Positions 1 through 64,000 of a stretch of DNA of 64,000 nt are shown here, piece by piece. Position numbers and translations under genes: made by a program. How positions within the stretch are numbered: position 1 is the first letter of the stretch; every line of letters begins with the position of its first letter. Below the pieces are notes generated by a model. The model was not told where the DNA came from. It ran no database searches and saw nothing but the letters and a program-made list of their open reading frames with translations. The stretch is from a virus. The stretch spans positions 1 to 64,000 of the IMG/VR virus record IMGVR_UViG_3300020424_000002; one strand, 5' to 3'.

Positions 1-1519
1 CTATAATACCTATTGGGACTATATCGTCTTCGATTTCCTTTTGTTTTTCTGCGTATAACATTGATTTTAAGTCTGCACTTGACATATCTTTAAACAATGG
101 TGTACTAACAAACCATGCAAACATAACACAATTCATTACCATATCGTCATGACAACCACCATCTGCTTGCCAAGATTGTCCTTTTGATACGAAAGTTGCA
201 AACTCTTGTATGGTATCTGTATCTCTTATATAGAGTTTTTTCTCTTCCATAATCTCTCTAAGAGCTGCACATCCCTGTGCTTTGACCTTCTTGGTCATTC
301 TAACTCCTATTCCATCTGCCTTGACTGAACTAGTCATAAACATATTTTCATATTCTAACTCATAATATAACTCTCTACAGACCATTGCACCTTGATTATT
401 ATTCTCTACAATGATAAGTGCATCGTTATATAACTTACCATATTTTGCACATATGTCTGGTAATAACATAGGAGATATCATATTATCTCTAAATGTACAT
501 ACTTGTTCAAATAAATTACCATCATGTATGTCAAATATCGTGAAAGTAGAATAGTCCATACCCTTACCTTCTGCAACATCTACAGTCATTATATACTCAT
601 GATGTGGTTTAGGTTTCTTATATACTCTGACTTGACCATATAATTCTTGAGGAGATTCAGACATTAGACCTAAAATTATGTTAGAAGGTATCAAAGTTCT
701 ACCAGTTCCTAAGAAAGAATTACCAAATTCTTGTTCAAACTGCAATTCAGATGTATTTGCAATGGTAGTTTCTTTCCATTTTTCGTCTCTGCCTGGCACA
801 TCACTCCAGTTAACTTGATAGTTTGCAAACTCATTTGACCCTGTGACCGATGACTCCCAGATACGATGAAACATATTACCTACTCCATTTGCAGTAGATG
901 TAATAATAACTTTTGAGTTTTTACCAGATGTAATAACTGGATATGTACCAGTATAAAAAGGTTCTGCATTTTCTACAAAGGCAAACTCATCTAGATAAAG
1001 AAGATTAACAGATAATCCACGAATCGATGATGTTGTAGTTGCAGATGCAATAATTCTAGAATTGTTTTCAAAATCGATACTTCCTTTGTTTAGTGCTTTA
1101 GTGCCAGGCTGTAAAAAGAATGGTACATTCTCTAACATTGTTGTTATACGAGATAACATTTCTCTAGCAGTTGCACCCTTGTTGGCAAGAATAGCAACTG
1201 TTTGTTCTGGATGAAACAATAAGTACCAAAGTAGATAGGCACAAACTGTGATTGATTTTCCGCTCTGTCTACAGGCAAGGACAATACTAAAACGATTGTC
1301 ATTAAAGTGTTCGATAAGATTTTCTTGATAGTCATATAATTTAAAAGGTACTAATCCCTCATCTAAAGAGATAATTTTAAGATATGTTGATATAAAATAT
1401 GAAGGGTCACGAGTACATCTTAAGTACTCTTGTACTTTATCATCTGTCCATTCCTCGGAAACACCCTGTCTTTTGACATTGATATTACCAAGATATCCTT
1501 CATTCTTTGGTTTCGGCAT
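1..1519 (-). CDS. 17: Terminase large subunit gp17, 3' part missing
   Basis: This is the motor ATPase and nuclease that packages DNA into the prohead. The frame is open from an ATG at 1519 to the window edge (about 506 codons), so only the last C-terminal residues are missing. Visible motifs are a Walker A loop (CRQSGKS, about residues 83-89), a Walker B strand (LLYLDEF), the RNase H-fold nuclease start (TVDVAEGKG) followed by an acidic IVENN strand, and a late DDMVM. T4 gp17 is 610 residues. The start overlaps the end of the small subunit gene by 20 bp, the usual 16-17 order. Identification is firm; only the extent beyond the window is unknown. Confidence 0.95.
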   Translation of the reverse strand, partial: MPKPKNEGYLGNINVKRQGVSEEWTDDKVQEYLRCTRDPSYFISTYLKIISLDEGLVPFKLYDYQENLIEHFNDNRFSIVLACRQSGKSITVCAYLLWYLLFHPEQTVAILANKGATAREMLSRITTMLENVPFFLQPGTKALNKGSIDFENNSRIIASATTTSSIRGLSVNLLYLDEFAFVENAEPFYTGTYPVITSGKNSKVIITSTANGVGNMFHRIWESSVTGSNEFANYQVNWSDVPGRDEKWKETTIANTSELQFEQEFGNSFLGTGRTLIPSNIILGLMSESPQELYGQVRVYKKPKPHHEYIMTVDVAEGKGMDYSTFTIFDIHDGNLFEQVCTFRDNMISPMLLPDICAKYGKLYNDALIIVENNNQGAMVCRELYYELEYENMFMTSSVKADGIGVRMTKKVKAQGCAALREIMEEKKLYIRDTDTIQEFATFVSKGQSWQADGGCHDDMVMNCVMFAWFVSTPLFKDMSSADLKSMLYAEKQKEIEDDIVPIGII

Positions 1520-1940
1520 TTTGTTTCTTTAATAGTTTCTGTAATTCTGCTGTAGAACCTACAAATAAATTTTGATTTGTTGTTTGATTTTTTGGTCTAT
1601 CATCCTCTAAATCATCCATCATTTTCTGTATTTGTAATAATTTTTCGGAAGTTTCGGATACTGTTTTTATAAGTTGTCCTGCGACTTCATAAGTCCTCGG
1701 ATGTTCACTTTCTTTTGCAAGGTCTAGGATACCCTCAATTGCATCCTGTCCTCTCTCTACAAGGCCGTACAGAGTGTTTCTAGTGTATTTGTAGTCTATC
1801 TGTTGTTCACCTTTTCTTTCTGTAAAACGACCATTCTCGTCTCTAGGAACTAGGTGTTTGTTAGTTTCTTTGACTACTTCTTCTGCTTCGTTGTTGATAT
1901 CTAGAAGTTCATCTAGTTTTTCATCTATTGATTGTTTCAT
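1500..1940 (-). CDS. 16: Terminase small subunit gp16
   Basis: A 146-residue, mostly helical protein directly upstream of gp17, with which it overlaps by 20 bp. T4 gp16 is 164 residues and forms the oligomer that regulates gp17 and recognises packaging DNA. The central stretch (NTLYGLVERGQDAIEGIL, then the helix with EVAGQLIKTV) is typical of gp16 in marine T4-like phages. The C-terminal tail is polar and probably flexible. A late-promoter-like TATAAATA lies 22 nt upstream of the ATG, inside the end of gp15. The assignment rests on synteny plus recalled family sequence. Confidence 0.88.
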   Translation of the reverse strand: MKQSIDEKLDELLDINNEAEEVVKETNKHLVPRDENGRFTERKGEQQIDYKYTRNTLYGLVERGQDAIEGILDLAKESEHPRTYEVAGQLIKTVSETSEKLLQIQKMMDDLEDDRPKNQTTNQNLFVGSTAELQKLLKKQNAETKE

Positions 1941-1954
1941 AATATATTATCCGA

Positions 1955-3232
1955 CTATGATATATTTATAGTACCACCCATTCCACTATGATTTGGACAA
2001 TAATAGTATAAAGTACTATGATTAAAACCAGCATCTACTATTATTTGTGTATAAGCACCAGATGAGCCTGAAGTTCCGACATAATTTATATATCCATTAG
2101 GCCCTAACTGAGAACCACCATTATGTGTCCCATCACTGGTTGTAGAGAATCTTATAGGATGACCACTATTTGATGTATCTGATTGTGAGAATCTATATGT
2201 TGTCCCTCTAACTAAACTAAATGTTTGTTGTTGTACACCATTGTAGTAGTATGCATTACCTGTTTCACCATATCCACTTTTAGAATCAACTGTAATTTGA
2301 TAAGTAGTAATATCTTGTCCACCAGAACTACCATCGTCATCTTGTGATTGTCCACCACCAGTTGGTATATTAAATTGGTCTTCTGGTGATTGAGAACCTA
2401 TAGCACCTATTGTTGTTCTATCAGTTAGATAGTCTGTATTATTACCATCAAAAAAGTTTATTGTTTCAGTTATATTTAAAGGGCTGGTCTCTGGGTTTGC
2501 ACTTGTTGGATTAGGTATTACTGATATTTCACTTTGTCTTCCAGCTGCACTATCTACCTGTCCATCATCTGTAATGTATGTTCTTGCACGAACATCTCTA
2601 ATAATCTCTGATTTGCCAATAGAACCATATAGATATGTTTTCATTTCAAAGTTCATTGTCCAAATAATTACTCTTCGAGATTGAAAATCACCCTCATATT
2701 GGTCATCATAAGATACATCCTGTAATACAATAGGGACATCTCTTTTTTCACTAGTGCCTGGCACTGTGGTCATTGTAACTGTAAAGTCTGGTGTAAAGAA
2801 AGGTAATATCTGTTCTACTATCTGTAATGCATCTTCGGTATTCTTTGCCATTGCATATAAACCAAATTGTATATTATAAGGAACTGGTGCAAACTGTGTT
2901 TTTAAAACTGTATTATCCGATGCATCTTGTAGTTTATATTGTTTTAATTTACCAAGTTTTCTTTCTGCATCGTAGTTTAAACCTGTAATATCAAATGCAA
3001 GTCTTGGTAAAGTCATTGCAACTCTTGATGTAGAACTGTCCATTAAGTCTGCAGCTTGGTCTAATCTTGCAATGAATTTTTGTTTTGGGCCATAGGATAG
3101 TGGAACTCTTATGTTTTGTGTTTGAGTTCCATCTGCATTATCTCTTTGAATATCAATCTCATTGAACATTGTACCAAAAACTGATACTGCTCTTTTGATT
3201 GCTTCATGATAGAAATGTGATTTACCTAACAT
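1955..3232 (-). CDS. 15: Tail completion and sheath stabilizer gp15 with C-terminal cupredoxin-like domain
   Basis: Residues 1-230 look like gp15, the hexameric tail terminator that caps sheath and tube: an N-terminal helix followed by IRVPLSYGPKQKF and a DVSYDD/IIWTMNFEMK strand pair. T4 gp15 is 272 residues; this protein is 425. The extra C-terminal part is a Gly/Ser/Asp-rich linker (about 230-310) and a beta domain (about 310-425) with His358, then Cys412, His415 and Met418 in a C-x2-H-x2-M loop. That is the spacing of amicyanin-type copper sites. Start ATG has an AGGA upstream. The gp15 part is confident; copper binding is inferred from the motif only. Confidence 0.85.
   Translation of the reverse strand: MLGKSHFYHEAIKRAVSVFGTMFNEIDIQRDNADGTQTQNIRVPLSYGPKQKFIARLDQAADLMDSSTSRVAMTLPRLAFDITGLNYDAERKLGKLKQYKLQDASDNTVLKTQFAPVPYNIQFGLYAMAKNTEDALQIVEQILPFFTPDFTVTMTTVPGTSEKRDVPIVLQDVSYDDQYEGDFQSRRVIIWTMNFEMKTYLYGSIGKSEIIRDVRARTYITDDGQVDSAAGRQSEISVIPNPTSANPETSPLNITETINFFDGNNTDYLTDRTTIGAIGSQSPEDQFNIPTGGGQSQDDDGSSGGQDITTYQITVDSKSGYGETGNAYYYNGVQQQTFSLVRGTTYRFSQSDTSNSGHPIRFSTTSDGTHNGGSQLGPNGYINYVGTSGSSGAYTQIIVDAGFNHSTLYYYCPNHSGMGGTINIS
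1963..1970 (-). promoter_or_regulatory. Late promoter candidate upstream of gp16-gp17
   Basis: TATAAATA on the minus strand, the T4 late -10 element read by gp55/gp33-type factors. It sits inside the last codons of gp15, 22 nt before the gp16 ATG. In such an AT-rich genome the octamer also occurs by chance, so position is the main support. Confidence 0.45.
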
Positions 3233-3422
3233 TTTTAATTCCTAAGACATAGTTTTCTGCAGCGTTTTCTGCATACATTTCACTTTTTTCTGTATATACT
3301 TCGTCCTTTATCCAAAGTTTATCTTCAAAGAACCTACACCCAAAACCATATTCTGCTTGATATACTCTTGCTTCTTTATTTCCATGTTGAAAAGTAGATA
3401 GTTCTTTAACAAAATTTATCAT
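3222..3422 (-). CDS. Small hypothetical protein between gp14 and gp15
   Basis: About 66 residues, with no recognised family. It overlaps the gp15 start by 11 bp. Two adjacent ATGs are possible (3425 and 3422). I chose the second because a TATAAATA element (3435-3428) lies exactly 5 nt upstream of it, so a late transcript would begin on that ATG; a transcript from this promoter would exclude the first. There is no Shine-Dalgarno sequence. The protein is acidic and aromatic, with no membrane segment. The gene is supported by tight packing and its own promoter. Confidence 0.6.
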   Translation of the reverse strand: MINFVKELSTFQHGNKEARVYQAEYGFGCRFFEDKLWIKDEVYTEKSEMYAENAAENYVLGIKNVR

Positions 3423-3427
3423 CATAA

Positions 3428-3435
3428 TATTTATA
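3428..3435 (-). promoter_or_regulatory. Late promoter candidate with 5-nt gap to an ATG
   Basis: TATAAATA on the minus strand overlapping the gp14 stop codon. With the T4 spacing (element at -13 to -6) the start site is the A of the ATG at 3422, giving a leaderless mRNA. Confidence 0.5.
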
Positions 3436-4348
3436 GTGACCCAAATGGATTACTTTCCGAGAAGTCCACGATGTTTGCACCAGCAGTTTCAAAGTCTTTA
3501 TTATCTGCAAGTGGGTCATTTGGTGTTACATATTGGTCTGGTGCAGTTGTTATAGTTCTACTTGCACCAGAAGTTGCACCTACGATATTACCAGCATTTG
3601 CATTTGATGATAATACAAACATTGTATTTGTTGCTGGAACATCTGTATCATTGAATGTTATATTATTAATAATAAGTGTTTTACTACTTTCACCTTCTGA
3701 GGTATATGATACAACTTGACCAGATACAGTTTTTCCTGTATTAACAGTTTGTGTGACTGTTTCTCCATGAACAAAATCTCCAGAACCAGAACCTAATGTC
3801 ATAGACACTTGATATGCAAACGAATCTTCAACACCATCAAGTTCTGCAATACCAGTATCAAATGATTCGTGTGAGTATTCAAAAGTTTCACATTGTAGTT
3901 TGAACACATTAAGTTTACCCAACTGATAGAATGGGTTTTCATGTTCTACAAATCTAATTTCAAATACTTGGTTTCCAAGTGGGAAATAAATTAAGTCACC
4001 CTCTTGAGGTCTTGTTGATGTGACTAAGTTTTGGTCTAATGATACAAATCTATTCCATGTTCTTCTAGATAAAACGAAGGTTGCTTGGTCTCTAACTTCT
4101 ACACCAAATTTAGAAAGTAAATCTCCTTCGCCCTCAAATCCTTCGGTATTTTCAATATACATTTCAACTGAATATGCATCATCAAATTGTGAAGAAGTAT
4201 CTTCACCGAACAATTCGTCTTCATCTACAATCTTTCTTGGTAAATAAAAACATTCATGACCATAGAATCTCAAAGACTCTACAACTAAATCTTCGTGTAA
4301 GTCTTGTTCTGATTTGACTGCATGGTTAAAATATACATTAGTAGGCAT
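3431..4348 (-). CDS. 14: Neck protein gp14 (head completion)
   Basis: 305 residues; T4 gp14 is 256. gp14 and gp13 form the neck that seals the filled head and docks the tail. The diagnostic N-terminal part is present: NVYFNHAVKSEQDLHEDL, then GHECFYLPRK, FDDAYSVEMYIE and FEGEGDLLSKFGVEVRD, matching gp14 of marine T4-like phages. From about residue 190 there is an added Thr/Ser/Gly-rich beta region (GSGSGDFVHGETVTQTV) of the kind also seen in this phage's large structural proteins. It lies 3 bp downstream of gp13, in the same operon. Confidence 0.9.
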   Translation of the reverse strand: MPTNVYFNHAVKSEQDLHEDLVVESLRFYGHECFYLPRKIVDEDELFGEDTSSQFDDAYSVEMYIENTEGFEGEGDLLSKFGVEVRDQATFVLSRRTWNRFVSLDQNLVTSTRPQEGDLIYFPLGNQVFEIRFVEHENPFYQLGKLNVFKLQCETFEYSHESFDTGIAELDGVEDSFAYQVSMTLGSGSGDFVHGETVTQTVNTGKTVSGQVVSYTSEGESSKTLIINNITFNDTDVPATNTMFVLSSNANAGNIVGATSGASRTITTAPDQYVTPNDPLADNKDFETAGANIVDFSESNPFGSL

Positions 4349-4351
4349 CGA

Positions 4352-5167
4352 TTACCCCATCATTATAGCAGATTCAGTCTGTAATAAATTACTCTGTTCC
4401 TCTAACTTTTCTATTTCTGTATTTGCATCTTCAAGGATTGTTCTACCTTGTAATGTTACTCCGCCTGGTAATTGTATACCATCAAACTTAGATAAATTTG
4501 TACCCCATTGTCTTTTAATCAATGCAGTAACATATTTCTTCAACCAGACATCATTATATACATCTGTGAATTGTGTTGGGTCTATCTTTCTATAACAATC
4601 TATGATAATATATTCACCAGATGAAACTGCATTATTCCAGTCCATATCTAGATATAATCTATTTTGTGCTTTATTGAATCTAATTGGTACTTGACCAATT
4701 AATATTTCATCTAACAATTGAATATGGTTTTGTACCATTTCATATTGCACGATAGATGTAGAAGAGATATCATAAAGGTCATTTAACCTTAATTGATATC
4801 TGAGGTCAAACATATTAAGTCCAGACTTGTCTACGAATGGAAATACTCTTAATACTGAGTAAACTGATTCTGGAAGAACAACATATCCTTGTCCTTCTTT
4901 AAATGTCATATTACTAGATATATGTGAACCTGTAGATGATTGTGACATACTTGAATCTGCTTTTTGATTTGCAAGGTCGTTATCGTTAATTTGATGTTTT
5001 AAATATGTTCGAATAGTACCATCATAATGATACTCTGCAAAGTATTGTAATGCATCGTCTATGATATCATCAATTTGGTCATCATCCACATTAATTTCTA
5101 TAACTGGTTTACCCAGTTGTCTTAATGCATATTCTTTAAGTGTTGCTTTGCTATTTGGAGCTGCCAT
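4352..5167 (-). CDS. 13: Neck protein gp13
   Basis: 271 residues; T4 gp13 is 309. It is the partner of gp14 in the head-tail connector. The N-terminus (KEYALRQLGKPVIEINV followed by a run of Asp and DALQYFAEYHYDG) and the C-terminal VTALIKRQWGTNLSKFDG segment are hallmark gp13 regions. The start ATG has TAGGAT upstream. A late-type element CATAAATA (5212-5205) lies 37 nt before the ATG. It is translated just before gp14. Confidence 0.92.
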   Translation of the reverse strand: MAAPNSKATLKEYALRQLGKPVIEINVDDDQIDDIIDDALQYFAEYHYDGTIRTYLKHQINDNDLANQKADSSMSQSSTGSHISSNMTFKEGQGYVVLPESVYSVLRVFPFVDKSGLNMFDLRYQLRLNDLYDISSTSIVQYEMVQNHIQLLDEILIGQVPIRFNKAQNRLYLDMDWNNAVSSGEYIIIDCYRKIDPTQFTDVYNDVWLKKYVTALIKRQWGTNLSKFDGIQLPGGVTLQGRTILEDANTEIEKLEEQSNLLQTESAIMMG

Positions 5168-5204
5168 AACATAATCCTATTAGAAATTTATTTTTCTCTA
5201 ATAC

Positions 5205-5212
5205 TATTTATG
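5205..5212 (-). promoter_or_regulatory. Late promoter variant upstream of gp13
   Basis: CATAAATA on the minus strand, one base from the T4 late consensus, in the short gap between the 83-residue membrane protein gene and gp13 and 37 nt before the gp13 ATG. Confidence 0.35.
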
Positions 5213-5464
5213 TTATTTTTGATTTGAAAGTAAGAAATCGTCTATCTTTTTGTTAATAGTATCTAAAGAATCCATCATTCTTTCCATGTCTTTATGTAAA
5301 TCTTCCTTAGAAACAAAGTCTCTATTAACTTCTTCTCTGGTACGATTGAGTAGAATTTCTAATCGTTTAAGTTCATTATGTTGTTGAATTATAAACCATA
5401 GGAAAGGCCCTACAATTCCAGTAAGAACTAGATTCCATAGTAAATGTCCTGTTTCCATATCCAT
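5213..5464 (-). CDS. Small membrane-anchored coiled-coil protein
   Basis: 83 residues. An N-terminal membrane segment (LLWNLVLTGIVGPFLWFII, about residues 8-26) is followed by a charged, heptad-like helix running to the end (about 30-80), so it is probably a single-pass protein with a cytoplasmic coiled coil. No family is recognised. It sits between an oxygenase gene and gp13. An AAAGGAAT ribosome binding site precedes the ATG. Such proteins near neck genes could act in lysis control or membrane association, but nothing in the sequence shows this. Confidence 0.7.
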   Translation of the reverse strand: MDMETGHLLWNLVLTGIVGPFLWFIIQQHNELKRLEILLNRTREEVNRDFVSKEDLHKDMERMMDSLDTINKKIDDFLLSNQK

Positions 5465-5493
5465 AATAGATTCCTTTAGTATAATATATACAG

Positions 5494-6213
5494 TTATTTA
5501 GGGAATCTTATGTTTCCACTGTCTGGACAAACTTCAAACACTGGTATATCGTTTACCTTTCTTGCTTCTATTTCTGGATGATTGTTTAGTTCTGTCTGGT
5601 CACCTTTCCAAGTAAATGAATTATTGAATGCAATCGAAATCCTATCAAAGTCTGTTTCTAATGGTTCTACATAATGTTGCATTGCAGAAGGAAATAATAA
5701 TACATCACCCTCTCTTGGTTCTACAACAAAGTTATCTCTAGTTCTTGCAGTTACATGTATGAAGTTTGACATATGTTTTGTTTGACCACTTAAAAATTGT
5801 AAAACTCCAGAACCCCTAGTTTCTTCTGGAACAGAAATATAAGCAACACCACTATACCAACAGCCTGGATGTGTATGCACATTATTATATCCATGTTGAT
5901 AGTTTATGTTTACCCAATAATTACCATGGTCTAAAATAAAGTTTTCATGATGTTCTCCACAATGAAATGGGAATACTTCTTTATTAAAAACTTCTTCTAC
6001 ACCATTAAGTAAAGATTGAAACATTGGTCTATCATTTACACCATCTACAGACTGCCAACCAGCACCATTATTAGACCTTCTTCGTCCTATAGGGTCTTCC
6101 TTTCTCATGGTATAGCATTCTTTTTTCATTGCATCTAGTTGTTCTTGAGAGACTAAACCTAAATCAAGTAAATTTGCTTTAAACACATGCCATGAAAACA
6201 TTGGTAAATACAT
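5494..6213 (-). CDS. 2OG-Fe(II) oxygenase, type seen in T4-like phages (first)
   Basis: 239 residues. The double-stranded beta-helix core is visible: VHTHPG (His113, His115), WYSGVAYISV, then a second metal His180 in SAMQHYV and Arg191 in FDRISIAFNN for 2-oxoglutarate. The H-x-H first motif and SGVAYI strand suit the 2OG-FeII_Oxy_5/TIGR02466-like group rather than the classic H-x-D prolyl hydroxylases. The substrate is unknown; phage members have been suggested to act on DNA repair or virion proteins. The start overlaps the next gene's stop at 6213. Confidence 0.8.
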   Translation of the reverse strand: MYLPMFSWHVFKANLLDLGLVSQEQLDAMKKECYTMRKEDPIGRRRSNNGAGWQSVDGVNDRPMFQSLLNGVEEVFNKEVFPFHCGEHHENFILDHGNYWVNINYQHGYNNVHTHPGCWYSGVAYISVPEETRGSGVLQFLSGQTKHMSNFIHVTARTRDNFVVEPREGDVLLFPSAMQHYVEPLETDFDRISIAFNNSFTWKGDQTELNNHPEIEARKVNDIPVFEVCPDSGNIRFPK

Positions 6214-7088
6214 TATGAATACTCCTTTCTAGTTTTGAATTTTTTTGCATAATATGGTTCAGAAACTTTATTTTTAATATCTTCCCTTTGATTCATTTCC
6301 TTTAAATCACCTTTTATATCTGTTTCAAATTTTTTATTAATTTCTTCTTTAGTTAAATATGTAATTTTACTTTTCCAAGGATATCTAACAAAAGGTACGA
6401 TTTGTACCAGTGGTGTACCTTTAGAAATTATAAAAGATTCATCTACTTTAGGATAAAAAATTAAAATATTATTTGTAGTTATCTGATTAAACTTATCAGT
6501 ATCTATAATACCTTGCCATGTAGACAAATATGGATTATCAAAAAGAAAAGGGTCAAGATAATAACAAGATGTACCTTTGGGAGTTTTTACCAAAAAATCC
6601 ATTTTAAATTTAAGTTGCATCTTGTCATCTCTACTCATTCCTTTTAGTTGCCTTGCTGGATGACCGCCGGGCCTAGATAACATATCAGTTAATTCATGTA
6701 AATCAAGTTTATTAGTTTTAATATAATCTATTGCAGCTTCTGTTTGATTTTCTTTTACTAATGTTTTAATATAAGAAAGTTTTTCTGTCGACATATCTTT
6801 TAGTGCAAAGGATATAGACACTGGTTCACCATGATTACCTTTACTTAACAAAACTAAAACTGTATGTCTATTTCTAATAAGATACCCCATAGATAACCAA
6901 TCATGCATAGATGGACATTTTTTAATAGTATCTATTTCATTACCACCAAAATCTTTAATTATTGTTGGTAGTTTTTTATACCATTCTGGTTTTACTTTTT
7001 TTGCTGGAACTGGTTCAAATAAACTATTTTCAGTGTCTATAACACACTGAAATTCTATTTCCATTTCTTTTATTGGACATTGTTCCAT
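6213..7088 (-). CDS. Conserved phage protein of unknown function (DUF6065-like?)
   Basis: 291 residues with no catalytic motif I can name. Regular blocks are KKVKPEWYKKLP near the N-terminus, IKKCPSMHDWLSMGYLI in the first third, and NNILIFYPKVDESFIISKGTPLVQIVPF in the last third, a beta-rich double-psi or cupin-like pattern. The C-terminus is highly charged. Similar proteins travel with 2OG oxygenases in marine phages, and I recall the DUF6065 label for them, but this is uncertain. It overlaps its neighbours at both ends, indicating one operon. Confidence 0.65.
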   Translation of the reverse strand: MEQCPIKEMEIEFQCVIDTENSLFEPVPAKKVKPEWYKKLPTIIKDFGGNEIDTIKKCPSMHDWLSMGYLIRNRHTVLVLLSKGNHGEPVSISFALKDMSTEKLSYIKTLVKENQTEAAIDYIKTNKLDLHELTDMLSRPGGHPARQLKGMSRDDKMQLKFKMDFLVKTPKGTSCYYLDPFLFDNPYLSTWQGIIDTDKFNQITTNNILIFYPKVDESFIISKGTPLVQIVPFVRYPWKSKITYLTKEEINKKFETDIKGDLKEMNQREDIKNKVSEPYYAKKFKTRKEYS

Positions 7089-7258
7089 AATCGCTCGTGT
7101 AAATAATATAGTATAAGTTTTATTATAAAGTCAAAAGTCATGATTGCACCAGCAACCTCAACTGAACCTGTAAGGACATAACCTATTAATCCTGTAGTAA
7201 CTGTTGCAAGTATTCTCCATGAAAATGCTTTTGCAATTGACTTACTTTGTGAGTCCAA
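7070..7258 (-). CDS. DUF2061 family membrane protein
   Basis: A short membrane protein with the DUF2061 signature: SKSIAKAFSWRILATVTTG, a hydrophobic segment, and the ending LILYYLHERLWNN. Two transmembrane helices are predicted. There is no ATG before the motif. A TTG at 7306 would overlap the upstream gene by 65 bp. A TTG at 7258 has AGGAGA 4 nt upstream and leaves a 17-bp overlap, so I prefer it (62 residues). Family function is unknown. It overlaps the start of the 291-residue gene by 19 bp. Confidence 0.72.
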   Translation of the reverse strand: MDSQSKSIAKAFSWRILATVTTGLIGYVLTGSVEVAGAIMTFDFIIKLILYYLHERLWNNVQ

Positions 7259-8030
7259 GCTGTCTCCTAATTTCTGTTGCAGAAATTGATTCAGTCTCTT
7301 TATCAAAAGATTCTTGTTCTATTTTATAACCTACATCTCTTCCATAAGTTATATTGACAATGTTTGGTACTTTTTGTATAATATAATGCACATTCTCTTC
7401 ATATCCTTCACCCAGTAAAAACATTTTTATGTTTTGTTTTACTGTTTTAAAATCAAAAGGATTCTTTTTACTGTTCTTCATTGCACGAATCATAATACAA
7501 ACTTGACCTGTTTTATCATAACATCTTTTAAATAATGCAAGATGACCATCATGAAAAGGTTGAAACCTACCCAACATTTGTGTAGTTGGTTTATTAATAT
7601 CAAATCTTCTGTTCTCTGCAAGTAATTCTCTTGCAATGACTTCGGAATGTAATTCACCATTTTGGTCTTCTACCCAATAGTCAACTTCATTTTTTAAAGG
7701 TCTTTGGAATGCTTTATTTGTATCTGCATATCTACCTTTTTCTATAGTATCCATAAAGATAATATAATCTGGGTTTAAGATTTGTCTTCCTTGAGTAAAA
7801 GGACAAACAAAATCCATAATTGCAAAAGGTTTATCGGAATCTCTGCATAGGTCTTTCATTCTATGCACCTGTCTGAGTCTACCTTCTTCTGAGAAATCCC
7901 AATCATCATGTTGGGCTCGGATTGCATCAGCATTGAAATGGTCTGCATCTAAATGTTCAAGTAGACATTTAGAAATGTAAGTCTTTCCACTGCCAGGCAA
8001 TCCAAAAATTAAAATTGTTTTTGTTTTCAT
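7242..8030 (-). CDS. Fusion of P-loop kinase and NMN-adenylyltransferase-like nucleotidyltransferase
   Basis: 262 residues, two domains. Residues 1-145 are an adenylylsulfate-kinase-like P-loop fold: Walker A GLPGSGKT at 10-17, then HFNADAIRAQHDDWDFS and IMDFVCPF. Residues 150-262 are a cytidylyl/NMN adenylyltransferase-like Rossmann domain: GRFQPFHDGH with the nucleotide-binding H-x-G-H (His160, His163), and the late ISATEIR motif (249-255). The C-terminal half resembles NadM, pointing to NAD metabolism; the N-terminal half may phosphorylate a small sugar or nucleoside, as in NadR-type enzymes with the order reversed. The exact substrates are inference. Confidence 0.8.
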   Translation of the reverse strand: MKTKTILIFGLPGSGKTYISKCLLEHLDADHFNADAIRAQHDDWDFSEEGRLRQVHRMKDLCRDSDKPFAIMDFVCPFTQGRQILNPDYIIFMDTIEKGRYADTNKAFQRPLKNEVDYWVEDQNGELHSEVIARELLAENRRFDINKPTTQMLGRFQPFHDGHLALFKRCYDKTGQVCIMIRAMKNSKKNPFDFKTVKQNIKMFLLGEGYEENVHYIIQKVPNIVNITYGRDVGYKIEQESFDKETESISATEIRRQLGLTK

Positions 8031-8038
8031 ACTAATAC

Positions 8039-8866
8039 TTATTGTTCTTCCCAGAGACGAACTTCATCTCCACGAACAACCATACTTGTTCTATATGGAA
8101 ATTGATTTTCTACATTGTAATCTGCATCTGGGCCTGGATGTCTATGAGTCATTGCACCATTCATAATCACTAATCTATTTGGTTTGTATTTAACTCTACC
8201 TATTTCATGAGCCCCTTCATCTTCTGGTATTCCAGAGTATTCTTCTGCATGACTATGGTATTCACTATTGTAAAAAATTAAATCTCCACCCCAATCATCT
8301 TTCCATTCTTTTTGGTCATAATAAAGAAATGATAAATTATTTAAACAATCATCTCCTAATCCTGTATCTTCGTGTACAGTTCCATCTTGTCCTTTTGTTT
8401 GTCCATTAAATCCACAATATTGAAATTTAACCCAATCAAAATGAAAGTCTTGTCTTAATTTGTGAATAAACCAATCTATCATAGAATTTCTGTAACCAGC
8501 ATTTTTTGGTGATATAGTATTTTGTTTCCACTTTGATTGATTTTTCCATCTATCACTATTTAATGCTCTTTTTTCTGCCCACCATTCTGGACTTTTTGTT
8601 TTTGGCTCCCAACCCCTATCTTTTATATTAATGTAAATAGATTCACCCCAATATAAATGTCTCATTTTATCATTACGAATTACTCTATTTTGTCTACCCC
8701 ATTTTGTAGTATTAAATCTCATTTCATACCAAGAATCATGAATACTTGCTGGTAAATAATTATCAATTACCCAGATTTGTTTAAAGGGTAAACTAGGAAT
8801 AGGTTTAGGTTTTTGCAAGAATTGAATATCTATAGGTTGCATTAACCATTCGTAATGGTTTGACAC
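8039..8866 (-). CDS. 2OG-Fe(II) oxygenase, prolyl-4-hydroxylase-like (second)
   Basis: 275 residues starting with GTG (AGAGG lies 8 nt upstream, and the start overlaps the previous stop by 1 nt). The core motifs are H-x-D (His165, Asp167 in VHED), the GGDLIFYN strand (about 193-200), a distal His in MTHRHPG (His241 or 243) and Arg259 in PYRTSMVV. The N-terminal 130 residues are Trp/Lys-rich and without assigned function. The domain resembles the P4Hc-type oxygenases common in cyanophage and pelagiphage genomes. It is adjacent to the kinase-transferase fusion; the target is unknown. Confidence 0.82.
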   Translation of the reverse strand: MSNHYEWLMQPIDIQFLQKPKPIPSLPFKQIWVIDNYLPASIHDSWYEMRFNTTKWGRQNRVIRNDKMRHLYWGESIYINIKDRGWEPKTKSPEWWAEKRALNSDRWKNQSKWKQNTISPKNAGYRNSMIDWFIHKLRQDFHFDWVKFQYCGFNGQTKGQDGTVHEDTGLGDDCLNNLSFLYYDQKEWKDDWGGDLIFYNSEYHSHAEEYSGIPEDEGAHEIGRVKYKPNRLVIMNGAMTHRHPGPDADYNVENQFPYRTSMVVRGDEVRLWEEQ

Positions 8867-9504
8867 TAAACTGACCTCTTATCCTCACCGATGTCTTCTT
8901 GTCCACCATTAATATCTAAGGTATCAGAACTTTTATCGAATCTATCGTCCGCCCAAGAAGTTTCATAAAAAGTATCTTTACTTGGTATAGATGGCAATTG
9001 ATTTTCATAAAACTCGTAATCTTTTAAATCTATTTCAAGTGTTTGATTTATTTCTTCTTTTAATCTATAGTAAACACCATTTATAAAATCCATCCAATCT
9101 AAAACTCTTCTTCCAATTTGTCTTCTTGGGTCGTTTGACATTTCTCTAGATGCAATTACAAGTTGTGCTGTATTTTTAAATCCAACTTCTTCGATATTAC
9201 TTTGTAGGTGTGAAAGTCTTTCTTCGACTATATCTTCAAGGTCTTCAATTATTTGTTTTTGCATAGTTATACTTGCAGGCGGGTCACATAATCTAATATA
9301 TTCTTCTATTTCAGAAATGTGTTCTTCACTTAAAGATAAGGTTTCTTCATTTAAAACATAGTCGGTTTGATTATCAAAAGGACAATAAAATAAAACATCG
9401 TAATCAAATGAGAATTGTGGTTTTTGTGTTTTTTCATAGTTCCAACGAAGTCCTTTTTCATTGGTTATATGTAACACATTGTTGTCATCATACACTAATA
9501 ACAT
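8866..9504 (-). CDS. Unknown acidic protein next to the Arg-Pro repeat protein
   Basis: 212 residues, not recognised. The N-terminus is beta-rich (LLVYDDNNVLHITNEKGLRW), the middle is a long charged helix region (about 75-170), and the C-terminus is acidic and likely disordered. A GGAG site precedes the ATG. It lies immediately downstream of the Arg-Pro repeat gene, so it might be a fibre assembly chaperone or partner, as T4 gp38/gp57 are for fibres; this is a guess from position only. Confidence 0.65.
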   Translation of the reverse strand: MLLVYDDNNVLHITNEKGLRWNYEKTQKPQFSFDYDVLFYCPFDNQTDYVLNEETLSLSEEHISEIEEYIRLCDPPASITMQKQIIEDLEDIVEERLSHLQSNIEEVGFKNTAQLVIASREMSNDPRRQIGRRVLDWMDFINGVYYRLKEEINQTLEIDLKDYEFYENQLPSIPSKDTFYETSWADDRFDKSSDTLDINGGQEDIGEDKRSV

Positions 9505-9542
9505 AATATAATCTCCATAATATAATAGTATATAGTCTGGTT

Positions 9543-11141
9543 TTAAGGCCAGGGTTTATTCAAATCACCATCCCATGTAGATACTGGTCTAGTTGCTGGT
9601 CGAGTCGATGGTCTAGTTGCTGGTCTAGTTGATGGTCGAGTCGATGGTCTTGTATTTGTTTGTTCAAAACTTGTAGGTCTATTAATTGTTTGCTCAAAAG
9701 TAGCAGGTCTACTGTTTTGTAGTTGTGCTGGTCTCGGTATTGTTTGTTCAAAACTCGTAGGTCTAGAAATTGTTTGCTCAAAGCTTGTAGGTCTACTAAT
9801 AGTAACTTCAAAACTTGATGGTCTTGGAGTTTGGAAATTAGTAGGTCTGTTAATAGTTACCTCATAAGAAGTAGGTCTATTAATGGTTACCTCATAAGAA
9901 GTAGGTCTTGGTATTGTTTGTTCATATGAAGGCGGTCTATAATTTTGTATTTGAAAATTAGCAGGTCTGTTAATAGTTCCTTGAGTTTGATAATTTGCTG
10001 GTCTATTAATAGTTTGGGTAGTTTGATAATTTGCTGGTCTAGTCCCTTGAGTCTGATAATTAGCAGGTCTATTAATAGTTTGTTCATAAGAAGAAGGTCT
10101 ACTATTTTGTATTTGAAAATTTGTAGGTCTACTATTTTGTATTTGATAATTAGCAGGTCTACTATTTTGTATTTGATATGATGGTGGTCTATACGCTTGT
10201 ATTTGAAAATTAGCAGGTCTAGGATTAGAAATCTGGTAAGTACCAGGCCTAAAAGCAGTCACTTGGAATGATGGATTTGTTAAACCAAATTTAGGATTAT
10301 AACTTCCAGCTACAGTTTGTTGATAGGATGCTGGTCTAGTCCCTTGAGTCTGATAAGAAGTAGGTCTTGGCAACGATTGAACTTGATAATACTGTGGACG
10401 ATAACCAGTAGTTTGAAAATTTGTAGGTCTACTCCCTTGAGTCTGATAATTTGCTGGTCTACTCCCTTGAGTCTGATAAGTAGTTGGTCTTGGTATAGTC
10501 ACTTCATAACTTGTTGGCCTAGGATTCGTTATCTGATAAGTTGTAGGTCTAGGATTAGTAATCTGAACATTATATGATGTTGGTCTAGGATTAGTAATCT
10601 GAACATTATATGATGTAGGTCTAGAACCTTGAGTTTGGAAATTAGTAGGTCTGTATATTGTTACTTCATAAGAAGCAGGCCTATTAATTGTTTGTTCATA
10701 AGAGCCAGGCCTAGGAATAGTTTGCTCAAAACTTGATGGTCTACTATTTTGTAATTGAGAAGGTCTAGGAATAGTTTGTTCAAATGATGAAGGTCTATTG
10801 ATTGTTTGTTCAAAACTTGATGGTCTATTAATAGTAACTTCAAAACTTGTAGGTCTAGGTGTTTGGAAATTCGTTGGCCTAGGTATAGTCACTTCAAATG
10901 AAGAAGGTCTATTAATTGTTACCTCAAAAGGTTGTTGAAATGGTTGCTGAAATCCCTGTTGAAATGGTTGTTGAAATGGTTGCTGAAAAGGTTGTTGTAC
11001 CTGTATTGTACCTGTTTGAAATTCCCATCCTGTAGGAGTTTTTCTTTTTACATCAACGACTTTCTTCCACCCAGATGGAGTTTTGACTCTCCATCCTGTA
11101 GTGTCATTCCATCCCGCTGGGGTTTTTACTTTTGAACTCAT
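9543..11141 (-). CDS. Arg-Pro tandem repeat protein, probable adhesin or fibre component
   Basis: 532 residues. Residues 1-45 hold three copies of K-T-P-x-G-W, a motif seen at the start of phage virion proteins. Residues 49-72 are Q/P/F triplets (QQPF repeated). From about 73 to the end there are about 40 units of R-P-[TSA]-[SN]-[YF]-[EQ]-x-T-[I/G]-x, mostly 8-13 residues each, closing with an RPST/RPAT tail. Blocks of about 60 residues near 84-146 and near the C-terminus are almost identical in order. It is not collagen-like (no G-x-y). Placement at the head of the fibre genes suggests a structural or receptor role, but no family is known to me. Confidence 0.75.
   Translation of the reverse strand: MSSKVKTPAGWNDTTGWRVKTPSGWKKVVDVKRKTPTGWEFQTGTIQVQQPFQQPFQQPFQQGFQQPFQQPFEVTINRPSSFEVTIPRPTNFQTPRPTSFEVTINRPSSFEQTINRPSSFEQTIPRPSQLQNSRPSSFEQTIPRPGSYEQTINRPASYEVTIYRPTNFQTQGSRPTSYNVQITNPRPTSYNVQITNPRPTTYQITNPRPTSYEVTIPRPTTYQTQGSRPANYQTQGSRPTNFQTTGYRPQYYQVQSLPRPTSYQTQGTRPASYQQTVAGSYNPKFGLTNPSFQVTAFRPGTYQISNPRPANFQIQAYRPPSYQIQNSRPANYQIQNSRPTNFQIQNSRPSSYEQTINRPANYQTQGTRPANYQTTQTINRPANYQTQGTINRPANFQIQNYRPPSYEQTIPRPTSYEVTINRPTSYEVTINRPTNFQTPRPSSFEVTISRPTSFEQTISRPTSFEQTIPRPAQLQNSRPATFEQTINRPTSFEQTNTRPSTRPSTRPATRPSTRPATRPVSTWDGDLNKPWP
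9672..10892 (-). repeat. Tandem repeats encoding Arg-Pro units
   Basis: Degenerate 24-39 bp units, mostly around 30-36 bp, read on the minus strand as RPTSYEVTIN-like decapeptides. A larger block is present twice: once near 10704-10892 and once near 9672-9865, with the same succession of unit variants (NFQTPRP, then FEVTI, FEQTI, FEQTI, then QLQNSRP). This suggests segmental duplication followed by drift. Antisense frames in this stretch are open only because of the repeat. Confidence 0.85.
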
Positions 11142-11173
11142 TAATCAATTTCCTCATTCATTATATATTGTTA

Positions 11174-14100
11174 CTATGAGTATGTTATCCAGATATCACC
11201 TACTGCTCCATCTGAACTGCCTGGCGCAGAACTATGTATGAATACATTTCTCATTGCTTTTGCACTTGCACCAATTGTTGTATAACTTGTTGTTGCAGCT
11301 CCTGTGAATGCAGATGTTCCACTTACTGCTAAACTACTTAATGTACCAACACTTGTAATATTAGTTTGAGCTGCAGTTTGTATTGTACCTGTTACATTAC
11401 CAACTAAGTTACCAGTAATATTACCAGATGAACTAATTGAACCACAATCAACAAGGTCAGCTGCAATGTCTGCTCTAGTAATTGTTAAGTCACCACTTGA
11501 TGCACCTGTAAATGAACCTGTTCCTACTATAACTCTGTCATGTGATTCATCCCAACCTATAAACACATTTGAAGAACTTCCTCTTTCGAGAACAATACCA
11601 GAATCACCAGAAGGTGAACCAGAGTTACCTGTTCCAAGTTCTATAAGTTGGTCTTCAATAGTTGTGTTTGTTGCACTGTTGGTTACTGTTGAACCATTAA
11701 CTGTTAAGTTTCCTGTGACTACCACATTACCACTTGCAGTAATATCAGTTGCAGCTATATCTGCAAAGGTTACATCTGAGGTTGTTGATACTGCCTGTCC
11801 AATAGAAACTGTTGGAGTTGCACCCTCTGAACCAGAACCAGATACAGATACACCAGTTCCACCAGAAAGACCAGCAACATAGTTACCAGAAGTTTCTGAA
11901 CCAAGTGCAATATCATCTACTGCAAAGTTAAGTTTACCACTTGCATCATCGTAAGTAACTGCAATATTTGTTTCTGTATTTGATGATACCATACCACCAG
12001 CAACATCTTGAACTGCTTCTGTAAAGTCTGATACTGCACCACTTGTAATACTAATGTCTACATTAGATGCACTTGTTACTCTACCTTTTGAATCTACTGC
12101 TACTTGAGCAACACTGTCTGCATCACCATAAGTTGCAGCTGATACACCAGAGTTTGCAAGTGTAATTGGTAATGCAACATTACCTGTTCCATCAAATGAT
12201 TGTGCTGAGTCTGTAGTTGCATCTCCTGTTACTGTAAAGTTTCTTGAACTTGCAAGTGCTGTTGCAGATGCAGCGTTACCAGTTGTACTTCCAGAAGAAC
12301 CAGATACATTACCTGTGATATTTGCAACTAATGTACCTACTGCATATCCTGTTGCAGTAGTATCTACTGTTGTTGAAGGTACTGTTTGTGTATCTGCAAA
12401 TAATCTAAATGTATTATCTGTAGATGCATCAAAGAATAAACCACCATATTTTGCTGTCCCACCTTCTACATACTTACCATAAAAACCAAAGTCTGTTGAG
12501 TTTCCTGTATTACCAGAAGTAAATCCTTGGAAGTTTGAATCTGTTGTTGTTGAACCTGTTTGTGTTGTAGTACCTGTAACTGTCAAGTTACCACTAACTG
12601 TTAAGTTATTTCCAATAGTTACATTGGATGGTAATCCAACTGTAACAGTACCAGAACTTTCTGAGACATCTACTTCTTGAGATGTTCCAGAGAATGTAAG
12701 TGTATTTCCTAGTGCAATTGCAGTTGAGGCTGAACCATCGGATACTGTTATACTACTGTTTGAAAGTTTACTATTTGCAATAGAACCTGCTAACATACTG
12801 TTTTCTACAGTACCAGAACCTATTGTCAATGCAATACTAGTATTACCTAGGTCTGTCATAACTCCAGAACCAGTTACATCTCCTGTGTAAGATAGTGTTG
12901 GGTCGTTTACATTGAAGTCTAAAGTACCATCTGAGTCTTCATAGGTAACTGAGATACCACTTTCTGTATTAGATGATACCATTCCACCAACTACATCTTG
13001 AACTCTTTCTGTAGTATGGTAGAGGTTACTTGACCCCTCGGATAAGTTGTCTGTGTTAAATCCAGAAATACTTGTTACTAAATCGATAGTTCCATCACTA
13101 TCTTCATAAGTTGCAGTGATACCTGTTTCAGTATTTGAAGTGAACATTGCTCCTACAGTGTCTTGAATTACTTCTGATAGGTCTATATTTGAAGAACCAT
13201 CGAATGAAACACCATGAATTGTTCTTGCAGTTTCTAATGCAGTTGCAGTTGCAGCGTTTCCTGTTGTATCTTGGTTAAGTGTTCCAACTGTAAAATCTAA
13301 AGTACCATCTGCATCATCGTATGCAACTGTAATACCACTTTCGGTATTAGATGTTACCATTGCACCTACGATATCTTCTACAGACTCAGTAAGGTCTGTA
13401 ATAGTTGATGCAGTTGTACTTACTACTAAATCGATTGTGCCATCGTCATCTTGATATGTTGCACCAACACCTGTTTCAGTATTACCAGAGAACATTGCAC
13501 CAACAATGTCTTGTACTCTTTCTGCATTTATTGTTACATCACCAGATGATACAGTAAAATCTGTTCCATCAAATGTTGCAATACCTTTGTTTGTTTCTGT
13601 TGCATCTTCTACAGATATAGTTGCAGTTGAACCTTCACCCTGTGTATGAGATACATCAATACCTTCACCAGCAGATATATCTAATAGATAATTACCAGTT
13701 GTATCTGTTCCTAATGCAACCGAGTCAGCTGCAATTGTAGATGATATGGTTAAGTTCCCTGTTCCATCAAAAGTACCAGAACCAGTTACATCACCACTCA
13801 ATGCAATTACTCTTGAATTTGCAAGTGCAGTTGCTGTATCAGCATTACCTTCTAAGTCTGCAATTAATTTACCTGTTGAATGTCCTGTTCCACTTGTATT
13901 AACTGTAGTTGTAGGTTCTGATTGGTTTCCATGAAACAATCTAAACTTACTTGATTCAGATGCATCCCATAGTAAACCAGCATATTTTGTGGTTGAACCT
14001 TCAACATATTGACCATACAAACCGAAGTCTGTTGCATTTGCAGCGTTATCTTTTGCAACTTTTACTGAACCATCTGCTACTTCTAAAGTAGTAGATGATA

Positions 14101-15223
14101 CTGTTGTTGTACTTCCTTGTACTGTAAGGTTACCAGATAGAGTTAAATTGGCTGCACCAACATCTCCTGTTACTGTTAAATCGTTTCCAATAGTTACATC
14201 ATCTGGTAATCCTACTGTTACTGTTGCAGTTTCAGAACCAGAACCAGATACTTCAATTTCATTTGAAGTTCCAGAGATTCCAGCAACATAGTTTCCTGTT
14301 GTGTCTGTTCCTAGTGCAACACTGTTAGCTGCAATTGTTGTAGATATAGATGTATTTCCTAGGTCTGTCATTGTTGCAGAACCAGTTACATCTCCTGTCA
14401 AAGAAATAGTAGGGTCATTCACATTAAAGTCTAGAGTACCATCTGAGTCATCATAGGTCACTCCTATACCACTTTCTGTGTTAGATGATACCATTGCACC
14501 AACGACATCTTGAACTCTCTCAGTCGTATGATATAGGTTTGTTGAACCTTCTGTTAATTGGTCTGTGCTTGGATTTTCACCTATGTGAACATTTCCACCC
14601 ATACCACTGTGGTTTGCACAATAGTAATAATGTGGATTCATTGCATCCATTTCGAAACACACTTCTACATATGCACCAGATGAACCTGCTGTTCCTACTT
14701 TATTATAGATAGTATATCCAGAAGACATTTCTGAACCACTACCATGTGTTCCATCACTGGTTGTAGAGAATCTTAAAGGATGTGATGCATTAGATGAATC
14801 TGATTGGTCAAATCTGTAAACAACATTAGGAGAAAGTTTTGCTGTTTGTTGTGACCCACCATCTAATAAAAACTTACCACCACTTACTGTGACTACTACT
14901 TTGTGATAATATGGTGCAGTTGTATTGTTTAATTGTTGTTCTACTGCAAGGTCGATAGTTCCATCACTATCTTCATAACCTACAGTTATATTGGTTTCAG
15001 TGTTAGAACTAAACATAGCTCCCACTGTATCTTGAATGAATTCTGCACCTACTGTTGCACTAAATGTACCAGATGAATCATCATATGAAAATGATATACC
15101 TGTATGTGTTCCAGCACCGAACAGACTTGAAATCTGGTCTTGTATCGCTTCAATAGCACCTGTAGAGTCTAGTTCTCCAGATGCATTCAAAAGGTCTGCA
15201 AGATATCTTGCTTTTGTTGGCAT
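11174..15223 (-). CDS. Giant modular tail fibre with cupredoxin-like domain
   Basis: 1349 residues. The protein is beta-rich and built from modules: eight or so copies of a V-Q-D-x-V-G-A-M ... S-N-T-E-x-G-I-x-V-T-Y-D-D-x-D-G-T-L-D-F module, NLTVxG strand repeats and TNKGIATF modules. Residues 105-215 form a cupredoxin-like domain with His148 and Cys202, His205, Met208, closely matching the one on gp15. The C-terminal IHSSAPGSSDGAVGDIWI is a common fibre tip segment. GGGAGAA precedes the ATG, and a GATAAATA element lies 34 nt upstream. A trimeric fibre or baseplate-attached adhesin is likely. Confidence 0.8.
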   Translation of the reverse strand: MPTKARYLADLLNASGELDSTGAIEAIQDQISSLFGAGTHTGISFSYDDSSGTFSATVGAEFIQDTVGAMFSSNTETNITVGYEDSDGTIDLAVEQQLNNTTAPYYHKVVVTVSGGKFLLDGGSQQTAKLSPNVVYRFDQSDSSNASHPLRFSTTSDGTHGSGSEMSSGYTIYNKVGTAGSSGAYVEVCFEMDAMNPHYYYCANHSGMGGNVHIGENPSTDQLTEGSTNLYHTTERVQDVVGAMVSSNTESGIGVTYDDSDGTLDFNVNDPTISLTGDVTGSATMTDLGNTSISTTIAANSVALGTDTTGNYVAGISGTSNEIEVSGSGSETATVTVGLPDDVTIGNDLTVTGDVGAANLTLSGNLTVQGSTTTVSSTTLEVADGSVKVAKDNAANATDFGLYGQYVEGSTTKYAGLLWDASESSKFRLFHGNQSEPTTTVNTSGTGHSTGKLIADLEGNADTATALANSRVIALSGDVTGSGTFDGTGNLTISSTIAADSVALGTDTTGNYLLDISAGEGIDVSHTQGEGSTATISVEDATETNKGIATFDGTDFTVSSGDVTINAERVQDIVGAMFSGNTETGVGATYQDDDGTIDLVVSTTASTITDLTESVEDIVGAMVTSNTESGITVAYDDADGTLDFTVGTLNQDTTGNAATATALETARTIHGVSFDGSSNIDLSEVIQDTVGAMFTSNTETGITATYEDSDGTIDLVTSISGFNTDNLSEGSSNLYHTTERVQDVVGGMVSSNTESGISVTYEDSDGTLDFNVNDPTLSYTGDVTGSGVMTDLGNTSIALTIGSGTVENSMLAGSIANSKLSNSSITVSDGSASTAIALGNTLTFSGTSQEVDVSESSGTVTVGLPSNVTIGNNLTVSGNLTVTGTTTQTGSTTTDSNFQGFTSGNTGNSTDFGFYGKYVEGGTAKYGGLFFDASTDNTFRLFADTQTVPSTTVDTTATGYAVGTLVANITGNVSGSSGSTTGNAASATALASSRNFTVTGDATTDSAQSFDGTGNVALPITLANSGVSAATYGDADSVAQVAVDSKGRVTSASNVDISITSGAVSDFTEAVQDVAGGMVSSNTETNIAVTYDDASGKLNFAVDDIALGSETSGNYVAGLSGGTGVSVSGSGSEGATPTVSIGQAVSTTSDVTFADIAATDITASGNVVVTGNLTVNGSTVTNSATNTTIEDQLIELGTGNSGSPSGDSGIVLERGSSSNVFIGWDESHDRVIVGTGSFTGASSGDLTITRADIAADLVDCGSISSSGNITGNLVGNVTGTIQTAAQTNITSVGTLSSLAVSGTSAFTGAATTSYTTIGASAKAMRNVFIHSSAPGSSDGAVGDIWITYS

Positions 15224-15257
15224 TTTAAATTTTCTCCCTAATTAAATCCTTTATAGT

Positions 15258-15265
15258 TATTTATC
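15258..15265 (-). promoter_or_regulatory. Late promoter variant upstream of the giant fibre gene
   Basis: GATAAATA on the minus strand, one base off the T4 late consensus, 34 nt before the ATG at 15223 and just past the stop of the 412-residue fibre gene. Confidence 0.35.
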
Positions 15266-16504
15266 TTATTCATCTATTTCAATGAAGTTCTCACCTGTGA
15301 TTTCTTCTAATTTTCGAATCATCTTTTCCATATTGACTTTAAATCTTTTTCCTGTTATACTATTCTCAGAATAATATGTCCATTCACCCTCAGCATTGTG
15401 AGGAGATATTTGTGTGACATTACCTGCCTCATCTCTTACAAATAATTCTGCACTACTCGATACATCCTTTGCATATATGGCTGCACGATTTGTGACTCCA
15501 GATGGGTCAGATGCAAGTACTTCCATATGCACTGGCCCGATAATACCATTACCATTAGTGTTTAAGTCACCACCTAAGAATGGTTCAGTATCCAGAAATA
15601 AATTTACTTCTGGTGTATCAAATCCATATTCAATGACATCTATAACATAGTTTGGGTCTGTAAGTGCATCAACAAATGTAATTTCTGTTCCACTTCCAGA
15701 AGTCCACTGTCCTTTTTTAACTAAGATACCATTCACAAATACTTCTGTATATTTGGGAATGACACTTAATGAATTTCCATTTGCATCAGTTCCACTTATA
15801 CTTGAAGTAGATGATGCAGTAATATCATATTGATTTCTAAAAAATGGTGCAGAACCATCATAAGATTTTATAATTATAGTATCACTAACCTGTAGTCCAG
15901 CACTGAATGTTATTGTTGAAGTGTTTGTTTCTGTATAGTCTGTAGATGTTCTATTATCCATAAGAACACCATTTAAGAATACTAAGACTTTGCCTGGCGT
16001 ATATGATAAGGTATTACCATTTTCATCTGCACCAGTTAATACTGTTTGGTTTGCAGTTGCAGTGAATTCATAAACAGAAATTCCTGTTAGTTTTGCACCA
16101 GCACCAGAACCTAAAGATATTATTTCTAGATAGTCGGATGATTTTGCACCATCATCTAATACTACTGATGTTCCATTACTTGCAGTATAATCATCTGGGT
16201 CTAAAAATACACCATTTAAAAATACAAGTATTTGTCCAGCAGTATATGATAAACTTTCATTGTTTGCATCGGTGCCTGAAAATGTTGTTTGGTTTGCACT
16301 TGCATTATAAAGGTAATGAGTCATAGATTCAAATGAGCCAGACTGAACTCCTATCTCAACGATAGATTCAGTTCCACCTACACTTTTCTTTATGTATGCC
16401 TTACCATCATAGGTGTTCAATGCCAATTCACCTAACGCTAAGTCAGATGTACTTGGAATTGCACCAGCAGTAGCAGACCTTTTTAATTGGACTGTCTGTG
16501 TCAT
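15266..16504 (-). CDS. Tail fibre/virion protein with three repeated beta domains
   Basis: 412 residues. The N-terminus (VQLKRSATAGAIPS, then LALGELALNTYDGKAYIKK) is the head domain found on many phage fibres, like the Mtd-type N-terminal segment. Three copies of a roughly 70-residue module follow (TGADENGNTLSY ... VLVFLNGVL ... SDTIIIKSY). The last 80 residues (YAKDVSSSAELFVRDEAG then EGEWTYYSENS and VNMEKMIRKLEEITG) are a C-terminal block seen in marine T4-like phages. Probably a short fibre or fibre connector. Confidence 0.78.
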   Translation of the reverse strand: MTQTVQLKRSATAGAIPSTSDLALGELALNTYDGKAYIKKSVGGTESIVEIGVQSGSFESMTHYLYNASANQTTFSGTDANNESLSYTAGQILVFLNGVFLDPDDYTASNGTSVVLDDGAKSSDYLEIISLGSGAGAKLTGISVYEFTATANQTVLTGADENGNTLSYTPGKVLVFLNGVLMDNRTSTDYTETNTSTITFSAGLQVSDTIIIKSYDGSAPFFRNQYDITASSTSSISGTDANGNSLSVIPKYTEVFVNGILVKKGQWTSGSGTEITFVDALTDPNYVIDVIEYGFDTPEVNLFLDTEPFLGGDLNTNGNGIIGPVHMEVLASDPSGVTNRAAIYAKDVSSSAELFVRDEAGNVTQISPHNAEGEWTYYSENSITGKRFKVNMEKMIRKLEEITGENFIEIDE

Positions 16505-16549
16505 ATGTCACTCACTTTGTCATTAGGGTATATACCCTGTAATACTCTG

Positions 16550-16954
16550 TTATATAACAGATTCTTTTTCTAAAATTGCACTCCATGTAGAAGTGTCTAC
16601 AGTATATTTGATTTTAATCTGGTCATCTGCATAACCAAGTCCCAAATAATTCAAAACATCGTTTGGAACATTTTTAATAGTTCTTTCAACTAATTTATTA
16701 TTAGATTCCCACCAACCATTTGTTGGTGTCTCACCATCAACTCTGAATCCTAATTGTAATTCTCTACCACCCTCAGAATTATCTAATTTGAGTTTAGCAG
16801 TAAAGTTCCCACCATCACTAATAAAAACTTTACTATCTATAGATAAATAAAGTTGTTGCATTACATCATCTGGAATTTGTATATCAATCAATCGATTGGT
16901 AACAACTCTTCCTGTTCCAGAATCATCAGAATTCCATACTTTTCCATAACTCAT
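16550..16954 (-). CDS. Hypothetical virion-region protein
   Basis: 134 residues, beta-rich, with no recognised domain. AAGGAATATATT precedes the ATG. It lies between two fibre genes, in the same direction and with short gaps. Features are two Trp-rich segments (TNGWWESNNK and STWSAILE) and an IPDDVMQQLYLSID helix. It could be a fibre-associated or carbohydrate-binding component, but the evidence is only its location. Confidence 0.6.
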   Translation of the reverse strand: MSYGKVWNSDDSGTGRVVTNRLIDIQIPDDVMQQLYLSIDSKVFISDGGNFTAKLKLDNSEGGRELQLGFRVDGETPTNGWWESNNKLVERTIKNVPNDVLNYLGLGYADDQIKIKYTVDTSTWSAILEKESVI

Positions 16955-16972
16955 AATATATTCCTTATGTTA

Positions 16973-18424
16973 TTAATAACTACCACCATCTATTGCAGTA
17001 ATTGAAACTGCACCAGATGATACTGTAAATTCACTTGCATTAAAGGATGCAATACCTTTGTTAGTTGCAGTAGCATCTTCTGCTGATAAAGTTATACTAC
17101 CAGCACCATTTGTTACATCAATACCTTCTCCAGCAGTCAATGTTCCTAATTGCATATCTCCATTTGAAGTATGTCCCATTAGTATCTGACCATTAGTTGG
17201 TGCAGAACCATCTACACTTGTAATTGAACCAGCAAGGTCTAGTGAACCAATATCTAAATTACCTTTTGTACCAGATATTATAGAACTAGTATCTGTTGCA
17301 TCTGGAACAAATGTAAATTTACCTGTACTATCATCAAATCCGAAGAACCCTAATTTTGCAGCTGAACCATTGTGGTATCTAAACTCGATACCTCTATCTT
17401 TGTTATCGTCTGAGCCTGGAGCTGTATCTCCACCCACTACAAAGATTGGGTCATCAACTGTAACTGTTGTACTGTTTACAGTTGTTGTAGTTCCATTGAT
17501 AGTTAAATTACCATCAACTGTAAGGTTATTACCTATAGTTACATTGTCTGGTAATCCAATTGTTATTCCTTGACCACTTGCAACTGTCTCAATCTCGTTA
17601 GTTGTACCAGATATAGTTAATGATTGAGAATCTAAATCTACTGAACCTGTTCCACTGTCACCAGCAGTATCTAAATCTTGAGCAGTTATATTTGTATCTA
17701 CATAATCTTTAACTGCAGCTGATGTTGGAATTGTTGTGTCATTATCATTTGAACCAATTCCTTCACTTTCTATTACTAAGAAAGAATCGTTTAGACTTAC
17801 TGCACCACTTGATACAGTAAATTGTGAACTGTTAAATGATGCAAGACCTTTGTTTGTTGTGCTTGCATCTTCTCCTGCTATGGTGATAACATTATCACCT
17901 ACTGTTGTATCAATACCTTCACCACCAGTGAAAGTTAAAGTCTCACCAGTTGAGAATGAATCATTTGACCCACTATCTGCAGCTAATGATAAACTTGATA
18001 CTACTGTTGCAAATTCTAACTGACCAGCACCATTTGTTCGAATGAACTGTCCAGAAGAACCATCACCATCTGGTAATGTAAATGTAGTATCACTTGTTAC
18101 TGCATTTGGTGCTTTAAGTGCTACAAAGTTAGTACCATTGTCGGTATCTTCGAATAATTGTAAACTACCACCAGTTGAACTTCCATTCCCTACTTTGAAG
18201 TTTGCTGGTGTTGGTGTTGTACCATCTAAAATATCTGTATAGTATTTACCACCTAATTTTTGTATTACTGCACTACCACCACTATCTTGGGACTCGACAT
18301 ATAGGATTGCACCACTTCCACTATTGGAAGCATCCATTGAATATGCTAATTCACCTTGTTGTAGGTCAGATACAGTAGGGGCAGAAACACCTGTGCTTCT
18401 TTTTATCTGAATTACTGTTGCCAT
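16973..18424 (-). CDS. Modular tail fibre protein
   Basis: 483 residues. The N-terminus (VIQIKRSTGVSAPTVSDL then QQGELAYSMD) is the same head-domain type as in the 412-residue fibre. It is followed by Gly/Ser/Thr/Asp-rich beta modules: STTNKGLASFNSSQFTVSSG (twice in variant form), NLTVDGNLTINGTTT, and a VGGDTAPGSDDNKDRGIEFR segment. The last residues AIDGGSY match the end of the next small protein (IDGGTY). Modules are shared with the 1349- and 864-residue fibres, indicating recombination between fibre genes. Confidence 0.78.
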   Translation of the reverse strand: MATVIQIKRSTGVSAPTVSDLQQGELAYSMDASNSGSGAILYVESQDSGGSAVIQKLGGKYYTDILDGTTPTPANFKVGNGSSTGGSLQLFEDTDNGTNFVALKAPNAVTSDTTFTLPDGDGSSGQFIRTNGAGQLEFATVVSSLSLAADSGSNDSFSTGETLTFTGGEGIDTTVGDNVITIAGEDASTTNKGLASFNSSQFTVSSGAVSLNDSFLVIESEGIGSNDNDTTIPTSAAVKDYVDTNITAQDLDTAGDSGTGSVDLDSQSLTISGTTNEIETVASGQGITIGLPDNVTIGNNLTVDGNLTINGTTTTVNSTTVTVDDPIFVVGGDTAPGSDDNKDRGIEFRYHNGSAAKLGFFGFDDSTGKFTFVPDATDTSSIISGTKGNLDIGSLDLAGSITSVDGSAPTNGQILMGHTSNGDMQLGTLTAGEGIDVTNGAGSITLSAEDATATNKGIASFNASEFTVSSGAVSITAIDGGSY

Positions 18425-18437
18425 CTATTTCTCCTAA

Positions 18438-18677
18438 TTAATAAGTCCCACCATCAATATTATTGGCAGCTTCAAACTTATTCGTAGTTGCATCAAATAT
18501 AAGGGTCGTTCCACTTTGCAATGTTTCAGTAGTTGTATCTACATTCTGTAGTTCATTTAAAGATATACTACTTGCATCTACTTGTCCTATTGCAACTTGT
18601 TTCACCTGTTTATTCTGAGGATTTGCAACCTTTAATGAAATATTAGGTTGTTGAGTCACTTTTACTTGAGTAGTCAT
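18438..18677 (-). CDS. Small virion-region protein ending in a shared fibre tip
   Basis: 79 residues. After a polar start (VTQQPNISLKVANPQNKQV) it has a SLNELQNVDTTTE segment and ends with NIDGGTY, the same last residues as the 483-residue fibre located 13 bp downstream. It may be a small fibre collar or N-terminal adaptor, or a remnant of a longer fibre gene. An AGGAG site precedes the ATG, and the upstream gene ends 2 bp before. Confidence 0.6.
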   Translation of the reverse strand: MTTQVKVTQQPNISLKVANPQNKQVKQVAIGQVDASSISLNELQNVDTTTETLQSGTTLIFDATTNKFEAANNIDGGTY

Positions 18678-18679
18678 AA

Positions 18680-19015
18680 TTAACTCCTAGAAACGCTTGG
18701 TGTCATAATTAATTGACCTTCCATTAATCTTGTTTTATCTCCACTTGCATCTGTCTGTAATACATCATAAACATATCTACCAGCTTCAATTGCAGCGGTT
18801 TGTACATCGGTAAGACTTAATGTTAAGTTCCCACCTATTCCATCATGTGAGGCAGTGAATGTTCCCTTGACTGTAGAAGAACCATGACTTTTTCTTATTT
18901 GTGCAAGAAAAGTTGAACCTGTCAAATTTAATGCAGAGTTTGTAGAATCAGTTAAAGCAATAGATATAGAAAAGTCTATACCTTGGTCTACGAATAAATT
19001 ACTGATACTTGCCAT
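18680..19015 (-). CDS. Small virion protein, BppU/Ig-like beta domain
   Basis: 111 residues. The pattern VDQGIDFSISIAL ... LNLTGSTFLAQIRKS ... GNLTLSLTDVQTAAIEAGRYVYDVL ... LMEGQLIMTPSVSR is widespread in cyanophage and other marine phage structural proteins and resembles the BppU-type baseplate/fibre adaptor domain. It probably connects a fibre to the baseplate. A perfect TATAAATA element is 32 nt upstream of the ATG, so this gene likely starts a late fibre transcript. Confidence 0.75.
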   Translation of the reverse strand: MASISNLFVDQGIDFSISIALTDSTNSALNLTGSTFLAQIRKSHGSSTVKGTFTASHDGIGGNLTLSLTDVQTAAIEAGRYVYDVLQTDASGDKTRLMEGQLIMTPSVSRS

Positions 19016-19047
19016 AAAATACTACCTTTTGATGTTAATTCTAGTAG

Positions 19048-19055
19048 TATTTATA
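19048..19055 (-). promoter_or_regulatory. Late promoter upstream of fibre operon
   Basis: TATAAATA on the minus strand in a 62-bp intergenic gap, 32 nt before the ATG at 19015. Intergenic position and correct direction give it better support than most sites here. Confidence 0.6.
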
Positions 19056-19077
19056 TCTTTTGAACTTTTAGATGGTT

Positions 19078-19623
19078 TTAATAAGGCAACCTATCTATTA
19101 CTAAATGTATTCTGTCTATGTCACTTTCGTTTCTAACACCATGATTTTTTGTGTTCTCTAATTCATAAACATTACCTTTCTCAAGATAATAGTCTTTATC
19201 TAAACATTTCATGTAAACTTTTGGATTAGTAACAATTGGTATATGGTATCTTCTAGTTTTAGAAAAAATATTTTCTCTGCCAGTAGGTACATCTTGATGT
19301 TCTCTAACACTACAACCTGCTAAAAGTTTTATGAATACAGCATTTATTAATTTTGCAGGGCCATGAATACTATCTAAAGTTCTATTAATATCATCTAATT
19401 CATTAGCAAACAAAAGATATTCTTCGTGATATTCTATTTGATTGTATTCGTTAGATTGGTTTGGGTCAAAATCTCTTTTATTTGCTGACCATTTAAGAGG
19501 TATACAACGAGTATCTTCATGAGCACCACCTCTGCGTTTAGTCCAAACTTCCCATCTTTCTTGAGTAATAGGATTTAATTTTTCAATGAGATTATCGGCA
19601 TTTATAGAAAAAAGTGTTTGCAT
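19078..19623 (-). CDS. Aspartyl/asparaginyl beta-hydroxylase-like 2OG oxygenase (third)
   Basis: 181 residues. It shows the Asp_Arg_Hydrox pattern: REHQD with His109 and Asp111, RRYHIPIVTNP, the strand GNVYELENTKNHGV with His161, and DRIHLVID with Arg171. This family hydroxylates Asp/Asn/Arg residues. Its position between fibre genes, overlapping the upstream gene by 1 nt, suggests that it modifies a fibre or another virion protein; that is inference. It is shorter than cellular enzymes but has the whole catalytic core. Confidence 0.82.
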   Translation of the reverse strand: MQTLFSINADNLIEKLNPITQERWEVWTKRRGGAHEDTRCIPLKWSANKRDFDPNQSNEYNQIEYHEEYLLFANELDDINRTLDSIHGPAKLINAVFIKLLAGCSVREHQDVPTGRENIFSKTRRYHIPIVTNPKVYMKCLDKDYYLEKGNVYELENTKNHGVRNESDIDRIHLVIDRLPY

Positions 19624-20294
19624 TAATCTGCATCTACTGTAAGACCAAAAGGATATAGAGTCCCAGTGTCAGGCAATGCTCCATTACCACTACCATCTCG
19701 AGGATAAGATTCAGATATATCATTAATATCAAGAACTACCCTTGCTAGATTAGAATTATTAGTGGAAAAGTAATTTCCATTATTATTCATCCATCGAGTA
19801 TACGCCGTAGCACTACCGCCTGGAGCAACTGCCACTACTATTATGGCACCATCATAATCACCTTCACCTTCATCTTCCCAAAAAGACCTAGCAAAATATT
19901 GAATAACACTAGTATTATTAGTATATGTATAACTATTACCCCCTGTATAATAGGTGGAAAAAGTGTTACCATATGCGAAACTTCTCCTTCGAGAAGTAAT
20001 GGTCTGATGACCTACAAAACTATGTACACTTCCACTCCAAGATGGGCCGTCACCATAGACTGCAATAGGTGCTGTTCCACGATTACTTACGCCAGGGAAT
20101 CCATCTTGATAAGCACCACGACATTGACTAAAACTTTTTGCTCCAGCTTTACTTTTTTTAAATCCTGTAAGATTTCTTATTCTTTGATGATTAAAATTTA
20201 TTGTTGTACCGCTTGTCCCGCCAGACTCTACATGGATTTGATTTAAACTTATTGGCCCTGTTGAGGGTAGTGTTGTACCTTGCCAAAAAGGCAT
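19623..20294 (-). CDS. Fibre-region virion protein (LPSTGPISLNQI type)
   Basis: 223 residues. The N-terminal LPSTGPISLNQIHVESGG is a widespread phage virion motif, often at the start of fibre or collar proteins. The rest is Gly/Ser/Tyr/Asn-rich beta sequence with a YGDGPSWSG segment and a central IQYFARSFWEDEGEGDYDG. It overlaps the start of the hydroxylase gene and the end of the S74 fibre by 1 nt each. This coupling makes it a plausible hydroxylase substrate or fibre tip, which is speculative. Confidence 0.7.
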   Translation of the reverse strand: MPFWQGTTLPSTGPISLNQIHVESGGTSGTTINFNHQRIRNLTGFKKSKAGAKSFSQCRGAYQDGFPGVSNRGTAPIAVYGDGPSWSGSVHSFVGHQTITSRRRSFAYGNTFSTYYTGGNSYTYTNNTSVIQYFARSFWEDEGEGDYDGAIIVVAVAPGGSATAYTRWMNNNGNYFSTNNSNLARVVLDINDISESYPRDGSGNGALPDTGTLYPFGLTVDAD

Positions 20295-22888
20295 TAAACT
20301 TTCTCCTTTAATGTTTTGATTTCTTCTGAAAGTTCTTTAATAGATTCTACTAAAAGACCTACAACATTACCATATCTAATTGCTAGATGACCATTACTGT
20401 TCCAGAAATTAGTTTTATATACTGCTTCTGGAAGAACCTTTTGTACTTGTTGTGCAATCAATCCAGTCATTGCTCTACCATCATTTTTATATGTCCAGTT
20501 AATTCCATCTAAAGACATTACTTTGTCTAATGCATTATTAATAGGTGTAATGTTTTCTTTTAATGTAATGTCAGATGTACCATAGTATGCTGTAATATCA
20601 CCAGTAGACCTAAGTTCTGTACCAGTTACTACTCCAAAACTTACATTAGTACCAGCACCAGATGTAAGATAACCAGAAGGATTACTACTATTATATGGTG
20701 TATATCCTAATGCAGTTGTAACCATAGATGATGTAATACCTGTTATATAACCAGCACCATTTGTTAATTGATTATTGTTTGATGGTATAGTTGGTAGTCC
20801 AGATAAACTAGAATATGCACCATTGAAATTACTTGTTCCAGCACCTATCAAATTTCTTATTTCAGTTGCTGATATTCCAGAGTTAAGAGATGGTGACGAA
20901 CCATCACTTAATATTGCTGGTGTTCCTGTGTCATTTACAATTGTTGGTAAACCAGATAAACTAGAATATGCACCATCAAAATTAATTGTTGCAGCTGTTC
21001 CAAGACCTATTACATCTCTTATTTCAGCTGCTGATATTCCAGAGTTTAAAGAAGGTGTTGAACCATTACTTGTAATTGCTGGAGTTTGTGTTACATCTGT
21101 TGAAAGGTCTATTGTTCCATCATTATCATCATAAGTAACTGTAATACCAGATTCAGTATTACTAGAGAACATTGCACCTACAGTGTCCTCAATAAATTCT
21201 GTATCAATTGAAATTGCACCACTTGATATACCAAAATGAGTTGAATTAAAAGATGCAATACCTTTATTAGTTGCACTGGCATCCTCACCAGTAATTGTTA
21301 CTGTTGAACCAGATACAGCAGTATCTATACCTTCACCACCAGCTATATCTATGGTTGTACCTTCGGTTACTGATTTACTTCCACTATCTGCCTCTACACT
21401 CCACCCAGAATATGTATCAACTGCATTTGTACTTGCAGATGTTACTCTACCAAATGCATCAATTACTAAAGCTGGGATTGCACTTGCAGAACCATATGTT
21501 CCAGCAGTTACACCACTATCTGCAAGTCCTAGTGTAACTGAATTTGTTTCTCCACCAGCATTTGATTCTGATGCAGTAAGTTCTCCAGAGTCTACATTGA
21601 CATCTGAAACATAGGGGCCAGATGTTTTTGTTCCTAGAGTTACAGCATTATTTGCAATTGCATCTGTGTCTACTGCATCGTCAGCCAACTCACTAGCACC
21701 AACTGCGTTTGCAGCTATTTCTGAACTTCCAATTGTATTCGCTGCAATATTACCACCAACAATTGTGTTGTCAGCAATCATTGAACTTACAATTGCATCG
21801 TCTCCTATTACAAAATCTAAACTACCAACACCACTACCATTATCATCATATGTGACTGTAATACCTGTTTCAGTATTACCAGAAACCATTGCACCAACAA
21901 TGTCTTCAATCTCTTCTTGAGTTTTACCTGTTGATGATATTACTAATGAATCAGAACCATCGGTATAAGTAACTGTTGTTGAACCAGTACCAGATATAAA
22001 TGCACCTACAATATCCTGTACTCTTTCTTGTAAACTACCACCTGTAAATGAAACATCTCCCTCTGCAAGTGTGACTGCACCTGTTTTACCAGCAACACTG
22101 GTCACTGGTGCATCTGCTTGACTGAATGAAATTACACCTGTTGAATTATCGTATGAGATATCTCCACTTGCAGTTATAGCTCCTCTGACTGCAGCTTGTA
22201 ATCCTTGAATATCACCTATTGCAATATCTCCACCTGCTTTTTGCAGTTTCATTCCACTTCTTAAACTTAAGTTAGCATTGACATCAACCTTGTTTGAAGA
22301 ACCACCAGCATTTAAAAATATATCTGCACCATCTGATTCTATCTGTACACCAACTCCAGATGGGGGAGCAGTGACAATACCAGTTGCATCTGCATTAATT
22401 ACAACTCCACCTGTAGTATCATGATTGTAAATAGAACCAGCACCAGTCTTAGTCCATTGTGTTGTTGCAGCTTGAGTTGCACCAGCAACACCTTCGTATG
22501 AACCTGTAAAGGATGTAATTCTTATAATGTCTGAATTTGCAGCTGATGTTGCAAGAGTAATACTTGTACCATTGGTTGCAGAATAGTCTGTACCACTTCT
22601 AAGTAGTGTACCATTCTTAAATACTAGTAGTCTATTAACAGAATACTGTAGTGTTTCACCAAAGTTATCTGTACCACTAAATGTTCTATTTGAACTTGAA
22701 CCATCTGAACCATCGAATTCAAAGTCTTGAAAAAAGAAATACTGGTCAATGATACTATTAATAGAATCTACTAAAGAACCTTTTTGACTGGTTCTAAGCG
22801 AACCTAATCCACCAACTTCATCTACTAAGTCGTTATACGATTGTCTAAACTCTTCTAAAGTTTGATTATTACTTACATTCTTCGCCAT
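20294..22888 (-). CDS. Tail fibre with C-terminal S74 intramolecular chaperone
   Basis: 864 residues. Modules shared with the other fibres fill the shaft (IEDTVGAMFSSNTESGITV, NKGIASFNST). The last 93 residues are a peptidase_S74 chaperone: SDITLKENI with the Ser772/Lys777 dyad, then MSLDGINWTYK, MTGLIAQQVQKVLPEAV and a C-terminal coiled coil. These domains help trimerise beta-helical fibres and then cut themselves off before the Ser. An N-terminal segment (SLVDSINSIID) resembles fibre attachment sequences. Likely a long receptor-binding fibre. Confidence 0.88.
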   Translation of the reverse strand: MAKNVSNNQTLEEFRQSYNDLVDEVGGLGSLRTSQKGSLVDSINSIIDQYFFFQDFEFDGSDGSSSNRTFSGTDNFGETLQYSVNRLLVFKNGTLLRSGTDYSATNGTSITLATSAANSDIIRITSFTGSYEGVAGATQAATTQWTKTGAGSIYNHDTTGGVVINADATGIVTAPPSGVGVQIESDGADIFLNAGGSSNKVDVNANLSLRSGMKLQKAGGDIAIGDIQGLQAAVRGAITASGDISYDNSTGVISFSQADAPVTSVAGKTGAVTLAEGDVSFTGGSLQERVQDIVGAFISGTGSTTVTYTDGSDSLVISSTGKTQEEIEDIVGAMVSGNTETGITVTYDDNGSGVGSLDFVIGDDAIVSSMIADNTIVGGNIAANTIGSSEIAANAVGASELADDAVDTDAIANNAVTLGTKTSGPYVSDVNVDSGELTASESNAGGETNSVTLGLADSGVTAGTYGSASAIPALVIDAFGRVTSASTNAVDTYSGWSVEADSGSKSVTEGTTIDIAGGEGIDTAVSGSTVTITGEDASATNKGIASFNSTHFGISSGAISIDTEFIEDTVGAMFSSNTESGITVTYDDNDGTIDLSTDVTQTPAITSNGSTPSLNSGISAAEIRDVIGLGTAATINFDGAYSSLSGLPTIVNDTGTPAILSDGSSPSLNSGISATEIRNLIGAGTSNFNGAYSSLSGLPTIPSNNNQLTNGAGYITGITSSMVTTALGYTPYNSSNPSGYLTSGAGTNVSFGVVTGTELRSTGDITAYYGTSDITLKENITPINNALDKVMSLDGINWTYKNDGRAMTGLIAQQVQKVLPEAVYKTNFWNSNGHLAIRYGNVVGLLVESIKELSEEIKTLKEKV

Positions 22889-23087
22889 TGCATTTTTCCA
22901 AAACCTGTGTCATCATCATTTTTAATTCTGACATTTCTAATTTTAATTGTTCTATCTCACCATTTTTTGCTTGTATAAGAGTTCTTCGTTTTTTATACAA
23001 AGTATAAGCATCCTTATCAGTATTTATAACTGCTTTGCTAAATTCATCTTTTACAAGATGTTTATGTCCTTCTACTTTTTTACGCAA
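22869..23087 (-). CDS. Small coiled-coil protein
   Basis: 72 residues, lysine-rich at the start, with a C-terminal heptad-like helix (AKNGEIEQLKLEMSELKMMM). Its 5' end overlaps the large upstream gene by 8 bp and its 3' end overlaps the S74 fibre start by 20 bp. No family is recognised. Conserved tight overlaps suggest a true gene, perhaps a fibre assembly factor. Confidence 0.6.
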   Translation of the reverse strand: MRKKVEGHKHLVKDEFSKAVINTDKDAYTLYKKRRTLIQAKNGEIEQLKLEMSELKMMMTQVLEKCNGEECK

Positions 23088-26000
23088 GTGCTATACTCCT
23101 AAATGCTCTTATTGCACATGGTTCAACTGTTCTTTTACTTTGCATTACTACTTTGATTGCAAATCCTACAAACTCTTCTAAGTCTAGTGCATCATATTCA
23201 TATGACCTAAATTTGCCTGAGTCTGCATCTGGTACATTTGTAGTTGCAAATTCTGTCCATCCTAGTTCTTCAAATGGAAGAGTAGAATCTGATTTTAATA
23301 ATTTAAAGTATGTTCTTATCTGTCCATCTGCAATACCTGCTGGTCTAAATCCATCAAAGACAACTTTAAGTTGTGATGCTGGATTTTCTAATTGTACTAA
23401 TCTTGTACAGTAGATAGCTGCATTGTTATCACCTTCTGGTTCTGTTGATGCAACTGTTCCTGTATTAGTTGCAGTAGTACCAGCATCAATTCTGTTCATA
23501 ATAGTGTTTGCACCTATAGAACCGACATCAACTACTGGTGAAACAAAATCAGATGTCGATGTCATATCAAGTTCTAATTTAAATGATTTAACTCCAGACA
23601 TATTATCAGTTTCGTTTACCTCTGATGCAACAATCCCAGAATTAAATAAGAAGTTATTGTCGTTAAGAACAATTACTTCACCAGCAGAGTTTCTAGAATA
23701 ACTATTATCATCACCATTTATTTGTCCTGTAGTTGTTCTAAATATTTCAGATGTTATTCCTGTTTTAGGATGTATTATATTAGGTACTAAAGTATGCAGT
23801 ACATCGTAGTACATATTTTCTGTTGCAGTGACATCTTCACCACCACCTCTTGTAGGTTCAACTGCACCTAACATAGTAGATGGTATAGACACATCAAATT
23901 CATATGAATCCATATCAAAAGATGCAATTTGATTTGTTGCGTTGATTAAACTAATAGGTATTCCACCTAATGAATCTTCTACAGTGTTTACTGTAATTGT
24001 AACAAATGCATCTGAACCAGTACCACCAACTTGACTATTAGGAATTTGAAAAGTTTCATTAACTGCATATTGTGAGCCTGGGTTGTTTAGTTTTACTGTA
24101 CCAGATGTAATTTGATTTGTATCCGATAATGTTAAATTAAATGTTGCACTTTTACCATTTCCACTTGCAATTCCAGTTGCAGTATATGAACCAGCTGCAC
24201 CAGCAGCAGTTCCTGCTGGACTTCCTACTGTAAATGTTCTAATACTATTAGACCTATCACCTTTTACATTTGCAAGTATAACTTTAGAATCTGTATCATA
24301 CATACCATGTGCTTGATGGAATACTTTTACTCTGTCTCTATCTGCACTACCAAAAACTTGAACTGGATTGTTTTTTAGTTTTTTAACTGGTACTGCATTA
24401 TTTTCTAATACAACTTTACCAGATGATGAAGTAAACTTACATCTGTTAATATTGAATTTTAAATCTTGTAATTGTTCTGGTGTCCATGTTGAACTGTTTT
24501 GTGATTTAAATAATACACCAGCATATGGTTGTTTGTCAATTGGTTCTTTTGTATGTACATCAAAGTCACCCATTTCTGCAACCCATGTTAAATATGCATT
24601 TGAGTTTGATTCAAGTACAAAACAATATTCTGTTTGTGGATTTAAATAAACTGGTGCTGGAAAAGTAAACTTAGTAGGTGTTTGTGCATTTACACTAACA
24701 TTAACTTCATTTGGATATAAAGTTTTTTCTGCAAGAGGTAATACTTTTTGAGTTGGTGAACCATTTAACATTTGTCTAATAGAACATGTCACTGGTAAAC
24801 CACCACCATCTTTTGCACTAAAGAATACTTCGATTGAATTTATAAACACACCTTCTTCTTTTTCTATTAAGAATGATTGTGCAAGTGGGTCAACCCATCT
24901 TGTTGATGAGTTTGTTGTGACTAATTGTCCACCTCTTGCTTCGTTTACTGTTTCTTGTACTACTCTACCATTTCTTGTAGATATAAATTCTGTTTGTTGA
25001 GATGTTAATGAACCATTTGCCATAAAGTTAGTAAATGCAGATGTAGTAGATAATTCACTATCTACTGTTGCAGTATCAGTAACCTTTAATGTTCTAATAC
25101 CAGTTTCAAATCTAAGTGCATCTGTATTAGGTACAGTAAAGATTGCATTTAATTTACCTTGGTTATCTGTTTTTAATTGTGTTCCTTTTGCAGTTCCACC
25201 ACTTACACCATAAGTTGCAGATGAAGGAGTACAATGTGCATTTACTTGAACATTATCAAAAAATACATTTAATGCAGTATTTGGTTTTAACAATTCACCA
25301 GATATGGTTATATCGATAGTTCTCATGAAGTTGATTGCAGATACACCTACAACTCTATCTGCTCTTGTTTCTACAATATCTTCAACAACATTTGTGACTA
25401 TACCTGTTCTAGATTCTACTGTAGGAATAGTTCTTGTCACTGTGGTACGAACACCCCTTCTTCCTCTTCTTCTTCTGAATCTTCTTCTTCGTCCTCTTCT
25501 CCTTTCTGGTTCTGCTTCAAAGTCACCACGAGCTATACCAGAAAATCTTCTTGTCTCAATTACTTCATCTGATTGTCTTGTAATTATTGGAGCTCCTGCC
25601 CATGTTTGTTGCCAGTCATTCCATACTGTTCCTACTTCTACACCAGCTAATATTGCATCAAAATTACCTTCTTGAGAACTTATAATATTTGGTAATTGTT
25701 CCATGTCATGCCAAACATCTTTATCTGGACTTAATTCTAATCTACCTACAAAGTTTGCAACATCATATGGGTTTACATTAACTTGTTTAGATGCTTTTGT
25801 AGATGTGATATGTGTTTCTTCTGTAAATGGTAATGTAAGTAAATCACCACTTCTAGTTATTGTTGATGATAAACCACTATTATAACTTAAATCAAAATAA
25901 TTTGTTCTATGTGCTGGACGACATACTCCATTTTTCTGGTCTATTGATACACCATAATCTGGATGAAATACATCTCCGACTCCATGACCTTTGAATGCAT

Positions 26001-29000
26001 CAACAACAAAACCAGATTTAAATCTATCAAATCCATCATCATCTAAAACTTGTAATGTTTCAGTCTTCTCTTCTAACATAGAAAGTGAGACTGCTGTTTC
26101 TAATTGTGTTAGTCTTCGTTGTATACCATCTAAATCTCTCATGGTATATCTTCTATGATGTATCAGTTTAGTTTGTACTTCTCCTACATCTGGAGTAAAT
26201 GCTGGTATGAATATTTCTGCAATCTCAATTGCATTATCAACCTTTGCACCTTTTACTGGATTTTCAGATGGTTCACCTGTGACAACTATAAACTCACCCT
26301 GTGAAGATAAAAATATTCTATCTCTTCTTGGTAAATAATATTCGTAATCTATTGTTATATTAGAACCTATTTTTGCAAGGTCTGGTGCGTATCCATTTCC
26401 ATCAAAACTTGTTTGACTATAATCAAATGGTTTTACAGATATAACAGAAGAGATATCCTGTGCAGTTGACACATCATGGTCTGGATTATCTGTGACTAAT
26501 CTAGCTGCTACTGGTCTATAGTCAATTGAGTCTGCAAGGTTAAATACACCATCTTCATCAAGAGATGCAGATGGGTCAAATCTGTCTGATTCATAAACTG
26601 GTATTTCTTCTGGTGATAAGCCTGGATAAGATGCAACACCTGTAAAGTTATTTCCAGAACCATGTGTAAAGTAATCAAATACAATCATGATTGGATTTTG
26701 TGGTGCAGAACCAGATTCTTTTCTAGTAATTTTACTTAAACCATAAAAACCATCTCTTTGACCATCATCAAATATATAACTACTTGTAATATTTTTTGAA
26801 CCTTTTGTAACATTTGCAATTGTTCCAGATTTAGATGTTCCATCTACGAATGTTATTCCTTCACCACTTTGGAATAGTGGAGAGTTTTCTACATAGTAAA
26901 AGAAGTTTGATGTTCCATCGTTATCAATTAAAATACCTCTTGCACCAGAGACAACTCCTACGATTTCTGTTCCAGCATTGGTTAATGCATTTCCACCACC
27001 ATCTGGTGTATATGTAAATGATGGTGGTAAAGGTGTAGTCACAAAATCTGATGCAGACGAACCACCTGTAGGATTAAGTGCATCACCACCTTCATAGATT
27101 CCTCTTATTGCATACACATCTGCAACACCCAATGATATATCTTTATCTTGGAAACCAATTCCATAATTATTTGACACACTTGCAGAGTTTACTGTTATAC
27201 ATGCACCTTGTACAAAAGTTTTTGCATTTATGGTTGGTGTTGCTCTTTGTAAAGTTGCAATAACTTTACAAACACCAGAAACACTTCCTACATTAATTAC
27301 TACTGAATTTGTTCCAGCTCCAGTGACTTGTCCTACTCCACCTGTATCATTTAAAGCTAGTTTACTTCCATCTGGTAATGCAACATGATAATCATCTTCT
27401 GAAAATGCAACAAATGTACCATCTGATGCAGACATAGTGACTGTATTACTAGCAACTGTAATATTTTTTTGTCTTCTAATTATTTCTGTTTCAACTTGTG
27501 AAATGTCTTTAATACCTTGATTTGGTAAACCAGAGATTGCAACTGTTTGGTCTGGTCTTTGAAACTTTGCTCTTTGTCTTATTATGTTTCCTGTTATAAC
27601 TTCTGCTGTACTACTAATATCAGAAACAGATATAGAAGTATTACTACTGATTGATAGCACTGTAGTAGTATTACCATTAGGTAATAAAAGTTTATCTCCT
27701 ACTACAAGTTCTGATAAGAACCTTGATGCTGAACCTGTGATGGTATCTGCACTAGATGTTTCGGTATCTGATGTGACACTTGCACTTCCTGTTAAAAAGA
27801 AGTTATCTTCTAAAACTACATCTGCACCAAATACAGCCTGATTACCAGTTCCCCTATCTTGATGTAATCTTTTGATTTCACCAGAGTCATATATTCTAAG
27901 TGAGTTAGTTGCTTTTGTTTTACTACTATCGTTAAATACTTGTACAGTTTCGTTTGCTTGGAATGTACCTACAACACTATGTAATAACATAGTTGAGGAA
28001 CTACTTGAGTCTGTTGCAGTAATACCTGTTGCACCAGAAGATTGTCCTTTTACTTTTATACCTTGAACAAACCCAGTACCAAAATTACCAGATGCACCAA
28101 GTTTAGTAAACATTGTTATATCAAATAGATATACTTCGTCATCGGTTGAATCTGCATTACCTTCGTATGCTCTTACTCTTGCAAAACCTATTTGTTGTCC
28201 ACCACCAGTTCCATTACCAGAAGAACCTAATGCAGTATCATAAAGATTTATTGTACTGTAAGAATTTACTGGATTTTCTTCATCTATATCTGGTAATCCA
28301 AAAGTATTATTAACTCTTAAAAAATTACCAATTCTAAATGGTGATGCAACATTATTTTTTGATAGTGTTGTTCTTGCTTTGTCAAATGTTAAAAAGGTTG
28401 GAGTTTGTTTATCTACTTCAAAACCTCTTACATATGCTTTACCAGCAGATAATGTACCTATGAATTTTTCTGAGTCTCCTCTTGGACTATCAGTAGATGT
28501 ATAAACACCATTATTTGATAAATCATTTAAATGTTCTCTAAATCCTAGAGTAAAAGGTTGTAATGTATAATCACCAGATTCATCAAATGTTCTTCGTGCA
28601 AGAGTTTCTTGTAGTCTGTTATATTCTGTTATTTCTTGTTTCTTAACAACTTCACCACCAGACAATCTCATTAATTCTATAAAGTCTGTTGAGTCTGTTG
28701 CAGTTAATGATTTCTTTGCAAGAGTTAGTGTGATTGTAAGTCTATCCGCTCCTGGCGCATTTTCATTTGACGAACCAGCTGCATTATCTAATAGACTTGA
28801 ATCTTCTGTATAAGTTGTAAGTGTTTCTGCAATATCTACACCAATCTTGTAGGATGGAGTATTAGAATATTTTTCTAGTATAATGGTTTGTGCAGGCACC
28901 TTGACAAACATACCTCTAGTGTATATAATACCTTCGGATATACTAGCTGCAGAACCAACCATTGACCCTATATCTGTAGAACCACTTATTGAAAAAACTC

Positions 29001-29526
29001 TAAATTGATTATTGGATGATGCAGAAGAATAACCACCAAGATTATCTGAATTTTGAGTTACCTCATTTAGTATTTCACCATCTTGAAATTCTGTATAAAA
29101 TGTAGAACCAACATTACCTGTTGCTTGATACTTAACATGAAGTGTTAATGCATCATCTGTAGTTTTTTGACTTGTATTTACAACCTTACCTACAACTCCT
29201 GTTGTTTGTCCTTGGTAAAATTTACCTACAGATTCAGTACGAAAAGATTCAGTGGCTTGAACTCCACTTCCATTTGGATTTGTATCTTCAACCCTTACTC
29301 CAAAATATTGATTATCATAGTTAGTTCTTGCACCAAGGATGATTGCACCCTCTTTAAACATGTGAGAACCAAATCTTTCAATTTGATTTTGAAGTATTGA
29401 TTGTAATTGTGTTAGTTCCCTAGCCTGTATGGCTGCAGATGGTTTGAAAAGAACACGATGAAAATTCTTGTCCTCTGCAAAATCATCATAATAAGGACTA
29501 ACATTAAGGTCTGTTTTCTGAGCCAC
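23080..29526 (-). CDS. Very large DUF4815-containing virion protein
   Basis: 2148 residues. The first 100 residues (NVSPYYDDFAEDKNFHRV, then KPSAAIQARELTQLQSIL and FGSHMFKEGAIILG) are the DUF4815 start found in cyanophage structural proteins, probably baseplate or fibre-network components. Later parts include QEFI-type beta stretches, RVVQETVNEARGGQLVTT, a WVDPLAQSFLI motif and a C-terminal jelly-roll-like domain ending EEFVGFAIKVVM. Around residues 1335-1360 there is an Arg-rich patch (RRGRRRRFRRRRGRR). It sits between gp8 and the fibres, in the place of T4 gp9-gp10. Confidence 0.82.
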   Translation of the reverse strand: MAQKTDLNVSPYYDDFAEDKNFHRVLFKPSAAIQARELTQLQSILQNQIERFGSHMFKEGAIILGARTNYDNQYFGVRVEDTNPNGSGVQATESFRTESVGKFYQGQTTGVVGKVVNTSQKTTDDALTLHVKYQATGNVGSTFYTEFQDGEILNEVTQNSDNLGGYSSASSNNQFRVFSISGSTDIGSMVGSAASISEGIIYTRGMFVKVPAQTIILEKYSNTPSYKIGVDIAETLTTYTEDSSLLDNAAGSSNENAPGADRLTITLTLAKKSLTATDSTDFIELMRLSGGEVVKKQEITEYNRLQETLARRTFDESGDYTLQPFTLGFREHLNDLSNNGVYTSTDSPRGDSEKFIGTLSAGKAYVRGFEVDKQTPTFLTFDKARTTLSKNNVASPFRIGNFLRVNNTFGLPDIDEENPVNSYSTINLYDTALGSSGNGTGGGQQIGFARVRAYEGNADSTDDEVYLFDITMFTKLGASGNFGTGFVQGIKVKGQSSGATGITATDSSSSSTMLLHSVVGTFQANETVQVFNDSSKTKATNSLRIYDSGEIKRLHQDRGTGNQAVFGADVVLEDNFFLTGSASVTSDTETSSADTITGSASRFLSELVVGDKLLLPNGNTTTVLSISSNTSISVSDISSTAEVITGNIIRQRAKFQRPDQTVAISGLPNQGIKDISQVETEIIRRQKNITVASNTVTMSASDGTFVAFSEDDYHVALPDGSKLALNDTGGVGQVTGAGTNSVVINVGSVSGVCKVIATLQRATPTINAKTFVQGACITVNSASVSNNYGIGFQDKDISLGVADVYAIRGIYEGGDALNPTGGSSASDFVTTPLPPSFTYTPDGGGNALTNAGTEIVGVVSGARGILIDNDGTSNFFYYVENSPLFQSGEGITFVDGTSKSGTIANVTKGSKNITSSYIFDDGQRDGFYGLSKITRKESGSAPQNPIMIVFDYFTHGSGNNFTGVASYPGLSPEEIPVYESDRFDPSASLDEDGVFNLADSIDYRPVAARLVTDNPDHDVSTAQDISSVISVKPFDYSQTSFDGNGYAPDLAKIGSNITIDYEYYLPRRDRIFLSSQGEFIVVTGEPSENPVKGAKVDNAIEIAEIFIPAFTPDVGEVQTKLIHHRRYTMRDLDGIQRRLTQLETAVSLSMLEEKTETLQVLDDDGFDRFKSGFVVDAFKGHGVGDVFHPDYGVSIDQKNGVCRPAHRTNYFDLSYNSGLSSTITRSGDLLTLPFTEETHITSTKASKQVNVNPYDVANFVGRLELSPDKDVWHDMEQLPNIISSQEGNFDAILAGVEVGTVWNDWQQTWAGAPIITRQSDEVIETRRFSGIARGDFEAEPERRRGRRRRFRRRRGRRGVRTTVTRTIPTVESRTGIVTNVVEDIVETRADRVVGVSAINFMRTIDITISGELLKPNTALNVFFDNVQVNAHCTPSSATYGVSGGTAKGTQLKTDNQGKLNAIFTVPNTDALRFETGIRTLKVTDTATVDSELSTTSAFTNFMANGSLTSQQTEFISTRNGRVVQETVNEARGGQLVTTNSSTRWVDPLAQSFLIEKEEGVFINSIEVFFSAKDGGGLPVTCSIRQMLNGSPTQKVLPLAEKTLYPNEVNVSVNAQTPTKFTFPAPVYLNPQTEYCFVLESNSNAYLTWVAEMGDFDVHTKEPIDKQPYAGVLFKSQNSSTWTPEQLQDLKFNINRCKFTSSSGKVVLENNAVPVKKLKNNPVQVFGSADRDRVKVFHQAHGMYDTDSKVILANVKGDRSNSIRTFTVGSPAGTAAGAAGSYTATGIASGNGKSATFNLTLSDTNQITSGTVKLNNPGSQYAVNETFQIPNSQVGGTGSDAFVTITVNTVEDSLGGIPISLINATNQIASFDMDSYEFDVSIPSTMLGAVEPTRGGGEDVTATENMYYDVLHTLVPNIIHPKTGITSEIFRTTTGQINGDDNSYSRNSAGEVIVLNDNNFLFNSGIVASEVNETDNMSGVKSFKLELDMTSTSDFVSPVVDVGSIGANTIMNRIDAGTTATNTGTVASTEPEGDNNAAIYCTRLVQLENPASQLKVVFDGFRPAGIADGQIRTYFKLLKSDSTLPFEELGWTEFATTNVPDADSGKFRSYEYDALDLEEFVGFAIKVVMQSKRTVEPCAIRAFRSIALA

Positions 29527-29537
29527 TGTTAGTTATC

Positions 29538-30971
29538 CTACATTTCAATTATTAGTTTAATATCCTCAATCTGGTCAGCTGCCCTTGCAACTGCACCTCT
29601 GTTTTCTAAATAGACGATATCACCAGAGTTTCTTTGTACCTCTGGATATGAACCACTTACACCACCACTTGAGATTGTTCCTTTTGATGTCGAACCTACA
29701 AATATTGTATTAGTTGCACTAAAACTATTAAAGTTTCCTACTGAATCTTCAGCTGGTAAGTAGTATATAAATCTATTTGTTGAATCTACAGAAACGACTT
29801 TTCCTACAGCAGTTCCAGATACAATTGAAGCTGCATTTGCAATAGTGTCATCAACTACTGGCATTGTTGCACCAGAGTCTAATGTAATTCTATTTAATGC
29901 ACTCAATGTAGTTGCACTTGATAAAGTGTTACCACCAGCATCTGTTGGATTTACTATCAATCCTATTTGTCTAAAATCGTTATCTGTTGGGAAATCACCA
30001 GAACCTTCTGCATACTCTAATCTTGAGTTTGCAATAACATAGTTTCCACCTAATTCTTCTACTGGGTCTGAACCATGTCCATTCTTAGGACTGATAATAA
30101 TATCAAAAGCTGCACCTGTTCCTGTAGAACTTGTTGCAGTTTGAAGTAAACCATTGTCTATACTTGCAACTGAGTAACCAGAACCTACTGCATTTATTGC
30201 TACTGCTGTAATTGCACCAGAAGATACTGTTACTGTGAGTTGTCCACTTGCACCATCTCCACTGATTGCAACATTATAGTTTCCATCTGAACCATAAGAA
30301 GAACCACCTGCTGTGACTCTTGCATGTTCGATAGTACCATCTACTGCACCATTTTCTACATCCCATTGTGCAGAGTTGTCGTCATCAGCTGCAGTTCCTA
30401 GTCCACCTACATCACCTTCAACAGCTGCTTTTGCACCAATAGTTTTTACTGGTATAAAATCAGATGTTACAAATTTAATAACATCTGATGCAGAGATAGA
30501 ATACATGTATTTCCATTTGTATCCATCTGCTGTTGTTAAGATTGATGTTGAAGTACCTGTGGGCATTACTGTTGATTGAGCACCACCATTGTTTGAGATT
30601 ACTTTATATACATTGTAATCACTGGTAACAACATAAAATGTTGATGCCCATAAGGTTGATGCACCACTACTTGCAGTGTTGCTTGAAGTATAATTATGAC
30701 GATATTCGTCATATACTGTATTTCCTGTCCAGTCTCTTCGGATAATGGCATGACTTACATCTGTAGATGAAACTTTCTTCAAAGCAACCATATTTGCATA
30801 TGCATCATACTCATCATTTAGAGAGTCTACTGGAGTAGGCGGGTTGTTGTCGTCTGTCCAAGACAATGGTCTTCCAATAAACATATACATTGCATTACCA
30901 GACTCGGTTGCACTTTGTTTAAATTCCTTTGCATTGTGGAGACGAAATTTTTCGGTAATTATCGCTGCCAT
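29538..30971 (-). CDS. 8: Baseplate wedge protein gp8
   Basis: 477 residues; T4 gp8 is 334 and dimerises within the wedge. Matching blocks are EKFRLHNAKEFKQS at the start, MFIGRPLSWTDDNNPPTP, AIIRRDWTGNTVYDEY, TADGYKWKYMYSI, FRQIGLIVNPTDAGG and the end YLENRGAVARAADQIEDIKL. The extra length comes from a Ser/Gly-rich insertion (about 200-290 and 330-430) of the beta type common in this genome. Two TATAAATA elements lie upstream. Confidence 0.88.
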   Translation of the reverse strand: MAAIITEKFRLHNAKEFKQSATESGNAMYMFIGRPLSWTDDNNPPTPVDSLNDEYDAYANMVALKKVSSTDVSHAIIRRDWTGNTVYDEYRHNYTSSNTASSGASTLWASTFYVVTSDYNVYKVISNNGGAQSTVMPTGTSTSILTTADGYKWKYMYSISASDVIKFVTSDFIPVKTIGAKAAVEGDVGGLGTAADDDNSAQWDVENGAVDGTIEHARVTAGGSSYGSDGNYNVAISGDGASGQLTVTVSSGAITAVAINAVGSGYSVASIDNGLLQTATSSTGTGAAFDIIISPKNGHGSDPVEELGGNYVIANSRLEYAEGSGDFPTDNDFRQIGLIVNPTDAGGNTLSSATTLSALNRITLDSGATMPVVDDTIANAASIVSGTAVGKVVSVDSTNRFIYYLPAEDSVGNFNSFSATNTIFVGSTSKGTISSGGVSGSYPEVQRNSGDIVYLENRGAVARAADQIEDIKLIIEM

Positions 30972-31011
30972 TTTATCCTTTCCTCTAAGTTAAAAAATTA
31001 ATACTAGTAAG

Positions 31012-31029
31012 TATTTATATGTATTTATA
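31012..31029 (-). promoter_or_regulatory. Tandem late promoters upstream of gp8
   Basis: Two TATAAATA elements on the minus strand, at 31019-31012 and 31029-31022, 40 and 50 nt before the gp8 ATG. The second overlaps the stop region of the 1608-residue gene. Tandem copies make a real late start here more likely. Confidence 0.6.
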
Positions 31030-34000
31030 CACCAGATTGTACAGAAGCTGGGTAATTTAATATCATTGTCCTACCTACATGTTCCTGTAAATCAGAAACA
31101 CTTTCTTTTGGATATAAAGTACTTATATCACTAATTTTAACACCCTCATATGGTGCTTCTACAAGTAGTCTACCTGCTTCATTTTCCATGAGTATATTAT
31201 CACCATCTTCCTGTGTTATTCTTTCCTCAAACTTAAGTGTTTGAGAGAAACTTATTTTTGCAAGGTCACCTAGTGTTGGCCCAAGTCTTTCGACTGGTTC
31301 ACCAAATGATATTGCATTTTCTTGGATTATTCTACTACCATCTTCGTATACAAGTGTATCTTGTACTTCTGATTTCATAAAGTATGAACCCAAGTTATAT
31401 GACCTTTCAGTCACAAATCTTTCTCGTTTTTCTAAATCAGTTGCATCTTCTAATGCAAGTCTAGTGCCATCTTCTAATGTTAATTCTTCGGTTGGGTCTA
31501 CTGTCCATCTGTCACCAAAGTATTGTTTTCCATCTGTAGTTAGATATGAATTATATTTTTCTGGTTCTGGTTCTGCCATTAAGAACCCATGGTCTATTTC
31601 TTCAATTAGATATGAACCATCTTCTGTTATGATAAATTCTTCATCTACATTTGCAACTGAGTTAATTCTTTTTGCATCCGATGGAACTTTGTGTCTTTCT
31701 CTACCTGTTGCAAGGTTATTAATTATAGAATCTCTATCTGCACTTTTAATTGTTTCACCCCAGTCTAGTCCACCCACATATGCAATCGTAGTTGCATTTG
31801 CACTACCTCTTAATCCTTGTTGATTTAAATCTTCTTTACTATCTGGTACTATAGTTAGTAATTTACCAGACTTAGTATTTGCACTTGCAAAAGTTTGTAG
31901 TATTGTAATGTTCTTTCTATGTTGTCTTGTTTCACCATCATAAAATTCAGATGTCAAATGTGAAGCTGCATTTGGGTCGACACTTGTTGATGGTCTACTT
32001 GGAACTGATACTGGAGAGTTATGTCCTATGTCAACCTTAACTATTCCTTCATTGACATGATGTTCTTCTACTGTCGTTGCAGTAAAGTGTGTTGTTCCAC
32101 CAGACTCATTTGTAATTGCTTCAGTTGTAAAACTTCCCAAATTTGCACCAAGTGAATCTGAACCTTCCCAAACAATAATAAACTTATTGACTGTATCATG
32201 TTCCATGACACGACCTAACTTACCAGATGATGCACCTTTAACTGTTTGACCTATTGTAATTGCATTGTTTAATGTGGTATAATAAATTCTAGTATGTGCA
32301 TAGTGTGGTAGTATTTCTAATTCTTTTATAACTTGATGACCATGTGCAGTTACATTTGCACGAATAATTCTGTCATATAATCCTACATCGGATTCTATAA
32401 TATCTTCTCCAACAATAAATGCTTGTCCAGAACCTTGGTCTGTTTTAACACTTGCATCTGTAACTGAATTAACAATTGCTTTTGAACCAGATGATGCACC
32501 AACAATACCATGTACAAACTCTATGTCTGTATCTGACTGGTCTGTTTTCCATTCACCACTTGTTTCCATAAACAAACTAAAGACACCAGGCCTACCATCT
32601 TCTGATTGAAGTTGTTTCATTGCAGTATGGTCTGGTCTGATTTGGTCAATAATTAATGTGGTAGAATTACTTGAAACAACTCTACCTGTAATAGTTGCAA
32701 TGTCTCCACTTGCAGTTTTAAATAAATTTTGTGATACTGTTTCTCCAACTGTAAATGTTGTTGAACCAGCTGGTGACATTCCTGTTGTGCTAACTGCTAA
32801 TGATAATCTGTCGTCTGCAAGGAATCTCTCTGTTACTGCAACACCATCACCATTTTCTAATATTATATTTTGTTCTTCTGCATAGAATACATCTTCTTCT
32901 CCAGATGCAACTGTACCTTCTTCTAAAATAATTTTTGCTGGGTCAATTTTAGAACCAATATAAAGTGTTGGAATAAATGACCTTGTAACTCTATCACCAT
33001 CAAATCCTTCGGTATTAGAACCAGCACGATATGTTTCTGCACTACCATCTATCTTATTACTGATTGCAACTTCACCAAAGAATATTGTACCAGCTGGATT
33101 TAATAACTGTTGAACCACTGAACGATAGTTGTTAATACTTTGACCAACTTTAATTACATATGAAAAGTCTTGATAGAACTTAGAGTCTTGAATTCTTTGT
33201 GCAGTTACAGATGGAAAACCAACATCACTTGTATAGTTTCCATCTACTTTAGATGTTGAATTATTTTTTGCACTAACTGTTGCTGGATTTCCTTCTAATA
33301 TAGTAAAACTTTTTCCATCGGATACTGTAACATGTTCTCCTATTTTAAAGAATCCTGTAATGTCTTCTAATGAAATAACTCCAGTATCACCATTAAATGA
33401 TTTTATTGTTGCAGTTGCATTACTGATACTACCAGTAACAGTTGTACCAGCAAGTGGGTTTGTACTTATTCTACCTATTACAAAGTGGTGATTAAAATCT
33501 GGAATACCTTGTGATTTATTAAAATGATTTCCAGATTCTATAACTCTTAACTTTCCTATTGAACCGATGTCATTACCATAAGGTAAAAGTCTTGCACCCA
33601 CTCCAGTAGTAAAACTGTTTTGTTTTGATGTTGCAGTAGCACCAGATGATGCACCTGTTAAAGTACTTCCTACTGTAAAAGTAGATGTATCAGTTGTAGT
33701 TTGTAATTTAGCAATAACAAGTTTTTTTGCACCTATATCATGGTCAACTAATTTACCTGTTGTAGTTCCAGATGTAATTGTTTCTCCTATCGTAAAATTA
33801 GGTGTGGTTGTTTCTGAATAAAATACTTCACCACCCACAAATGCTTGTGGAAGTGAGGTATATCCAACACCACTTGTTGTTATTCTGATTCTTGAAATTG
33901 CACCAGTTGGGTTTGCACCAGATTGGTCATAAAGTAATTTGTTTTCTCCTGTTGATTGTAATCCATCTTCCAGAATTAAAGTTGTTTCTTCTGGTTCTGC

Positions 34001-35851
34001 AAATACTTCTATTATTGTTCCAGCCTGACCAACATAATTTGCATGGGAACTGTTTGCATAAGTTCCTGTAAAAACAATAGAGTTTCCATTAAGTCCTACA
34101 TTTGCAGCTCCTCTAACTTCTTCAAATACTGAGAATGATACATTACCACCCTGTGCAGTTATGTTCTGAGATTCATCTGCCCTCTTTACTCTAACTACAA
34201 CTTTCTCTGGGTCATATACTAAAAGATTATCGTGTTTATCTTTTCCACTAAATGTAGTTTGTCCAGAAGACGCAGTAAATTCAAATGAACCAAATGTTGT
34301 TCCAGACTCTAAAAGTATGTCTCCAGAAATAGATGTAACTACACCCTGTGCAAGTGTTCCACCACTTCCTGTGTTATCAAAAACTACAAGGTCTCCATCA
34401 CTATATCCTGTTCCTCTTACATCTGGGTCTACTATAACTTTTTCTATTTTTCCATCTTCAACATTACCTATTAATGTTTTTGCAGATTGACCCACACCTA
34501 ATTCTGATTGTGGTAAATTAACTACAACATTTTCTGATTGTGAATACAATGCACCAGTAGATACTTCTTCTGATTTCATTGCACCACCAACTGCAGCTTC
34601 TGTTTGTGGTGTGTTAACTGTTTCTCTAACCATGATAGGTGTTTTACCATGGAGTTCGTTTGCAGTATTATCTGTTGATGTACCTTCTTCTAAAAGAATA
34701 AGATTGTTTGTTCCAACAACTAAGTTATCTGTTGCAGTTTCTAATTGGAATCCTTCGGTATCATCTGACTCTGCTGAGAAAAATCCTGTGTCTGTTCCAG
34801 ACTCAAGTCTGATAAGAACACTACTGTCTGTTGTGTCCATATCACTTATAATACCTCTAACAGTTGCAAGATGATACTTCCTTGAATTTTCTCTTGATTG
34901 TAATTCTACTGTGTCACCTATTGATAAACTTCCAATGTATGGCTCCATGATTACCACTTGGTAAACATTATCTCCTTCCCCACTCGTTGTTCTTGTAATT
35001 GTGTCTGCTTGAATATCGGTGACTACCTGTTGTTCGATATTTCTTTTTATTATTTTTCCTTTTGCATATTCAAGTAGATTTTCTTCTGAATGTAAATTTA
35101 ATACTGTTGATTCTGTCCATTTAGAATCAGATGGTTTTATCATGTTATCTCTAGGATAACTAACTTCTATGTCTTCGTTATATAATACTCTGAATAAGAA
35201 ATCATATGATGCCATACTACCTTTTGAAAGATAGATATTATTGATGTGTTTTGCAAGTAATCTTTTATCTGCAATTATTTTTGAATCAATTGTAGGCATG
35301 AAGTCTCTTCGGAAATATTCCAAAAAGTCTCCTGTAGTTTTATCTACATCTGCATAATCTAATAAATTATTTGCAGCGAATAATGCACCACCTTCAAAAG
35401 AGTTAACTTTTGCAGTGTACCCACTATTCTGACCAACAATTGTTTCTTCTGGTAAAAATTGTGCTTCGGTAAATACCTCGATATAAAGTTTGTTATCTAC
35501 AGTTGCAAGAACATCAATTCTTGCAGTTGCACCAGATGTAGAACCAACGACATATTCACCTATTTCCCAAAACCCTGTTTGTGTTTGACCTACAGTATTT
35601 TGTTCGAATAATATTTTTGCTTTGTCTATAGGTGATGGAGAAAAGGTTTTAGTCTCTTGTATGAGTGCCCCTTCTCCATCTTCTAATCCTATTGTCTCAA
35701 GGTCTGTGCCTTGTTCAAAGATAAGAATACCTTTCTCTAAGAAATCAAAGTAAGCAGTTAAAAACTTCTTAAATCCTTGACCTTCCTCATTCATGTACTC
35801 TGGTAAGAGTTCATGTAATTGGTCGGTTATTCTATCGTTGAGAATTGGCAT
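31025..35851 (-). CDS. Very large virion/baseplate protein in the gp7 position
   Basis: 1608 residues. The start (ITDQLHELLPEYMNEEGQGF then FLTAYFDFLEKG) and the block DFLEYFRRDFMPTI, KIIADKRLLAKHINNIYLSK, SYDFLFRVLYNEDIEVSYPR (about 185-240) are typical of a large marine T4-like structural protein encoded near gp6. Much of the remainder repeats a beta-turn unit L-E-D-G or L-E-E-G-T, including a dense run near the C-terminus (LTLEDGTRLALEDATD). By position it could replace T4 gp7, but sequence identity to gp7 cannot be claimed. Confidence 0.75.
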   Translation of the reverse strand: MPILNDRITDQLHELLPEYMNEEGQGFKKFLTAYFDFLEKGILIFEQGTDLETIGLEDGEGALIQETKTFSPSPIDKAKILFEQNTVGQTQTGFWEIGEYVVGSTSGATARIDVLATVDNKLYIEVFTEAQFLPEETIVGQNSGYTAKVNSFEGGALFAANNLLDYADVDKTTGDFLEYFRRDFMPTIDSKIIADKRLLAKHINNIYLSKGSMASYDFLFRVLYNEDIEVSYPRDNMIKPSDSKWTESTVLNLHSEENLLEYAKGKIIKRNIEQQVVTDIQADTITRTTSGEGDNVYQVVIMEPYIGSLSIGDTVELQSRENSRKYHLATVRGIISDMDTTDSSVLIRLESGTDTGFFSAESDDTEGFQLETATDNLVVGTNNLILLEEGTSTDNTANELHGKTPIMVRETVNTPQTEAAVGGAMKSEEVSTGALYSQSENVVVNLPQSELGVGQSAKTLIGNVEDGKIEKVIVDPDVRGTGYSDGDLVVFDNTGSGGTLAQGVVTSISGDILLESGTTFGSFEFTASSGQTTFSGKDKHDNLLVYDPEKVVVRVKRADESQNITAQGGNVSFSVFEEVRGAANVGLNGNSIVFTGTYANSSHANYVGQAGTIIEVFAEPEETTLILEDGLQSTGENKLLYDQSGANPTGAISRIRITTSGVGYTSLPQAFVGGEVFYSETTTPNFTIGETITSGTTTGKLVDHDIGAKKLVIAKLQTTTDTSTFTVGSTLTGASSGATATSKQNSFTTGVGARLLPYGNDIGSIGKLRVIESGNHFNKSQGIPDFNHHFVIGRISTNPLAGTTVTGSISNATATIKSFNGDTGVISLEDITGFFKIGEHVTVSDGKSFTILEGNPATVSAKNNSTSKVDGNYTSDVGFPSVTAQRIQDSKFYQDFSYVIKVGQSINNYRSVVQQLLNPAGTIFFGEVAISNKIDGSAETYRAGSNTEGFDGDRVTRSFIPTLYIGSKIDPAKIILEEGTVASGEEDVFYAEEQNIILENGDGVAVTERFLADDRLSLAVSTTGMSPAGSTTFTVGETVSQNLFKTASGDIATITGRVVSSNSTTLIIDQIRPDHTAMKQLQSEDGRPGVFSLFMETSGEWKTDQSDTDIEFVHGIVGASSGSKAIVNSVTDASVKTDQGSGQAFIVGEDIIESDVGLYDRIIRANVTAHGHQVIKELEILPHYAHTRIYYTTLNNAITIGQTVKGASSGKLGRVMEHDTVNKFIIVWEGSDSLGANLGSFTTEAITNESGGTTHFTATTVEEHHVNEGIVKVDIGHNSPVSVPSRPSTSVDPNAASHLTSEFYDGETRQHRKNITILQTFASANTKSGKLLTIVPDSKEDLNQQGLRGSANATTIAYVGGLDWGETIKSADRDSIINNLATGRERHKVPSDAKRINSVANVDEEFIITEDGSYLIEEIDHGFLMAEPEPEKYNSYLTTDGKQYFGDRWTVDPTEELTLEDGTRLALEDATDLEKRERFVTERSYNLGSYFMKSEVQDTLVYEDGSRIIQENAISFGEPVERLGPTLGDLAKISFSQTLKFEERITQEDGDNILMENEAGRLLVEAPYEGVKISDISTLYPKESVSDLQEHVGRTMILNYPASVQSGV

Positions 35852-35863
35852 TATTAATTATCC

Positions 35864-36334
35864 TTAAGCAACAGTGTAAGAATTTCCACCTATAACAACC
35901 CAACCATATGTTGAACCTGTGTACAACATTTGGACTGAATCACCAGCACTATCAAGTTCTACATATGAACCACCAGTAAAAGTACCAGATGGACTTATAC
36001 GAACATTTTTACCGCCATCACTTACTAGAACAAAATATTTAATTTGTCCTGTAGAACCAGTTCCTACTGTTAAAGTGTCATGACTACCACTACCACTTGT
36101 TGTGATGTAGTGTGCCCATTTACCAGCTGTTGCAGTTGCTTGGTTCGAACTGAACGATACAGCTTCTGCTGATTGAGCAAATCCCAGATAATCTGGAAGG
36201 TTGTTTAAAACATTACTGACTGAAACCTTTTTATTTACTGGAGTTCCAGATGGGTCGTCAATAACATGAAGCAAGTCTTCACCTGCTATACCAGTCCCTA
36301 AATCTGATAGGGCCGTTACTTTTTTATCTGCCAT
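35864..36334 (-). CDS. Small virion structural protein
   Basis: 156 residues. The N-terminal [20 protein letters not shown] and [20 protein letters not shown] are seen in many phage structural proteins as a leading segment of fibre or baseplate proteins. The C-terminal half is a beta domain ([18 protein letters not shown] ... [17 protein letters not shown]). A GGAAAC-type ribosome site precedes the ATG. It lies between gp6 and the 1608-residue gene. Confidence 0.7.
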
Positions 36335-36362
36335 TTTAGTTTCCTCTCTAATTAAGCATTGT

Positions 36363-36382
36363 TAAAACCCACACCATGTGGG
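36363..36382 (-). terminator. Possible rho-independent terminator after gp6
   Basis: On the minus strand, the perfect stem CCCACA/TGTGGG with a 3-nt loop is followed by TTTTAAC, within the 81-bp gap between gp6 and the 156-residue gene. The stem is short, so termination may be partial. The rest of the gap has no gene. Confidence 0.4.
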
Positions 36383-36415
36383 AATTCTACTTCATGCATA
36401 CACATGAATCATAGT

Positions 36416-38287
36416 TTAGGAGTAACTAGACGAGGATGTATATCCCACCCCAGCACTCGTATCACCAGATGCAATGGTGTCTGTTGCACCAGTCACATCA
36501 ATCAATGACGAGTTTATATCTAGAAGATTACTTCTAAATGCAACACTGTCATTTGAATTCGGTTTCACTGTAAAGTGAATTGTATCATCGGTATTAACTG
36601 TTGAAAGTATATTAATACCTGTTGTTGTAATTTTTCCATTTGAATAGTCTACTGTTCCTGCTTGATTATCTGCGTAGACTCTTGTTGAACCAGTAATTGA
36701 ATATCGTCTTAAATTACCATCACCATCATCATCAAAGTAAAATGTATCTGTAAATCCAGATACTAAAAAACCACTGGTTTCTAATATACCACCACCAGCT
36801 TTGTTATGACCACTATGAGGATTGTAAAAGGGATTACCACTACCAAAGTCGATAGTGTATCCTTTACTTTGATTAAAAGTAGGACTAATTGTTTTTCTAA
36901 GTTTGACAGTTGTGATATTCGAAAGAATCGAGGATTCTGCACTGTCTATGTCTTTCGCTAGAACTGAGTGCCTAAAGATACCATCAAACCCACTTAAATA
37001 AGTGCTGTCATGTGTAATAATTGCAGCTCTTACAAGTGTTTCCAGTTCAGATACAGTCTTTGTTGTTGCTTTAGGATTGTACTTAAAGTTAGTATTCACT
37101 AGAATGTCTATGACATCTGCATCAATCAATTCTGGTCTGACTGTTAACATATTTAGTGTTTTTAGTTTTTGCTTTAATATAGTTTTCTCAGAACTAGTTA
37201 ATTTGTTAACTGTCTGTGAAGGTTTAATTGCAATGAATATTTTTCCATATTGTGGTGGGTCATTATCTTCTCCACCCCAAACTGAAATTGAATCTGCGCC
37301 TGGGTATAGAGTTTGCAGTTTAGACTTATAATCGTCTACTGTGACTAATCTATTTTGTGAAGTATAAAATTTAGAAGCTGCAAACTTAATTGAATCAATA
37401 GATTCTTTATCTTTACCACCACTTGAATTTGTTTTAGTTATTAAAGTTACATCTGTGTTACCACCAACTGAATCTGTCATAGTAAATGAAGATGAACCAT
37501 CGGTATGATTTTCATTTGTTACTAGATATGAAATTGTAATTGTATCTCCATCTAAAGGTTCTGCACTAACAACACCATCACCAAAATATACTTCAAATAA
37601 TCCTTGGTCATTTTCTTGCACATACCATACTGTGCTATTTGAGTTTACAGAACTTATATCAGTTGATTGTGACCATGCAGAAGATGAACCACCTGTTGAT
37701 TGCACTGTAACTGTAATACTAGATGTATCTACGAGTTCTTCTGTAAGTGGAAATCTTTGATTTTGTATTTGACCATTGTATGCAAAGATATCAGAGTTCA
37801 TAGTTCCTTGATATATTTCAAGATTCTCAAATTTAAATACACCATTCAGAGGTGTAATTGTTTGTGATTCTAATAATACATATGGATAATTAAATCCATC
37901 ATAAACTGTTTTAAATTTATGTCCTCTATTAAGAGTTAATGATGTAGGAGTCTCACCACCAATCAAAGGATTGTTAACTTGTAAATCTATGGTTGCTGAT
38001 GAGGCAGTTGCACTTGTTGGTGTGTATCCTATTTCTTTTGCACGAGATACTACATTCTTTCTTATTTGTGCAGTATCTAAAAATAATTCAGATGCAACCA
38101 TGTTTGCATTGAACGCTGAGACATGTGAACTATATGCAAGAAGGTCTATAAGTAAACTAATATTACTTCCTTCAAAATCATAGTCTTTAAGAGTCGATTG
38201 ACCCTTTAAATAGTTTTTTAAATTTTTCGAAATATCATCGAAATCTAAATCGGTGATATTGACTTGTGAACTTTTTACTGTTGCCAT
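36416..38287 (-). CDS. 6: Baseplate wedge protein gp6
   Basis: 623 residues; T4 gp6 is 660. gp6 forms the ring of the inner wedge. The N-terminal pattern is diagnostic: SSQVNITDLDFDDISKNL, YLKGQSTLKDYDFEGSNIS, LLAYSSHVSAFNANMVASEL and IRKNVVSRAKEIGYTP. The middle has the gpJ-like fold segment VDDYKSKLQTLYPGADSISV, and the C-terminal part is a Thr/Asn-rich beta domain. Its ATG overlaps the gp25 stop by 1 nt, the standard 25-6 coupling. Confidence 0.95.
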   Translation of the reverse strand: MATVKSSQVNITDLDFDDISKNLKNYLKGQSTLKDYDFEGSNISLLIDLLAYSSHVSAFNANMVASELFLDTAQIRKNVVSRAKEIGYTPTSATASSATIDLQVNNPLIGGETPTSLTLNRGHKFKTVYDGFNYPYVLLESQTITPLNGVFKFENLEIYQGTMNSDIFAYNGQIQNQRFPLTEELVDTSSITVTVQSTGGSSSAWSQSTDISSVNSNSTVWYVQENDQGLFEVYFGDGVVSAEPLDGDTITISYLVTNENHTDGSSSFTMTDSVGGNTDVTLITKTNSSGGKDKESIDSIKFAASKFYTSQNRLVTVDDYKSKLQTLYPGADSISVWGGEDNDPPQYGKIFIAIKPSQTVNKLTSSEKTILKQKLKTLNMLTVRPELIDADVIDILVNTNFKYNPKATTKTVSELETLVRAAIITHDSTYLSGFDGIFRHSVLAKDIDSAESSILSNITTVKLRKTISPTFNQSKGYTIDFGSGNPFYNPHSGHNKAGGGILETSGFLVSGFTDTFYFDDDGDGNLRRYSITGSTRVYADNQAGTVDYSNGKITTTGINILSTVNTDDTIHFTVKPNSNDSVAFRSNLLDINSSLIDVTGATDTIASGDTSAGVGYTSSSSYS

Positions 38288-38706
38288 TATCGTACTCTCT
38301 GTAATATTACTTCTACTTCTTGGGGTTCTATCACACCTCTAATTCCATAATGTAAATTTATAAACATATTATTAGACTTATCTTCGTTTAAATATATTTC
38401 GTCTATTTGCACCCTAGGTTCATAAGCTTCTATTGCTTCTGTTATTTGTTTTCTTATTTCAAATTTAGTGATATCATCTGCAAGTTCAAATAAAAGACCT
38501 CTTAAGTTTGCACCAAAGTTTGGTCTAAAAGGTCTTTCATAATTATTAGTTAACATGATATTTCTTAGTGACCTTTTAATTGCATCCTTATCATACTTAA
38601 GAGTTAAGTCTTTAGAAGAAGGATGTGGGGTCAGATTTAAATCAATATCTGTATACCACCTTCTTGCAGTTATCTTGTTTTGATTCTTGAAATAATTATC
38701 ACTCAT
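38287..38706 (-). CDS. 25: Baseplate wedge protein gp25
   Basis: 139 residues; T4 gp25 is 132. It is the lysozyme-like-fold wedge protein that nucleates sheath assembly. Motifs are YTDIDLNLTPHP, DAIKRSLRNIMLTNNYERPF with FRPNFGANLRGLLFEL (the conserved E-R-P-F/P-x-F-G stretch), and IRGVIEPQEVEVIL. A CATAAATA element is exactly 5 nt upstream of the ATG, overlapping the stop of the upstream gene, and there is no Shine-Dalgarno sequence. Confidence 0.95.
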   Translation of the reverse strand: MSDNYFKNQNKITARRWYTDIDLNLTPHPSSKDLTLKYDKDAIKRSLRNIMLTNNYERPFRPNFGANLRGLLFELADDITKFEIRKQITEAIEAYEPRVQIDEIYLNEDKSNNMFINLHYGIRGVIEPQEVEVILQRVR

Positions 38707-38711
38707 ACTAT

Positions 38712-38719
38712 TATTTATG
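38712..38719 (-). promoter_or_regulatory. Late promoter variant 5 nt before the gp25 ATG
   Basis: CATAAATA on the minus strand. With T4 late spacing the start site would be the A of the gp25 ATG, a leaderless mRNA. It overlaps the end of the 368-residue gene. Confidence 0.4.
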
Positions 38720-39821
38720 TCCCTTCTAGTACTAGATTAGAAACAGATATCTCTTTTGGGAAACCAAGGAACTCTAAGAACGAACATAGAGTAAATGGTA
38801 TCGGTATACCAGATGGTATAAGCATCCCAAGATATTTTGAAAGTTTTTCTAGAACTGCTTCAAGTAACATTTGAGGTAGATTTTTTATGAAGTTATCAAT
38901 TCTATCTCTTAACTTATCTATATTCCAGTTTGGAAAATCTACTTTTTTAAACTCACCTATTTCTTCTAAATCAATTAAGTCACCTAATGTCTTTGGTAAA
39001 TCAAGTCCTACTAATTCTGCTGAATCAGCTATTTCTGATACAAGTGGTAAAGGGTATGTAAGTAATTCTGTTTGAAAATCTTTACCTGCTTCTTTAAATT
39101 GTTTTTTTAATCCCATAAGAAATTTATCGGTATCAAAATCTAGTTGACCACCATTTACAACCATGCCTGGCAAACTTAATAATAATGCTAGGTAATCTGG
39201 AAATGGGTCTGGTAATGCTTCAATTGTTTCTATTGCAGCTTCCAGAGCTTCATTTTCTAGTATCTTTGCTAGTGTACCAAAAACATTTCCTTTAAATAAT
39301 TCTTTTACTTTTGCAACAAACTCTTTCCATGCTTTAGTCATCTTAATTGCTGGTGCATCGATACCATCTGTACCATCCCAGTTTTCTAAAACAAAATCTG
39401 GAACAAGTAAATCTATTATATCATCACCAGCTTCTTGAAATTGTGTTAAGAGTTGTCCTTTGTAATCTGGGTCTGTTATTAATAGTCTAACATCAACTGA
39501 TATACCTGTAATTGGTTCTACTACAACCATAGGAACTTTTATTATTTTACTGAATACTTCTGCAAGTTTTACCAGTGGATATAATTTAAATTCTTCAATG
39601 ATTGCTTGGATTTTATTTTCCCATTCTAATTCTGGTATATCTAAAGTAATACCATCCCAAGAATGAGATAAAGGAAATGCACCTAATAATTCTTCAAGAG
39701 GTTTAATATATTCCCAACCATATTGATTCCCAATAAAAATTATTATTTTTTCTAATTCATCAGCAGTTGGTACAACAACCTTTGGACATGGGACTTTAAC
39801 TGGTGCAGTAGAAGTTGTCAT
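38715..39821 (-). CDS. Helical virion-region protein between gp5 and gp25
   Basis: 368 residues, with no recognised family. It is mostly amphipathic helices, with repeated Leu/Pro-rich segments (EALPDPFPDYLALLLSLPG, LLTYPLPLVSEIAD) and a C-terminal hydrophobic stretch (LGMLIPSGIPIPFTLCSFLE). Large marine T4-like phages carry an unnamed structural protein here. It overlaps gp5 by 1 nt. A baseplate hub or wedge accessory role is likely from location, and membrane contact is possible. Confidence 0.68.
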   Translation of the reverse strand: MTTSTAPVKVPCPKVVVPTADELEKIIIFIGNQYGWEYIKPLEELLGAFPLSHSWDGITLDIPELEWENKIQAIIEEFKLYPLVKLAEVFSKIIKVPMVVVEPITGISVDVRLLITDPDYKGQLLTQFQEAGDDIIDLLVPDFVLENWDGTDGIDAPAIKMTKAWKEFVAKVKELFKGNVFGTLAKILENEALEAAIETIEALPDPFPDYLALLLSLPGMVVNGGQLDFDTDKFLMGLKKQFKEAGKDFQTELLTYPLPLVSEIADSAELVGLDLPKTLGDLIDLEEIGEFKKVDFPNWNIDKLRDRIDNFIKNLPQMLLEAVLEKLSKYLGMLIPSGIPIPFTLCSFLEFLGFPKEISVSNLVLEGT

Positions 39822-40912
39822 TAATCATACTTAGTACCATTTAATGATACATTACCTTTTATTCTTACTGCTTTAGTTTTATTCGTAAGTGTTAAATCAA
39901 TATTCCCATCAGCAGTCAAACTAATATTACCACCATCTTCGGTAGTACCTTTAGAAGCAATTAAATTATAATTACCATTGGAGAGTTCTATATCTGCACT
40001 TCCACCAATTAATATTTTCTTATCTTTTAAAGTAATCTCATAAGAGTCATTGACTATTTTCATAGTTTGAGAACCATCTGGTAATACTTCTAAACGAGTC
40101 CCAGACCTATGATACATGTGAATTCTTTCGGATGCTGGTGTGTCATCTAATTCTAGGACATGACCAGATTCAGATTCTATTACATGATTAAAAGGATAAA
40201 CTGGATTTACTACTGACTTACCTCTAGTTAATTCTTTGACTGTATTACCCTTAGACCTTTCAATCATATTATTTGGATAATTACTTGCACCACCAGTCGT
40301 TGCAATTTTATTTACATCGGAGCTAGACCTTTTAGTATAAGACTCTTTTGGATATCTTACACCTTTATCTGGATTATTAATCTTAGTACCAGAACCATCT
40401 AACTTCTGGTCTAAACTATCTGGGATTCTTGGTGAAGTGTCTAGTGCTTGAGTTAGATTCCAGTTACGACCATTATTACTATTTTTTGCACCATCGATAG
40501 AGTTGATATAATCTTTTCTAGTATCTCTACGAGGGTCATTGAATCCATGTTCGGCACTACGAGATATTGGATTAGAACCATCACCCTGTGGTATTTTCCA
40601 GTCATTACTTGGTAACCCAAACAGTGAACCCATGACTACAAAGTCTTGCATATCATATTCATCTCGGAACATACCCATGACAGTTGTACCTTCAACCAAA
40701 CCATGTGGAGACAGACCTAGACCAGACAAGGATGCTGTAGAGGTCGGCATAAGGACATCACACCAAGGTAAGTCTGGAGTTGCAATAAGAGTCTTGTCAT
40801 CGGTATGCAGTCCATAGATACGCACACGAACTCGACCAACTTGTAATGGGTCGTTTCGGTCTTCGACTACTCCTGTATAAAAGTTTGATTGTAATCCTGT
40901 AAATTTCGGCAT
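39821..40912 (-). CDS. 5: Baseplate hub needle gp5 without lysozyme domain
   Basis: 363 residues; T4 gp5 is 575. Residues 1-115 are the OB-fold (VVEDRNDPLQVGRVRVRIYG ... WCDVLMPTSTA ... GTTVMGMFRDEYDMQDFVVM). There is then a 110-residue polar linker and a C-terminal beta-helix needle (HVIESESGHVLELDDT, IHMYHRSGTRLEVLPDG, then short repeats ending IKGNVSLNGTKYD). The T4 lysozyme domain is absent, as in cyanophage gp5, so cell wall digestion must be done by another protein. The ATG overlaps the PanD stop as TGATG, indicating coupled translation. Confidence 0.9.
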   Translation of the reverse strand: MPKFTGLQSNFYTGVVEDRNDPLQVGRVRVRIYGLHTDDKTLIATPDLPWCDVLMPTSTASLSGLGLSPHGLVEGTTVMGMFRDEYDMQDFVVMGSLFGLPSNDWKIPQGDGSNPISRSAEHGFNDPRRDTRKDYINSIDGAKNSNNGRNWNLTQALDTSPRIPDSLDQKLDGSGTKINNPDKGVRYPKESYTKRSSSDVNKIATTGGASNYPNNMIERSKGNTVKELTRGKSVVNPVYPFNHVIESESGHVLELDDTPASERIHMYHRSGTRLEVLPDGSQTMKIVNDSYEITLKDKKILIGGSADIELSNGNYNLIASKGTTEDGGNISLTADGNIDLTLTNKTKAVRIKGNVSLNGTKYD

Positions 40913-41289
40913 CAGTTTAATCCTAATAGTTCTCTGTACATTCGGTCTTTAGGGTCGATTATTTTTATTCTAGGTTCATGTCGTAAAGGTAGAACCTCGT
41001 AGTTATCGTCTAGGTAAATGTAAGAACAAATAATCAGTTCATCACCTATGTTGGTAAGATGAGCTCCTGCACCATTGACTGAAACTTCATTCGAACCTCT
41101 GGGTAAAGGTAGGACATAAGTCGTATGTCGGTTACCATTGGTTTTATTATAGACATCAACCTGTTCATGGACTAGGAGTCCCACCTCATCCATCCAGTCT
41201 TCGTCAATTAAAATAGAACCTTCATAATCTAAATCTACATCGGTACAAACTGCACCATGTATTTTACTATTTAAAAAACATCGTGTCAT
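40912..41289 (-). CDS. panD: Aspartate 1-decarboxylase (PanD)
   Basis: 125 residues, against 126 for E. coli PanD, and alignable without gaps through residue 77. The enzyme cleaves itself at Gly24-Ser25 to form a pyruvoyl cofactor and makes beta-alanine for pantothenate and coenzyme A. All the key residues keep E. coli numbering: Lys9, His11, Tyr22, Gly24-Ser25 (in DYEGSI), Arg54, Thr57-Tyr58 (in TTYVLP) and Asn72 (SVNGAGAH). The C-terminal tail differs. The gene is sandwiched between a mini membrane protein and gp5 with 1-nt overlaps on both sides, so it is expressed with late baseplate genes. Identification is strong; activity is inferred. Confidence 0.92.
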   Translation of the reverse strand: MTRCFLNSKIHGAVCTDVDLDYEGSILIDEDWMDEVGLLVHEQVDVYNKTNGNRHTTYVLPLPRGSNEVSVNGAGAHLTNIGDELIICSYIYLDDNYEVLPLRHEPRIKIIDPKDRMYRELLGLN

Positions 41290-41474
41290 TATTTAATCCT
41301 TGAATGTTTACCATTCCCTTTATTATTACCAGAATCATATTCTGTTAATGCTTTAAAATATTCTCTTTTTTTAATATTAAATTTATACCAAAAAATATTC
41401 ATACCTCTAGGGTTTGAATGTTCCCCTATCATTAAAATAATACATGCAAGTAAAGGTATGAATATAAATTCCAT
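41289..41474 (-). CDS. Mini membrane protein upstream of PanD
   Basis: 61 residues. An N-terminal membrane helix (EFIFIPLLACIILMIGE, about residues 2-18) is followed by a basic, polar tail. Its stop overlaps the panD start as TAATG, and it begins 1 nt after the 46-residue ORF stop, so the three form one unit. No family is recognised. Confidence 0.55.
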   Translation of the reverse strand: MEFIFIPLLACIILMIGEHSNPRGMNIFWYKFNIKKREYFKALTEYDSGNNKGNGKHSRIK

Positions 41475-41475
41475 A

Positions 41476-41616
41476 TTAAAATATCCAAAATAATAAAAGA
41501 GTAAATAATACTCCCTTAATAAAACAAATCCATGCTAATTCATAGTCATTAATACCAGTTAAATCAATAAATTCATACATCATTTCCTTATGTTTGTCTA
41601 TTATTTTTTCTAACAT
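41476..41616 (-). CDS. 46-residue mini membrane protein
   Basis: ATG with AGGAG 6 nt upstream. The product starts with charged residues (MLEKIIDKHKEMMYEF), then DLTGINDYELAW, and ends with a membrane segment (CFIKGVLFTLLLFWIF). It lies directly before the 61-residue gene in the panD cassette. The good ribosome site, the membrane segment and the tight spacing support a real gene; its function is unknown. Confidence 0.5.
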   Translation of the reverse strand: MLEKIIDKHKEMMYEFIDLTGINDYELAWICFIKGVLFTLLLFWIF

Positions 41617-41760
41617 ATATTTCTCCTATGTTTATTATTATTATTTAGGAGTCCCAGATAAACTCTAGGAGTCCCAGAACTTCCCAAGACATTTTAGGGC
41701 TGAGCAAAGGGCACAAAAAAATACCCTAGGAGTCCCAAACTACTGTCCCTTCGAGGCTCT
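41617..41760 (-). other. Intergenic region with three 11-bp repeats
   Basis: A gene-free gap between gp27-like and the panD cassette. On the minus strand the sequence TGGGACTCCTA occurs three times (41737-41727, 41676-41666, 41656-41646). GGACTCC is nearly self-complementary. A TATTTTTTT run lies next to the first copy. It may be an operator array, an RNA stability element or a weak terminator. No ORF with a ribosome site is seen inside it. Confidence 0.45.
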
Positions 41761-43275
41761 CTAATATTGTGGTTCTGGCCCATGGTCTGCATGAGTATCC
41801 ATAGACACTTGATATCCATCCGAGGTGACTGTGAGTTGTGTTTCGAGTCCATCTCCTGTCCCTCTCCAAGTAATACCTTCTACAAGCATCTTGCCATTGT
41901 GCGTTATCTCATCCTTCACTGTAGTAGTCGGAGTTGGTTGTTTGATATCTATATTGATGACCATACCAGATGAAATATTAGTTCTCCCAGATATCTGAAT
42001 GTCCATACGATTACTCTCGAATAGTTTTTCTACTCTATCTCTGTTTAATTTATCACTCTCAGTCCCATATAATACACTATTTCCACTCGGATTTACTCCT
42101 TGACCCATGGAAAAAGGTGTATTATAATCAAAAGTGATAGACGCGCCTGGGTTTTCTATGATACTATCTCCCTTATGGGCAACAGTAGCGGTATCTAAGA
42201 CGCTTCCAACGCCCCCATCTGGTGGTATTCTGATAGATTCATTAGATAATCGGAAATTTGGCGCCTCACTTAAGGACTTTTTCTTGTAAGTAACTGCATC
42301 TCCACCTCTTTTTCCCTGTTTGAGAGAGAATTGTTGTGTAAATTGACTGTCAACAGTGGTCAAAGTCTTTGCAATAGGGTTATATACCTGTATAGCACCC
42401 CCATATAGGCCGTGAGAGTGATTATCTAAGACATTATGTGTGTTTCTCTTAATGTAGGAGAGTATGTCGTTCCCGCGTGCATCTACGAAGTCGTAATTAA
42501 AAGAGTCATCTCCATCTCCCATACGCGGAGCAAACTTCACATCTCCCTCTAAGTACTCTACTTTCATCATAGACTCCACATTGTGAAACTTAAAGCCATT
42601 TAATGCTGTCTGATAGAAGTAATAAGAGTCGCCCCAAGGCTTATCGGTGTCGTCTGAGGTGTGGTCTCTCAGCCACTCTAAGGTTTTATGCACTGACCAA
42701 TTAGGTACTAGGACTGAGGTTTCATCTCCCTCGGACTGAAAGACACTAAAGTAATTACCGAGTTCCTTCCCCCCTGGCGTATGCACTTTAGCATTGCTTT
42801 TATTCCCCTTAAATAATAATTTATCTTGACATATTTTATTTAATATATCTCCAGTCTTGCCTCTATACATCTGAGATATTCTCTGAGTTCTTGCTAAATA
42901 TTCCAAAGGAGAACAAAATTCTAGATTATATAATGTATTTGTAGGGTTATCTATGTCTCTGTAATGGACTGAAACATTAAATATTCGGAATACTTGGTCA
43001 ATTTGTTGGTCTGCTGGGACTATTTCTTCGTTTCCCTGTATACCACCGATATGTATTCGAATATATTCTTGACCAGTAAATCCAATACGATTAAAGAAAT
43101 TTGCAGAGTCCGCTAGTGTAATAGAACCTGTAAGAAACATCTGATAAATACTTTCAGATATCTCAAAGTCTACCATTAAATTACTTACTTCATAGGAATT
43201 ACCTTCATTATTACTAATAGTAATACTCTCAATCCTATAAGAATTAGGTTGATTTCTTCCGACTGTAATAGGCAT
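41761..43275 (-). CDS. 27: Baseplate hub protein, gp27-like
   Basis: 504 residues; T4 gp27 is 391. The layout fits gp27/gpD hub proteins: first beta domain with YEVSNLMVDFEISESIYQM and SITLADSANFFNRIGFTG, RIFNVSVHYRDIDNPTNTLY, a middle segment with a GKTGDILNKICQDKLLF helix and a SVHKTLEWLRDHTSD helix, and the last beta barrel (ISGRTNISSGMVINIDIKQ, then MLVEGITWRGTGDGLETQL). It lies next to gp53 and close to gp5, its structural partner. Codon use is visibly more GC-rich than its neighbours. Pairwise identity to T4 gp27 is low, so the name is by fold pattern and order. Confidence 0.7.
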   Translation of the reverse strand: MPITVGRNQPNSYRIESITISNNEGNSYEVSNLMVDFEISESIYQMFLTGSITLADSANFFNRIGFTGQEYIRIHIGGIQGNEEIVPADQQIDQVFRIFNVSVHYRDIDNPTNTLYNLEFCSPLEYLARTQRISQMYRGKTGDILNKICQDKLLFKGNKSNAKVHTPGGKELGNYFSVFQSEGDETSVLVPNWSVHKTLEWLRDHTSDDTDKPWGDSYYFYQTALNGFKFHNVESMMKVEYLEGDVKFAPRMGDGDDSFNYDFVDARGNDILSYIKRNTHNVLDNHSHGLYGGAIQVYNPIAKTLTTVDSQFTQQFSLKQGKRGGDAVTYKKKSLSEAPNFRLSNESIRIPPDGGVGSVLDTATVAHKGDSIIENPGASITFDYNTPFSMGQGVNPSGNSVLYGTESDKLNRDRVEKLFESNRMDIQISGRTNISSGMVINIDIKQPTPTTTVKDEITHNGKMLVEGITWRGTGDGLETQLTVTSDGYQVSMDTHADHGPEPQY

Positions 43276-43281
43276 TTCTGA

Positions 43282-44007
43282 TTATTCTCTTATCATACTC
43301 TTGAATTCTCTGAGTAATTGTGGTACAAAGTCTGTTTTAATATACCTTATATTCCTCTTCGAATCATTTAGAGTTTGTTCATATTCACTATTGGTGACCA
43401 TAGTAGTGGTCTCTGAGGTTGTTTTGTTACCATCTGAGTTGATATAATGGTGTGGACTATCTGAAAAATTTCTGACCGAACTAAGAGTAAAACTCTTGGA
43501 CGACTGGGAGCCTGTGACAGTTTCGTTTACTTGGAATATACCTTGGACATCATTGAGAATTAATTGTTTATTAGTAGGGTCTATCTTGGTGACATATCCA
43601 AATGCCGAACTGGTAGAACCTACTACCTTTTCTCCCTGTAAAAATTTCGAATCCGAACTAGATACGATATCCGACTGTTGGTTGCTGACCAGTGCTTTAC
43701 CACTATATTTTCTTGCAATAAATCGTTCTAATATGGACTGAGATTTGGGCCAATCATTATAGGTTGCAAATTGGTCATTTACCATCCAGAATAACCAGTA
43801 TAAGGTTGCATCTCCATATAGTTTAGTTGCAAGGACATCTGGTCTGTCTTGGTCATTAATATAATAATATTCGTATCCTGTGACCGCTTCATCACTGTTA
43901 TCTCTGACTCTAATATTACGAAAGATGTCTTTTGCTTCTATAAGTTCACCATCATTTTTGACATCGAAGTCAATAGTTGGATAATGTTTAAAGTATTTTT
44001 CTGCCAT
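43282..44007 (-). CDS. 53: Baseplate wedge protein gp53
   Basis: 241 residues; T4 gp53 is 196. Matches are KYFKHYPTIDFDV, RNIRVRDNSDEAVTGYEYYY, RPDVLATKLYGDATLYWLFW, VNDQFATYNDWPKSQ and the end RNIRYIKTDFVPQLLREFKS. The central 60 residues (VVGSTSSAFGYVTKIDPTNK) are an added beta insertion. gp53 bridges wedges around the hub. It is preceded by gp48-like with no gap. Confidence 0.93.
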   Translation of the reverse strand: MAEKYFKHYPTIDFDVKNDGELIEAKDIFRNIRVRDNSDEAVTGYEYYYINDQDRPDVLATKLYGDATLYWLFWMVNDQFATYNDWPKSQSILERFIARKYSGKALVSNQQSDIVSSSDSKFLQGEKVVGSTSSAFGYVTKIDPTNKQLILNDVQGIFQVNETVTGSQSSKSFTLSSVRNFSDSPHHYINSDGNKTTSETTTMVTNSEYEQTLNDSKRNIRYIKTDFVPQLLREFKSMIRE

Positions 44008-45390
44008 TTATTCTCCCTCTACCTTTCTCCTTACTCCCCATGTTTCAATTGTTCTTTTCCCACTTGAAATGAAATATGCTTCATACTCAGGCCCTAATTG
44101 TCTTGCATAATTTTTGGCCATATGAGCAGCACTTTTACTAGTCCATGTTCTTTTTGCTAACTCAGCATCTTCTGTTGCCTCGTCTGTTGCTTTTTTATCA
44201 TTTACTTGGTCTTTTAAGTTTGTCTCAAAATCTCTTAATTCTTTTGCAACATCTTGTTCTCTACCTCTTGCATTTGCAGCCACTCTATCAATATATCTAA
44301 TTCTATCAATGTTGAGTATTTCTTGGAAAGACAAATTTAATATAACACCATTAGGATAATGTTGCATTGCAGAGTAATCATTTTGAGAAAAACCAGTATT
44401 ATCTTCGTCTTTTTGAGGGAATGACTCAATAAATGACATATCTTTACCACCAGAATAGTCCACATCACATGCAGTTAAGAAACAGTTTTGTGGATGTTCT
44501 ATGTGTCCTAATATAGGGCCTCTAAAGTCTATACTCCACTCTGCAGGCATTAACATTTGTCTTCTATTAGCACTCATAGACATTGGTAACATCATAGTCT
44601 TAAACCAATGTATTATTTTAGTAATTTCTTCTGCATCTGCTTTATTATATGGATTTAAACTAAATGAATAACTATGATTTCTAAATGTTACTCCTTGGAA
44701 TGTATTAAATTTAGGATTACCTGTGACTACTCCACTCTGTAGTTGTTCAAATGATACTAATCCTTCTCTTATTTTGTCGTATTGTTCTCCTAACATGGCT
44801 TTAAAATCTGTGCCTCTGAACTGAGATAAATCATTAACTGCAATATCAGCAAGACCAATATCTCTGACCTCATAATCAACATTGACTGCATCTTTGACAT
44901 TATTTGGAAAATACAACATAATAGTACATTCATCTGCACTATTATATTCTTTACCAGTATCTTTATCAATGTTTAAAGATAATCCATAATCATTAGGGTT
45001 TCCCACCCCTTGCGTCTTAGTTCCAGCAGCTAATCCAGCATGTGCTTTATGGATAGTTCTGAATATAATCCAGTTGTCAACAAATCTATTATCATCTGTA
45101 GGGAATCTCATTATTTCCCTACCTTCTGGTTTAACCTCTGATGTTATTTGTGCAATAGATTCACCTATGGCTTTTTCTGCTTTTGCTCTTCCTTCTGCAT
45201 TTAATAATGCTTCTTCTGTAATTTTAGATGGAATATTAGATAATTTAATACCTGTTTTCATTGCAATTAGGTCATCTAATGCACCACTTATTTTTGAATT
45301 AAATGATGCTCTTTGACCACCAAGTGCAGAGTTTAAGTCCTCTTTAATAGAACCAAGCAGTTTTGCTTTAAGGGATTTGAAAAAATTCAT
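44008..45390 (-). CDS. 48: Baseplate tail-tube cap protein, gp48-like
   Basis: 460 residues; T4 gp48 is 364. The conserved core lies in about residues 200-320: FNTFQGVTFRNHSYSFSLNP, then EITKIIHWFKTMMLPMSMSA, EWSIDFRGPILGHIEHPQNC. These are typical of gp48/gp54-family tube-fold proteins, which join baseplate and tail tube. The N-terminal 60 residues are helical (SLKAKLLGSIKEDL) and the C-terminus is long and charged. A TATAAATA lies 35 nt upstream. gp54 identity is less likely because a gp54 candidate is on the other strand. Confidence 0.75.
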   Translation of the reverse strand: MNFFKSLKAKLLGSIKEDLNSALGGQRASFNSKISGALDDLIAMKTGIKLSNIPSKITEEALLNAEGRAKAEKAIGESIAQITSEVKPEGREIMRFPTDDNRFVDNWIIFRTIHKAHAGLAAGTKTQGVGNPNDYGLSLNIDKDTGKEYNSADECTIMLYFPNNVKDAVNVDYEVRDIGLADIAVNDLSQFRGTDFKAMLGEQYDKIREGLVSFEQLQSGVVTGNPKFNTFQGVTFRNHSYSFSLNPYNKADAEEITKIIHWFKTMMLPMSMSANRRQMLMPAEWSIDFRGPILGHIEHPQNCFLTACDVDYSGGKDMSFIESFPQKDEDNTGFSQNDYSAMQHYPNGVILNLSFQEILNIDRIRYIDRVAANARGREQDVAKELRDFETNLKDQVNDKKATDEATEDAELAKRTWTSKSAAHMAKNYARQLGPEYEAYFISSGKRTIETWGVRRKVEGE

Positions 45391-45397
45391 ATAAATA
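45390..45397 (+). promoter_or_regulatory. Late promoter for gp4, overlapping the gp48-like start codon
   Basis: TATAAATA on the plus strand, 35 nt before the gp4 ATG. Its first base is the A of the divergent gp48-like ATG. It faces the minus-strand late promoter at 45433-45426. Confidence 0.65.
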
Positions 45398-45425
45398 TCT
45401 CTATAAGGTTAATGTATGTATAAGG

Positions 45426-45433
45426 TATTTATA
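45426..45433 (-). promoter_or_regulatory. Late promoter for gp48-like operon, overlapping the gp4 start codon
   Basis: TATAAATA on the minus strand, 35 nt before the gp48-like ATG. It overlaps the A of the gp4 ATG. The 44-bp region is an imperfect mirror of itself. Confidence 0.65.
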
Positions 45434-45864
45434 TGAGTTACAAGGGAAGATTCAAGCCAAAGAACTATAAAAAATATAAAGGTGACCCAACAAAAATTAC
45501 TTATCGTTCTATGTGGGAATTAAGGTTTATGAAGTATTGTGATAAGAATGATTCTATTCTAGAATGGAGTAGTGAAGAGATTATTATACCTTATCGTTCC
45601 ATTGATAATAAAGTCCATCGATATTATCCAGACTTTTGGATTAAATATAAGAACTTTGAGGGTAAGATAATTCAAGAAATAATAGAAGTTAAACCCAAAG
45701 CACAATGTGTAAGACCTAGTAAGAAAGGTAAACATTATGGTAAATATCTTCGTGAAGCAAGACGATATGCAATCAATGAGTCTAAATGGGATGCAGCGAG
45801 AGAGTTTTGTTTGGATAGAGGATATAAATTTAGAATATTAACCGAAGACCATCTAGTCAAATAG
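45433..45864 (+). CDS. 4: Head completion protein gp4
   Basis: 143 residues; T4 gp4 is 150. It resembles a PD-(D/E)XK endonuclease fold. Motifs are YKGDPTKITYRSMWELRFMK, ILEWSSEEIIIPY, VHRYYPDFWIKYK (catalytic-type Asp), IIEVKPKAQC (E-x-K) and WDAAREFCLDRGYKFRILTE, matching T4 gp4 almost block by block. In T4 the protein is needed for head maturation before tail joining. It starts the plus-strand block; a TATAAATA lies 35 nt upstream. Confidence 0.95.
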   Translation: MSYKGRFKPKNYKKYKGDPTKITYRSMWELRFMKYCDKNDSILEWSSEEIIIPYRSIDNKVHRYYPDFWIKYKNFEGKIIQEIIEVKPKAQCVRPSKKGKHYGKYLREARRYAINESKWDAAREFCLDRGYKFRILTEDHLVK

Positions 45865-45865
45865 C

Positions 45866-45904
45866 AAGAAAGACGAGGGTTCTTATGTTTCATTCGTCTT
45901 TCTT
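45866..45904. terminator. Perfect 11-bp hairpin after gp4
   Basis: AAGAAAGACGA (45866-45876) and TCGTCTTTCTT (45894-45904) form a perfect 11-bp stem with a 17-nt loop, directly after the gp4 stop (plus strand). There is no strong U-run on either strand, so it may be an RNA 3' end stabiliser or attenuator rather than a classical terminator. It also lies downstream of the convergent 85-residue gene. Confidence 0.5.
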
Positions 45905-46024
45905 AACTCTTCCAGACCTAGGGAAGGGAGCGACCACTTCATTATTCTCCTGTCTGGGATTATCCCCTACGACCTATGGGGTCACGCCGTTACTTTATTA
46001 TAAATCCATATCTCCAAACCTCAC
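45905..46024. other. Structured, GC-richer intergenic stretch between convergent genes
   Basis: Stems possible on the plus strand: CCAGAC/GTCTGG (45912-45917 with 45952-45957) and CCCC/GGGG (45964-45967 with 45978-45981). A 19-residue minus ORF (45942-45883, AGGAG 4 nt before the ATG, product starting MKWSLPSLGLEELR) crosses this region and the hairpin. It could be a small RNA, an mRNA 3' element or a micro-gene. None is proven. Confidence 0.35.
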
Positions 46025-46282
46025 TTAAATATCTGCTTTTTCTAACATTGAAAGAGGAACTCTGTATTGTTGACCTCTCATTTGAACAACCGCTTTCTTT
46101 AGTTTAATCTCGATGATTTTACCATAAGTTTTTTTAGTCTTTTGAACTACGAAAACACCATCACCTGCTTTGAAAGATGCCTTTGCAAGTGCATCCAATA
46201 TATCTTTACCAAAATTGTAAATTTCTGCTAACTGTTCTGGAGTTTTAATCTTTGACAGTTCTTTAATTAATGTTTTATTCAT
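46025..46282 (-). CDS. Moron-like small protein with SH3/KOW-like end
   Basis: 85 residues. An N-terminal helical half (ELSKIKTPEQLAEIYNFGK) is followed by a small beta barrel-like half (KAGDGVFVVQKTKKTYGKII then VVQMRGQQYRVPLSMLEKA), the pattern of a KOW or SH3-like nucleic-acid or protein binder. It is the only minus-strand gene inside the plus-strand late block. It has its own consensus sigma70 promoter 25 nt upstream and a GAGGAAAT ribosome site, so it is probably expressed early by host RNA polymerase. No family is recognised. Confidence 0.7.
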   Translation of the reverse strand: MNKTLIKELSKIKTPEQLAEIYNFGKDILDALAKASFKAGDGVFVVQKTKKTYGKIIEIKLKKAVVQMRGQQYRVPLSMLEKADI

Positions 46283-46306
46283 ATTTCCTCACTTAATTAC
46301 AAGAGT

Positions 46307-46336
46307 ATTATACAAAAATATGTACCTATCTGTCAA
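46307..46336 (-). promoter_or_regulatory. Consensus sigma70 promoter for the 85-residue gene
   Basis: TTGACA (46336-46331), an 18-nt spacer and TATAAT (46312-46307), all on the minus strand. Both hexamers are perfect. It overlaps the region of the divergent plus-strand late promoter. Confidence 0.75.
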
Positions 46337-46341
46337 AGTGG

Positions 46342-46349
46342 TATAAATA
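46342..46349 (+). promoter_or_regulatory. Late promoter 5 nt before a plus-strand ATG
   Basis: TATAAATA, 5 nt, then the ATG at 46355. It predicts a leaderless mRNA for the 194-residue protein. No Shine-Dalgarno sequence is present. Confidence 0.6.
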
Positions 46350-46354
46350 CATGT

Positions 46355-46939
46355 ATGGCAGGATTATTCGACAAGTTAGAAAGAGAAGCCTTTAGAGGTG
46401 GAATCCAAGCAAGGACTAAAGAGTCCATGAGATGGTTTAGAACTCGTGTCTCTCAAATAAAAGGTGTCAATAGAAACCAATTGATGAAAGATGCAAGAAA
46501 TAGAAAAAGGTTCATATATGGTGACATGTATATGTACATGTATGACCCTAAACATAAACGAACCTTACCTTATTATGATAGATTCCCTCTTACTATACCA
46601 ATAGAACCAGCAAAAGGTGGTTTTTTAGGGTTAAACTTGCATTATTTACCACATACATTGAGAGCTCAGTTTTTAGACCAATTATATGACCGAACAAATA
46701 ACACTAAGTATGACGAATCAACTAGATTTAATGTCACATATCAATTACTTAAAGGTATTAGTGGTAAACCATATTTTAAACCATGTGTAAAACATTATTT
46801 AACCAGTCAGATACGAAGCAGTTTTGCAATAGTAGACTCAGCAGATTGGGAGATTGCAATATTTCTACCAACTGAATCATTTAGAAAGTCTACTATGGAT
46901 AATGTCTGGAAAGAAAGTAGGAAGAAAATAGCAGGATGA
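46355..46939 (+). CDS. Conserved T4-like morphogenesis protein (possibly gp2-like)
   Basis: 194 residues. Core features are RKRFIYGDMYMYMYDPKHKR, LPYYDRFPLTIPIEP, GGFLGLNLHYLPHTLRAQFL and KPCVKHYLTSQIRSSF, then DWEIAIFLPTESF. The same string of motifs recurs in T4-like phages, sometimes with the label DNA end protector (gp2); I am not sure of that name. It is co-transcribed with the tube initiator, with the next gene's ATG overlapping its stop. A virion or head-tail joining role is likely. Confidence 0.65.
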   Translation: MAGLFDKLEREAFRGGIQARTKESMRWFRTRVSQIKGVNRNQLMKDARNRKRFIYGDMYMYMYDPKHKRTLPYYDRFPLTIPIEPAKGGFLGLNLHYLPHTLRAQFLDQLYDRTNNTKYDESTRFNVTYQLLKGISGKPYFKPCVKHYLTSQIRSSFAIVDSADWEIAIFLPTESFRKSTMDNVWKESRKKIAG

Positions 46940-47547
46940 AATTAGAAAGATTTAAAGCACAGATAGATAATTTGCAAAGACCCAATAGATATAATATATC
47001 AATGTTTGGCACTGGTGCAAAGACTGGTGGTCTATCAATCAGAGGATTAAAATGTGAATCTGCAACTATGCCAGGCAGAGGTTTCTTTACTCAAGAGGAA
47101 TCAGAATATGGGCCTAAAAGAGCAATCCCACACAAACCACAATATGACCAATTTGATTGTTCTTTTTATATGACAAACGATTTTGAAGAAAGAGAGTTGA
47201 TTGAATTGTGGCAATCACAAATAAATTCATTTCAAAGTGGTAATTTTCACAGTAAATTTCATGATGATTATACTGGAATTATATTACTAGAAATGTTAGA
47301 TAAAAATGATTTTGTTAATTACAGATGTATCATGACTGATGCATTTCCATTACAATTAGGTGTAATAAATGTAGGATATGAGAATACAGATGTAATGAAA
47401 TTTAACGCACAATTTAGATATAGATATTGGAATAGTGAATTTACTAATTCTAAACCATCTAACCTAATTACTGGTTATTTGGATAAATATTTTTCTAAAC
47501 TTGGAAACAAGGTAAGAGGTAAAATCGAAGATGCAATCTTTGATTAA
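46936..47547 (+). CDS. 54: Tail tube initiator-like protein (gp54/gp19 fold)
   Basis: 203 residues. The start FKAQIDNLQRPNRYNISMFG, the segments CESATMPGRGFFTQEES and FDCSFYMTNDFEERELIELW, and the last strand KFNAQFRYRYW follow the T4 gp54/gp19 tube-protein pattern; T4 gp54 is 320. It would form the first ring of the inner tube on the baseplate. Its ATG overlaps the previous stop by 4 nt. The exact T4 name is by fold pattern and context. Confidence 0.7.
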   Translation: MKLERFKAQIDNLQRPNRYNISMFGTGAKTGGLSIRGLKCESATMPGRGFFTQEESEYGPKRAIPHKPQYDQFDCSFYMTNDFEERELIELWQSQINSFQSGNFHSKFHDDYTGIILLEMLDKNDFVNYRCIMTDAFPLQLGVINVGYENTDVMKFNAQFRYRYWNSEFTNSKPSNLITGYLDKYFSKLGNKVRGKIEDAIFD

Positions 47548-47563
47548 TTGATAGGAGTATATT

Positions 47564-48289
47564 ATGGCATTACCTAAATTAAATACTATAGAGTATTTTT
47601 GTAAGTTACCTGTCTCTGGTAGAGAAGCAAAATACCGACCATTCACTGTAGGTGAACAAAAGGTATTACTTCAAGCACTAGAAGATGGAGAAGTTAAGAC
47701 GATATCTAACACTGTTGTCAACTTAGTTGACTCGTGTTGCACTTTAACTGAGTCGAAAGACACTGTTAGGGATTTATCGAATACAGACTTAGAGTACTTA
47801 TTCTTACAAGTAAGGATTAAGTCTGTTGGTGAAGTCACCAATGTAGTACTTGGTTGTGAAAACCAACCTACATGTGATGGACAATCTACTGTAGAAGTAG
47901 ATTTAACAAGTATTGATATTGAAGGAGAAATTAAGGATAATAAAATTATGTTAACAGATAGTGTTGGTGTAACTCTAAAAGTTCCTAATTTCAACGAAAT
48001 ACAAGCAACTATTGGAGATATAACTGAAATAGGTTCTAGTGACATATTCAGTGTATTAGCACAATCAATAGAATCTATATTTGATGCAGAAGAAGTCCAT
48101 AATAAAGGTGATTTTACAACCAAAGAGTTAAATGATTTTGTTAATGAATTATCTACAGAACAATTTAACAATATAATGGAATGGTTTAGTAGCTTACCAA
48201 AACTGATTAAGGATGTCGAATACAATTGCAGTAAATGTGGAACACCATGTAAGGTTAGGTTAGAAGGAATACAGAATTTTTTCGTCTAA
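47564..48289 (+). CDS. 26: Baseplate hub assembly protein gp26 (T4_baseplate family)
   Basis: 241 residues; T4 gp26 is 208. The start MALPKLNTIEYFCKLPVSG and KYRPFTVGEQKVLLQALEDG are the hallmark of the T4_baseplate family. A C-terminal zinc-ribbon-like pair (YNCSKCGTPC) follows. TAGGAG precedes the ATG. The sequence T TTT TTC (48277-48283) lies just before the stop, and a -1 shift there continues into a 63-codon frame, so a longer product of 303 residues is predicted. This is the type of arrangement used by tail assembly chaperones. Confidence 0.88.
   Translation: MALPKLNTIEYFCKLPVSGREAKYRPFTVGEQKVLLQALEDGEVKTISNTVVNLVDSCCTLTESKDTVRDLSNTDLEYLFLQVRIKSVGEVTNVVLGCENQPTCDGQSTVEVDLTSIDIEGEIKDNKIMLTDSVGVTLKVPNFNEIQATIGDITEIGSSDIFSVLAQSIESIFDAEEVHNKGDFTTKELNDFVNELSTEQFNNIMEWFSSLPKLIKDVEYNCSKCGTPCKVRLEGIQNFFV
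48277..48283 (+). promoter_or_regulatory. Slippery heptamer for -1 frameshift
   Basis: T TTT TTC in the gp26 frame, two codons before its TAA stop. Myophage P2 uses T TTT TTG in its tail chaperone pair. A -1 slip re-reads the C and enters the frame starting CGT at 48283. Confidence 0.65.
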
Positions 48290-48474
48290 CCCTTTCTCAT
48301 GAAACACTTGCAAATTATATTCAAACAAACTTTGGTTTAATCCAACATCATGGTTGGTCACTAAACGAACTGGATGATATGCATCCATGGGAAAGGGAAA
48401 TATATGTTTCCCTACTACTACAACATCTCGAAGAAGAGGAGTTGAAGTATAAACAAGCTCAAAATAAAAGATAG
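48283..48474 (+). CDS. -1 frame extension of gp26 (no own start codon)
   Basis: 63 codons: RLTLSHETLANYIQTNFGL, then HHGWSLNELDDMHPWEREIY and a Glu-rich helix (LLLQHLEEEELKYKQAQ). The frame opens after a stop at 48256 with no ATG or GTG start before the coding stretch; the first Met is in the middle. The HPWEREIY motif recurs in short phage proteins next to gp26. Expression as a gp26 fusion by -1 frameshift best explains it; a separate start cannot be fully excluded. Confidence 0.65.
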   Translation, partial: RLTLSHETLANYIQTNFGLIQHHGWSLNELDDMHPWEREIYVSLLLQHLEEEELKYKQAQNKR

Positions 48475-48483
48475 GAGAGTATT

Positions 48484-48867
48484 ATGAGTGATAGAGAAAA
48501 GTTTAGTGGTGACATGAGTCGTAATGAGGTTGAAATTGACCTCAGTAAATTTATGGAAATGGTCACTGAGAACAACGACCTCAAACAAAAAATATTTGAG
48601 TTAGAACATGATGACAAAAAAAATCCATGGCAAAAATGGATATTTCTTGCAAGAGCAGTAGATAGTTGGAGAATATGGCCTCGTGCATTTTTAAGTGTGT
48701 ACATATTCTTAATTTACTTCGTAGTAATGTGGTTCATAGGATTAGAAGCACCGACAATGGAACAGTCTGGTCTTATCAGTATTCTGGTAGGAGCTGGAGC
48801 TGCTTGGTTTGGACTGTATGTAAATAGTGCAGCTAAAGAACACGATTCAAATAACAATAGTAAATAA
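48484..48867 (+). CDS. Two-helix membrane protein, holin-like
   Basis: 127 residues. The N-terminal 55 residues are charged and helical. Two membrane segments follow (FLSVYIFLIYFVVMWFIGL, about 70-88, and LISILVGAGAAWFGLYVNS, about 98-116), then a polar tail ending in Asn and Ser. The DSWRIWPRAFLSVYIF stretch is found in similar phage proteins. Topology is like a class II holin, but it lies between gp26 and the tape measure, so a tail-related membrane role is also possible. TAGGAG precedes the ATG. Confidence 0.7.
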   Translation: MSDREKFSGDMSRNEVEIDLSKFMEMVTENNDLKQKIFELEHDDKKNPWQKWIFLARAVDSWRIWPRAFLSVYIFLIYFVVMWFIGLEAPTMEQSGLISILVGAGAAWFGLYVNSAAKEHDSNNNSK

Positions 48868-48870
48868 ATA
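48863..48870 (+). promoter_or_regulatory. Late promoter variant 5 nt before the tape measure ATG
   Basis: AATAAATA, one base off the consensus, 5 nt before the ATG at 48876, inside the end of the holin-like gene. It has the same spacing as the other leaderless candidates. Confidence 0.35.
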
Positions 48871-48875
48871 GTATT

Positions 48876-50813
48876 ATGGCAGAAGAACCTAAAGAAGTTG
48901 GAGCTGGGTTGGAAAAAATCTTCATGAATCGTATCGTGAAGCAAATAAAAGAATCCAATACAGAAAATACAATGACCCTTGCAGAAAAGATTGAGACTGC
49001 AATGGAAGGTATTTCTAATTTAAATGTTGCAGACACCAATAAATTAACCATGGCTACTAAAATGCAAGGTTCAATGGTCAAAGAATCAATAGATGACTTT
49101 ATAAATGAAAGTGGGATTGCAAATCTTACTAAAAATATAGACATTTTAGAATCAGACATATCTGATATGAAATCCACATTAGAAAAGAATGGTCAAGATA
49201 CCAATATATCTGCAATCAAAGAACTAGAGGAACAGAAAAGACAACTAGAAGAAATTCGTCAATATGGTAAAACTCTAAGTGGATTTGAAAGAAATGTTAT
49301 TAAAGTTTTTGGTGGTGGATTTGAAGAGTTAAAAAGGTCTGTTCAAGAAGGTGGTAACTTAACTGTTGCTGGAATTGCAACTTCATTTAAAGATAATCTT
49401 AGAGGAGACTTTGATAGAGTATTAAGTTTCTTTGGGCCTGCTGTTGGTATATTACAACAAATACCATTCCTTGGTACTATACTTACATTCATAGGACAAA
49501 GTATGAAATCAGTCTTGATTAGATTAGCAATGGCTGCCAAAGATAGAATATTTGGTAAAAAAACTGATAAGAAACGACTATCAATAGACGAAACTAATCT
49601 TAAAATAAATCAAAGGAATGTTAAACTTCAAGAACAACAATTAAGAACACAAAATAAAGCTGCAATATCTGGACAAACAGTTCTAGGTGGTGGAGATGAC
49701 CAACCAGTAGAAGCTGAAGGTGATGATGCAAAAGGTGGTGGTTCATTTAGAGCTGCATCTGTATTCTTAGGAGTTGCAGCTGCAATTGGTGGTGTTGCTG
49801 GTGCTGGATTATCTGCAGCTGCAGCTGGTATGAGTATATTTGCAAAAGGTGCTTTAAGATTTGCAGCTGCATTAGCAGTTGGTGGTCTTGCACTAGGTGT
49901 AGGGTTCACTGGTGTTTTTGGTGCATTTGCACTTGGTGAAAAGATGGGAGCATTCGATGGAATGGAAGCATTTGGTAAGGTCAATATGCTTAAAGTTCTT
50001 GGTAGTATGTTAGGTCTTGCAACTTTAATGGGAGTCTTAGGTTCAATTGTAACCTCTGGTATTGGTGCATTAATCATGGGAGCTGGTGCATTAGCAATCA
50101 TGGCTTTAGTAGGTACTTTGGTCTTGATGGGTAAAGGATTAGGTGAGTTTGCAGAGGGTATTTTACCTTTTGAAAAAATGAATATCCCTAGAATAAAAAC
50201 TAACATACAAGATATGGCAACTGTGGCTCCTGAGATTAAAGAATTAATGGATGCTGGTAGTGGTTCATTCTTTTCTTTTGGTGACCATCCTTTAAAGAAA
50301 CTTGCAGATGCATTAAGACCATATGAAGGTGATATGGGAAATGCAGCTGGAAATCTTAAAGAACTTAAAGGTGCATTAACAAATTTCGAATTACCTAAAA
50401 CAACTCTAGGAGAAGCATTGAGAGATTTCTTTGGTGTAGGTGCAATTGACCAATTAAATAGACTTGGAGAAATAGAAATAAAAGATGGACTAGGTGTTGA
50501 AATGTCTAGTCTTGGTAATGGTGTAAGTGTATTATCAAAGGCATTAAATAATTTAGATAGTACTAAAGTTGGACATTTAAAAGAACTATCAAATGCATTA
50601 GGTCGTATGAATAAAGTTGAGTTGAATTTTGGAACTGTTGGAATCCAGTCACCAACATTTACATCTGAAAATGGTGATATGACTGGTCAAACAGTTATTA
50701 ACAATGTAGTTTCAAATCCAATAAGTCAAAATAATACAACTATTAGACAAAGTTATATGGCAACTGGTTCTAAGGCAGTTCCTTCCCACATTCATTATAA
50801 TTCAATGAAGTAA
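48876..50813 (+). CDS. 29: Tail tape measure / hub protein, gp29-like
   Basis: 645 residues; T4 gp29 is 590. The N-terminal third is helical and charged (coiled coil, about 100-165). The middle (about 285-430) is a long run of Ala/Gly-rich hydrophobic helices (VFLGVAAAIGGVAGAGLSAA, ALIMGAGALAIMALVGTLVL) typical of tape measures that thread into the tube and membrane. The C-terminus has SPTFTSENGDMTGQTVINNV, a hub-anchoring type. Its length sets tail length. Order after gp26 agrees with T4 (26-29). It runs convergently up to the 75-residue gene. Confidence 0.8.
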   Translation: MAEEPKEVGAGLEKIFMNRIVKQIKESNTENTMTLAEKIETAMEGISNLNVADTNKLTMATKMQGSMVKESIDDFINESGIANLTKNIDILESDISDMKSTLEKNGQDTNISAIKELEEQKRQLEEIRQYGKTLSGFERNVIKVFGGGFEELKRSVQEGGNLTVAGIATSFKDNLRGDFDRVLSFFGPAVGILQQIPFLGTILTFIGQSMKSVLIRLAMAAKDRIFGKKTDKKRLSIDETNLKINQRNVKLQEQQLRTQNKAAISGQTVLGGGDDQPVEAEGDDAKGGGSFRAASVFLGVAAAIGGVAGAGLSAAAAGMSIFAKGALRFAAALAVGGLALGVGFTGVFGAFALGEKMGAFDGMEAFGKVNMLKVLGSMLGLATLMGVLGSIVTSGIGALIMGAGALAIMALVGTLVLMGKGLGEFAEGILPFEKMNIPRIKTNIQDMATVAPEIKELMDAGSGSFFSFGDHPLKKLADALRPYEGDMGNAAGNLKELKGALTNFELPKTTLGEALRDFFGVGAIDQLNRLGEIEIKDGLGVEMSSLGNGVSVLSKALNNLDSTKVGHLKELSNALGRMNKVELNFGTVGIQSPTFTSENGDMTGQTVINNVVSNPISQNNTTIRQSYMATGSKAVPSHIHYNSMK

Positions 50814-50817
50814 ACCT

Positions 50818-51045
50818 TCAAGTTAACCCCATATCTTTACCCCAAGGCCCTTCATAATTAGGTGAGGGATACTTATCCTTTCTTTTGTACTTAGTTTTAT
50901 CTCGATGGACTTGAGACTGTCCATGTTTAGGTGTCACCTTGCGTGACTTAACCTTTGGTTCTTTCTTACCAAATGCCTTTTCCCAATTATCCTCGAATTG
51001 TTTATCACTGACCACTGTAGGTCTCCTTTTAGAACCTTTTCCCAT
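50818..51045 (-). CDS. Small basic conserved phage protein (MGKGSKRRP type)
   Basis: 75 residues, Lys/Arg-rich. The start MGKGSKRRPTVV followed by NWEKAFGKKE recurs in many phage and some bacterial small proteins of unknown function. It probably binds nucleic acid. No clear ribosome site is seen, and the start overlaps a possible 40-residue frame. A TATAAATA lies 175 nt upstream at 51227-51220. It is convergent with the tape measure gene. Confidence 0.7.
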   Translation of the reverse strand: MGKGSKRRPTVVSDKQFEDNWEKAFGKKEPKVKSRKVTPKHGQSQVHRDKTKYKRKDKYPSPNYEGPWGKDMGLT

Positions 51046-51255
51046 AATTAATTAGAAGTGTTAAGAGCCCCTCAGTTATCCCGCTCGTTAACATGATATC
51101 CTCTGCCGCTGTCGATATCTTACCACGATTATGTACCCAAACCTCAACCATCCTACTTGGTACATTCTCTGAGTCAAGTGGTAACTCAGCCCCCTAAGTC
51201 AATCCTTTAGTGCATAGTATATTTATAATTCAAATAACTTAGGATTGACAATCCT
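51029..51255 (-). other. Structured region between gp32 and the 75-residue gene, with possible small ORF
   Basis: About 209 bp without a clear gene, richer in G+C. It has the hairpin AGGATT/AATCCT (51241-51255) at the gp32 stop, an inverted repeat GTCAATCCT/AGGATTGAC (51198-51206 with 51241-51249) flanking a late promoter, and a hairpin CTGAGT/ACTCAG (51169-51189). A minus frame of 54 codons is open through it; its only ATG (51151) gives 40 residues (MVEVWVHNRGKIS, then TAAEDIMLTSGITEG) ending at 51029, overlapping the next start. It may be a remnant gene or an RNA leader. Confidence 0.35.
51220..51227 (-). promoter_or_regulatory. Late promoter downstream of gp32
   Basis: TATAAATA on the minus strand, after the gp32 stop. 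A transcript would carry a 160-170 nt structured leader before the 75-residue gene. Confidence 0.45.
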
Positions 51256-52148
51256 TACACATCATTTGCAAGTTTTTGGAAGTATGAGATTGACTCATCT
51301 TCATCTACATCTGTTGTAGCAGTTGTAGGTTCTGCAACTGTTGGTTCTGGACTTGGAAATGCAACATCATCAAAGTCTGATGCAGTTGAAGCTGCAGTAG
51401 CAGTCGATGCTGTCATTCCTAAAACTCTGTCGAGTTTTTGTTTCAGTTCATCATAAGATTTGAACTGGTCTGGTGCAATCACCTCTTGTAGAGAATGTTG
51501 ACTATTCCAAACTGCTTCCAATTTTGCATCATCATCTGATAATGGTTTTGGAGTTGCAAACTCAGACTTATCATAGTTCCAGTAACCATCTACTTTACGA
51601 ACTTTAATTTTAAAGTCTGCACCTTCCCACAAATCAAAAGGATTCATTGGTGTTTCATCCTCAAATTGTGGTTGCATTTTGTCTTTCAACATTTCAAAGA
51701 TTTTCTTCCCATATCTGAACAGTTTGACTTGTCCTTCATTCTCTGGATGTGTTGGGTCAGAAACTACAAGAACATTAGACACATAGTGCAATCTTCTTTT
51801 TTGTTTCCTAGCAATATCTTTGTTTGCCTCTAATCCAGTATTCCACAATTCAGTATTGTGTTCTGATACTGGGTCTTTTTGATTAAGAGTAGTCAATGAC
51901 TTCTCTATATACCATCCACCTGGCCCTTGAAAACCATGGTCGAAGTATTGTACCCAAGGCATATCCTCACCTTGAGACGCAGGTAAAAATCTCACAACAG
52001 CATAACCATTACCAGTCTTATCTAAATCGATTTTCCAGTATCGGTCATCATTGTAGGATTTTGCTTCAGTTCCACCAGAAGTAGTTTCTAGTGTTTTTTG
52101 TAAGGTGTCGAATCCACCTCTAGATTTTTTTAAGTCTTGAAATGACAT
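51255..52148 (-). CDS. 32: Single-stranded DNA binding protein gp32
   Basis: 297 residues; T4 gp32 is 301. The N-terminal self-association part (SFQDLKKSRGGFDTLQKTL), OB-fold strands (YWKIDLDKTGNGYAVVRFLP), and the RKQKRRLHYVSNVLVVSDPT then ENEGQVKLFRYGKKIFEML stretch are clear. The acidic C-terminal tail (DVDEDESISYFQKLANDV) recruits partners such as gp59. There are no cysteines at all, so the T4 zinc site (His and three Cys) is missing, as in cyanophage gp32. GAGGAT precedes the ATG. It coats single strands in replication and recombination. Confidence 0.94.
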   Translation of the reverse strand: MSFQDLKKSRGGFDTLQKTLETTSGGTEAKSYNDDRYWKIDLDKTGNGYAVVRFLPASQGEDMPWVQYFDHGFQGPGGWYIEKSLTTLNQKDPVSEHNTELWNTGLEANKDIARKQKRRLHYVSNVLVVSDPTHPENEGQVKLFRYGKKIFEMLKDKMQPQFEDETPMNPFDLWEGADFKIKVRKVDGYWNYDKSEFATPKPLSDDDAKLEAVWNSQHSLQEVIAPDQFKSYDELKQKLDRVLGMTASTATAASTASDFDDVAFPSPEPTVAEPTTATTDVDEDESISYFQKLANDV

Positions 52149-52196
52149 AATTATATCCTCGTATTAGCATTATATTTGCATTTTATTATTATTGTA

Positions 52197-52991
52197 TTAG
52201 AACAAGTATTCATCCAATGGAGAAACACTTAATTCATCCTTCATTATATAATAGTCTATGTTTGGAAATATGTCAACTAAAGTTTTTAGTTGGTCTGTCT
52301 GGGATATCCAACCTTGGTCACCAGTCTCAACAAGTCTGTTGTTTTCTGGGTCGTCTTCTGTCCCATAACATCGAGTTCCAGCATAGATGTTATTATATTT
52401 AGTCGAATCGTAATTCCAAACAGAATCAAATCCAACAAAAACTACATTATTGTAGTCGTGGTTCATTGATGCCATTGCAGCTGCAGTAGTACCAGCAAAC
52501 CAATTCTCAAATATGTGGTAGTCATGTTCTGGGCCACATACTTTTGAAATCTTGTAGTCATCCTCTATTCCTATTGCTTGCATTTCTAGGATACCAACAT
52601 TACCATTACCCTTTCCATGCATAGTCACTTTAGAATGACTTGGGTCTATCCATTCTCTCACTGGTACACCCATTGTTTCTTTTATTACATTATATTCTTC
52701 AAATCCTAATGGGTCATCCCATTCTCCAGAGAAGTAACATTTATTAAGTTTAGGATATCTAGACTCACAACATTCACCCATAATACTAACATCTACAATT
52801 GTGAGGTAGTCTGGAGTATAGTCTCTAAACAGTGCATTACACCCCCATATGTCCCCGCTAAGGACATTTAGGTCTAATCCTTGTCTAGATGTCCCATTAC
52901 CTATAATATATGCTGTATGACCACCATCTAGGTTCAGATATGAGTACATATCTGGTCTTAATTCTTCTGCTACGATTGCATCAACTGTCAT
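52197..52991 (-). CDS. Unknown phage protein, MptE/DUF115-like nucleotide fold
   Basis: 264 residues. It starts with a Rossmann-type strand-loop (AYIIGNGTSRQGLDLNVL) and continues DIWGCNALFRDYTPDYLTIV with Asp in VDVSIM, then NVVFVGFDSVWN. This pattern recurs in phage proteins and resembles the DUF115/MptE-type glycosyl or pyrophosphokinase folds. The function is unknown; a sugar-nucleotide transferase is one possibility. It overlaps gp59 by 11 bp and precedes gp32. Confidence 0.6.
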   Translation of the reverse strand: MTVDAIVAEELRPDMYSYLNLDGGHTAYIIGNGTSRQGLDLNVLSGDIWGCNALFRDYTPDYLTIVDVSIMGECCESRYPKLNKCYFSGEWDDPLGFEEYNVIKETMGVPVREWIDPSHSKVTMHGKGNGNVGILEMQAIGIEDDYKISKVCGPEHDYHIFENWFAGTTAAAMASMNHDYNNVVFVGFDSVWNYDSTKYNNIYAGTRCYGTEDDPENNRLVETGDQGWISQTDQLKTLVDIFPNIDYYIMKDELSVSPLDEYLF

Positions 52992-53592
52992 ATATTTCTA
53001 ATACTTTTTCTTTTAACTTTTTATTGTTATATCCAATAAATCCTTGAGTCTTTTGTATCCTTCTTTGTAATTCTGGCCAAACATACTTTTCAGTTATGTT
53101 TACGCTGGAACTCCATCGTATGAGGGAATCGAGTAATACTCCAGTGGCAAAGGATATGGACTTGGATAAAATAGAGGAGACAATGATAGGATGACTAGAG
53201 CTATCAGTACTAAATAAATTGTCCAATACTCCTTCAAGTGAGTTAAGATATCTGATATCTTTCTCAAAACAGTAGAGTAAAGATTGGTTGTATTTTTTCC
53301 ATTCTGTGTAGTTTTCTTTTGCTTCTTCACCAAATAAGTCTCCTATCCAATAGTCTTTGTACATAAAGTTTGCAATGTAAAAGTCTTTAAGGTTTTCTCC
53401 ATGTTGTTTTCGTAATTTAGAAAACTGGAACTTATCAGACCTTTTGAGATAACTCTCAAACGATGCACTAACTTTACCATTATACTTGTTAAAATCATAA
53501 TCTGAATTGTAATGTAATTTGATACCAAGGTATAACTGATACGATTCATATCCGAACCTTGCATTGACATTTTCATAACCATGCCAACTCAC
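52981..53592 (-). CDS. 59: Helicase loader gp59
   Basis: 203 residues; T4 gp59 is 217. It is all helical and matches T4 gp59 in ESYQLYLGIKLHYNSDYDFN, KRSDKFQFSKL, FYIANFMYKDYWIGD, a FEKDIRYL helix, and LLDSLIRW. gp59 loads the gp41 helicase onto gp32-covered forks. The gene order gp59-gp32 and the overlap with the unknown gene support it. Its start lies 2 bp after the bS21 stop. Confidence 0.88.
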   Translation of the reverse strand: MSWHGYENVNARFGYESYQLYLGIKLHYNSDYDFNKYNGKVSASFESYLKRSDKFQFSKLRKQHGENLKDFYIANFMYKDYWIGDLFGEEAKENYTEWKKYNQSLLYCFEKDIRYLNSLEGVLDNLFSTDSSSHPIIVSSILSKSISFATGVLLDSLIRWSSSVNITEKYVWPELQRRIQKTQGFIGYNNKKLKEKVLEIYDS

Positions 53593-53594
53593 TA

Positions 53595-53870
53595 TTAATA
53601 CCTTCCACTTCTTTTGTAAGCTTCCAAGGCTTGTTCTTCACGAATCTTATCAATCTTAATCTTTCTCTTCCATGCATTGATTTTCTTTTGTCTTCTTGAA
53701 GAAGGTTTTTCATAATATTGTCTCTCACGAACCTCTGCAACAACACCACTTCGTTCACATTTCTTTTTGAATCGTCTCATTAAGACATCAAATGGTGGTG
53801 GGCCTGATGGTTTTTTGGGTTTTCTTCCCCATTCTTTTGACCTTTGTGGTCTTCGATTATAATGTTTCAT
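53595..53870 (-). CDS. rpsU: Ribosomal protein bS21 homolog
   Basis: 91 residues; bacterial bS21 is about 70. Residues 27-70 carry the bS21 core: [38 protein letters not shown] and then a basic helix. The N-terminal 25 residues ([19 protein letters not shown]) are an extra basic, proline-rich segment. bS21 helps the 30S subunit start translation near the mRNA 5' end and the anti-Shine-Dalgarno. A phage copy could bias ribosomes toward phage messages (inference). It overlaps gp33 by 4 nt. Confidence 0.9.
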
Positions 53871-54097
53871 ATTGGTAGTTTACCTTTTCCTCGTTTTGCA
53901 TTTGGTTTTAACATATTATAAGATATTGCATCATTCTCTATTTTTTCTTTTAGAGGTGGTGTTATCAAATTCTTTACTGACTCTGGGTCTAGATGTTCTT
54001 TTTCACAATAGTATATTATTGCATCGATATAGTTTAATCCTTTTTGCAATACAACAGTTTCTATGGCTTCTGCAAATCTTTTTTTAGTGAGTATCAT
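53867..54097 (-). CDS. 33: Late transcription co-activator gp33
   Basis: 76 residues; T4 gp33 is 112 and marine homologs are shorter. The pattern [39 protein letters not shown] and [14 protein letters not shown] matches cyanophage gp33. gp33 bridges RNA polymerase and the sliding clamp at late promoters, which fits the many TATAAATA elements here. Overlaps of 4 nt on both sides put it in an operon with a membrane protein and bS21. Confidence 0.82.
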
Positions 54098-54486
54098 GCC
54101 TCTTTATCGATATCCCATTTAATTCTTTTTTCATAGTTTGGTTTCTTCAACCTTGAGTCCATTTTCTCTATTCTTTGTTGTGTTCTATATGCAGATACCC
54201 AGTTACCGCCATTCCTTTCTGCTTCTTTAAATATGTAATTAGTTATCATGATTGGTATGAGGACTGCCATGTGAATTATGATTGACCAAACGATACTATA
54301 TCCTATCCAGTTCATCCAGTGCAGTGCAACTACACCAAAATAACAAGACCACATTATGAATAATGCAAGGGTAAAGTATGATTGAATTGAAGGGTCGTGT
54401 ATGTGTCTTAAAGGATTGTATCGATTGTCCATTACAACTCTCCAACAATCAATAACAAAAAACACCAGTCTTTTTAAAATATCCAT
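54094..54486 (-). CDS. Two-segment membrane protein
   Basis: 130 residues. Two hydrophobic segments (SYFTLALFIMWSCYFGVVAL, about 36-55, and IGYSIVWSIIIHMAVLIPIM, about 62-81) are flanked by charged ends; the C-terminal 45 residues are highly charged. No family is recognised. It is the first gene of the gp33-bS21-gp59-gp32 string. A sigma70-like promoter ends 6 nt before the ATG, so the mRNA would be leaderless. Confidence 0.68.
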   Translation of the reverse strand: MDILKRLVFFVIDCWRVVMDNRYNPLRHIHDPSIQSYFTLALFIMWSCYFGVVALHWMNWIGYSIVWSIIIHMAVLIPIMITNYIFKEAERNGGNWVSAYRTQQRIEKMDSRLKKPNYEKRIKWDIDKEA

Positions 54487-54492
54487 AATATA

Positions 54493-54520
54493 ATTATACT
54501 ACCAAACTCTATATTGTCAA
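54493..54520 (-). promoter_or_regulatory. Sigma70-like promoter 6 nt before ATG
   Basis: TTGACA (54520-54515), a 16-nt spacer and TATAAT (54498-54493), then TATATT and the ATG at 54486. The expected start site is the A of the ATG. Confidence 0.7.
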
Positions 54521-54524
54521 GTCT

Positions 54525-54974
54525 TTAATATCCATATCCATTTGGGTCTTCCCATCTACCCTGTTGGTTATGTTTTCTATGTGCAGTTTTTTCTTCCCAG
54601 TTTTCTATTGCTCGTTTGATTCCTTCTTCTGCAAGGACTGAACAGTGCAGTTTGATTGCAGGCAATTCAAGAGCATCTGCAATTTCTTTATCTTTAATAA
54701 GTTTTGCTTGTTCAATTGTTTTACCTTTAAGCATTTCAACAAACATTGTTGATGATGCAATAGCAGAACCACATCCATAAGTTTTGAACTTGACATCTTC
54801 AATTAAATCTCCATTCATTTTAAGGTCGAGTTTCATAACATCACCACACGCAGGAGCTCCAACTAATCCAGTTGCAACATTAGGGTCTTTAGGGTCGAAC
54901 CTACCGACTGCATGTTTCTCTGGATTGTTTAGAACATCTTCGAATCTTTGTACAACTTTTTTACTATATGCCAT
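54525..54974 (-). CDS. iscU: Iron-sulfur cluster scaffold IscU
   Basis: 149 residues; bacterial IscU is about 128. The three ligands are present: Cys43 (GAPACGD with Asp45), Cys68 (KTYGCGSAIASS) and Cys111 (LHCSVLAEEGI). The chaperone recognition motif is LPAIK (104-108) in place of LPPVK. The N-terminal VNNPEK/GxxD part is normal, and the C-terminal 20 residues (HRKHNQQGRWEDPNGYGY) are extra. It assembles [2Fe-2S] clusters for transfer to apoproteins. No phage IscS or IscA is seen in the window, so host IscS would supply sulfur (inference). Confidence 0.92.
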   Translation of the reverse strand: MAYSKKVVQRFEDVLNNPEKHAVGRFDPKDPNVATGLVGAPACGDVMKLDLKMNGDLIEDVKFKTYGCGSAIASSTMFVEMLKGKTIEQAKLIKDKEIADALELPAIKLHCSVLAEEGIKRAIENWEEKTAHRKHNQQGRWEDPNGYGY

Positions 54975-55089
54975 GATTTTTTTAAAAATTAAGATTATAA
55001 CTATTATAAATATAAATGATAATTATCTATAACCAGATAGTATATCACTATTTTTAACCCTAAAACTATTTATAAGGAGAACAATTCTC
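54975..55089. promoter_or_regulatory. Divergent promoter region with two facing late elements
   Basis: A very AT-rich 115-bp gap between iscU (minus) and a 45-residue ORF (plus). TATAAATA lies on the plus strand at 55005-55012 and on the minus strand at 55074-55067, pointing across each other. This is the second such arrangement in the window, but base composition makes chance matches likely here. Confidence 0.4.
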
Positions 55090-55227
55090 ATGATGAGTGC
55101 TGTTAATTATATTATTGAACATCGATGCGAAATTTGTGAAAAAATAAGAGAAGCTTTTTCATTTTCTTTTTTCATGTTGGCACCAATTGCAATACCATTT
55201 TTAATAATGTGGATGGCTAGTCACTAG
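55090..55227 (+). CDS. 45-residue mini membrane protein (plus strand)
   Basis: Starts ATGATG after AAGGAG (spacing about 10-13 nt). It has an N-terminal part with a Cys pair (EHRCEICEKIREAFS) and a membrane segment (FFMLAPIAIPFLIMWM), ending with ASH. It runs convergently into the end of the nuclease gene (4-bp overlap). Isolated plus-strand orientation with a ribosome site argues for a real gene; its function is unknown. Confidence 0.5.
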   Translation: MMSAVNYIIEHRCEICEKIREAFSFSFFMLAPIAIPFLIMWMASH

Positions 55228-55898
55228 TAACCATACATCCCTTTATAACTATCTCTAAGTTCTAATAACTTAGTGTGGTAAACTTCACTCGGTTTTTCTA
55301 TGAACAACTGACTTGTCCCATTACTCACTGCTATTAAGGTGATAATGTTCTCTACCTTCTTACCAGTTAAATCTTCAAACATTTTTGCATATGCAGTTTC
55401 TTGTATAAAATAGTTTTGTATCCATTCTGTCTTTTTTGGTTTTGCACTGGTTTTAAAATCAATGACTGATATCTCACCTTCCCACTCTGCAATACAATCT
55501 ACTCTACCAGCAAGTTGTAGGTTATGTGAATAAAGTGGTGATTCAAGTGCATGAACAGTTCCAATCTGATTTAATTCTTTTTCTACCGAAATAAATGCTT
55601 GTTGTGTAGTGGGCATTGCACCCTTAAACTTTTCTTCAAAGTTATCATTTCTAATATAGTCTTCGAATAGTTGGTGTGCAGATGTTCCATGTCTTGCAGC
55701 TTGAGTTGATATCTTGTTTGCTTGTTTTTCACCAACTTTTTTTCTCCACTTCTTAATTGCTTCTTTATTTAAAAGTCCAGTAACCGATGTCACTGATGGA
55801 TACTTCTCACCAGTTGGTGTGATATAGTATCGTTTACCATCTATATTTTCTGTAGGTAATGATTGAAAATCATAATCTAATATTTCAAAGGTCTTCAT
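55224..55898 (-). CDS. PD-(D/E)XK exonuclease, RecB-like
   Basis: 224 residues. Motifs are GEKYPSVTSVTGLLNKEAI, the helix RHGTSAHQLFEDYI, Glu in VHALESPLYS, then LAGRVDCIAEWEG and VIDFKTSAKPKK, giving E...D...D-F-K (RecB/Cas4-type core). Related genes are common in cyanophages near the DNA metabolism block. It may help degrade host DNA or process recombination ends. It overlaps the 71-residue upstream gene by 4 bp. Confidence 0.85.
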   Translation of the reverse strand: MKTFEILDYDFQSLPTENIDGKRYYITPTGEKYPSVTSVTGLLNKEAIKKWRKKVGEKQANKISTQAARHGTSAHQLFEDYIRNDNFEEKFKGAMPTTQQAFISVEKELNQIGTVHALESPLYSHNLQLAGRVDCIAEWEGEISVIDFKTSAKPKKTEWIQNYFIQETAYAKMFEDLTGKKVENIITLIAVSNGTSQLFIEKPSEVYHTKLLELRDSYKGMYGY

Positions 55899-56110
55899 GG
55901 AAATATTCTTTGTGGTTTTACATCCTCTGTCATTGCATCAAGTTCATTTATATCATGTTTACCATGAATTGTGACCTTAAATGTATCATCTGCTTTAATA
56001 AACTCTACCTCAAATGGTAGGTCATAACCTTTACCTTGTAGAATTGCAACTCTATCATTAAACTCTCTGTATTCGTCTCTTGTTAGTATTGTAGGTTTAA
56101 GTTCCATCAT
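55895..56110 (-). CDS. Small hypothetical protein
   Basis: About 71 residues with the start at the ATG at 56110, which has GGGAG 5 nt before it; an ATG 12 nt further up (56122) is less likely. It overlaps the upstream oxygenase end by 14 bp. Beta-rich (PFEVEFIKADDTFKVTIHG), acidic, no recognised family. Confidence 0.55.
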   Translation of the reverse strand: MMELKPTILTRDEYREFNDRVAILQGKGYDLPFEVEFIKADDTFKVTIHGKHDINELDAMTEDVKPQRIFP

Positions 56111-56693
56111 TATAACTCCCATATTCTTTACTTCCTATTGGCCCTGTATATGCAATATCAAATGATATTGAATATGATGGTTTATGACTATGCCATACCA
56201 CTGAATGTCCTATCCAAGATGGATGTATAATCACTTTACCTTTAGGCATATTAGTAAAAGGTGTGTAATCTTGATTAAAATCCGAAGGTTTTTCAACTTC
56301 TGGAAAATACATGTTTTGATATCCAGCATTAGGATTTACATAATATGTAGTATGTCCAGCATCTTCTGGAAAAAATGTTCCAGCCCATGAACAATTTTGA
56401 TGCCAATGAACTGGTAATGCGCTTCTAGTTTCATCATATACATTTAACCATAACTGATTAATTTTCATAGGTTGTTTAACAAAACCTACTTCAACTATTA
56501 AATTATTTGCACACTCTAATATCTTTTCCTCTAATTCTGGTAAATCTAAATCTAATACATTAGAATTAACAACACCTTTTCTATTATGTCCATCTACAAA
56601 TTTTTCATCTTTTGGTATTTCATATTCGTAATCAATATCACCAAGAAAAAATGGTGTTTGAAACATTCCTAGTACAGATTCATTCTCTTTCAT
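56097..56693 (-). CDS. 2OG-Fe(II) oxygenase-like protein (fourth)
   Basis: 198 residues. The core shows PVHWHQNCSWAGTFF (His96, His98), YYVNPNAGYQNMYF, and a second metal candidate in IIHPSWIGHSVVWH (His157 or His163), closing with YSISFDIAY. The H-x-H spacing resembles the 2OG-FeII_Oxy_5 group. The usual Arg before the last strand is a Lys or absent, so 2-oxoglutarate binding is uncertain. It overlaps the upstream hotdog-like gene by 14 bp. Substrate unknown. Confidence 0.7.
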   Translation of the reverse strand: MKENESVLGMFQTPFFLGDIDYEYEIPKDEKFVDGHNRKGVVNSNVLDLDLPELEEKILECANNLIVEVGFVKQPMKINQLWLNVYDETRSALPVHWHQNCSWAGTFFPEDAGHTTYYVNPNAGYQNMYFPEVEKPSDFNQDYTPFTNMPKGKVIIHPSWIGHSVVWHSHKPSYSISFDIAYTGPIGSKEYGSYNDGT

Positions 56694-57252
56694 GTTTCAA
56701 ATCTTTACAGATTGCTTTATATGTACCAACCTGTTCTCCAGTTTCAACCACTCGTTGAACTCCTGTTTCAGTTATAATACCATCGTTGTTTACAAATGAT
56801 GTATTTTCTGTCTCTAGTGTTTGACCTACTAATATAGCTTTATCATAGGTATGACTAATTTCTATCATAGGACAAAATCTTCTCATTGCAAATAAACAAT
56901 TAAGACCAGCAGTTGCATCACTAATAGCTCCTCTTGCAGGCCCACCCATTTTTGTCCTAGGGTTGTTTTCCACTGAATGAAATTCTTTTACAGTTAAAAG
57001 AGTAATAAATCCTTGTGCTTGTCCTTCTTCAACTCTGACTCTCCATCCCCAAAAGAAATCTGGGTCAATCCAGTTACATGATATCATTTGATTAAATGCA
57101 GAAGGTCTATTTTGTTTTTGGGTTTGAGAAAAGACACCTTCTCCTTTAATCAATCCCCTATCTTTTGATTGGGCTTTCATAGTTTCTATTAAAGTCTCAT
57201 CACTTGCAAAGGGACTAAATCCTTCATTTTTTATATATTCTTTTATATTCAT
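56680..57252 (-). CDS. Possible hotdog-fold protein (thioesterase-like)
   Basis: 190 residues. The C-terminal half (about 95-185) has a hotdog-like pattern: RTKMGGPARGAISDATAGL (GG..a..D..G), CPMIEISHTYDKAILVGQTL and GVQRVVETGEQVGTYKAIC. Before it is a WGWRVRVEEGQAQGFITLL strand pair. PaaI-type thioesterases share this layout, but no catalytic residue can be assigned. An acyl-CoA hydrolase is a weak possibility. Confidence 0.5.
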   Translation of the reverse strand: MNIKEYIKNEGFSPFASDETLIETMKAQSKDRGLIKGEGVFSQTQKQNRPSAFNQMISCNWIDPDFFWGWRVRVEEGQAQGFITLLTVKEFHSVENNPRTKMGGPARGAISDATAGLNCLFAMRRFCPMIEISHTYDKAILVGQTLETENTSFVNNDGIITETGVQRVVETGEQVGTYKAICKDLKHERE

Positions 57253-57575
57253 TCTTTTATTATACCTTGTCTTTTTTGAATCTCTACATGTTTTTTAATG
57301 ACTTCATCTGTCTTAACTTCTTTTGCACTTCTTCTACGATGTGTCTTTGCAAGTTCTGACCTAGGATGTTTATCTGCAACTTTAGACAACACCTCATTAA
57401 ATCCACCAGACTTACCAAAATCAGTTCTTGAACCAACATTTGATACAATGTTAGGTGATGAAATTCTTTTTTCAAGATGTGGATTGTCTTCTGCAAACTT
57501 ATCTAAGTCTTTATAAGACATTCTATGTTCTTCCATTTCATCTGTTTTGGTATTGTAGAATTCATATGTAGGCAT
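57249..57575 (-). CDS. FmdB-like conserved phage protein without zinc cysteines
   Basis: 108 residues. The start MPTYEFYNTKTDEMEEHRMS resembles FmdB-type regulators and a set of cyanophage proteins, but the CxxC zinc pair is missing. A SYKDLDKFAEDNPHLEKRIS helix and a basic C-terminal RRRSAKEVKT follow. It may be a small regulatory or virion protein. It overlaps its downstream neighbour by 4 bp and the next by 1 nt. Confidence 0.62.
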   Translation of the reverse strand: MPTYEFYNTKTDEMEEHRMSYKDLDKFAEDNPHLEKRISSPNIVSNVGSRTDFGKSGGFNEVLSKVADKHPRSELAKTHRRRSAKEVKTDEVIKKHVEIQKRQGIIKE

Positions 57576-58138
57576 TATGATGCGTATCCAGCGTGTGTTT
57601 CAAAATTCATAAACTCTGGCACTGGTCTATTAGTCCACTTTGCAAAGTCTTTCTTGTAGTTTATATAGTAGTTCTTATATGCTTCTACTACATTTGTTTG
57701 TTTGACATCATCTGGCATTGCAAGATATGGGTCAACATATGGTTCTACATCAATTTGCATTGGTGCAGACTGTAACATTTCTCTGAGTTTTTTATCTGTT
57801 AGATGCACTTTACCATAACGATGTGTATACTCATCACATAGATGTGTCCACATTTGATATAACCAGTTGTAATGATTCTGTGATGCTCTAACCCATAAAT
57901 TACTAGGATGTTTCACATGGGATGCTTTGTATAAAGTTTTTTCCATTTTAGGTAGTGGATGTTTCCATCTTTGTATTCTACGACCACCTAGAGTCTGAGA
58001 TACATATGGGTCTCCATCAATAACACGATGTGCAGTTGACATCAACTGTGCATATTCGATAATCATTTTGACCACATGTTTATCACAATGCATTTCTGCA
58101 CATGTTTTTGGGTCTTTGTCTAAGTAAAAAATATTCAT
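57575..58138 (-). CDS. Conserved phage protein, pyrimidine-dimer-glycosylase-like label in relatives
   Basis: 187 residues. The start MNIFYLDKDPKTCAEMHCDK, then VVKMIIEYAQLMSTAHRV and a KHPSNLWVRASQNHYNWLYQ stretch, recur in many phages. Relatives are sometimes tagged Pyr_excise-like, but the catalytic N-terminal Thr of T4 DenV is absent, so I do not claim that activity. A consensus sigma70 promoter ends 6 nt before the ATG (leaderless). Confidence 0.72.
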   Translation of the reverse strand: MNIFYLDKDPKTCAEMHCDKHVVKMIIEYAQLMSTAHRVIDGDPYVSQTLGGRRIQRWKHPLPKMEKTLYKASHVKHPSNLWVRASQNHYNWLYQMWTHLCDEYTHRYGKVHLTDKKLREMLQSAPMQIDVEPYVDPYLAMPDDVKQTNVVEAYKNYYINYKKDFAKWTNRPVPEFMNFETHAGYAS

Positions 58139-58144
58139 AATATA

Positions 58145-58173
58145 ATTATAACCTCATAGTTATTTTTTGTCAA
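58145..58173 (-). promoter_or_regulatory. Sigma70-like promoter 6 nt before ATG
   Basis: TTGACA (58173-58168), a 17-nt spacer and TATAAT (58150-58145), then TATATT and the ATG at 58138. The 15-mer TATAATTATATTATG is identical at 54498-54484. Confidence 0.75.
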
Positions 58174-58933
58174 AGAAAAAAGTTGCAGAGTTTCTAGGAA
58201 AAGGTGCTTCCCAAGATACACCTGTCACTTTATGAAATATATCTCCACGAAATACCACTGCACTACCACCTTTTGGACATGCAGTTGCACGAACAAAGTC
58301 TATATCGTCATTCCAAAACAAAGTTTCTCCACCCCATTTTCTTAAATCCCATATGTCTGTTGGATTAAGATAAACTATTGCACTGTAATCCATGTAATCT
58401 TGATGAGCCCAACTAGAATCTCCATGTTGAAATGCATGGACATAACAGTTATTGTAATCTTTTACTTCAAGACCTAATGCCTCTTCAAAATGTGGTTTAA
58501 AAGTATTCCATATCTCATCAACTGTATTATGCACTACTGGATGATGTTTAAATATATCTACAGGTAATCCCCATTCTTGACCTTCTTTATCCCAGTATGC
58601 TTCATTACCATCGTCTTTTTGTTTGTATGCTCTTCCAGCTGCTTTTGTAAATGCTTCTTGACTTCGAGATACATTCATATACCAAGTATTTTTTTCTAAT
58701 GTGCCTGTTATCTTATTAGAAAAACCACCTTCCTCTCTTATTTTTTTTATCATTTCTGGGTCACCAGTTTTATCCATACTAGGATGTGGTGGATTACCAC
58801 CATATGCAAGAAATCCTTGTATAAATGAACCATGATTGTATAAATCAGTCCACCACTTTGCAACTCTTCCTTGTTGTTCAACATCGTCAATAAGAAATAT
58901 TTCTTCACCCATTAAGTCTATATTCTTATGCAT
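58160..58933 (-). CDS. 2OG-Fe(II) oxygenase, prolyl-4-hydroxylase-like (fifth)
   Basis: 257 residues. The catalytic core is His177-x-Asp179 (SSWAHQDYMDYS), GGETLFWNDD, His234 (FRGDIFHKVTG) and Arg247 (PRNSATFFF). This is the complete P4Hc triad plus the 2OG Arg. The N-terminal 150 residues are Trp/Asn-rich and unassigned. Similar enzymes occur in cyanophages. Its stop lies upstream of the sigma70 promoter for the 187-residue gene, and it overlaps the 109-residue gene by 8 bp. Confidence 0.85.
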   Translation of the reverse strand: MHKNIDLMGEEIFLIDDVEQQGRVAKWWTDLYNHGSFIQGFLAYGGNPPHPSMDKTGDPEMIKKIREEGGFSNKITGTLEKNTWYMNVSRSQEAFTKAAGRAYKQKDDGNEAYWDKEGQEWGLPVDIFKHHPVVHNTVDEIWNTFKPHFEEALGLEVKDYNNCYVHAFQHGDSSWAHQDYMDYSAIVYLNPTDIWDLRKWGGETLFWNDDIDFVRATACPKGGSAVVFRGDIFHKVTGVSWEAPFPRNSATFFFDKK

Positions 58934-59255
58934 TTGCTAATCTCTTTTCTTTTCTTTTTCTTGCAACTTCTCGTTTTTTTAATTGTGCTTGAACGATAAT
59001 TCGTTCTTTCTTATTGAGACAACTAATATCTTTAGGGCCCCAGACTGTACCAATACGAGTTAGTTTATCACATGCAGTTAACATATGATTCCATACATCA
59101 TCTTCTGCACTTCCATTTCTATCTGTTTCGAATTCTTTTCTACTGAATCGTAGAGAGGTTGTTTTGTTCTTTTCTGCATACTTAGAGATTTCTCTACCTA
59201 GTTCTGCATAAAACATTTCTTTTGGTGTAATATCGTAATTACTAAATTTGTTCAT
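58926..59255 (-). CDS. Hypothetical protein upstream of oxygenase
   Basis: 109 residues. A helical N-terminus (ITPKEMFYAELGREISKYAE) is followed by a basic C-terminal tail (VQAQLKKREVARKRKEKRL) that may contact nucleic acid. No family is recognised. A weak sigma70-like element (59298-59272) and an ATAGGAC site precede the ATG. Confidence 0.6.
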   Translation of the reverse strand: MNKFSNYDITPKEMFYAELGREISKYAEKNKTTSLRFSRKEFETDRNGSAEDDVWNHMLTACDKLTRIGTVWGPKDISCLNKKERIIVQAQLKKREVARKRKEKRLANA

Positions 59256-59271
59256 AATATAGTCCTATCAT

Positions 59272-59298
59272 AGTATAAAATGGGTTTTAGTATATCAA
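59272..59298 (-). promoter_or_regulatory. Weak sigma70-like promoter
   Basis: TTGATA (59298-59293), a 15-nt spacer and TATACT (59277-59272), 16 nt before the ATG at 59255. Spacing is short, so support is modest. Confidence 0.4.
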
Positions 59299-59320
59299 AA
59301 AATGTACCTATAAATCAAAT

Positions 59321-59740
59321 TTATTTTTCTGGAAACAGTTGAATAACATTATCCTTACTTTTAGGTTTTTCTTTTGATTCTTGTTTATCTTGTTCATCAA
59401 TTTCTTTTTGTAGTTCTGGTGGGATAGAATAACCTAAATTATTAAGATAGTCTCCTAGGATATATGGGTCTAACATATCTTGATTCCACTCTTGTTCTTG
59501 TAGTAAATCATGACCATCTTCTTGTATTAAGTTCTGTCTACTTCTGAGATAGGTGTCACATATCATTGAAAGATGTGTAACTGCTTTGTAAAGTGATAAC
59601 CAATCGTTACTCATTTGGATTGAATTATCATAATCATCTGCAAATGCAATTGACATTTTTTTGAACCATCCATCATCACTATTGACAATCAATGCAATGT
59701 CTCCTCTTTTGAGTTTAAGAATATGTTCTTTATCTGTCAT
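59321..59740 (-). CDS. Conserved phage protein of unknown function
   Basis: 139 residues. An N-terminal beta segment (ILKLKRGDIALIVNSDDGW) leads into helical parts and ends with an acidic linker plus DNVIQLFPEK, a tail reminiscent of short interaction peptides at phage protein ends. It overlaps nothing; the upstream gene ends 2 bp before. Function not recognised. Confidence 0.62.
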   Translation of the reverse strand: MTDKEHILKLKRGDIALIVNSDDGWFKKMSIAFADDYDNSIQMSNDWLSLYKAVTHLSMICDTYLRSRQNLIQEDGHDLLQEQEWNQDMLDPYILGDYLNNLGYSIPPELQKEIDEQDKQESKEKPKSKDNVIQLFPEK

Positions 59741-59742
59741 AT

Positions 59743-60876
59743 TTAACTGATATTTTTACCAAATTCTACTTGTACTGAGTCTGGTATTACTTGAGTTCCA
59801 TCATTAAACCCTGCTTCATCTGGAAAGTGTTGTTTCATATCAATACCACCTTCTAAATTTTGATTACTAGTATGTTGAGCTATTATTGGATGTCCAGCTG
59901 GTAATCCAAAAACACCACTATCGATATCTTGTAATGTAGTTTCTACTCTTGCACCACCTACAAAGTTATAACATTCTTTTAGCACTCTTGCTTGTCCTAT
60001 TACCTGTGGTGTATGTGTTACCCAAATATTATCTTGTTTTGAACTTCTTCCATATCCATTTGCAATACACCAGTTATCAACTTCACTTGTAATTGCAGTG
60101 TTATCATTCTTTACCCACTCCATTTTATATTTCATGCCAGCACCAGATACTAAAAAATCATTCATACATGTTAGTTTTGTAATATATGTTTCACCAGCTG
60201 TGTCTTGTTGAAGATGTCTCTCTGTATCATTTGGTGCTGGATATTCACCTGTTGTACCTTGGAATTTTGAAGCTGCATATTGTTCATCTGTTGTTGCTAA
60301 TGGGCCTTCTGATATTCTTGCTCTTGTTCTTTTTGCAACTGTGGCTTCTGGATTAACTTCATTACACATTGCTTTTTTGTAATCAGATGCATATCTCCAG
60401 CATACACCTTTCTTAATAGAAGTAAATTCATCATCTTTAGTAACTTCTGTATCACCTATCCAAAAAGTAGTAGGTATTGAATATGCATCAAGTCCAGAGT
60501 TTCCTACCCACATACCAGCACCATAATTTGCAGTGTCATTTTCGTCCTCACCACTTAATGCTGGAATAACACCCATGGGTTTTCCATCTGAATTTTGTGA
60601 ACCTGTAACATTAAGTTGTTCTGGTAATTCTTCTACTTTGTTATAGTTTCTTTGTGAATCTACAAAAAACTTACCATCATATGCACTGTTATCTTTAAAC
60701 TTACCATCACGAACTATTGAACCTTCGTAATGTGTTTTCCATAATGCTCTAAAATCTGCATCTGAACATGGAGTTACATGTCCTTCATTGGAAGTAAATG
60801 TTGCCATGGATTTTAATTCATATGAATTGTCTTCTACCCATGAAGGAATAGTTTGTCCTATTGCATCTGTAGCCAT
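59743..60876 (-). CDS. Unknown phage protein, possibly virion component
   Basis: 377 residues without a recognised domain. It is rich in Asp, Asn and Thr, with several short Trp-containing blocks (GAGMWVGNSGLDAYSIPTTF, EVDNWCIANGYGRSSKQDN) and a WRYASDYKKAMCNEV stretch. Composition resembles secreted or virion beta proteins. It sits 2 bp from both neighbours in a set of conserved small phage genes. Confidence 0.6.
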   Translation of the reverse strand: MATDAIGQTIPSWVEDNSYELKSMATFTSNEGHVTPCSDADFRALWKTHYEGSIVRDGKFKDNSAYDGKFFVDSQRNYNKVEELPEQLNVTGSQNSDGKPMGVIPALSGEDENDTANYGAGMWVGNSGLDAYSIPTTFWIGDTEVTKDDEFTSIKKGVCWRYASDYKKAMCNEVNPEATVAKRTRARISEGPLATTDEQYAASKFQGTTGEYPAPNDTERHLQQDTAGETYITKLTCMNDFLVSGAGMKYKMEWVKNDNTAITSEVDNWCIANGYGRSSKQDNIWVTHTPQVIGQARVLKECYNFVGGARVETTLQDIDSGVFGLPAGHPIIAQHTSNQNLEGGIDMKQHFPDEAGFNDGTQVIPDSVQVEFGKNIS

Positions 60877-60878
60877 AA

Positions 60879-61298
60879 TTAACCTCTAGTTACTTTTTTA
60901 ACTCTTTCAATTTGTTGATTTATAATTGCCTTACGATTAGGCCAATAGATGTATTCTTTGTCCTCATTTTCCATGAGTTTGTGCAGAAGAGGTAAGATAA
61001 GTTCTTCTGCATCTGCAAGTTGTGATTTCAATTTTGATACTGCAACATCTGTAGAACTTCCTACATTTGTTTTTGCCTCTTCCAATTCATCTAGTGCATT
61101 AGATACTAATTTGTTGAGAACATCAACTTTTGCATCTAAATTTTCTATCTGTTCAGAATTAACTGCTCCTTTAGATGACTCTGCAACTTTCTTAAGGTCT
61201 TCTGCAATCTTCTCATTAAGAGCTGCACTTTCCCCTGTTTTAGTTGTAAGTTCATCTTGGTCTACAGCAGTGAAACCAAAATCGAAATTATCTGCCAT
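60879..61298 (-). CDS. Conserved coiled-coil phage protein (YIYWPNRKAII type)
   Basis: 139 residues. A central coiled coil (about 30-105) is followed by DAEELILPLLHKLMENEDKE and YIYWPNRKAIINQQIERV, a C-terminal motif that recurs in marine T4-like phages next to DNA metabolism genes. Function is unknown. It overlaps the 103-residue upstream gene by 1 nt. Confidence 0.68.
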   Translation of the reverse strand: MADNFDFGFTAVDQDELTTKTGESAALNEKIAEDLKKVAESSKGAVNSEQIENLDAKVDVLNKLVSNALDELEEAKTNVGSSTDVAVSKLKSQLADAEELILPLLHKLMENEDKEYIYWPNRKAIINQQIERVKKVTRG

Positions 61299-61609
61299 TA
61301 CTTCTTACCTTTACTTCTTTTTATTTTTTCTCTTGCATCAATAACTGGTTCAACAGTTTCATTACCTTCTGTTTTACCACCATCAAGAGTAGATTCAACT
61401 TCTTGTTGTTGTGCAAGTTGTTGTCTAATCTGTGCTTGAGTTTGACTTTCTGCAATTAGTATTTCTCTTAATCTTCCGATTGTTGAAAACTCTTCTGCTT
61501 TAAAAGTTCCTCTACTCGCTGCAGTATCAATAACTGCAATCATTTGTGCAAGTTCTTTTAAACCTAAAATCTGTGTTTGCATCAAATCAACTTTTTCTAC
61601 TTGTTCCAT
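61298..61609 (-). CDS. Small helical phage protein
   Basis: 103 residues, helical, with a Gln-rich middle (AESQTQAQIRQQLAQQQEVE) and a charged C-terminus (DAREKIKRSKGKK). GGAG precedes the ATG. Its neighbours and overlap indicate one operon with the coiled-coil protein. No family is recognised. Confidence 0.62.
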   Translation of the reverse strand: MEQVEKVDLMQTQILGLKELAQMIAVIDTAASRGTFKAEEFSTIGRLREILIAESQTQAQIRQQLAQQQEVESTLDGGKTEGNETVEPVIDAREKIKRSKGKK

Positions 61610-61637
61610 AATATCTCCATACTATATTTTATTCCAA

Positions 61638-61949
61638 TTAATCTAAAGGATTACTTGGAAACCTTTTGATTGTTACTGGGACATCACCTGTCTGAGTATC
61701 AATCTGTTTAATTACTGGTTCTTCTATGTTCCAATCACATGTAATGTTTGTGCCTGGCACGAACCATTTACTTAAGTCCCTATTGTAAATCATTTCATGA
61801 ACGAATCCACTCATAGGGTCTATAATCTTTAACAATCCCATTACTGGGTCATAATGACGAACCTCTGCAATTCTACTTACACCATTATCAGTGTAGGTAA
61901 TTGCTCTGTCTTCATCGGTTAAACCCAGTCTGTTAATTGCCTTTTCCAT
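61638..61949 (-). CDS. Small beta-rich phage protein
   Basis: 103 residues. The middle is a beta pattern (RIAEVRHYDPVMGLLKIIDP, FVHEMIYNRDLSKWFVPG). The function is unknown. A perfect TATAAATA element lies 5 nt before the ATG and there is no Shine-Dalgarno sequence, which predicts a leaderless late mRNA within a region otherwise of DNA metabolism genes. Confidence 0.62.
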   Translation of the reverse strand: MEKAINRLGLTDEDRAITYTDNGVSRIAEVRHYDPVMGLLKIIDPMSGFVHEMIYNRDLSKWFVPGTNITCDWNIEEPVIKQIDTQTGDVPVTIKRFPSNPLD

Positions 61950-61954
61950 AGTAG

Positions 61955-61962
61955 TATTTATA
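61955..61962 (-). promoter_or_regulatory. Late promoter 5 nt before ATG
   Basis: TATAAATA on the minus strand in the 20-bp gap after the 231-residue gene, 5 nt before the ATG at 61949. Confidence 0.55.
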
Positions 61963-61969
61963 TCAATAC

Positions 61970-62665
61970 TTACTTAGGAGTTAAGTCAAATCCAGCATCT
62001 TCACAAATTTCTTTGGTAATAGATTTGAAAGGCATAGTCTTATCTTTAATTGCAAGTAAGAACTCTGCTTCAGATTTCTCAAGTGACCTTAAAGTGTTTA
62101 GGAATATTTCTTCCTGTTTTGCAACTTTGCTTGTACTGTTTGCAAGACCACCTTTTACCCAATATTGCATTCTTTTGAATACACGAATAAATCTCTCTGG
62201 AGCCATATCCATTGCACCCTCTGGTGTGTCTGGGTCTCCAATTTGAGTTCCTTCTGGTATACCTTCTGGTAAAGTAAACTGAACTCTGTCATCAAATGCA
62301 GCTTTAAGTGCATATTTGACATCGTTTCTACTAGTAAACTGTTTTAAAATATCAATTTTAGATTGTTTACCTTTTGTTTCTTCAACTAATCCTAGTATCT
62401 CTACAATACTTGGATTTCTTGGAAGGTCTTTAACAGTTCTAACTTTAGTATCAGGCCCATCAAGAACTTTCTTTTGAGTTTTCCCAAGAGGTTTTTCATA
62501 TTTGGACATGACATCAGCTGCATCATCTACTGCTGATGGTGGTGATGCTTGTTTTGTTAAAACTGCATCTGCTTTCTCTAAAGCAACTTCTTGTTCTTTT
62601 TCTTGAACAATTTTCTCTAGAGTTTTTTTGTTTAACGACCCTTTAGGTCTTCCTCGTTTTGCCAT
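61970..62665 (-). CDS. Conserved phage protein with AT-hook-like start
   Basis: 231 residues. It begins with an AT-hook-like KRGRPKGSLNKK, then a coiled coil. The second half (IVEILGLVEETKGKQSKIDI, then RVQFTLPEGIPEG and ERFIRVFKRMQYWVKGG) is the conserved block seen in marine T4-like phages, for which I recall the label DUF6433. It lies next to RNase H and may bind DNA in replication or recombination. Confidence 0.66.
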   Translation of the reverse strand: MAKRGRPKGSLNKKTLEKIVQEKEQEVALEKADAVLTKQASPPSAVDDAADVMSKYEKPLGKTQKKVLDGPDTKVRTVKDLPRNPSIVEILGLVEETKGKQSKIDILKQFTSRNDVKYALKAAFDDRVQFTLPEGIPEGTQIGDPDTPEGAMDMAPERFIRVFKRMQYWVKGGLANSTSKVAKQEEIFLNTLRSLEKSEAEFLLAIKDKTMPFKSITKEICEDAGFDLTPK

Positions 62666-62667
62666 AA

Positions 62668-63513
62668 TTAAAAGTCTCCAATACTTTCTTGTAAATCCAT
62701 CAATCTGTTATTGATAAAGTATGTTAGTAATCCACCTCTTGGTGCAACTACAACATTATCAAACTCTTGAAGAATTTGTTCTTTGTATTTACTAGGTATA
62801 TAGGACAAATCTATAAGACTCCTATTCCTAGATAAATTCCTGTCTATCTCACTGTCATTCATGACGAGAGGGTCTTTGATAGTGTCTCTTTTCTTCTTAG
62901 ACAAAGGTCTCTGTCTCGACCCAGACACAAATACATCATCTTGAGATAAACAGTTAGGAACACCATCCCCAGTATCACCACTAATTATGTGGTCATTGAG
63001 ATACTCCAAAGCTTGTTCCTGTGTTAATTTAATATCTTTCTTTGTGATAGGTGAAAACTGTCTAACCTTACTGTATCTCTGTAATTGTTGAAAGTCTTTA
63101 TCTCCACTGATAATCATAATGTTTTCAGTGTCACCATACTTTTCACAAAGTGTCCCTATTATATCATCTGCTTCACATTTTGATATGTAGATATATTTAT
63201 AAGGAAAATTATACTTTAATTCTTCTCTGATTACAGATATACAATCGAATATTTGATTCCAATCTTTGGTATCTTTATCTCTAGTTTTTTTACGATTTGC
63301 CTTGTAGTATGGGAATACATCTTTTCTCCAAACATTATAAGAATCGTCTGCAAGGACTAACTCTCCATATTTGTTTTTGTATTTCTTACGATACATTGCA
63401 AGTGATTTAAGTGCAATGTGTCTTACTAGGTCTTCACTGATAGGTTCTTGTCCACCTCTGGTTGATGCCATTAGTGATGCAATTAGAACCTGTGTTAGGT
63501 CTACTATAATCAT
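62668..63513 (-). CDS. rnh: RNase H / 5'-3' exonuclease of the T4 Rnh (FEN) family
   Basis: 281 residues; T4 Rnh is 305. The FEN-type fold is seen: an N-terminal Asp strand (MIIVDLTQVLIASL), VLADDSYNVWRKDVFPYYKA with the arch Arg/Lys, KCEADDIIGTLC with the metal Asp pair, MIISGDKDFQQLQ, and GDTGDGVPN (helix-hairpin metal site). It removes RNA primers on the lagging strand with gp32 help. The start overlaps the 3' end of the upstream gene by 4 bp. Confidence 0.92.
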   Translation of the reverse strand: MIIVDLTQVLIASLMASTRGGQEPISEDLVRHIALKSLAMYRKKYKNKYGELVLADDSYNVWRKDVFPYYKANRKKTRDKDTKDWNQIFDCISVIREELKYNFPYKYIYISKCEADDIIGTLCEKYGDTENIMIISGDKDFQQLQRYSKVRQFSPITKKDIKLTQEQALEYLNDHIISGDTGDGVPNCLSQDDVFVSGSRQRPLSKKKRDTIKDPLVMNDSEIDRNLSRNRSLIDLSYIPSKYKEQILQEFDNVVVAPRGGLLTYFINNRLMDLQESIGDF

Positions 63514-64000
63514 TCAGTTCTTAATAATATAATGTGTTCGTTTATTCTTCCAGTTGGTTTAGATGATTTTGTGTTTATTTCATCTAATACTTTACTTAAT
63601 ACTATTTTACCACCTTCTTGGATTCTGTCAAGGAAATGTTTTGTCCTGTTTCCAATCTTTTTAGTTGCACTGTATTTTCCAAAGTTTTGAATAGTTGTTC
63701 CTTTCACTCCAAGACCAGCTCTATCTTCTGATTCATATTTGGTAATCTCTTTGGTTTTGGTATTGAATGCCCATAGTTGTCCAGACCCTACAATTAACTC
63801 TGGATTAATTGATGTAAGATGATACTCTGTATCAGTTATCTTGTAGTTTAACTTTTTAGTTTGTTCTTGTGCAGAGTAAACTTTTTTTCTTCTAGTTTTC
63901 TTCTGACCCATTTTACCTTTTGCATACTTATCACATTCTTCTCTGATACCACAAACATATTTGTATGCATCCCTTAGTCCTTTTTTAGATAAGAATGAGT
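63510..64000 (-). CDS. C-terminal part of a phage protein cut by the window edge
   Basis: The frame stays open past the ATG at 63911 up to the window edge (continuing GKAYKDCEERIGCVYK when read backward), so the true start lies outside. The visible 163 residues have a Cys-containing segment (YVCGIREECDKYAKGK), a basic linker (KKTRRKKVYSAQ) and a beta domain (SGQLWAFNTKTKEITKYES, then VKGTTIQNFGKYSATKK). Similar phage proteins lie next to RNase H. Function is unknown; the Cys pair might be zinc-binding. Confidence 0.65.
   Translation of the reverse strand, partial: SFLSKKGLRDAYKYVCGIREECDKYAKGKMGQKKTRRKKVYSAQEQTKKLNYKITDTEYHLTSINPELIVGSGQLWAFNTKTKEITKYESEDRAGLGVKGTTIQNFGKYSATKKIGNRTKHFLDRIQEGGKIVLSKVLDEINTKSSKPTGRINEHIILLRTE

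Follow-up and report, generated by a model that had tools for sequence, protein, structure and literature searches.

A predicted aspartate 1-decarboxylase gene in front of the baseplate hub gene of T4-like phages: a likely auxiliary metabolic gene

Introduction

Aspartate 1-decarboxylase (PanD) is made as a proenzyme which cleaves itself before Ser25, whereby the serine is turned into a pyruvoyl group. The enzyme converts aspartate to beta-alanine, and PanC joins the beta-alanine to pantoate. PanD is well known, and annotated copies exist in two cultured phages, Jace and 2-1. Gp87 of Gordonia phage Jace is annotated as aspartate decarboxylase and holds the catalytic residues. Like the gene described here it is phage-encoded, but it belongs to another kind of phage, has ParB-like and terminase small subunit genes nearby and is 34-36% identical. 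Achromobacter phage 2-1 likewise encodes a PanD-like protein (L045). Here the gene is located beside the DNA polymerase, and histidines replace Arg54 and Asn72, so that activity is doubtful. Most other INPHARED matches were left out of consideration; they come from unannotated or draft records and look like bacterial DNA.

Host-type metabolic genes are also carried by the pelagimyophages, T4-like phages of the HTVC008M group (PMC7029224); the main text of that study mentions neither a decarboxylase nor pantothenate. Among open-licence papers we found none describing a phage panD as an auxiliary metabolic gene, and coenzyme A supply was not among the marine-phage metabolic targets that we found described. 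Here we analyse a panD gene within 64 kb (the window) of a virus record of 146,136 bases.

Results

Family assignment and catalytic residues

The features of the locus are summarised in Table 1. The panD reading frame has the position and the 125 residues of the original prediction, which had not given the strand (minus). The PanD identity proposed there holds in a profile search: the protein matches PF02261 far above the cut-off (E 2.5e-34, 118 bits against 25) over profile positions 1-113 of 115. It also passes the NCBIfam equivalog model TIGR00223 (110.9 bits, cut-off 106) and finds E. coli PanD (1ppy) by phmmer with an E-value of 2.9e-24. Identity is 38% to E. coli PanD and reaches about 50% for other bacterial PanDs. 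None of the PHROG families covers the protein, and a PADLOC search for a defence role of panD matched nothing.

Table 1. Positions of panD, its neighbours and related elements in the window.
Feature	Position	Strand	Basis
panD, aspartate 1-decarboxylase proenzyme, 125 aa	40912..41289	-	PF02261, TIGR00223, predicted fold compared with 1ppy
Gly24-Ser25 codons, predicted self-cleavage site forming the pyruvoyl group	41215..41220	-	No variation among all complete homologues from viruses and bacteria
OB-domain baseplate hub protein, gp5-like; begins 1 nt within the panD stop	39821..40912	-	PF06714 E 1.9e-19; PHROG 430 E 1.7e-71
61-aa small ORF, hydrophobic N-terminus; 1-nt overlap with panD start	41289..41474	-	ORF list
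46-aa small ORF ahead of the 61-aa one; C-terminus hydrophobic	41476..41616	-	Translation; similar ATG-initiated start in aligned contigs
TGGGACTCCTA repeat array between PHROG 350 gene and panD	41646..41737; copies 41727-41737, 41666-41676, 41646-41656	-	Exact matches
Fourth repeat copy inside panD, codons V36-L39	41173..41183	-	GGGACTCCT kept in panD of the clade A contigs scanned
PHROG 350 tail protein; gene bordering the slot on its upstream side	41761..43275	-	PHROG 350 E 6.7e-45
76-aa gene, NifU-like gene, exonuclease; order as beside panD in L235	53867..55898	-	55%, 81% and 50% identity to L235 proteins
Relative of the small gene adjoining panD in PhoH/exonuclease-block phages; 16 kb from window panD	57249..57575	-	42% to a 98-aa protein of L235 (E 2.5e-23) and 33% to a 77-aa protein of L230 (E 4e-12)

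In the alignment Lys9, His11, Tyr22, Gly24-Ser25, Arg54, Thr57, Tyr58 and Asn72 all appear at their E. coli numbers, as had been claimed for the residues required for cleavage and catalysis. A lack of the Gly-Ser site in homologues had been named as an argument against the assignment; every complete homologue, viral or bacterial, has G24 and S25. The complete viral ones also share K9, Y22, T57 and Y58 without exception, while R54 and N72 are kept in all of them but one (Achromobacter phage 2-1).

The structure was predicted with AlphaFold (pLDDT 90.5, pTM 0.84), a check suggested along with the original prediction, and the model shows the double-psi beta-barrel of PanD. Foldseek against the PDB places the E. 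coli PanD precursor 1ppy first (E 1.4e-14, TM 0.82/0.89), and only PanDs occur among the best 40 matches. Against viral structures the model gave no match at E <= 0.001. The phage protein thus resembles bacterial PanD (PF02261, TIGR00223) in length, predicted fold, cleavage site and catalytic residues. In contrast to bacterial PanD it is phage-encoded, forms a well-supported clade of its own and has its own C-terminal tail. Family models and predicted fold support the view that the product of the window gene is a true aspartate 1-decarboxylase of the pyruvoyl-dependent type.

Selection

panD is under strong purifying selection. Its median dN/dS, taken over pairs with usable dS, is 0.13 and the lowest among the six neighbouring genes compared; gp6 and gp25 follow with medians of 0.18-0.19, the PHROG 350 protein and gp5 with 0.30-0.31, and a 368-aa gene has the highest value, 0.44. 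In a 43-row alignment of the window's PanD clade (clade A) 67 of the 96 first positions never vary. A degenerate gene was rejected on account of the low dN/dS and the conserved catalytic residues.

Genomic slot and upstream region

The genes around panD are T4-like and comprise the tail tube cap, gp53, the PHROG 350 tail protein, gp5, gp25 and gp6. panD indeed lies between a small membrane-like ORF and the gp5-like hub gene, with the predicted 1-nt overlaps on both sides (TAATG at its start, TGATG at its end). Neither overlap is a conserved feature; panD and gp5 lie 4 to about 90 nt apart in other contigs. Upstream, the 61-aa ORF resembles a small membrane protein. It has no family match in Pfam, PHROG or NCBIfam, and its homologues occur in few contigs only (L001, L002, L005, L069).

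From its position, late expression of panD is plausible, as had been suggested, and the gene is probably transcribed together with the late tail genes. The closest T4-late-like TATAAATA upstream on the panD strand is located at 45426-45433, ahead of the entire block; motifs of this type are not more frequent in the window than expected by chance.

HTVC008M carries two small unrelated genes in this slot, Melnitz hypothetical genes and tRNAs over about 11 kb. The slot before gp5 is thus a cargo place in this phage group. Inspected by eye in translation, gp030 of the HTVC008M slot showed no resemblance that would mark it as a PanD remnant.

The interval between the PHROG 350 gene and panD contains a conserved repeat array. 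TGGGACTCCTA occurs in four exact copies in the window including the one within panD, and at most one mismatch gives five occurrences against 0.72 expected, a number reached in 0 of 100 shuffles. The array is also found in the other clade A contigs with upstream sequence, with extra copies in L011 and L018. Over 17 clade A loci GGGACTCCT is the most frequent 9-mer; in some clade A contigs it also lies within gp5 and gp25. The core GGACTCCTA has no further occurrence in the phage record, nor does it appear in the Melnitz stretches compared. Rfam gave no match in the region upstream of panD, and single-sequence folding of the repeat element gave z-scores mostly near zero and no firm structure.

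Relatives and relocation

About 82 distinct viral contigs encode a credible phage PanD, two GC-rich, bacterial-looking contigs being left out. Clade A was found in three scans of viral contigs and comprises 42 distinct contigs with one locus. The orthologues are 77-99% identical to the window PanD and occupy the same slot before gp5, and the contigs with flanks show the order PHROG 350, panD, gp5, followed by gp25 and gp6. Contamination by bacterial DNA was rejected because phage tail genes flank panD in every clade A contig with flanks. In one contig (L034, IMGVR_UViG_3300046171_000106) frame changes interrupt all three of PanD, gp5 and the PHROG 350 gene, perhaps through an assembly error.

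Other phage PanDs lie elsewhere. A second clade (about 58% identity over the best-matching part) is found between genes for ribonucleotide reductase, DUF6433, PhoH and peptidase M15. AMP-binding-like genes are seen near panD of this second clade at L176 967-2202 and, in similar form, in L172, L173, L182, L185 and L230, with weak matches below the Pfam cut-off. Four contigs encode a PanD 71-73% identical to that of the window, and in the two that were read panD lies in this PhoH block as well. In L235 it stands beside exonuclease and NifU genes; the counterparts of these neighbours are located at 53867-57575 of the window, about 13-16 kb from its own panD. In the 149-kb record G004 panD (63.7 kb) and gp6 (106.8 kb) are 43 kb apart.

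In the tree, L235 and the 71-73% group join the window clade in a single clade with support 100/95. The clade of the window PanD is well supported and not nested in any resolved bacterial group. A first tree joined most marine phage PanDs. A fuller tree needs about five label changes, at least two of which are forced, hence a single origin of phage PanDs is not supported. The presence of an intact-looking PanD in about 80 viral contigs and at several genomic places suggests that the gene was retained and moved by selection.

Host range

By gp6 the nearest cultured phages are Melnitz (host OM43) as well as HTVC008M and Mosig (host SAR11), at about 41-44%. The record has 164 ORFs; 90 of them have a match in HTVC008M (mean identity 44%) and 90 in Melnitz (mean identity 43%). 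The phage tRNA-Asp gave no useful match in the genomes searched; in the pelagimyophage study most hosts could not be assigned by tRNA either (PMC7029224). The pantothenate pathway was surveyed in 289 genomes from the class of L100 (Caulobacterales, so Alphaproteobacteria).

Discussion

Taken together, panD is likely an auxiliary metabolic gene making beta-alanine for coenzyme A. The family models, the predicted fold, the catalytic residues, purifying selection and the recurrence in phages all speak for this part of the original prediction; a cell-type metabolic enzyme with a dN/dS of 0.13 is found on a true phage genome, with T4-like genes on both sides. The phage proenzyme would cleave itself between Gly24 and Ser25 to form the pyruvoyl cofactor and assemble as a tetramer. 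It would then convert aspartate to beta-alanine and CO2, and infected cells would gain beta-alanine for pantothenate and coenzyme A via the PanC of the host. PanZ is conserved in E. coli-related enterobacteria only (PMC3496974), therefore we infer that the phage PanD is probably self-activating.

The place before gp5 counts against a metabolic role: it is fixed in 42 contigs and more stable than expected of a freely mobile metabolic gene. This would fit the structural alternative raised with the original prediction, namely that the baseplate hub took over the PanD barrel as one of its virion parts, the enzyme activity being incidental or lost. The 1-nt overlaps with the neighbours in the window and the C-terminal tail KIKIIDPKDRxYRELLGL common to most clade A members point in the same direction. 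However, this tail is missing in L030-L032 and L230-L233, the PanDs of clade A never lose their catalytic residues, and a tetramer would mismatch the symmetry of the hub. Moreover the association with baseplate genes holds for clade A only and not across the PanD family. PanDs that share a supported clade with clade A are found in PhoH/RNR or exonuclease/NifU blocks away from baseplate genes, and such a change of place is easier to understand for a metabolic gene than for a hub part. Related baseplates also work without PanD, since HTVC008M and Melnitz lack it in this slot. We thus regard a virion role as very improbable. A use of the PanD product outside coenzyme A synthesis (a beta-alanine-derived modification, a polyamine-like compound or nitrogen salvage) seems unlikely, though less so than a virion role. 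It would agree with the finding that no further gene of the pantothenate and coenzyme A pathway was recognised among the phage proteins scanned (a part of all), which also counts against the coenzyme A reading, and the AMP-binding-like gene near panD in the other phage clade, itself a weak match below the cut-off, could be read in its favour. On the other hand the known PanD product feeds PanC in bacteria, PanC is common in the class searched, and no partner gene stands beside panD in all its phage settings.

A special case of the coenzyme A reading is that the phage PanD fills a step missing in a SAR11 host with PanB and PanC and no PanD. This is possible while falling short of probable. Three Pelagibacter strains have KPHMT (PanB) and PS (PanC) while ADC (PanD) and PYD3 are 0 (PMC7142369, Table A2), and in the class searched PanC exceeds the cut-off in 168 of 289 genomes as compared to 49 for PanD. 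Furthermore, the closest cultured phages infect SAR11 or OM43, and the GC content of the phage (34.0%) is near that of HTVC008M (33.4%) and below that of Melnitz (37.6%). The 77 shared proteins are split, however: the OM43 phage gives the better score for 44 of them, the SAR11 phage for 33. For the phage tRNA-Ala, identity to the genomes searched in the class does not exceed 89%, and the three best-matching genomes encode a PanD of their own. Nor was panD seen in the stretches read of the SAR11 phages HTVC008M and Mosig. If the hosts are SAR11-like without PanD, the phage would supply a vitamin precursor which the host must otherwise take up. A wider version of this idea is rather doubtful: the phage would complete a vitamin pathway lost by a streamlined SAR11-type host, beta-alanine and coenzyme A would be made from aspartate in infected cells only, and the upstream repeat array, one further copy of which lies in panD, might represent a novel regulatory element linked to this gene.

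Apart from panD, some further genes were noticed. A phage CoaD was rejected, the nucleotidyltransferase-like genes scoring far under the CoaD cut-off. At 7242-8030 of the window a kinase-like domain is fused to a nucleotidyltransferase domain with weak resemblance to NMN adenylyltransferase. L082 carries curli-like and CsgG-like genes at 2426-5877 (about 106.4-109.9 kb of the window's record), as is the case in HTVC008M and Melnitz; for the stretch L082:4948-5877 the identity is 51% with HTVC008M and 46% with Melnitz.
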